The notes under the pieces are model-generated. The model was not told the origin of the DNA. It was given only the letters and a program-made list of their open reading frames with translations, and did no database searches. From a virus: a stretch of 24,470 nt of DNA. The stretch is taken from IMG/VR virus record IMGVR_UViG_3300009155_000251, positions 1 through 24,470 of that record; one strand, given 5' to 3'. This document shows positions 1 to 24,470 of the stretch, piece after piece. The translations under genes were made by a program, and so were the position numbers. Position 1 is the first letter of the stretch, and each line of letters opens with the position of its first letter.

Positions 1-2
1 AC

Positions 3-182
3 AAAACAAAAAACCCTTCAAGCTATGATTATGATGACAGTAAATACCCTGTGAAAGATATGAAAATCAACTTTGAGGAATATCCAAAAATTTATCTTTC
101 AATATCAGGTGGAGTCACGGATCGTGGAGCAAACAAAATCTATAAAGACATAAGATCAGGAAAAATAAAAAAAGTTATGTAA
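3..182 (+). CDS. C-terminal fragment of an unknown protein
   Basis: An open frame enters from the left edge and ends at TAA 180-182, giving about 59 residues. The visible part is Lys- and Tyr-rich and contains YPKIYLSISGG and VTDRGANKIYKDI, with a basic tail GKIKKVM. There is no motif that I recognise. Codon use is AT-rich like the neighbouring genes and the strand is the same as all other genes, which supports it as a real gene end. The start lies outside the window, so length and function cannot be given. Confidence 0.55.
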   Translation, partial: KTKNPSSYDYDDSKYPVKDMKINFEEYPKIYLSISGGVTDRGANKIYKDIRSGKIKKVM

Positions 183-221
183 AATTGGCTAACGACCTTT
201 ACTATTTTCATAGAAGGTAAC

Positions 222-575
222 ATGCCTGATCGTGCAAAGTTTGAAATGATTCCTTGTATTTACGCAGGTGATCTTTCTTGGAGCGCTGCTAATGAACTTA
301 GTGAATGGAATGATGAGCTTTGTCTCTATGGAGATGGAGGGTGCGTCTTTTATTTTCATACTCAGGATATTGAAAGATTGCCCCACTTCACAGCTTGGCT
401 AATTGAAGTTGGAATTGTGACGCAAGAAGTTCTTGATAACATGCCAAGCATCGAAAGATATTGCAGTAAAATGGGAATTTCATCAAAGGACTTGAACTCA
501 AAAGTATATAGTGATTATCGCGATTTCTGCAATGGCAGAAAAGATTATATCAAGCTTGCAATGCAGGGAACTTGA
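222..575 (+). CDS. hypothetical protein, 117 aa
   Basis: The start ATG has an AAGGTAAC ribosome site just upstream. The protein is acidic with several Cys and Trp residues (ELSEWNDELCLYGDGG, then FYFHTQDIERLPHFTAWLIEVG). There is no signal peptide, transmembrane segment or known catalytic motif. The end overlaps the next gene in a TGATG arrangement, so the two are probably translationally coupled. It sits just upstream of the ADP-ribosyltransferase pair. I do not recognise the family; a small phage accessory protein is all that can be said. Confidence 0.65.
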   Translation: MPDRAKFEMIPCIYAGDLSWSAANELSEWNDELCLYGDGGCVFYFHTQDIERLPHFTAWLIEVGIVTQEVLDNMPSIERYCSKMGISSKDLNSKVYSDYRDFCNGRKDYIKLAMQGT

Positions 576-928
576 TGACTAACTATAACAACACTGTTCT
601 TTTGGATGTTCGCAAGATTTGCGAAGAATGGTGCATTGAATCAGTTTCAGATCTATTCCCTGGGATCACAGCTGATGATGTAAAATCCCACCCCTTTCCA
701 AAAAGTCGTCCAAGAAAATCAGCAAAAGATATTGATCGAATTTCATGGGCTTTTCACAATGGCTCAAAAAAACCAATTGGCATTGATCTTGGATGCCCAT
801 CATTCAGAGATACTCCTTTTGACATTTATGAAGGCCTCCATGAATTTTCTGCTGCCCTTATAAAAGAAGACAAGTACATAAAAGCAAATGCCTCAGGCGA
901 GGAAGATTGGATCGAGGAATTTGTTTGA
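575..928 (+). CDS. hypothetical protein, 117 aa, possibly degenerate ParB/sulfiredoxin-like
   Basis: I chose ATG 575, which overlaps the previous stop (TGATG) with AGGGA about 6 bases upstream; a TTG at 572 would add one residue. The C-terminal half reads DIDRISWAFHNG, PIGIDLGCPS, then DIYEGLHEFSAALIKEDKYI. This order (short strand, then a D/E-G-x-H-x-x-A-A-x-I helix) resembles small phage ParB/Srx-like proteins that have DGNHRxAAAI. Here the usual Arg after His is replaced by Glu, so nuclease or ATPase activity is doubtful. The comparison is from memory of the family and is weak. The gene is followed by about 40 bases of AT-rich leader before the ART genes. Confidence 0.6.
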   Translation: MTNYNNTVLLDVRKICEEWCIESVSDLFPGITADDVKSHPFPKSRPRKSAKDIDRISWAFHNGSKKPIGIDLGCPSFRDTPFDIYEGLHEFSAALIKEDKYIKANASGEEDWIEEFV

Positions 929-963
929 AAAAATGAGCAAATATAAAAAGTTTTTTGTAATGC

Positions 964-969
964 TATAAT
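964..969 (+). promoter_or_regulatory. possible -10 box upstream of the ART genes
   Basis: TATAAT lies in the short AT-rich gap after the gene ending at 928 and 20 bases before ATG 989. A start point near 975 would leave a leader of about 13 bases that includes TTGGA. No good -35 box is present at the right spacing, so it may be a chance match in AT-rich DNA or depend on a phage factor. Confidence 0.28.
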
Positions 970-988
970 TATGTTCATTGGAAATAGC

Positions 989-1252
989 ATGAAAGAAAGA
1001 CTTTTAAGATCAATAATCAAAGAAGAGCTAAAAAGGCTTACTGAATTTGCTCCAGGCAAGTTTTCAAATATTTCTTTGGATGCATCTGAGTCAGACAAAT
1101 CAATGTCTGATGATGAAGTGTCACAAGCTTTAGATAATGCACTTAAGGGACGACACGCTTCTGGTCGTCCTTTTTCGTCTCAACTTCGATCATCCTTGAA
1201 TGAAAGCGCATTGCCAAATTTCGATTCAGACTTTGGAAAAATTTTTATATGA
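989..1252 (+). pseudogene. ADP-ribosyltransferase paralogue 1, N-terminal part (frameshifted)
   Basis: This frame holds the N-terminal tag and linker of the first ART copy. I start at ATG 989 because MKERLLRSIIKEELKRLTE aligns with the start of the intact copy at 1871; ATG 971 in the same frame is possible but has no better ribosome site. Residues 1-19 are a basic/hydrophobic helix ending in L-T-E, the T4 gp21-type cleavage consensus. The linker LKGRHASGRPFSS is identical to that of copy 2. The frame stops at 1252 shortly after DFGK. The homologous protein continues one base over in the frame ending at 1862. Removing one base in the A5T5 run at 1237-1246 joins the two, giving DFGKILYE against DYGKLLAA in copy 2. 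This is a real indel, a sequencing error, or (less likely) programmed +1 frameshifting. Confidence 0.6.
1145..1175 (+). terminator. terminator-like hairpin inside ART copy 1
   Basis: Arms AAGGGACGAC (1145-1154) and GTCGTCCTTT (1164-1173) can pair over ten positions with one G-T wobble, around a 9-base loop, and the right arm runs into TTTTT (1171-1175). This has the form of a Rho-independent terminator but lies inside the coding frame. The same hairpin is present without a base change in copy 2. Shown by sequence; function is inferred. Confidence 0.45.
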
Positions 1253-1862
1253 AATTGACAGTCGTATTCCCCGCATGAGGAAATATGACTTTCCTTATCT
1301 TTACTTATATCAAGACCGCAAAATTTCTATTGAAGAATTCTCAGTGATTAAGTCAATCTTACTTTTTACTAAATCTAGCGTTGCAACAATTAGAAATCCA
1401 GAATTGTTTAATTCAAATCAAGCACGAATCACTGGAAGAGATGTGTTTAAAGACGCCCTCGTTCCCACTAAAAATGATTATCAAATTGCAAATAAGATTT
1501 TGACAAATTTGGCAATATCAAAAAACTATTCTAAAGTAGAGACTATTTTTAGAGGAATCGTTATTGATCAATCAGTTGCTGATAATCTTAGACCTTTTAT
1601 TGAATTTAATAACTGGCCAATAAGCTCATTTACTTTAAATGAATCTATTGCATGGGGCTTTATAAGTAGCAAATTTCTTCCAGACAAAACAGCAGTTTTA
1701 ATCGAAATTAATAATCCATCACATGGATCAGATATAACACGATTCAGTTATTATCAAAATGAGAATGAAGTAATTTTAGGAAAAAAACTCCTAATCAAAG
1801 ATGTGATAAAAAATAACAATTCTTATAAAAGCATACGCATTGAATGCGATGTTATTCCTTAG
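1200..1862 (+). pseudogene. ADP-ribosyltransferase paralogue 1, catalytic part (frameshifted)
   Basis: This frame carries the catalytic domain of the first ART copy. It aligns along its length with the intact copy at 1871-2740. Motifs in order are the Arg motif (TIFRG), the S-T-S-like motif (ISSFTLNES), a strand AVLIEINNPSHGSDI, and the ExE motif (NENEVILGKK). These are the three parts of the R-S-ExE active site of arginine-type mono-ADP-ribosyltransferases. The ATG at 1200 has no ribosome site and lies in a region that aligns only in the other frame, so I do not regard it as a true start; homology in this frame begins near 1240. The stop TAG at 1860-1862 is part of TTAGGAGCAAAG, which also gives the ribosome site of copy 2. 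As written, the copy would yield no full protein. Confidence 0.65.
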
Positions 1863-1870
1863 GAGCAAAG

Positions 1871-2740
1871 ATGAAAGAAAAACTTTTAAGATCAATAATC
1901 AGAGAAGAGCTAAAAAGGCTTACTGAATTTGCTCCAGGCAAGTTTGGTAATGTAGAAATCAAAAACGAAATTATGTCTGATGACGAAGTATCTCGTGCAT
2001 TAGATAATGCACTTAAGGGACGACACGCTTCTGGTCGTCCTTTTTCGTCTCAATTTCGATCATCACTTCATGAAAATACAGAGCAAAGTGCAAGTGTTGA
2101 TTATGGAAAGCTTTTGGCTGCAATGACACGATATGTGATGTTTGAAGAAGAAGAAATTGACGTGTTTTCTAACTTTAAAAGAGTTGATGATTTGTTTAAA
2201 CACGGCCAAATAACAAATGATGAAATGGACATCATCATATCAATTATGTTATTCACGGGTGGAAATGTCGCCACAGTTAGAGACACAGACTTATACTCAC
2301 CTGCAAAAGCTGCTCACTCATCAATTAATCTTTTTAGAAAAAGATATCAAGTTACTCTAAAAAGTTATCAAACTGCAAATAAGATCATGACTGATTTGGC
2401 AATGTCAAAAAATTATTTTGGAACCTCTAAAATTTATAGAGGACTAACTCTTGATGGTGACGTTTTCAATTCTTTAAAAGAAAACATTGAGTTCAATAAT
2501 CATGCAATAAGTTCATTTACAACTGATAAAGAAGTTGCAATAGGATTTTCAAAAAAGTTTTTACGTGACCCATTTAAACCAGTTTTAATTGTCATTGAAA
2601 ATCCAACGCATGGATCAGAAATTTCAAAGTTTAGTCTTTATAAAGAAGAAAGTGAAGTGGTCTTAGGAAAAAAAATAAAAATTCAAAAAATCCTTTCTCG
2701 TGATGGCGCAAAATGGTTATTTTGTGATATCATTCCTTAG
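1871..2740 (+). CDS. ADP-ribosyltransferase, likely capsid-packaged effector (T4 Alt-like logic)
   Basis: ATG 1871 follows AGGAGCAAAG; 289 residues. Residues 1-19 form a basic amphipathic segment ending in L-T-E, matching the (L/I)-x-E site used by T4-type prohead proteases. Residues about 36-70 form a polar linker. The catalytic domain (about 75-289) has the ART signature: Arg190 in IYRG, Ser214-Ser215 in AISSFT, and Glu260-x-Glu262 in EESEVVLGKK. This R-S-ExE pattern is that of arginine-specific mono-ADP-ribosyltransferases such as T4 Alt and ModA and bacterial exotoxins. The expected reaction is transfer of ADP-ribose from NAD+ to a host protein. Inference: the tag sends it into the prohead, the protease trims it, and it is injected with the DNA. 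The target is unknown. An internal terminator-like hairpin (2015-2045) may limit expression. It could also act in the producing cell like ModA. Confidence 0.72.
   Translation: MKEKLLRSIIREELKRLTEFAPGKFGNVEIKNEIMSDDEVSRALDNALKGRHASGRPFSSQFRSSLHENTEQSASVDYGKLLAAMTRYVMFEEEEIDVFSNFKRVDDLFKHGQITNDEMDIIISIMLFTGGNVATVRDTDLYSPAKAAHSSINLFRKRYQVTLKSYQTANKIMTDLAMSKNYFGTSKIYRGLTLDGDVFNSLKENIEFNNHAISSFTTDKEVAIGFSKKFLRDPFKPVLIVIENPTHGSEISKFSLYKEESEVVLGKKIKIQKILSRDGAKWLFCDIIP
2015..2045 (+). terminator. terminator-like hairpin inside ART copy 2
   Basis: Same structure and sequence as the hairpin at 1145-1175: AAGGGACGAC (2015-2024), 9-base loop, GTCGTCC (2034-2040), then TTTTT (2041-2045). It lies inside the 54-base block identical between the two copies. 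It encodes LKGRHASGRPF in both. Confidence 0.45.
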
Positions 2741-2747
2741 GAGCAAA

Positions 2748-2786
2748 GATTAAAAGACTTGTTGTTTAAGTTTAATCATTTTTTTT
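2748..2786 (+). terminator. terminator-like hairpin after the ART pair
   Basis: GATTAAA (2748-2754) pairs with TTTAATC (2771-2777). Inside it, CTT (2758-2760) pairs with AAG (2768-2770), leaving a three-base bulge. ATTTTTTTT follows, with T8 at 2779-2786. The stem is AT-rich and therefore weak, but its position between the ART genes and the structural genes fits a transcription boundary. Its left arm is built from the remnant of the repeated gene start. Confidence 0.45.
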
Positions 2787-2817
2787 GAAGACTAATATCT
2801 AAGTTAAAGGGTGAAGT

Positions 2818-3528
2818 ATGGGTTACCTTGACCATTCTACGAATAACATTATTGTTGACGCTGTTTTGACCGATATTGGTCGTGAATTTCTTGCTAGAAA
2901 CGACGGAAGTTTTTCCATTGTCAAATTTGCAATGGGTGATGATGAAGTCGATTATACCATGATTCGCAAGTTTGGAAGAACTGTTGGAAAAGAAAAGATT
3001 GAAAAGAACACACCCGTGTTTGAAGCACAAACAAACGCCAATCTTGCCTTGAAATATAAATCTATTTCAGTTTCAAACCCAAATCTTGTTAGAGTTCCGA
3101 TGGTGACACTTGTTTCTGATGGCCTAAGCACATCAGGCAACTACGTTAGTATGTCAAGCACAGGTGCAGCTTCATCAAGAACTGTTACTTTAACGCAAAC
3201 AATAACAGGTGAATCTCTCATAGATCCTGAGCTTCGAGATCAGGCATACATTGTTAAGATGATGAATCAATTTTTGAGTCTTACAGGTTTTACGCCAGAT
3301 ACAATCGACAAGGACGGAATGGCAACTTACATTCTGCTTAGATCTGGAAGTGAGACCGCTGCGGGTGGATCAAGCATCTCTCTCACTTTGGCGGTTAGAT
3401 CTTTGACTGATACACAGTTTACAGTTTATGGAAACTCTTTGGATAAAACTGTTATCTCATCAGTCGTGAGTGTCACAGGACTTCAGTCAGGCGCAACTAA
3501 AGAATTCGAAGTTCAGATTACAAAGTAA
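2818..3528 (+). CDS. putative virion structural protein, 236 aa
   Basis: ATG 2818 follows AAAGGGTGAA. The N-terminus (MGYLDHSTNNIIVDAVLTD, then IGREFLARNDGSFSIVKFAMGDDEVDY) is of a type I associate with structural proteins of T4-like and other large marine or freshwater myoviruses, usually next to baseplate or tail genes; this is memory, not a search. The rest is Ser/Thr-rich and predicted as beta strands (for example SSISLTLAVRSLTDTQFTVYG). There is no signal peptide or membrane segment. It is the first gene of a three-gene structural block, with 12 bases to the next gene, and follows a possible terminator. Its exact place in the particle is unknown. Confidence 0.6.
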   Translation: MGYLDHSTNNIIVDAVLTDIGREFLARNDGSFSIVKFAMGDDEVDYTMIRKFGRTVGKEKIEKNTPVFEAQTNANLALKYKSISVSNPNLVRVPMVTLVSDGLSTSGNYVSMSSTGAASSRTVTLTQTITGESLIDPELRDQAYIVKMMNQFLSLTGFTPDTIDKDGMATYILLRSGSETAAGGSSISLTLAVRSLTDTQFTVYGNSLDKTVISSVVSVTGLQSGATKEFEVQITK

Positions 3529-3540
3529 TAAGGGAATATA

Positions 3541-4875
3541 ATGGCGACTTTTAAAGAAATTTCAGCAGCTGACGTTAAGACAAGCAAGTCAGCTCTCAAT
3601 CAGCTGGTTGATGTTATTCAAGAGGACGTCTCAGGTTCAGCTACAAGACGTGCTTATCAAGTGTTTGTAACGGGATCAGGTGTCACCAGTGTAACATCTT
3701 CCCTTTTTCAGACAGTCTATGACCAGGATTACACGCTACAGACAGCAAACCCAGTGTTTGATATGTCAGTTGGTCTTTGGTATTCAGGTAGCACCGTCCA
3801 AGACATTTTGCTTGGTGAAGACACAGCAGGAAAAATGTTGTTTCCAAGCTCTTCAATGCAAATGAGAGAAAAAGTTGACATCTATCGTCAACACGCCGCA
3901 AAGCTTCTTGGAAATGCTAATCGCGCATTTTACTCACCGTTCAATGTTCCTACTGACCCTACTACAACATCAACTAACAGAATTGATAACGCTCTTTTTG
4001 TTAATTTCAAAAGACTTTTTTCTCGAGACAAGATTAAGCGTGAAACGTTTGCAACCAGGTTTTACACAACTGCAACTCTTGATGGAGCACCAACAACTGA
4101 CAAGACATTAGCAGAGTCAAGCTTAGGGTCAGCAGCAACGATTACAACAGGAAGTAATCTTTTTGTAACGTCAATATCAGGCTCAGCAATCTTCACTGAC
4201 GTTGGTGCAGCAAGTAATAAGCGAACAACTTATGGTGGTGAGGTTGGAGAAATAGTTGATGCAGCTAACACCAGCAATAAAGTTGGTCTTATGTTCTATG
4301 ACGCAGGAACAGCTGTTTTTGATCTTTCTAAGATTACTTGGGGAAACCAGCACGTTTCAGGTGCTATCAAGTCTGTTGTTGGAAACCCAGGCATATTGGG
4401 TTATGCAAACAATGAGACAACAATTGGAGCTCCAAACTCAAGTTCATTTGACGCAAATGGGCCACAGATGGTTTCAGATTATGGATCAAACCCATATGCA
4501 AAATTCATACCAGATTTCTTAACATCTGGAAGCATTGATGACATCATTGATCATATGTCATCATGTCGCTTTAGCTCAGGGTCAAATACTGCATTTACTT
4601 TTCAAAACGTAACAAACATCAATAGCACTTTGCTCTTTTGTCGAGCCACCGCTGATGAATTCAACTATTCTTCAAATCCAACATTTGTTGATTCAGATGG
4701 AAGAATCATTGTAATTGACGAAGGACAGGAAGACACACAGAGATCATTTTCATTTATAACAACAGTCGGTCTTTATGATGCAAATGACAATCTTCTTGCA
4801 GTTGCAAAGCTTTCACGTCCAATTGAAAAGAATGATGAAAAAGATCTAACAGTTAGAATCAGGCTTGATTTCTAA
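3541..4875 (+). CDS. putative virion structural protein with SSNPTF C-terminal domain, 444 aa
   Basis: ATG 3541 follows AAGGGAATATA. The protein is rich in Ser, Thr, Gly and Asn, as is common for tail and baseplate proteins, with an N-terminal helical segment. Residues about 365-444 form a distinct domain: FNYSSNPTF, then FITTVGLYDANDNLLAVAKL, then SRPIEKN and a final RIRLDF. The same pattern ends the next protein (767 aa), so the two probably dock to the same partner or build the same substructure. A stop-to-start gap of 9 bases to that gene indicates co-expression. I recall this C-terminal pattern in structural proteins of large environmental phages but cannot assign a T4 number. Neck, baseplate or tail-tip roles are all possible. 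Confidence 0.6.
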   Translation: MATFKEISAADVKTSKSALNQLVDVIQEDVSGSATRRAYQVFVTGSGVTSVTSSLFQTVYDQDYTLQTANPVFDMSVGLWYSGSTVQDILLGEDTAGKMLFPSSSMQMREKVDIYRQHAAKLLGNANRAFYSPFNVPTDPTTTSTNRIDNALFVNFKRLFSRDKIKRETFATRFYTTATLDGAPTTDKTLAESSLGSAATITTGSNLFVTSISGSAIFTDVGAASNKRTTYGGEVGEIVDAANTSNKVGLMFYDAGTAVFDLSKITWGNQHVSGAIKSVVGNPGILGYANNETTIGAPNSSSFDANGPQMVSDYGSNPYAKFIPDFLTSGSIDDIIDHMSSCRFSSGSNTAFTFQNVTNINSTLLFCRATADEFNYSSNPTFVDSDGRIIVIDEGQEDTQRSFSFITTVGLYDANDNLLAVAKLSRPIEKNDEKDLTVRIRLDF

Positions 4876-4884
4876 GGAGATACC

Positions 4885-7188
4885 TTGTCAATAATCAGGC
4901 TGGGAAAAGATAATTTCGAAAGATTTTCTGTCATTGCGCGTCCGACAAGAACATTTTCATCTTCGTCAGGCGGGGTGACGGGTTCTGTCCCAGTCTTTGC
5001 AAGAACTTCAACTGTTGAAAAAGACGTTGATAAAGCGACATTTGTAGATTCAGAGTTTTCAACTGATGATCCTGAATCAATTAGAGAAGCAGCTAAAGCG
5101 TCTGATTCTACAAATATCTCTTCAGAAATGAGTCAATATATTGATTCAGTAAATGCTCTTACAAGATCTGAACTCAAAAATAAGAAAGTTGAGTCGATTA
5201 GATTTGAGCCACCATTTACTGTAAATTCAGATTTTCTTAGAAAATCAAATGTGAGAACAAATCTATTTCAATACTATAGAGGGAAAAATAGATACGCTCA
5301 CTGGAATTTTGCAAATTATCAATGCTTGAATTTTTTTACATCGTCAACTGTTCCTTCGGACAGCGTCATCATTTATGACAATCAAGTTCAAGCTGGGAAC
5401 ACAAGAGGTCCTTATACACCAGACAGCGCATTCAGCTTAGAATGCTATATCAATCCACGATATCAAAATGAGATAAATCAAGAGTATAAGCCAGGAACAA
5501 TTTATCATCTATCATCAACTTTTGCATTATCACTTTGCTCTGGATCATCAACTGATGGAAGCGGAAGAACTGACAAGTTTAAATTGATGATTCAGTTATC
5601 ATCATCAGCTGAGGTTCAGCCTTCAGCAGCAACTCCTGGTAATCTTATATTCACATCAAGTGACAATTGTCTCAACTTGAATTCATGGCACCATGTCGTT
5701 GTTAGATGGTCACCTGATTATGACAACGGCTCAGGATCATTTGTAGTTGATGGAACTGAGGTTGGTTATTTCCACACAACAGCAAGTTCAATCTCTCCAA
5801 TATTCAATGGAGTCAATCCAGATCAAGATGTTCTTTTTATAGGAAATTATTTTGATGGACAAAATGTTGCTGGGAATGGAACAGCAGAGCTTTTGTCAAA
5901 TCCTACATCGCCAACGCCAATCAGATCTTTTTCATACCCTCTAAATGCTGAGGTTCATGAAATGAGGATTTGGGATAGTTTCATTGATGACTCAATGATT
6001 GCTTCATATATGACTGGGGGACTTGGCTCAACTGATTATACAAATCTTCTTTTTTATTTGCCAGTTCTTTTTGTTAAAGAATCACCTGAAAGAGATGTTT
6101 TTGTTACTCCATTTGAGAAAACTACTCAATCAACAGTTGATGCACACAACGTTTCAATGTCATTTGGAGTGGGTGGTCACGAAGTAAATGTTGAAAACTT
6201 TGTAAGAGAGTTTGTTCAAGGAAATTATCCTGTGCTCTACAGCTTGACAGGATCTGAGATTACTTGGAACATCACTGACTTTAAGGAAGCAAACGAGCTT
6301 CTATATGCGACTGGGTCATTCATCAAGCGTAATTTGACTATTCTTCCATGCGATAATGGAATCATGAGACCAAATTACTCGTTGTTGCTGAGTGGGTCAA
6401 TGACAGACTATCAGAACGTTGACTCTCCTCTATCCAAATTTACTAATGATTTTGGTAATCTGCTATTGGATTCTATTTCATTAAATGATCTGTTACCGAC
6501 ATCATCTCTCTACCCTGGTTTAATACCTTCTGACTCTGGTGTTCCTTCATCTATATCTGAATTACTTGAAGGTTCAATTCCTGAGTCGCTGAATAGCATT
6601 TCAACCTCAGGTGATGTCCTTTCAATATTTCAAAGACAGCGTGATAACACTTCAAACTCAGTTGTTTTTTTTGACACAAGCAATCTATTTTATGGTGGAA
6701 GGGTTCATCCAACAAGCTTTAGCGTGACTGATACAAACTTGACAGGATCAGGAGGCAAAGTTCAAATTACTTTGTGTGACAATGGTCAAGGCGGTCTTTA
6801 TAGAGCAGATTCGCTAACTCCTCACCCAAAGTGGGCAGGTGTTGGAACAATTCTTTATGATGAAGGCATTGCAGTCGTTAAATCTCCTCTTATTTTTATG
6901 TTTGGAAAAGATCAATTTGATATAACACTAAGAGGAGAAAGAAAAGTTCATGTGATGGAGATAGCAATACCATGCCCAGCTGGTATGGTGAACTCAAGCT
7001 CTAATCCAACTTTTATGGCGCTAACTGCTAGTGATGACCTAAATGAAACATCAGTGGGTCCTGTTATCATAACAGGTTTGAATCTTCATGATGATAACAT
7101 GAACGTAGTTGCAAGAGTTGCTCTCGCCCAGCCGATTATAAAAAGAGAAGAAGATAGATATCTTTTTAGAGTAAAGATGGATTGGTGA
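4885..7188 (+). CDS. LamG/concanavalin-like virion protein, 767 aa
   Basis: Start is TTG 4885, chosen for the strong AAGGAG at 4874-4879; the first in-frame ATG is far inside. Residues about 173-380 look like a laminin-G/concanavalin-like fold: SAFSLECYINPR, LNSWHHVVVRWSP, a VDGTEVGYF hairpin, DVLFIGNYFDG and a closing AEVHEMRIWDSFIDDSMI. This order (strand, WHHVVVRW, DGxxVG, IG, ExRIWD) is typical of LamG_3-type sugar-binding domains. Residues about 695-767 repeat the SSNPTF domain of the previous protein, ending in RVKMDW. No catalytic residues are evident. The most likely role is a baseplate or tail-tip adhesin that binds host surface glycans, or a decoration protein. The next gene starts 3 bases after its stop. 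Confidence 0.65.
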   Translation: MSIIRLGKDNFERFSVIARPTRTFSSSSGGVTGSVPVFARTSTVEKDVDKATFVDSEFSTDDPESIREAAKASDSTNISSEMSQYIDSVNALTRSELKNKKVESIRFEPPFTVNSDFLRKSNVRTNLFQYYRGKNRYAHWNFANYQCLNFFTSSTVPSDSVIIYDNQVQAGNTRGPYTPDSAFSLECYINPRYQNEINQEYKPGTIYHLSSTFALSLCSGSSTDGSGRTDKFKLMIQLSSSAEVQPSAATPGNLIFTSSDNCLNLNSWHHVVVRWSPDYDNGSGSFVVDGTEVGYFHTTASSISPIFNGVNPDQDVLFIGNYFDGQNVAGNGTAELLSNPTSPTPIRSFSYPLNAEVHEMRIWDSFIDDSMIASYMTGGLGSTDYTNLLFYLPVLFVKESPERDVFVTPFEKTTQSTVDAHNVSMSFGVGGHEVNVENFVREFVQGNYPVLYSLTGSEITWNITDFKEANELLYATGSFIKRNLTILPCDNGIMRPNYSLLLSGSMTDYQNVDSPLSKFTNDFGNLLLDSISLNDLLPTSSLYPGLIPSDSGVPSSISELLEGSIPESLNSISTSGDVLSIFQRQRDNTSNSVVFFDTSNLFYGGRVHPTSFSVTDTNLTGSGGKVQITLCDNGQGGLYRADSLTPHPKWAGVGTILYDEGIAVVKSPLIFMFGKDQFDITLRGERKVHVMEIAIPCPAGMVNSSSNPTFMALTASDDLNETSVGPVIITGLNLHDDNMNVVARVALAQPIIKREEDRYLFRVKMDW

Positions 7189-7191
7189 CAA

Positions 7192-7731
7192 ATGATACTC
7201 GGACTTGACGTCTCAACAAGCTCTACAGGTTGGGCGATTATTGATAGTGATGGAAAATATGTTGATATGGGAAGTTTTAAATTGTCAAAGCATGACAACG
7301 TATTTGACAAAGCTAATGTAGTAAAAGAAGGTTTGCAGGAACTAAAGTCAAAATATTCTATTGACATGATCTCTATTGAAGAGCCTTTGCAAAGTTTTCG
7401 AAGAGGATTTAGCTCAGCCCATGTCCTCTTGACTCTTGCTCGATTTAACGGAATTGTATCGTGGCTCGCTTTTGAAATATTTGGGTTCAAGCCAAACTAT
7501 TTTGACTTTAAGTCAGCTAGAAAGATTCTTGGAATTAAAATTGATAAAACGCGTGATGTGAAAGACCAAATCATGGAATGGGTTGAGTCTTCAGCAGGAC
7601 TGACACTTCCGCGTCGTGAAGCAAAGGTTGGAAAGAAAAAAGGCCAAATGCTTTTTACTGCAGGCGTTAATGACGCCGCCGATGCATACGTAATGGCACG
7701 CACTATTTACTTGTCAAAATTAGGTAAGTGA
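7192..7731 (+). CDS. RuvC-like Holliday junction resolvase / RNase H-fold nuclease
   Basis: 179 residues. The four acidic residues of RuvC-type nucleases are visible: Asp6 in ILGLDVSTSSTGWAI, Glu63 in MISIEEPL, and Asp161/Asp164 in GVNDAADAYVMA. The length matches bacterial RuvC and the crossover resolvases of many large phages. The basic stretch RREAKVGKKKGQ (141-152) suits DNA binding. The expected role is cutting branched DNA before packaging, as T4 gp49 does with a different fold. It opens a run of DNA-processing genes. A transposase or Cas-type RuvC is ruled out by the small size and lack of extra domains. Confidence 0.8.
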   Translation: MILGLDVSTSSTGWAIIDSDGKYVDMGSFKLSKHDNVFDKANVVKEGLQELKSKYSIDMISIEEPLQSFRRGFSSAHVLLTLARFNGIVSWLAFEIFGFKPNYFDFKSARKILGIKIDKTRDVKDQIMEWVESSAGLTLPRREAKVGKKKGQMLFTAGVNDAADAYVMARTIYLSKLGK

Positions 7732-7746
7732 ATTAAAATTAGGGTA

Positions 7747-8706
7747 ATGATAGACGCAAAAGAAAGACTTGAAATTCTGTCAAAGGCCCTCGGAACTTTC
7801 ACCCTAGATAGGAAAGGTGTCAATGCTTCTTTTAAGTGCCCACATTGTACACACACTAAAAAGCAAAAGCTAGTCGTAAAGATCGACACGGGACAATATC
7901 ATTGCTGGGTTTGTAATGCACACGGGTCATCCATCTCCTACCTGCTTAGGAAGCTATCCACTGATGTGGCTGCGAGGTGGGATAGGGTGGCTGGAGTCCC
8001 ACAGAGAAGGTTTCTGGATGATGCTCCGCCTGAAGATCCTCCAGTTGAAATTCCACATGGATTTAGGCTTCTTGCTGAGTCATTTGAGTCTCGAGATCCT
8101 GATGTAATTGATTGCATTGATTACGTCCGCGATCGCGGACTGAGTCTGCGTGACATGTGGTATTTTAAATTAGGGTGTGTGACTCGAGGATATTTGTCAC
8201 GACGTGTTATCATGCCATCATTTGATGCTGATGGTAAGTTGAACTACTGGACAGCAAGAACAGTCGATGAGAAACCTTATGGAAAATACATGAACGCAAA
8301 AGCATCAAGAATTGATTTGATTTTTAACGAAATCAATATCGATTGGAGAAAAGAAATCACTCTTGTTGAAGGACCGTTTGATCTTACAAAGTGCGACACA
8401 AACGCTACAAGCATTCTTGGATCTGATATCTCAATCAAGTCCGCTTTGTTTCAAACAATAGTAAGAAATAAAACACCTGTCATTCTTGCGCTTGATAATG
8501 ACATGCAAGAAAAGCAAAACAAGTGGGCAAAGAGATTATCAGAATATGACATTGACGTTAAAATTCTTGATCTTGGATCAAGAAAAGACGTTGGTGAAAT
8601 GACTAAAGAAGAATTTTTAAAGGCAAAGTCCATGGCAAAGCCATGGAATCGTTTTAATAGCATCATCAACTCAACAAAGCTTATGAAAAGCGGGAGCATC
8701 TTTTGA
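7747..8706 (+). CDS. DNA primase, zinc finger plus Toprim domain
   Basis: 319 residues from ATG 7747, with a short AGGG site. The N-terminal zinc finger has Cys31-x2-Cys34 and Cys53-x2-Cys56 (FKCPHC and HCWVCNAHGSSISYL), the CHC2-type pattern of DnaG-like primases. The Toprim part shows Glu208 in LVEGPFD and Asp250-x-Asp252 in ILALDNDM, the metal-binding residues. There is no helicase domain, so it is a stand-alone primase like T4 gp61, although gp61 is more diverged. It would make RNA primers for lagging-strand synthesis. The stop codon overlaps the start of the next gene (TTGA), so primase and recombination nuclease are translationally coupled. A GC-rich 16-base palindrome lies at 8125-8140. 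Confidence 0.85.
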   Translation: MIDAKERLEILSKALGTFTLDRKGVNASFKCPHCTHTKKQKLVVKIDTGQYHCWVCNAHGSSISYLLRKLSTDVAARWDRVAGVPQRRFLDDAPPEDPPVEIPHGFRLLAESFESRDPDVIDCIDYVRDRGLSLRDMWYFKLGCVTRGYLSRRVIMPSFDADGKLNYWTARTVDEKPYGKYMNAKASRIDLIFNEINIDWRKEITLVEGPFDLTKCDTNATSILGSDISIKSALFQTIVRNKTPVILALDNDMQEKQNKWAKRLSEYDIDVKILDLGSRKDVGEMTKEEFLKAKSMAKPWNRFNSIINSTKLMKSGSIF

Positions 8707-11700
8707 TTAAAATTGCGCACATTGCTGATATTCATTTCCGTGGCCTTCAGAGACATGATGAATACACTCAAGTTTTTGAAGACTTCTTCCAAAAGATGGA
8801 AAACATAAACCCAGATTTGATTGTCGTTGCAGGCGATATTGTTCATTCAAAGACTCAAGGCATTACTCCTGAGCTTGTTGATCGTCTTCGCTGGTGGTTT
8901 CAAAGCTTAGCAAAGTGGAAAACAATCGTCATTCTTGGAAATCACGACGGTCTTATTCATAATAAGTCGCGCCTTGATGCAATCTCTCCAATCATTGCTG
9001 CTCTTAACAATAAGAACATTATCTTTTTGAAAGACTCTGGCAATTTTAATATCAATGGAATTAATTTCTCAAATTTTTCCTGCTTTGATGAAGAAGGGTG
9101 GTCAAAGTGTTCTCTTAAAGATGACATGATCAACATTGCGTTGTATCATGGCGCTGTCGGCGGCTCAATTCTTGACACTGGTATGCCCATTGATGGTGAA
9201 GTAAGTCTTGATATGTTCAAGAATTACGACTTTGCATTGTTGGGTGATATTCATAAGCGCCAATTCCTTGACACAGAGTGTAGGATTGCATATCCTGGAT
9301 CAACCGTCCAGCAAAATTATGGTGAGGATACTCAAAAAGGCTTTTTGCTATGGAAAATTCATGATGCAAATCAGTTTGATGTTAAGTTCCACGCTCTGAT
9401 TAACCCAAAGCCTTTCCATACAATTGAATGGAAGGGAAGTGTGAGCTCAACCATTGATGCTTGCACAAATGTTCCTACTGGTTCACGAATCAGAATCTTA
9501 AATGACATCAACGTTGACATCAACCAAACTCGTCAATTGAATGGAGAGTTAAAAAAGAATGGAACTGCTGAAGTCGTTTGGAAATATAATGGTGACACAT
9601 CTAATGTAGAAATGAAAGCTGGTGAGAAGCTTATCTCACGAGATAATCTTCGTGACCCACAAACAATTCGTGGTCTTTTCAAAGATTACGCAAAAGCAAA
9701 ATCAATGTCTGATGATGCAATAGCATCAATTGATTCAATTGTTGCCGAGCTTATTGATTCACTTCCAACTGACGAGCGTCTTGGAAATGTCAAGTGGTCA
9801 ATTAAAAATCTCAGCTGGGATAACACTTATGGATATGGTGCTGACAACTCTATTAACTTTGAGTTAATGGAAGGCATCACAGGTATTTTTGGTAGAAATG
9901 CTCAAGGAAAGTCGTCAATTCCTGGAACAATTATGTACAACCTCTTCAACACAACTGACAGAGGTCCTATCAAAAATCTCCACATCATTAACACTAGAAA
10001 AGATTATTGTAAGTCATCCATCATATTCCAGGCAGGAGATGCTGACTACAAAATTGAAAGACAGTCAGTACGGCATCAGCAAAAGTCCGGCGCGCAAAAT
10101 GCAGTTACTCATCTAAATCTTTTTAAGCTAGACGCAGAAGGTAATCCTGTTGAGGATATTTCGGGAGAGCAAAGAAAAGAATCAGACAAAGTTTTGCGTT
10201 CTCTTATTGGAACATCAGAAGACTTTTTGCTAACATCATTTGCTGCCCAAGGTGAAATGAATATTTTTTTGAAAGAGCGTGCCACAGCTCGTAAAAATAT
10301 CATTTCAAAGTTTCTTAACTTGCACGTGTTTGAGTCACTTCAGGGATTGGCAAAGGAAAAAGCAAATAGCTTAAAGGTTGAGCTCAACAGGCTTTCAGTT
10401 GGTAGAGACATAAGTGTTCTTATTAAAGAAAAAAGCGCAGAGTGTGAAAAAATTAAAGACAATATTGAGCTTGCAGAATCTACAAGACTTGATCTTGAGA
10501 AAAAGGTAAAAAAGCTTCGAGCTCTTCTTGAGAAAGAATCTCCAGGATCTACTCATACTCTTGATGACATCAAGCAGTTGGAGCGTGATATTGAGAATCA
10601 AAATCTTAAAATCAAAAAAGCTACCAATGAACTGAATGATTCAATAAATGAACGTGACACTTTGAGTTCAAAGCTTGAAAAGCTTGAAAAAGCAGCAAGC
10701 AAATTTGATATCAATGAACTTCGTTCTGAAATTGATAAGGCAGAAAAGGTCCAGTCAAAGATCAAAGAAGTTCAAAATCAATTAAAGATGGAGATGGATG
10801 TCATTAAGCGTCTTGAAAATTCCGTTAAGAAGCTTCAAGAAGTTCCTTGCGGTGACAAGTTTCAAAGTTGCAAATACATCAAAGATTCCCATCAGGACAA
10901 GGAGCTTCTTCCTGGACATCGCCAGTCTTTGGATAACATCAACACCAAACTTACTGAACTGGTTGAATCATTTGATTTAGATCAAATGCAAGAAACAAAG
11001 TCGTTGTATGAAAAAGTAGTGGCTCTTCAAGCAAAATTGCCTTCTATGAAATCAACTCTTTCTGCGCAGACAAGTAAAGTTGAAAGTTTGCAATCACTAC
11101 TTGAAACTTTGGCTTCTGCAAAAGATCGTCAAGATAAATCACTTGCTGATATGAGAGCATCAATCTCAATGAGTGATCTTGAAAATGTAAAGAAGATGAC
11201 ACTTGAGGCAAGCAAGATTGATTCAGACATAACACTACAAAACAAATTGATTCAACAGTTCAATCAAAAACTTGGCGCTATTTCAAATGAACTTGAAAGA
11301 TTGAACTCAGATTCTAAAAAGATTGAAAAGATTCAGTCACAATGGAAGCTGTATGAAACAATTCTTGCTGCATCAGGAAAGGATGGAATCCCATTACAAA
11401 TCATTGCGTCACAGCTTCCAAAGTTGAATGGCGAGATTTCAAAGATTTTGATTGGTGTTGCCAATTTTAATGTTGAAATCGTGGCAAACGAGGATGATGG
11501 TGATCTTGAAATCTTTATCGATTACGGTGACTCACGGCGCCCAATTGAGCTCTCTTCAGGAATGGAGAAGATGATTTCCGCAATTGCAATCCGTGCTGCA
11601 CTGATTGAAATATCCGCTATCCACAAGTCTGACATGTTCATCATTGATGAAGGGTTTGGTGCGCTTGATGATACTAACATTGAAGCATGCACCCGTCTCC

Positions 11701-11825
11701 TGCTCTCTCTTAAGAGAAATTTCAAAAATATCATTTTGATCTCTCACGTTGATAGCATCAAAGACATTGTCGATAACGTAATCGATATTTCTCATAATGG
11801 AATTGATGCGCAAGTGAGGTACTAA
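8703..11825 (+). CDS. fused Mre11-Rad50 (SbcD-SbcC; T4 gp47-gp46-like) recombination nuclease
   Basis: 1040 residues from TTG 8703 with GGGAG at 8692-8696. Residues 1-360 are an Mre11/SbcD phosphoesterase: Asp9 and His11 in HIADIHFRG, Asp45 in VVAGDIVHS, Asn80-His81 in ILGNHDG, His149 in ALYHGAVGG, His184 in LLGDIHKRQ. Residues 365-1040 are a Rad50/SbcC ATPase: Walker A at 397-405 (GRNAQGKSS), long coiled coils, signature ELSSGMEKM near 949-957, Walker B IIDEGFGALDD with Asp982-Glu983, and the switch His1015 in ISHVDS. In T4 and bacteria these are two proteins; here they form one chain. The hook region has Cys716 and Cys723 (PCGDKFQSC), not the usual CxxC. Expected role: processing DNA ends for recombination-dependent replication. 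Confidence 0.85.
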   Translation: MIKIAHIADIHFRGLQRHDEYTQVFEDFFQKMENINPDLIVVAGDIVHSKTQGITPELVDRLRWWFQSLAKWKTIVILGNHDGLIHNKSRLDAISPIIAALNNKNIIFLKDSGNFNINGINFSNFSCFDEEGWSKCSLKDDMINIALYHGAVGGSILDTGMPIDGEVSLDMFKNYDFALLGDIHKRQFLDTECRIAYPGSTVQQNYGEDTQKGFLLWKIHDANQFDVKFHALINPKPFHTIEWKGSVSSTIDACTNVPTGSRIRILNDINVDINQTRQLNGELKKNGTAEVVWKYNGDTSNVEMKAGEKLISRDNLRDPQTIRGLFKDYAKAKSMSDDAIASIDSIVAELIDSLPTDERLGNVKWSIKNLSWDNTYGYGADNSINFELMEGITGIFGRNAQGKSSIPGTIMYNLFNTTDRGPIKNLHIINTRKDYCKSSIIFQAGDADYKIERQSVRHQQKSGAQNAVTHLNLFKLDAEGNPVEDISGEQRKESDKVLRSLIGTSEDFLLTSFAAQGEMNIFLKERATARKNIISKFLNLHVFESLQGLAKEKANSLKVELNRLSVGRDISVLIKEKSAECEKIKDNIELAESTRLDLEKKVKKLRALLEKESPGSTHTLDDIKQLERDIENQNLKIKKATNELNDSINERDTLSSKLEKLEKAASKFDINELRSEIDKAEKVQSKIKEVQNQLKMEMDVIKRLENSVKKLQEVPCGDKFQSCKYIKDSHQDKELLPGHRQSLDNINTKLTELVESFDLDQMQETKSLYEKVVALQAKLPSMKSTLSAQTSKVESLQSLLETLASAKDRQDKSLADMRASISMSDLENVKKMTLEASKIDSDITLQNKLIQQFNQKLGAISNELERLNSDSKKIEKIQSQWKLYETILAASGKDGIPLQIIASQLPKLNGEISKILIGVANFNVEIVANEDDGDLEIFIDYGDSRRPIELSSGMEKMISAIAIRAALIEISAIHKSDMFIIDEGFGALDDTNIEACTRLLLSLKRNFKNIILISHVDSIKDIVDNVIDISHNGIDAQVRY

Positions 11826-12092
11826 ATGAAAGATGTTGAATTAAAAGAAGGATACAGGATCCTCAGAAGAGGAGACATCAGAGTTGAAACAAAATTAACA
11901 TGTTCTATCTGTGAATGTCTTATCATAGATGAAATAGATGACATTTCAATTTCAAGATCAACGTGTTGCTTTGATTGTGAGACCGAGGTTGTTGATCCCA
12001 ATCGACCTCGGTGGTTAGAAGGCTGGAGACCAGACAGCAAAGAAATTAGCGCTATTAAATCAAAAAGACTGCATTCATCTTACTCACGATGA
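11826..12092 (+). CDS. small Cys-rich (zinc-ribbon-like) protein, 88 aa
   Basis: It starts directly after the previous stop (TAAATG), with GAGG 7 bases upstream. Cys26-x2-Cys29 (TCSICEC) and Cys48-x2-Cys51 (CCFDC) form two knuckles that could bind one zinc ion; extra Cys31 and Cys47 lie beside them. Before them is a basic segment YRILRRGDIRVETK, and after them a PNRPRWLEGWRP segment. This is the layout of small phage zinc-ribbon proteins, which may bind nucleic acid or a polymerase, but there is no evidence for a specific role. Its position between the recombination nuclease and the head module suggests either group. The coding sequence holds an 8-bp inverted repeat (11982-12012). Confidence 0.65.
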   Translation: MKDVELKEGYRILRRGDIRVETKLTCSICECLIIDEIDDISISRSTCCFDCETEVVDPNRPRWLEGWRPDSKEISAIKSKRLHSSYSR

Positions 12093-12119
12093 CATATTTA
12101 GTAGTGGAGATAGACTAAT

Positions 12120-12491
12120 ATGCATCTTACGAGTAATGAAATTAACGCCTTGGCCCAGATTGTGCAAAAGGGCTGGGGCGTATCGTCCATGCCTAATTCG
12201 GTTACTTGCTCTTTAGCAGGTGACGTTTTGACATTTAAGTTCATCGCTGTCGTTCATTTTGCTGCTGATCAGGCTTTAAGAAATCAAACTGAAAGAATCT
12301 CATACGAGTCTATCGAGATTCTTACAAAGTGTGTTGCAGACACAAAGTCAAAGTTCAAAGCAGCAACAAAGAAAACGCTAAAGCTAAAAGAACTTTCAAA
12401 CACCGATTCACTTGAGGTGATATCAGCCAACAATCTTTCGCCACGTCGTGCAGCTTACTATCGTAGGCAGGTATCATTTAAGATAGGATAA
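12120..12491 (+). CDS. hypothetical protein upstream of terminase, 123 aa
   Basis: ATG 12120 follows GGAGA by 9 bases; the stop is 3 bases before the terminase start. The sequence is MHLTSNEINALAQIVQKGWG, then a beta part LAGDVLTFKFIAVVHFA, a helix, and a conserved-looking end NLSPRRAAYYRRQVSFKIG. It is small and basic at the C-terminus. Its position is where T4 and many phages have the small terminase subunit, but I see no helix-turn-helix or coiled-coil pattern typical of that protein. A virion protein is equally possible. Not recognised with confidence. Confidence 0.6.
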   Translation: MHLTSNEINALAQIVQKGWGVSSMPNSVTCSLAGDVLTFKFIAVVHFAADQALRNQTERISYESIEILTKCVADTKSKFKAATKKTLKLKELSNTDSLEVISANNLSPRRAAYYRRQVSFKIG

Positions 12492-12494
12492 GAA

Positions 12495-14084
12495 ATGGCT
12501 GTCCTATCAAAAGACAAGCAAGTAAGCGAAATTGTTAAGTGCGGCAAAAATTCATCGTATTTTATTAACACTTACGTTAAGATTCAGCACCCAACGCGCG
12601 GACTTGTCAAATTCAGCACATATAAATTTCAGGATGAGTGTCTAACAAAGTTTGATGATCATCGATTTAATGTTATTCTAAAGTCACGCCAGCTTGGAAT
12701 TTCAACTGTTGCTGCTGCTTACGCTCTTTGGCTTGCTCTCTTTTATAAAGACAAGGCCATTCTTATCATTGCTACTAAGCTGGCTGTTGCTCAGAACTTT
12801 ATTAAAAAAGTTAAGATAGCTTTGCAAAATCTGCCAGGATGGCTGGTGATGCCATCTCTAAAATCTGACACAAAGCAGATGATAGAATTTAGTAATGGCT
12901 CGTCTATTAAAGCAATTCCAACATCAGAAGACGCCGGTCGTTCAGAAGCTCTTACTCTTCTCATTGTAGACGAGGCTGCATTCATCTCAAACTTCGATGA
13001 TCTTTGGACCGGTTTGTATCCCACTCTGTCAACGGGTGGTCGCGCAATTGTTCTATCAACTCCAAACGGTGTTGGTGGCCAGTTTCATAAGCTTTATGTA
13101 GAAGCAGAAGCCGGCCTCAACATTTTTAATTCGATCAAGTTGCCATGGGATGTTCACCCAGAGCGCGATGATGCATGGTTCGAAAATGAATCTCGAAACA
13201 TGACACGCAAACAAATAGCCCAAGAGCTTCTTTGCGACTTTGCGTCATCAGGTGATACATTTCTAAACGCTAACGACCTTGAATACATCATCATGAGCAC
13301 CCAAACACCATTAGAGCGCTGGGGGCCTGAGATGGGTGTATGGATTTGGCGCTATGCCATGCCAGGTCATAAGTACATCATTAGTGCAGACGTGGCCCGT
13401 GGTGACGGTGCCGACTATTCAAGCTTTCACATTATTGATACAACAGATGGTGAGCAAGTTGGAGAGTTTAAGGGTAAAATACCCCCTGACCAGTTTGCTG
13501 TTTTGTTAAACGAAGCAGGCCTTAGATATAATAAAGCAATGCTTTGCCCCGAGAACAACAGTTATGGATACGCTGTTTGTATGAAGTTAAAAGAACTTGC
13601 GTATCCCAACTTGTATTACAAAGATAAAAAATATCTTTTCATGGGCGCGGGCGCAGGATCAGAAGACATTGCCAACATCGGGTTTACAACTAGCGCTGCA
13701 AATAGAACAAAGATATTGACAAAGCTAGAAGAAGTTATTAGAAACAAGCAGATTAAGATTAGATCTACAAGAATGGCTGAAGAGTTAAAGACATTTAACT
13801 GGATTGGTCAAACAGCAAAGGCTATGAAAGGTTATAATGATGACTTGGTCATGGCTCTTGCAATTGGCATGTGGTTATATGACACAAATATTGACTATAA
13901 TAAGCATGGCCAAGAAGTTACTAAAGCAATGTTGGCAGCTTTTGCTGTGAATAGAAATGATCATGATGAGAACCCACTTGTTCCTCATCACAGAAATCCA
14001 TTTTCTCCTATATTTGTTGATGACGTTGGTGTTTCAAATTCACAACATAGACAAAACCCATTTGATTGGTTGATTAGACGTTGA
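12495..14084 (+). CDS. terminase large subunit (T4 gp17-like)
   Basis: 529 residues; the ribosome site AGGA overlaps the preceding stop. The ATPase domain has the variant Walker A at 64-71 (SRQLGIST), Walker B at 155-160 (LLIVDEAAF), and the coupling motif STP at 188-190. The nuclease domain (RNase H fold) has Asp299 in ISADVARGDGADYS, Glu353 in CPENNSYG, and Asp449/Asp450 in YNDDLVMALA. All key residues of a packaging motor are present. It would cut concatemeric DNA and pump it into the prohead through the portal, whose gene follows after about 40 bases. T4 has tail sheath and tube genes between terminase and portal; here they are absent. The last 60 residues are polar and less conserved. 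Confidence 0.95.
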   Translation: MAVLSKDKQVSEIVKCGKNSSYFINTYVKIQHPTRGLVKFSTYKFQDECLTKFDDHRFNVILKSRQLGISTVAAAYALWLALFYKDKAILIIATKLAVAQNFIKKVKIALQNLPGWLVMPSLKSDTKQMIEFSNGSSIKAIPTSEDAGRSEALTLLIVDEAAFISNFDDLWTGLYPTLSTGGRAIVLSTPNGVGGQFHKLYVEAEAGLNIFNSIKLPWDVHPERDDAWFENESRNMTRKQIAQELLCDFASSGDTFLNANDLEYIIMSTQTPLERWGPEMGVWIWRYAMPGHKYIISADVARGDGADYSSFHIIDTTDGEQVGEFKGKIPPDQFAVLLNEAGLRYNKAMLCPENNSYGYAVCMKLKELAYPNLYYKDKKYLFMGAGAGSEDIANIGFTTSAANRTKILTKLEEVIRNKQIKIRSTRMAEELKTFNWIGQTAKAMKGYNDDLVMALAIGMWLYDTNIDYNKHGQEVTKAMLAAFAVNRNDHDENPLVPHHRNPFSPIFVDDVGVSNSQHRQNPFDWLIRR

Positions 14085-14123
14085 ATTTAAGATTCGCAAT
14101 AACAGGATAAGATTTAAACCAAT

Positions 14124-15995
14124 ATGGCACAAAAAACTAACAAAAATCTCTTTCAAAGATTAACGCAGCTTTTTAGATCTGGTCCTGTTATCAGAAGAAA
14201 AGTTAAGAACTTCTCTGAACCAACTGCATCTTCAGCATATGAAATGTTTAAGAAGAATCAGTCTGACATTTATTCAAGCACTGTGTCGGCATACGGCGCA
14301 TTTGATAGAATGTCAAGATATTCAGACTTCTCTGAAATGGAAGCAACTCCTGAAATTGCTTCCGCACTAGACATCTACGCCGAAGAAACTGTGTCCCAGG
14401 ACGAAAAGGGACATGTCCTTCATATCTATTCTGAAAATAGAAGATTAAAAGAACTTCTTGAAACTCTTTTCATGGATACACTAAACATTGAGTTCAACTT
14501 GCCAATGTGGACAAGAAATCTTTGCAAATATGGAGATTTCTTTCTTTTTAATGATGTCCATCCAAATTATGGAATTGTCAATGCTTATCCTATTCCAATC
14601 TCTGAAATGGAGCGTGAGGAAGGATATGATCCAAAAGATCCTATGGCCGTTCGTTTCCGCTGGATAACACGTGGGAACCAAGTTCTTGAAAACTGGCAGG
14701 TTTCACACTTCAGATTGCTTGGAAATGACGCATTTCTTCCATACGGCTCATCAGTTTTAGAATCAGCTCGTCGTATTTGGCGTCAGTTGATTTTGATGGA
14801 AGACGCAATGTTGGTCTATCGTATCGTCCGAGCACCTGAGCGTCGTGTTTTCTATATTGACGTTGCAAATATTGCGCCTGAAGAGATTCCTAACTACATG
14901 GAGCAGGCACAAACCAGCTTAAAGCGTAACAAAGTTGTTGATAGAGCCAACGGCAAGATGGATTTGCGCTATAACCCTCTTGCTGTTGATGAAGACTATT
15001 TCATCCCAGTTCGCGGCGGTGAGACTGGAACAAAGATTGATTCACTTGCAGGTGGAACAAACGCCGCAGCAATTGAAGACGTTCAGTATATTCAAAAGAA
15101 ACTTTTTGCAGCTTTGAAGATTCCTAAAGCATACCTTGGATATGACGAAGATATTGGTGCAAAGGCAACTCTTGCGCAAGAAGATATTCGTTTTTCTAGA
15201 ACAATTTCAAGAATTCAAAAGGTTGTTTTGTCTGAGCTCAACAAGATTGCGATGATTCATCTTTATTCGCATGGATATGAAGGCGAAGATCTTCTTGATT
15301 TCACCCTAAAGCTCTCTAACCCATCAACAATTGCACAGCAGCAGAAATTGGAGCTTATTTCTTCAAGATTTGATATTGCTGGAAAGGCTCCAGCAGGTAT
15401 CGTCGATCGTGCTTGGGTTAGAAAAAACATTATGAATCTAACTGATCAAGAAATTGATGAGATCAGAGAGGGATTGAAGACTGACAAGGAAGAAGACGTT
15501 GAGGCCGGCGGCGCCGCAGGCGGTGAAGCTCCTCCAGGTCTAAACGCAGGATTTGAGAGACCTGGTGAAATTGTTTCTGCAGGTGTAGAAAAGCCTCCTA
15601 TTCTTTCAATTGAAAACGAAGATCTTCCCCTAAAGGCAGAAAAGAAAATTAGAAATGTTTTTGGTCAGGACGTGGAAGTTCCGCGCGACAGAAGCACAGC
15701 GGCATCAGTGGATATGCCTGATATGTTTAAGATGGCTGGCATAGGAAAGTGGTCACGATATCAAGATTCGTCAAATAGACCCTTTGATGAAGATGAGACG
15801 CTATCAATCGATAAAAACACGGGAAGTTCCAGAAGCCTCGTTCATGAACTTTATAACGATATAGATAGTCCAAAGATGACTCCAGAATTTAGTTCTGCTC
15901 TCCGCAAACTACAAAGCATTAGAAAATCTTCTAATAGCTCAATTATTTCTGAGTCTGAAGACATAGTTATTAAACCAGGGAATGATGATGAGTAA
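14124..15995 (+). CDS. portal protein (T4 gp20-like)
   Basis: 623 residues; AGGATAAG lies 12 bases upstream of ATG. The middle matches the gp20 type: FSEMEATPEIASALDIYAEE near the start, NLCKYGDFFLF, HFRLLGNDAFLPYGSSVLES, then VYRIVRAPERRVFYIDV (stem and crown region) and KIPKAYLGYDEDIGAKATLAQEDIRFSRTI. It would form the dodecameric ring at the prohead vertex where assembly starts and DNA enters. It is about 100 residues longer than T4 gp20. The extra part is C-terminal and low in complexity (EAGGAAGGEAPPG) with acidic and Ser-rich stretches to the end. The next gene starts inside its last codons. Confidence 0.92.
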   Translation: MAQKTNKNLFQRLTQLFRSGPVIRRKVKNFSEPTASSAYEMFKKNQSDIYSSTVSAYGAFDRMSRYSDFSEMEATPEIASALDIYAEETVSQDEKGHVLHIYSENRRLKELLETLFMDTLNIEFNLPMWTRNLCKYGDFFLFNDVHPNYGIVNAYPIPISEMEREEGYDPKDPMAVRFRWITRGNQVLENWQVSHFRLLGNDAFLPYGSSVLESARRIWRQLILMEDAMLVYRIVRAPERRVFYIDVANIAPEEIPNYMEQAQTSLKRNKVVDRANGKMDLRYNPLAVDEDYFIPVRGGETGTKIDSLAGGTNAAAIEDVQYIQKKLFAALKIPKAYLGYDEDIGAKATLAQEDIRFSRTISRIQKVVLSELNKIAMIHLYSHGYEGEDLLDFTLKLSNPSTIAQQQKLELISSRFDIAGKAPAGIVDRAWVRKNIMNLTDQEIDEIREGLKTDKEEDVEAGGAAGGEAPPGLNAGFERPGEIVSAGVEKPPILSIENEDLPLKAEKKIRNVFGQDVEVPRDRSTAASVDMPDMFKMAGIGKWSRYQDSSNRPFDEDETLSIDKNTGSSRSLVHELYNDIDSPKMTPEFSSALRKLQSIRKSSNSSIISESEDIVIKPGNDDE

Positions 15996-16821
15996 CCACA
16001 ATAAGAAGAGAAATGTAGGTATTATCTACGAACAGCTGCTTCTTCGGGCTTCTGAGGCGTTAATTGATAACGACGTTGATACTGCTAAGAAGTGTGCAAG
16101 TATTATTAAGAAACACTATAGACCAGGAACTGAGATTTACAAAGAGTTCAGGCTTTTCCAGGCTCTTTTGAACACAACGGTTCAGACAGAGTCATTGGGT
16201 TTGAGACTAATTGCTGAGGCTCGCCGTGGATCACAAATAACATCAACTTTTCATTTGAATAATGAAAAGTCAACTCTTATAAGAGACATCAATAAAGTTA
16301 TAAATGACGATAATTTTTTTAATCGACCAATCAAAGAGTATCGACTTTATGCAACAATTCAAACTCTTTTGAATGACTGGAGAAATGACGATACATCAGA
16401 TCTTGGAAAAGTCGTCGATTATGAAAATAAATTGCTTGAATGGATGAAGTCTGAAAAAGAGGAAAAGCAGACTCTGAATGAACTTAAGTCCGAAGATATT
16501 AACAATCTTACGGTTAAGATTATGCGAGAAAAATTTGAAAAGAAGTGGGAAGGTAAGCTTAGCGAAACACAAAGATCTTTAATACGAGACTTTGTGAATG
16601 GTGACATTGACAAGAACACACTTAATAGCATTAAAAATAGAGTCGTGAGAGGTCTTGACAGACTAAAGGAATCAACTGATAGCAAAGTTTTGCTTGAAAA
16701 GGTTGATCTTGTTAAGAAAAATGTAATCAAAACGTCTTCTGAAGTCTTTGATGAGACGTCAATTTCAAAGTTTATGCAGCTGACTTCGCTGTATGAAGAG
16801 CTGGAGTCTAAAGATGAGTGA
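15988..16821 (+). CDS. helical head-module protein, possible prohead core component, 277 aa
   Basis: Of three consecutive ATG codons (15982, 15985, 15988) I chose the last, because AGGG (15977-15980) is then 7 bases away; the start overlaps the portal stop. The protein is almost all alpha-helical and highly charged: NVGIIYEQLLLRASEALI, EFRLFQALLNTTV, EYRLYATIQTLLNDWR, and long Lys/Glu helices. It lies between portal and protease, where T4 encodes the core proteins gp67 and gp68, so a prohead core role is the best guess from position and composition. There is no homology that I can prove. Its end overlaps the protease start by 8 bases. Confidence 0.65.
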   Translation: MSNHNKKRNVGIIYEQLLLRASEALIDNDVDTAKKCASIIKKHYRPGTEIYKEFRLFQALLNTTVQTESLGLRLIAEARRGSQITSTFHLNNEKSTLIRDINKVINDDNFFNRPIKEYRLYATIQTLLNDWRNDDTSDLGKVVDYENKLLEWMKSEKEEKQTLNELKSEDINNLTVKIMREKFEKKWEGKLSETQRSLIRDFVNGDIDKNTLNSIKNRVVRGLDRLKESTDSKVLLEKVDLVKKNVIKTSSEVFDETSISKFMQLTSLYEELESKDE

Positions 16822-17425
16822 TTCTAAATTAAAGCTTTTAACTGAGTGGTTGCCATTTTCATATGACAAGAAAATGATAAAGGAAGAGATGGAGCAGAAT
16901 GGTGGCCGTCTCATTATGAAAGGAATTCTTCAAAAAGCAGACACACTAAACCAAAATGGTCGTGTCTATCCTCGTGACATTCTTGAACGAGAAGTTCGTA
17001 ATTATCAGAAATTTATTCGTGAAAATAGAGCTTTAGGTGAGTGTGACCACCCAGATTCTTCAGTTGTTGAATTAAAAAAGGTTAGTCATATTATTCGTGA
17101 AGCTTACATGGATGGAAACGTTTGTTATGGAGTAGTAGAAATTCTTGACACTCCAACTGGCAAAATACTAAAAAGCCTTGTTGAGGCTGGTGTTACTCTT
17201 GGAATTTCTTCACGCGGAGTTGGATCTACTAAAAAGTTAGGCGAGCATCAAATAGTTCAGGATGACTTCCAATTGATTTGCTGGGACTTTGTTTCTGAGC
17301 CTTCAACACCCGGTGCCTTTATGATGAAGGAAGGTAGAGAAATTAGCAAATCAGAATTATCAAAGGTGTTTAATCGTAGTGATAAAATTGATAGGATATT
17401 CAATAACATCTTGGACTGGAAATGA
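16814..17425 (+). CDS. prohead maturation protease (T4 gp21-like)
   Basis: I chose ATG 16814 (203 residues), with GGAG at 16803-16806; an upstream ATG 16793 has no ribosome site. The catalytic His79 is in GECDHPD and the catalytic Ser is Ser132 or Ser133 in LGISSRGVGS, the order seen in gp21-type and related herpesvirus-like prohead proteases. Conserved surroundings include LIMKGILQKADTLNQNGRVYP near the start and ICWDFVSEPSTPGAFM near the end. Its own N-terminus has Leu9-Thr10-Glu11, an (L/I)-x-E site, consistent with self-cleavage. It is expected to act inside the prohead on scaffold, capsid protein and packaged proteins before DNA entry. The next gene overlaps by ATGA. Confidence 0.9.
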   Translation: MSDSKLKLLTEWLPFSYDKKMIKEEMEQNGGRLIMKGILQKADTLNQNGRVYPRDILEREVRNYQKFIRENRALGECDHPDSSVVELKKVSHIIREAYMDGNVCYGVVEILDTPTGKILKSLVEAGVTLGISSRGVGSTKKLGEHQIVQDDFQLICWDFVSEPSTPGAFMMKEGREISKSELSKVFNRSDKIDRIFNNILDWK

Positions 17426-17859
17426 ATAGATCAGATTTAAAAGAAATTGTAAAAGAGTGTTTGGTTGAAATTATGCTTGAGGGACTTGACAAAAAGTCTG
17501 TGGCTGTTGCACCTCCAAAAGCTGAAGATTTTGATCGCAAAAAGAAAAATGAAATTGTCGAAAGATCTCTTAAAAAGTCGCACCTTGATCATATCACACA
17601 TGGAGCGCCAGCTCAACAAAGAAAGCCTCAAGTAAATCCTGAAGTTGTTAATGCTTTCCCAGCAGGTCAACGTGATATTATGCAAAGCATTTTTGAGGAT
17701 ACTGCTCGAAACACATTGCCAAAGCAGCTATCAGCTGACAAAAATCCAAGCCGAGCGATGTCAGACACAAATGTTAGTGACATTGACCCAATGAAGATTT
17801 TTGAAGGAGCATCAAATTGGTCTGATATTGCATTTGCTCCCTCAAAACGAGAAGTTTAG
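17422..17859 (+). CDS. small head-module protein with possible capsid-targeting tag, 145 aa
   Basis: It starts at ATGA overlapping the protease stop. The first 16 residues, MNRSDLKEIVKECLVE, form a charged amphipathic helix ending in Leu14-Val15-Glu16, a possible prohead-protease site. The rest is polar and basic in the middle (FDRKKKNEIVERSLKKSHLDH) and lacks known motifs. It lies in the protease-scaffold interval, as expected for a core or internal head protein. It is not similar in sequence to the next small protein except for the N-terminal tag type. Function unknown. Confidence 0.65.
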   Translation: MNRSDLKEIVKECLVEIMLEGLDKKSVAVAPPKAEDFDRKKKNEIVERSLKKSHLDHITHGAPAQQRKPQVNPEVVNAFPAGQRDIMQSIFEDTARNTLPKQLSADKNPSRAMSDTNVSDIDPMKIFEGASNWSDIAFAPSKREV

Positions 17860-17893
17860 AATAATTAAATTTTGACATCTAAAGGAGTTTGAT

Positions 17894-18190
17894 ATGTCAA
17901 AGATTATTAACCTTACACCAGGAATTCTACGCCGAATCATCTCAGAAGAGAAGGCAAAGATACTTGCTGAAGCTAAGAAAAACAAGAAAGCAAAGACTGC
18001 TGACGCACCAGATGATTTGTCAAATGTTAATGCTCGTGAAGTAGGTCCCAGTGAAATGGCAGACACTATTGCTGACAAGGTCGATCACTACAAGCATCTT
18101 AAAAACGAGGCTATTAAGATTGCACGCCAGCTTTCAAAGATCAATGAAGCTCGTCAGGCTCTTCGTAAAGAGATCCTTGAAGAAATCTGA
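17894..18190 (+). CDS. small helical head-module protein with LRRII-type tag, 98 aa
   Basis: ATG 17894 follows AAAGGAG by 6 bases. The N-terminus ILRRIISEEKAKILAE matches the tag of the ART proteins in pattern (L-R-x-I-I-x-E-E-x-x-x-L) and ends in Leu24-Ala25-Glu26, a possible cleavage site. A Lys/Ala-rich stretch follows, then a long C-terminal helix (KVDHYKHLKNEAIKIARQL to the end). It could be a small internal or core protein, similar in role to T4 gp67 or the IP proteins; this is inference from position and tag. It is preceded by an AT-rich gap containing GAATAATTAAATT, repeated at 23109. Confidence 0.65.
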   Translation: MSKIINLTPGILRRIISEEKAKILAEAKKNKKAKTADAPDDLSNVNAREVGPSEMADTIADKVDHYKHLKNEAIKIARQLSKINEARQALRKEILEEI

Positions 18191-18207
18191 TCTGCCTTAT
18201 ACTTAGA

Positions 18208-18215
18208 CATAAATA
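18208..18215 (+). promoter_or_regulatory. possible T4-type late promoter element CATAAATA
   Basis: CATAAATA sits 11 bases before ATG 18226. T4 late promoters use TATAAATA and cyanophage S-PM2 a NATAAATA form. The same 8-mer occurs at 24393-24400 before the last gene. Against it, a start point 6-7 bases downstream would fall at or after the AGGAGA ribosome site, so this copy may not work as a promoter for 18226. Confidence 0.25.
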
Positions 18216-18225
18216 GGAGATCACT

Positions 18226-18771
18226 ATGCCTGGAAAATACCCTACAATAAATTCACCGTTAACAACCAGAACATCACTTACACCTGGTGGGTCAACGGGA
18301 ATTTCAAATTCTGACAAGCTTTCGTTAAGTACAATGTTTCCAAATTCTCCTATTTATATAAAAACGGCAAGTGTTTATCTAAGCGAGATGGCACCCTACT
18401 TACAACCATCTATTCAAGAAGGTGACGCTAATCAATTTCCAGATGGTGTAAATCTTGATTACTCAGGTGCTCCAGATTTCTCTAAAATTACACACATTGG
18501 TGGCGAGGAAGTAGATTCTCCATACTATCCAAATCTTATTGCAAATAGTGACCCTGCAGGCGGTGAAGGAACTAAGACTGGCGTTCCTTTGAGTTCGCAT
18601 GATAACTTTGGAACAGGAGCAAAAGTTGATAATGTTAATCCATCAGAAACCTCCGCAGCAATCTCTACTCTAACAATTGATGTGTCTGGAGAAATTGCTC
18701 AGCCTGGTGATAGCGGAACACATGGAATCAATCCCGGCGCAACTGGAGCCGGTATAGTTGCAGATTTGTAA
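18226..18771 (+). CDS. hypothetical head-module protein, 181 aa
   Basis: ATG 18226 follows AGGAGA. The protein is Gly/Ser/Thr/Pro-rich, acidic and low in Lys, with few predicted helices: TTRTSLTPGGSTGISNSDKL, DYSGAPDFSKITHIGGEEVD, and a Gly-rich end GTHGINPGATGAGIVADL. Unlike its neighbours it has no N-terminal basic helix and no early (L/I)-x-E site, so it is probably not trimmed in the same way. The composition suggests an extended or flexible structural protein. The stop is 2 bases before the next start. Not recognised. Confidence 0.6.
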   Translation: MPGKYPTINSPLTTRTSLTPGGSTGISNSDKLSLSTMFPNSPIYIKTASVYLSEMAPYLQPSIQEGDANQFPDGVNLDYSGAPDFSKITHIGGEEVDSPYYPNLIANSDPAGGEGTKTGVPLSSHDNFGTGAKVDNVNPSETSAAISTLTIDVSGEIAQPGDSGTHGINPGATGAGIVADL

Positions 18772-18773
18772 AA

Positions 18774-19352
18774 ATGAAAAGATCACTACGAGAAGCTAAT
18801 AATCCAAATTACGATTCTCGTAGTGATCTTGGTTATGGAACTGCGTCTGGACGTGACAACCCACGCCAGTCTCAAGGTTCATGGCCTTATATTGAAATTG
18901 TAAAAGACGATGTAGATGATGAGGATCAGCTTGAGTCTGAAAGTGATGTTGAGACTCAAGTTGCAATTGGGAATAAAGCTGGTCAAGGACATATTCGTTG
19001 GGACTCATACGCTGATCGTGCAGCTGATAACAGAAGGTTTGTTGGTGCTGATTTTAGAATGAGTGAACAAACGACTGGTCGAGGAATTTCGCCTATGCCT
19101 GATCTTTATAAGAACAAGCAAGGCGTCCTTGGAGTTGGTGCAGACGGTCCTTCAATTAGACCTGCACCTGCAAAAATTTCTTTAGCTGGATCAAAATCTG
19201 GTTGGTCTGAGCCTCTTCCTTTATCTGATGCTGGATCAATGGGTCACACATATCACATTGAAGACATCCCGACTGGTGATGAACGCACAATGAAACGTTT
19301 AAAACGTCTAATAAAGGCTATTCATTTTCAGCAGAATAATGAAAAAGAGTAA
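18774..19352 (+). CDS. head-module protein with LRE cleavage motif, 192 aa
   Basis: ATG 18774 lies 2 bases after the previous stop and has no clear Shine-Dalgarno site, so it may depend on coupling. The protein starts MKRSLREA: Leu5-Arg6-Glu7 followed by Ala is a minimal prohead-protease site like that of the capsid protein (LRE, then Ala). The rest is polar, rich in Asp, Gly and Ser (VKDDVDDEDQLESESDVE), and ends in a basic helix TMKRLKRLIKAIHF. A 16-bp perfect inverted repeat (18779-18830) covers codons 2-19. Its place directly before the scaffold gene suggests a prohead core or internal protein. Not recognised. Confidence 0.65.
   Translation: MKRSLREANNPNYDSRSDLGYGTASGRDNPRQSQGSWPYIEIVKDDVDDEDQLESESDVETQVAIGNKAGQGHIRWDSYADRAADNRRFVGADFRMSEQTTGRGISPMPDLYKNKQGVLGVGADGPSIRPAPAKISLAGSKSGWSEPLPLSDAGSMGHTYHIEDIPTGDERTMKRLKRLIKAIHFQQNNEKE
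18779..18830 (+). promoter_or_regulatory. 16-bp perfect inverted repeat at a gene start
   Basis: Left arm AAGATCACTACGAGAA (18779-18794) and right arm TTCTCGTAGTGATCTT (18815-18830) are exact reverse complements, separated by 20 bases. The repeat begins 3 bases after the ATG of the gene at 18774. In RNA it would form a long, stable hairpin within the ribosome footprint. No T-run follows, so it is not a simple terminator. Confidence 0.7.
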
Positions 19353-19390
19353 GAGAGCATATATTTATTAGAAGCGTAGGAAAACAAATA

Positions 19391-21124
19391 ATGTCAAATC
19401 TATATCAAGAAGCACTCGCAGACGCAAAGTCTCTAAGAGAGCTTGCTGAGAAGAATGCCAGAAACAAGATTATTGAATCTATTAGCCCACAGATTAGAAA
19501 GATGATTGAGAAGCAAATGCTTTCTGAGGCTGATGATGAGATTCCAGAGGTTGATAAAGCTGAGGATGTTCCTAATCTTGACCTTGACCCTTTGCCAGAT
19601 GATGCAATGGCAGGTGATATGGGCGCCGCCCCCGACATGATGCCTCCAGCAATGCCTGGAGCAAATCCTAACGCTTCAGACGCAGGTGAAGAGGTTAACC
19701 AAACAGTCACAACTAAGACTGCATCAGGAACTGAAGTAAAGATTAACGTAAAGGTTGATAAGCGCGGTGAGGCCGCAGCTACAGCTTCTGCTGATGTTGC
19801 AGATGGCGATGATGTTGACGTTGATCTTAATGAAGAGTCTCTTCGTTCATTGTCAGATTTAATTTTTGGACAAAAGGCAAAGCCTAAGCAGCGCGCATCT
19901 TTGGGTGTCATTCGTAGGCAAATGGAGTCTCTCAATAAGATTTCAAGAGGGCTTCCACTAAATGAAAGAAATAATTTTAGGGCTGCCTATGCAATTATGA
20001 TAAAAAATGTAGGTAATTTCAGAAATCATCTTATATCTAATGGTATTGGTTCTGAAACTAAGAAAAAGTTCAACAGTATTGTTAAGGAGATTAAAGTAAT
20101 GTCATCAAGCGCAAGATTCCGTCGCCTACTTGAGGAGATGGAAAGTAAGAAGGCGCTTCGTAATGAAGCAAAGTTGGTTTTTGAACCTGCTGATCTTGAA
20201 GGTCTTAATGATGAAGACTTCAAGGCAAAGTTGCAGGGAATGACCTTTGGTGTTGAGTTTGATGAAGGTGACGAGGCTGGTGGTGATACCCCAGTTGATG
20301 TTGCTGACACAGGTGCTGGCGCTCCTTCTGCCCCACCCGCTCCACCAGCTCCTGCTGCACCTCCAATGGCAGAGGATGACGATGAAGAGCTTGACGAAAT
20401 GTATGATGAAGATGAGGAAGACGAGGGTATGTCACTTGACGAGGAAGATGAAGAACTCGACGAGAATGATACCGTTTTCAACGTCAATGAATCAATGCTT
20501 CGTAAAGAACTCCGTCGTATCAAGGAGTCAAAGAAAGGAATTAAGAATGCCATGGCCGACCAGTTTGGTGGTGGCAAAGAAGACGGCGATCCTTGGCTCG
20601 ATGGTGAAGTCACCACCGAGGGTGCTGAGGAAGACGGTGAAACTCTCGATGAGGTTGAAGCCGAGCAAATCGCTGAAAAAGCTTTGAAGGTTGCAAAGAA
20701 AGCGACAAGTGTTGCTCAAAATGAGCGTGAGTCCCGTATTAAGGAGGCACGCATTAATCGTGGCCTCAAGGGAAAACTCGACGAGTCGCAGAAGATGATT
20801 GCAACACTACGTGAGCAGCTGGAGGATGTAAATCTATTCAACGCTAAGCTTCTATATGTTAATAAGCTTATGCAGAATCGTGATCTTACACCACGTCAGC
20901 AGCGCTCAATTGTGGAATCACTCGATCGTGCCCAGTCAGTTAGTGAGGCAAAGCTTCTCTATAACAGCTTGACTGAGTCCCTGAAGGTGAAGACAGGAAA
21001 CATAAACGAGGGTCGCATTATTGGATCGTCATCCAGATCAACGAGATCTGGCAGCGCACCTGCTGCCATGAATGAATCCGTTGAGGTTGACCGCTGGGCA
21101 ATCCTCGCAGGTATTAAAAAGTAA
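19391..21124 (+). CDS. prohead scaffold protein (T4 gp22-like)
   Basis: 577 residues; AGGAAAA lies upstream of ATG. Domains: an N-terminal helix with L-R-E, L-A-E and Leu44-Ser45-Glu46 sites; a Pro/Ala-rich acidic linker; a helical block (residues about 150-260); a second Ala/Pro linker; a strongly acidic stretch (about 330-365, Asp/Glu runs); and a C-terminal helical block with NLFNAKLLYVNKLMQNRDLT and SVSEAKLLYNSLTESL, the pattern I associate with gp22-type scaffolds. More than fifteen (L/I)-x-E triplets are spread along the chain, fitting a scaffold that is cut to peptides by the protease. It lies directly before the capsid gene, as in T4, but is about twice as long as T4 gp22 (269 residues). 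Confidence 0.85.
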   Translation: MSNLYQEALADAKSLRELAEKNARNKIIESISPQIRKMIEKQMLSEADDEIPEVDKAEDVPNLDLDPLPDDAMAGDMGAAPDMMPPAMPGANPNASDAGEEVNQTVTTKTASGTEVKINVKVDKRGEAAATASADVADGDDVDVDLNEESLRSLSDLIFGQKAKPKQRASLGVIRRQMESLNKISRGLPLNERNNFRAAYAIMIKNVGNFRNHLISNGIGSETKKKFNSIVKEIKVMSSSARFRRLLEEMESKKALRNEAKLVFEPADLEGLNDEDFKAKLQGMTFGVEFDEGDEAGGDTPVDVADTGAGAPSAPPAPPAPAAPPMAEDDDEELDEMYDEDEEDEGMSLDEEDEELDENDTVFNVNESMLRKELRRIKESKKGIKNAMADQFGGGKEDGDPWLDGEVTTEGAEEDGETLDEVEAEQIAEKALKVAKKATSVAQNERESRIKEARINRGLKGKLDESQKMIATLREQLEDVNLFNAKLLYVNKLMQNRDLTPRQQRSIVESLDRAQSVSEAKLLYNSLTESLKVKTGNINEGRIIGSSSRSTRSGSAPAAMNESVEVDRWAILAGIKK

Positions 21125-21158
21125 GTTCGATTAACAACTAACAATTTTTGGAGAAATA

Positions 21159-23042
21159 ATGTCTAAGACTTTTACACTAGATCAGCTCGCCGAGGGAATC
21201 CGCGGGCGTGACGTTTCGGCGGAGAATAACCGCCTTGTTGAGAAGTGGGGCCGCACAGGCCTCCTTCGTGGACTCGAAGGCACTGGTCGTGAGAACATGG
21301 CACGCCTCCTTGAGAACCAGACCTCTAACCTTCTTCGTGAGGCTAACTCTCTCTCAGCTGGTGGTGGTTCGCTCTCTTCAAGTGGTGATATCCGCGGTTT
21401 CTCAAACATTGCATTCCCAATTGTTCGCCGCGTTTTCGGTGGACTCGTGGCCAATGAGCTTGTCTCAATCCAGCCAATGAGCCTCCCATCTGGTCTCCTC
21501 TTCTACCTCGATTACACCTACGGCTCAAACGTTGGTGGAAACGCTGGTGTTGATCTCGACTCAGCAGCAACTAAGTCAGTCTATACTGCTGGCCAGTCAA
21601 TCTATAACAACCCAGTTGGTAAGGGCATCCAGTCCGGTTCGCTCGCAACTGGTGGTATGTATGACTTGGGTGGTATGGGTTATAGCCGCGTTCACGGTTA
21701 CACCGCCGTAACAATGACAGCATCAGGCGCATTTGGAGGCTCAGGCGCCTGGGCATCAACCAAGTATGCTTTTGCGACTGGCACCGACGGTCGTCTTCTT
21801 GGATTTGACCCTTCTCTTACATCTCTTATTGAGGATGGAACAGCTGGTGCTGCGACTGCACAGTTCAAGTTTGGTATTGTTGCTCTTGGCGCAATCTCAA
21901 GCTCAGCTGATCAGAGCCTTGCAAAGACCTTTGGTCTCTTCCCAACAACAACATATGCCAATGCTGCAGCCTGGGGTGAGAGCTTCCAGGGTGGAACTGG
22001 CGTTCTCAACCTTCGTCGTTTGAACCAGATTGGTAGTTGGGATAATACTGCAAAGACCTTTACCCCATCAGTTCTTTCAGGTACTCACCTCCTTGTTGTT
22101 CTTACAGGAACAATGACCACCGACGCCGCCAGCGCAATGTCACTCAGCTACCCACAGAGCGCAGCTCTTGATGTTGAGAGCTCAACTGGTTCAACTGTAA
22201 CAATCCCAGTGTTTGAGTCAAACTTTGGTGTATCACCATCGCCAGTCATTCCTGAGATTGACATCAAGATTGAGTCAATCGCTGTTACAGCAACAACCCG
22301 CAAGCTCCGCGCTCGCTGGTCACCAGAGCTCGCACAGGATCTTAACGCTTACCACAGCATTGATGCTGAGGTTGAGCTCACCCAGATCCTTTCCGAGACA
22401 ATCGCACTCGAGCTTGATCGTGAAATCCTTAACGATCTTCTCGTCAGCGCATCTGGCGCCAACTACTTCTGGAGCCGCGCTCCAGGCCGCTTTGTCAACA
22501 GAACCTCCGGCACAGAAGTTGGTCGTAACAGCATTGGCGGAAACGCTGCTCCTGGTCCTAACTTCACTGGTACAGTCCGTGAGTGGTACGAGACCCTCAC
22601 CGAGACCATCATCGACGTTGGTAACGAGATCCACCGCAAGACCCTCCGCGGTTCTGCAAACTTCATCGTTGTCGGCCCAGACGTTGCAACAATCCTCGAG
22701 GCTTCAACCTACTACCGTCCAAGCTACAGCATCGACGGATCAGGCCAGGTTGGCGCCCCATTCTCAATCGGCGCTGAGAAGGTCGGTACACTCAGCAACC
22801 GCTTCACCGTCTACAAGGATCCTTACTTCCCACGTAACAAGATCCTTGTTGGATTCAAGGGCGGAAGCTATCTTGAGACTGGATACGTCTATGCTCCATA
22901 CGTTCCACTAATCGTAACTCCAACCATCTTTGCTCCAGAGGATTTCACTCCTCGTAAGGGCGTGATGACCCGTTACGGTAAGAAGATGGTCCGTTCGGAC
23001 TTCTACGGAACCGTAACCGTCCTCGACCTCAACATCATCTGA
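21159..23042 (+). CDS. major capsid protein (T4 gp23-like)
   Basis: 627 residues; GGAG lies 5 bases before the ATG. The N-terminal propeptide ends at Leu59-Arg60-Glu61 followed by ANSLSAGG, close to the T4 gp23 cleavage after Glu65. After it come the gp23-like FPIVRRVFGGLVANELVSIQ and PMSLPSGLLFYLDYTYG. The C-terminal part (YRPSYSIDGSGQ, NRFTVYKDPYFPRNKILVGF, YAPYVPLIVTP, KGVMTRYGKKMV) is also of this type. The central Gly/Ala/Thr-rich region may be the variable inserted domain. The protein forms the HK97-fold shell after protease trimming. Base use differs from neighbours: many C-ending codons and higher G+C, most clearly in the second half, as expected for a very highly expressed gene. A strong terminator follows. 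Confidence 0.93.
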   Translation: MSKTFTLDQLAEGIRGRDVSAENNRLVEKWGRTGLLRGLEGTGRENMARLLENQTSNLLREANSLSAGGGSLSSSGDIRGFSNIAFPIVRRVFGGLVANELVSIQPMSLPSGLLFYLDYTYGSNVGGNAGVDLDSAATKSVYTAGQSIYNNPVGKGIQSGSLATGGMYDLGGMGYSRVHGYTAVTMTASGAFGGSGAWASTKYAFATGTDGRLLGFDPSLTSLIEDGTAGAATAQFKFGIVALGAISSSADQSLAKTFGLFPTTTYANAAAWGESFQGGTGVLNLRRLNQIGSWDNTAKTFTPSVLSGTHLLVVLTGTMTTDAASAMSLSYPQSAALDVESSTGSTVTIPVFESNFGVSPSPVIPEIDIKIESIAVTATTRKLRARWSPELAQDLNAYHSIDAEVELTQILSETIALELDREILNDLLVSASGANYFWSRAPGRFVNRTSGTEVGRNSIGGNAAPGPNFTGTVREWYETLTETIIDVGNEIHRKTLRGSANFIVVGPDVATILEASTYYRPSYSIDGSGQVGAPFSIGAEKVGTLSNRFTVYKDPYFPRNKILVGFKGGSYLETGYVYAPYVPLIVTPTIFAPEDFTPRKGVMTRYGKKMVRSDFYGTVTVLDLNII

Positions 23043-23043
23043 T

Positions 23044-23060
23044 TTAGTTTTAAAAACTAA
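23044..23060 (+). repeat. short AT-rich inverted repeat after capsid gene
   Basis: TTAGTTTT and AAAACTAA are exact reverse complements around a single A, directly between the capsid stop codon and the main terminator. With a one-base loop it would need to open two or three pairs to fold. It may add to 3' end stability or be chance in AT-rich DNA. Confidence 0.35.
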
Positions 23061-23062
23061 TC

Positions 23063-23095
23063 AAAAAGGGATTGCTCATGAGCAATCCCTTTTTT
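23063..23095 (+). terminator. strong Rho-independent terminator after major capsid gene
   Basis: GGGATTGCTC pairs perfectly with GAGCAATCCC around a short AT centre, flanked by AAAAA on the left and TTTTTT on the right. It lies about 20 bases after the capsid stop. This is the clearest terminator in the window, and being nearly symmetrical it could act in both directions. It separates the capsid transcript from the gene at 23136. Confidence 0.92.
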
Positions 23096-23135
23096 GTTTC
23101 TAGTTGTTGAATAATTAAATTGTATTGAGGTTACA

Positions 23136-24374
23136 ATGAGCATTGGTTTATTGAAGAAATTAATTGTAGAGATGAGTCGCTACAAGAAAGAAACTGGCAG
23201 ATCTTCATGGGGAGCAGAAGATTTAAAGAAATACTTGCCTAAAACACCTGATGGACCAAATGATCTTCCTCAATACGCTTTTACAATGACTCAACTTAAT
23301 AAAGTTGGTGTAAATCCAAAATCAGAATATAATACGCCTCTTGGTGTCTATTTCTATCCATTAACACATGAAATGTATCAATCATTGATTGATAACAGTC
23401 TTCCATTTGCGGGCGAATCGGAAAATGTCAATCTTGTAAAGTTGAATAATCTTAATTCACCTAAATGGTTAAGAGCGTCAGATCGTAATCAATCTATTAA
23501 TTTAGAAGCTCTTCAAATGAAAGCATATAATTTCTTTGACGATAGCAACAAAAAGACTTCTAGCGCTAAAAATGATGAGTACACTTTTGAAACAGCATTG
23601 GAAGAATGGGAGCGCTGGGTTAAACAAGAGTCTAGATTCTCTTCCGCATCTTTACTATTTTCATTTTGCGCATTTTTAATAAAAAATGTTGATCTAAAGT
23701 CTTCAACCAGCAAAGTAGCACCTGGTCGTCGCTTTAATCAAGTATTGCGACATTTCGGATTCATAGGTGTATATGATGGTGGCAAAGGTGTTATTCATCC
23801 ACTTGAACCAGAGCAGCTCGTTGCTCTTGAACCAAGCGCATACACAGTTATTACATCTTATAATACAAATGAAATTAGAAAAGACACATCAACACAAAAC
23901 ATGGAATCAGCAGTTTTTAATGCAATTTTTTCTATTGAAGAATCTGTGTTTGATTTGCACGAAAAAGAAAAAGAAATAATTCAATATTCAAATAAATTAA
24001 AAAGTATTTTTATTAACAATGATGAAACACTTTTATTTTTTTTAAAAAATTCTAGTCGTGCTTCTTTAGCTTATGTAGGTGGATTATTTGCCGCAATTGC
24101 AATAATAGACAATGACTTAATCACAAATAAATTCTTAGATGAATGGAAAAGTTGGTCACAAAATCCTCGATTTCACGAATTTGCATCTAATCTAAAAGAT
24201 AGAGTTGTAGATCCAATAATAGAAAGAAAATTAAAAAAATTGATTAAAAAATCAATAGAAAAATTGAATGTGATTGTGTCACGCGATCCTAATGCACCAA
24301 TTAATTTTTCTAATGAAAATCAGTATTTAGAAAGACTTATTGATTTTTTGATGGACGCACACAATATAATTTAA
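23136..24374 (+). CDS. unknown protein, 412 aa, possible packaged protein
   Basis: ATG 23136 follows GAGG by 5 bases. The N-terminus MSIGLLKKLIVE is a short basic/hydrophobic helix ending in Ile10-Val11-Glu12, a possible prohead-protease site as in the ART proteins. A segment near residues 55-75 reads KVGVNPKSEYNTPLGVYFYPL. This resembles, from memory, a motif in polyvalent or effector proteins of phages and mobile elements, some labelled ART-like; support is weak. A second notable segment is RFNQVLRHFGFIGVYDGG, then GVIHPLEPEQLVALEP, near residues 200-230. The C-terminal half is helical and Lys-rich. Codon use is AT-rich, in sharp contrast to the capsid gene. It has its own ribosome site after the terminator and therefore needs its own promoter or read-through. 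Confidence 0.7.
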   Translation: MSIGLLKKLIVEMSRYKKETGRSSWGAEDLKKYLPKTPDGPNDLPQYAFTMTQLNKVGVNPKSEYNTPLGVYFYPLTHEMYQSLIDNSLPFAGESENVNLVKLNNLNSPKWLRASDRNQSINLEALQMKAYNFFDDSNKKTSSAKNDEYTFETALEEWERWVKQESRFSSASLLFSFCAFLIKNVDLKSSTSKVAPGRRFNQVLRHFGFIGVYDGGKGVIHPLEPEQLVALEPSAYTVITSYNTNEIRKDTSTQNMESAVFNAIFSIEESVFDLHEKEKEIIQYSNKLKSIFINNDETLLFFLKNSSRASLAYVGGLFAAIAIIDNDLITNKFLDEWKSWSQNPRFHEFASNLKDRVVDPIIERKLKKLIKKSIEKLNVIVSRDPNAPINFSNENQYLERLIDFLMDAHNII

Positions 24375-24392
24375 ATATAAATTTGCGTAGTT

Positions 24393-24400
24393 CATAAATA
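24393..24400 (+). promoter_or_regulatory. possible T4-type late promoter element CATAAATA
   Basis: CATAAATA lies 19 bases before ATG 24420, with AGAGGA between. The spacing allows a start point at about 24406 with a short leader that still contains most of the ribosome site. It is the same 8-mer as at 18208 and fits the NATAAATA form known from T4-like phages. Two copies are too few to prove a motif. Confidence 0.35.
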
Positions 24401-24419
24401 AAAATAGAGGAATAAGCAA

Positions 24420-24470
24420 ATGTCAAGCTTCGCAAACACACTAACACCAACGCCATTTGGGTTTTTTGAC
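24420..24470 (+). CDS. N-terminal fragment of the next gene
   Basis: ATG 24420 with AGAGGA upstream opens a frame of 17 codons (MSSFANTLTPTPFGFFD) that runs off the right edge. I recall this type of N-terminus from virion structural proteins of T4-like environmental phages, but 17 residues cannot settle it. It fits continuation of the structural region on the same strand. Confidence 0.6.
   Translation, partial: MSSFANTLTPTPFGFFD

Follow-up and report, generated by a model that had tools for sequence, protein, structure and literature searches.

In bacteriophage T4, mRNA structures at the starts of the genes e, soc, 49 and I-TevI sequester the ribosome site and lower translation, and in the case of e and I-TevI the late promoter removes one arm of the inhibitory helix (PMC3014915). 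Two other arrangements are described from the same phage: in genes 38 and 25 a helping hairpin lies between the Shine-Dalgarno sequence and the AUG of a split ribosome site, and the autoregulatory operator of gp43 is a hairpin that precedes the AUG, its conserved loop being read by the protein (PMC3014915).

The inverted repeat considered here lies in the 5' coding region of gene P0001 of the virus record IMGVR_UViG_3300009155_000251, positions 1 to 24,470 of which were analysed (this whole 24.5 kb stretch is hereafter called the window). Its likeness to the structures of e, soc, 49 and I-TevI is that of a cis-acting mRNA stem at the start of a phage gene, translation being lowered in T4 and expected to be lowered for P0001. 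In those T4 genes, however, the Shine-Dalgarno sequence and/or the AUG is part of the helix, whereas P0001 has no Shine-Dalgarno sequence, both arms of its repeat are intracoding and its AUG is unpaired. Because of the position of the arms and the unpaired AUG, the P0001 hairpin is not a member of that group, even if we think, by analogy, that it may work like it. The T4-type late promoter sequence ATAAATA was found on neither strand between 18358 and 19361, the nearest plus-strand match being at 18209, and this consensus may not be the one used by the present phage. Like genes 38 and 25, P0001 belongs to a T4-like phage and has a hairpin around the start of translation, but their hairpin lies between the Shine-Dalgarno sequence and the AUG, and that of P0001 downstream of the AUG. 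The gp43 operator is comparable as a hairpin governing translation; it differs in lying upstream of the AUG and in its conserved loop, whereas stem and loop sequences vary in P0001. In the open-access literature, no description was found of a stem in a phage head gene that is conserved in fold and free in sequence.

The window encodes a T4-type terminase, portal, prohead protease and major capsid protein, and P0001 has the protease block on one side and the presumed scaffold on the other (Table 1). The homologues of P0001 (designated below by the L numbers of their loci) come from uncultured viral contigs, and nearly all that were checked have the gene order of the window. The gene junction is tight: where the gap was measurable in the homologues, it is -8 to +16 nt, the start of P0001 adjoining or overlapping the upstream gene. 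No relatives were detected by tblastn (E 0.01) among 50,697 records of isolated phages, nor in the bacterial/archaeal genome collection, and the two nearest isolates (by terminase) have different small genes at the place of P0001. The structure model of the protein is mostly of low confidence, with a C-terminal helix, and at a mean pLDDT of 51 is too poor for a structure search.

Most homologues start with a short basic peptide that has [LIVF]xE and then A at its end. The N-terminal LREAN of P0001 recurs at residues 59-63 of the major capsid protein, and is a candidate site for the protease shared by the two proteins. In T4, the protease strips N-terminal propeptides off the capsid protein and the internal proteins; it also cuts the core proteins, and the copy numbers of these vary widely (PMC5694885). 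From its sequence, we infer that P0001 is a substrate of the prohead protease; it is probably a capsid-interior protein. In another part of the window (971-2740), tandem paralogous proteins with a common N-terminal LLRSII.EELKRLTEFAPGKF segment are encoded. By eye, they have features recalling phage ADP-ribosyltransferases (Pfam gave no match), and the first copy is split in two overlapping frames (971-1252 and 1200-1862), which apparently meet at an A/T-rich run at about 1245.

Table 1. Coordinates of the inverted repeat, of its host gene P0001 and of neighbouring head genes in the window.
Feature	Position	Strand	Remarks
Hairpin left arm AAGATCACTACGAGAA	18779..18794	+	16 nt; reverse-complements 18815-18830 exactly; covaries in L001
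Hairpin loop	18795..18814	+	20 nt; extra pair 18796-18813 possible past one mismatch
Hairpin right arm TTCTCGTAGTGATCTT	18815..18830	+	16 nt; change of GATCTT to GACTTA in L001 fits change of AGA to AAG in left arm
Host gene P0001	18774..19352	+	192 aa; no Pfam or PHROG family
Upstream gene P0002	18226..18771	+	ends 2 nt before ATG; presumed source of coupled ribosomes
Downstream gene, presumed scaffold/core	19391..21124	+	presumed from position and character; no family match
Major capsid protein, T4 gp23 type	21159..23042	+	phrog_138, E 3e-68
Prohead protease, T4 gp21 type	16793..17425	+	phrog_207, E 4e-52
Candidate prohead-protease cleavage motif LRE/A (slash, putative cut)	18786..18797	+	codons overlap left arm

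The geometry given in the preliminary description was reproduced: all 16 of the 16 pairs between the arms are complementary, P0002 ends with its TAA two bases upstream of ATG 18774, and no clear ribosome site precedes this ATG (Shine-Dalgarno duplex energy +0.1). The peptide labels were nearly right, in that the codons of the left arm read (K)RSLRE, and those of the right arm (D)SRSDL, where YDSRSDL had been given. The left arm begins at +6 (A of the ATG being +1), with the AUG outside the stem, and the additional inner pair extends the stem after a G-A mismatch. The assertion that so long a stem is unlikely by chance was borne out. In 60 first-order Markov sequences with the composition of the window, the longest perfect inverted repeat (loop of at most 60) was of 13 bp, found 0.033 times per window, and by extrapolation a 16-bp repeat is expected about 0.001 times per window. 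The window holds only two perfect inverted repeats of at least 11 bp with a loop of at most 60, at 18779-18830 and 23063-23094, both of 16 bp. As RNA, the segment 18740-18860 folds at -37.3 kcal/mol (z = -4.7).

Searches for known types of element at the hairpin were negative. Rfam gave no match at or above the gathering threshold for the window and five homologous loci. There is no sense-strand U run 3' of the stem, as an intrinsic terminator would have, but GGTTATGG instead, and the hairpin was not in the list of a terminator scan, the rule of which accepts loops of 3-8 only. A minus-strand terminator was rejected, the T-rich flank being present only in the window, L001 and L017 and missing from group B (see below), and so was a programmed frameshift, no slippery heptamer being seen by eye upstream of the stems. 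Matches to the right arm in a DNA pattern scan fell, among those listed, in many unrelated places, and were excluded as evidence.

Several other repeats and stems were seen. The second perfect repeat of the window, a 16+16 palindrome (AAAAAGGGATTGCTCA/TGAGCAATCCCTTTTT), follows the major capsid gene and resembles a terminator on both strands; in L008, L013 and L021, too, this gene is followed by strong stems with short loops. An inverted repeat of 33 nt, 76% complementary, is located at 5033-5122 within the large gene 4885-7188 (Laminin_G_3 domain). In L036, a near-perfect 16-nt inverted repeat (GACCCAAACTCCCATC / GATGGGAGTTTGGGTT) is present at 382-430, 5.6 kb upstream of the P0001 homologue. 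A strong start-proximal stem (ATTATCTAC.AGCAGC / GCTGCT..TGTAGATAAT; z = -5.8) was found at L019:4657-4800 in the homologue of the window's gene 15982, whose own copy is without a stem of this type.

The structure at the start of P0001 exceeds what codon constraint would produce. When scored against synonymous shuffles, this start had the lowest z (-4.7) among 745 coding segments scanned here. Over 24 homologues, the mean z against the same type of shuffle was -3.4 for nt 1-90 and -2.8 for nt 31-120, and about -0.1 to -1.0 further in. Dinucleotide shuffles of 33 homologues gave a mean z of -2.7 at nt 1-99 versus -0.7 at nt 151-249, with z at or below -2 in 21/33 and 6/33 of them, respectively. 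The excess is specific to the start of P0001: the starts of 202 other ORFs from 20 loci had a mean z of -0.3, and because five copies of the target remained in this control list (their stop coordinate was beyond the tolerance), the true contrast is larger. In a census of strong stems over 285 kb, the target region was listed in 12 of the 24 loci, as against 10 hits in the whole 285 kb of shuffled sequence. It should be noted that the homologues are few and related, that stems were compared partly after a search for the best one, and that stem counts depend on the threshold.

Covariation in homologous genes, which the preliminary description had named as a check, was seen in two comparisons. 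The nearest relative, L001 (89% protein identity), retains a perfect 15-bp stem, and differs from the window by two double compensatory pairs (G-C to A-T and A-T to G-C) and by the loss of one end pair. L017 and L036 share another stem, the two copies of which differ by double changes at two pairs, by G-C/G-U exchanges at two others and by the gain of one pair. A third type of stem, here called B (ACGACGCCCG ... CGGGCGTCGT and variants), is placed around the codons for GLGYG in 11 of 14 aligned relatives. In the B-type stem of L018, both 10-nt arms are identical in letters and the loop is different; in L014, residues around the GLGYG codons are changed and the stem is even longer. In the alignment of group B, 82% of the cells are paired, versus 26-38% after sliding, and double changes occur at 5 pairs; compared with shuffles, covariation in this alignment is modest (25/500 for pairs, 32/500 for score). 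A count of G-U versus A-C mismatches in the same group was discarded as confounded by codon position. Both properties by which a selected mRNA structure is recognized, pairing above that of synonymous shuffles and compensatory changes, are thus present at this start.

Paired changes might also arise without selection, if template switching at a quasi-palindrome repeatedly created perfect hairpins as a mutational by-product. Near-perfect stems in varied registers would fit such a process, and the paired changes of L001 could be arm copying. Nevertheless, we regard it as very improbable, considering that the stems persist over large synonymous divergence and with G-U pairs, that synonymous divergence is itself lowered in the hairpin segment (0.40-0.43 vs 0.58), and that comparable stems are rare elsewhere in the same loci.

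In a tree built from the protease and the rest of P0001, in which several deeper nodes are weak, L006 is sister to the window plus L001 (support 100), and the window and L001 are nested among B-type lineages. The window, L006 and L017/L036, all nested in this way, carry different stems; in L006, the B-type right arm pairs with a left arm that is new and close to the start codon, and this stem looks like an intermediate between the B type and the window type. As the stem types differ and that of the window nests among other types, stems appear to have been replaced while a stem was retained, and turnover with retention of some stem is the simplest reading of these sequences. Evolution thus seems to keep the fold of the hairpin at the P0001 start, and not its letters. 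Because stem and loop sequences vary by lineage, a protein binding site with a conserved sequence, a possibility raised earlier for this repeat, is disfavoured.

In distant relatives at about 30% identity (L045, L047, L197 and L205-L207), too, strong stems occur close to the GLGY codons, in some cases with shifted registers. Significant structure was absent from L015, L016 and L021, little was found in L013 and L046, and five of nine distant homologues (L200, L201, L204, L209 and L210) have no stem. About ten homologues in total are without one, and the element is thus dispensable in some lineages. The preliminary description would have counted homologues that keep the peptide and lose the pairing against a role of the stem; L015, L016, L021 and several distant ones are of this kind, most homologues are not.

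The repeat might instead act in DNA, as a cruciform or as a replication, recombination or packaging site. The hairpin DNA strand does fold well (-17.2 kcal/mol), and the minus-strand stems are equally good in the window, L001 and L017. However, L006, L045, L020, L011 and L013 clearly fold better as plus-strand RNA, no conserved sequence is present that a protein could read, and the stems are restricted to the start of the coding sequence in a single gene; a DNA-level element is therefore quite improbable. Over 24 homologues, z was lower for the plus strand than for the minus strand in 16 (Wilcoxon p = 0.018, uncorrected for relatedness), strongly so in L006, L045 and L020, the plus strand folding better than its complement because of G-U pairs. 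This slightly favours an mRNA element over a DNA element, without proving it.

The preliminary description had suggested that the hairpin may block translation unless ribosomes arrive from the upstream gene. This fits the window and its close relatives, where the start is buried and the gene junction tight, and does not fit most homologues. Among 23 genes of the window, P0001 has the start region that costs most to open (19.7 kcal/mol; z = +6.6 vs synonymous shuffles), opening of -15 to +18 being costly because this region includes part of the left arm. The starts of L001, L006, L017, L036, L011 and L047 are, like that of the window, far harder to open than their synonymous shuffles (z about +2.5 to +6.6). 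These seven, with their tight junction and no or weak Shine-Dalgarno sequence, are what would be expected if the hairpin acted only by masking the start, P0001 being read solely by ribosomes from the upstream gene. In contrast, L003, L008, L010, L012 and L014 combine strong stems with ordinary starts (z -0.9 to +0.4 vs shuffles), and in most homologues the stem begins at about +35 to +58. Because most stems thus begin outside the initiating ribosome and leave the start unburied, blocking of initiation is not supported as the general function, and masking as the sole mode of action is unlikely.

Two features are common to the stem-bearing homologues: a strong stem in roughly the first 30 codons, and a start close to the upstream stop. 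Tentatively, and with slightly less than even confidence, we favour an mRNA hairpin that acts in cis from the 5' part of the coding sequence, is maintained by selection across a wide T4-like clade and throttles the translation of P0001. The inverted repeat would fold as a hairpin in the P0001 mRNA in vivo. A stem at +6, as in the window, would hinder initiation; one placed at +35 to +90 would hold up the first elongating ribosome while it is still near the start, so that the next ribosome could not load. A throttle would in this way cover both placements of the stem, and it would have to act through elongation in the many homologues in which the start is not buried beyond chance. The rate of P0001 translation would then be low and limited, most of the ribosomes coming from the end of the upstream gene, and this low rate would set the dose of P0001 relative to the downstream scaffold and capsid genes. 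Lowered translation and stoichiometry are, in our interpretation, the reason for the structure; against it, expression could be lowered more simply, by a weak ribosome site.

Processing sites for RNase III in phage mRNAs are long stems without fixed sequence, and are usually intergenic. The P0001 stem is comparable in being long and without fixed sequence and differs in lying inside a gene, any cutting being putative. Because such a site also needs a stem without fixed sequence, processing or stability control by an RNase III-like enzyme is the main rival of a translational throttle, although we consider it somewhat unlikely. A cut early in the coding region would lower the P0001 message and create a separate 5' end for the messages of scaffold and capsid, and the turnover of the stems would fit, as stem length alone, and neither sequence nor place, needs conserving. 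The stems have 14 to about 22 pairs across the homologues, against an RNase III criterion of about two duplex turns: together with the inner helix, many reach about 20-22 pairs (22 in L003, 21 in the window), but several are of just 14-16 bp (L001, L045 and L047), and a cut inside the coding sequence would destroy P0001's own message.

Gene starts are usually kept clear of mRNA structure. This uncultured T4-like clade appears to do the opposite at one gene, rebuilding a stem that has drifted. It is possible, at a confidence lower than that in the throttle itself, that the hairpin represents a class of mRNA stems that act in cis from within the 5' part of the coding sequence of a phage head gene. 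Such stems, conserved in fold and not in sequence, register or position, would set how much is made of one capsid-interior protein in a head cluster that is transcribed together. If the stem does set protein dose, it would offer a tractable case of how fixed ratios of head proteins are obtained from a shared message. If this is true, a function may be conserved in fold without conserved letters, and alignment-based RNA searches would miss such cases.
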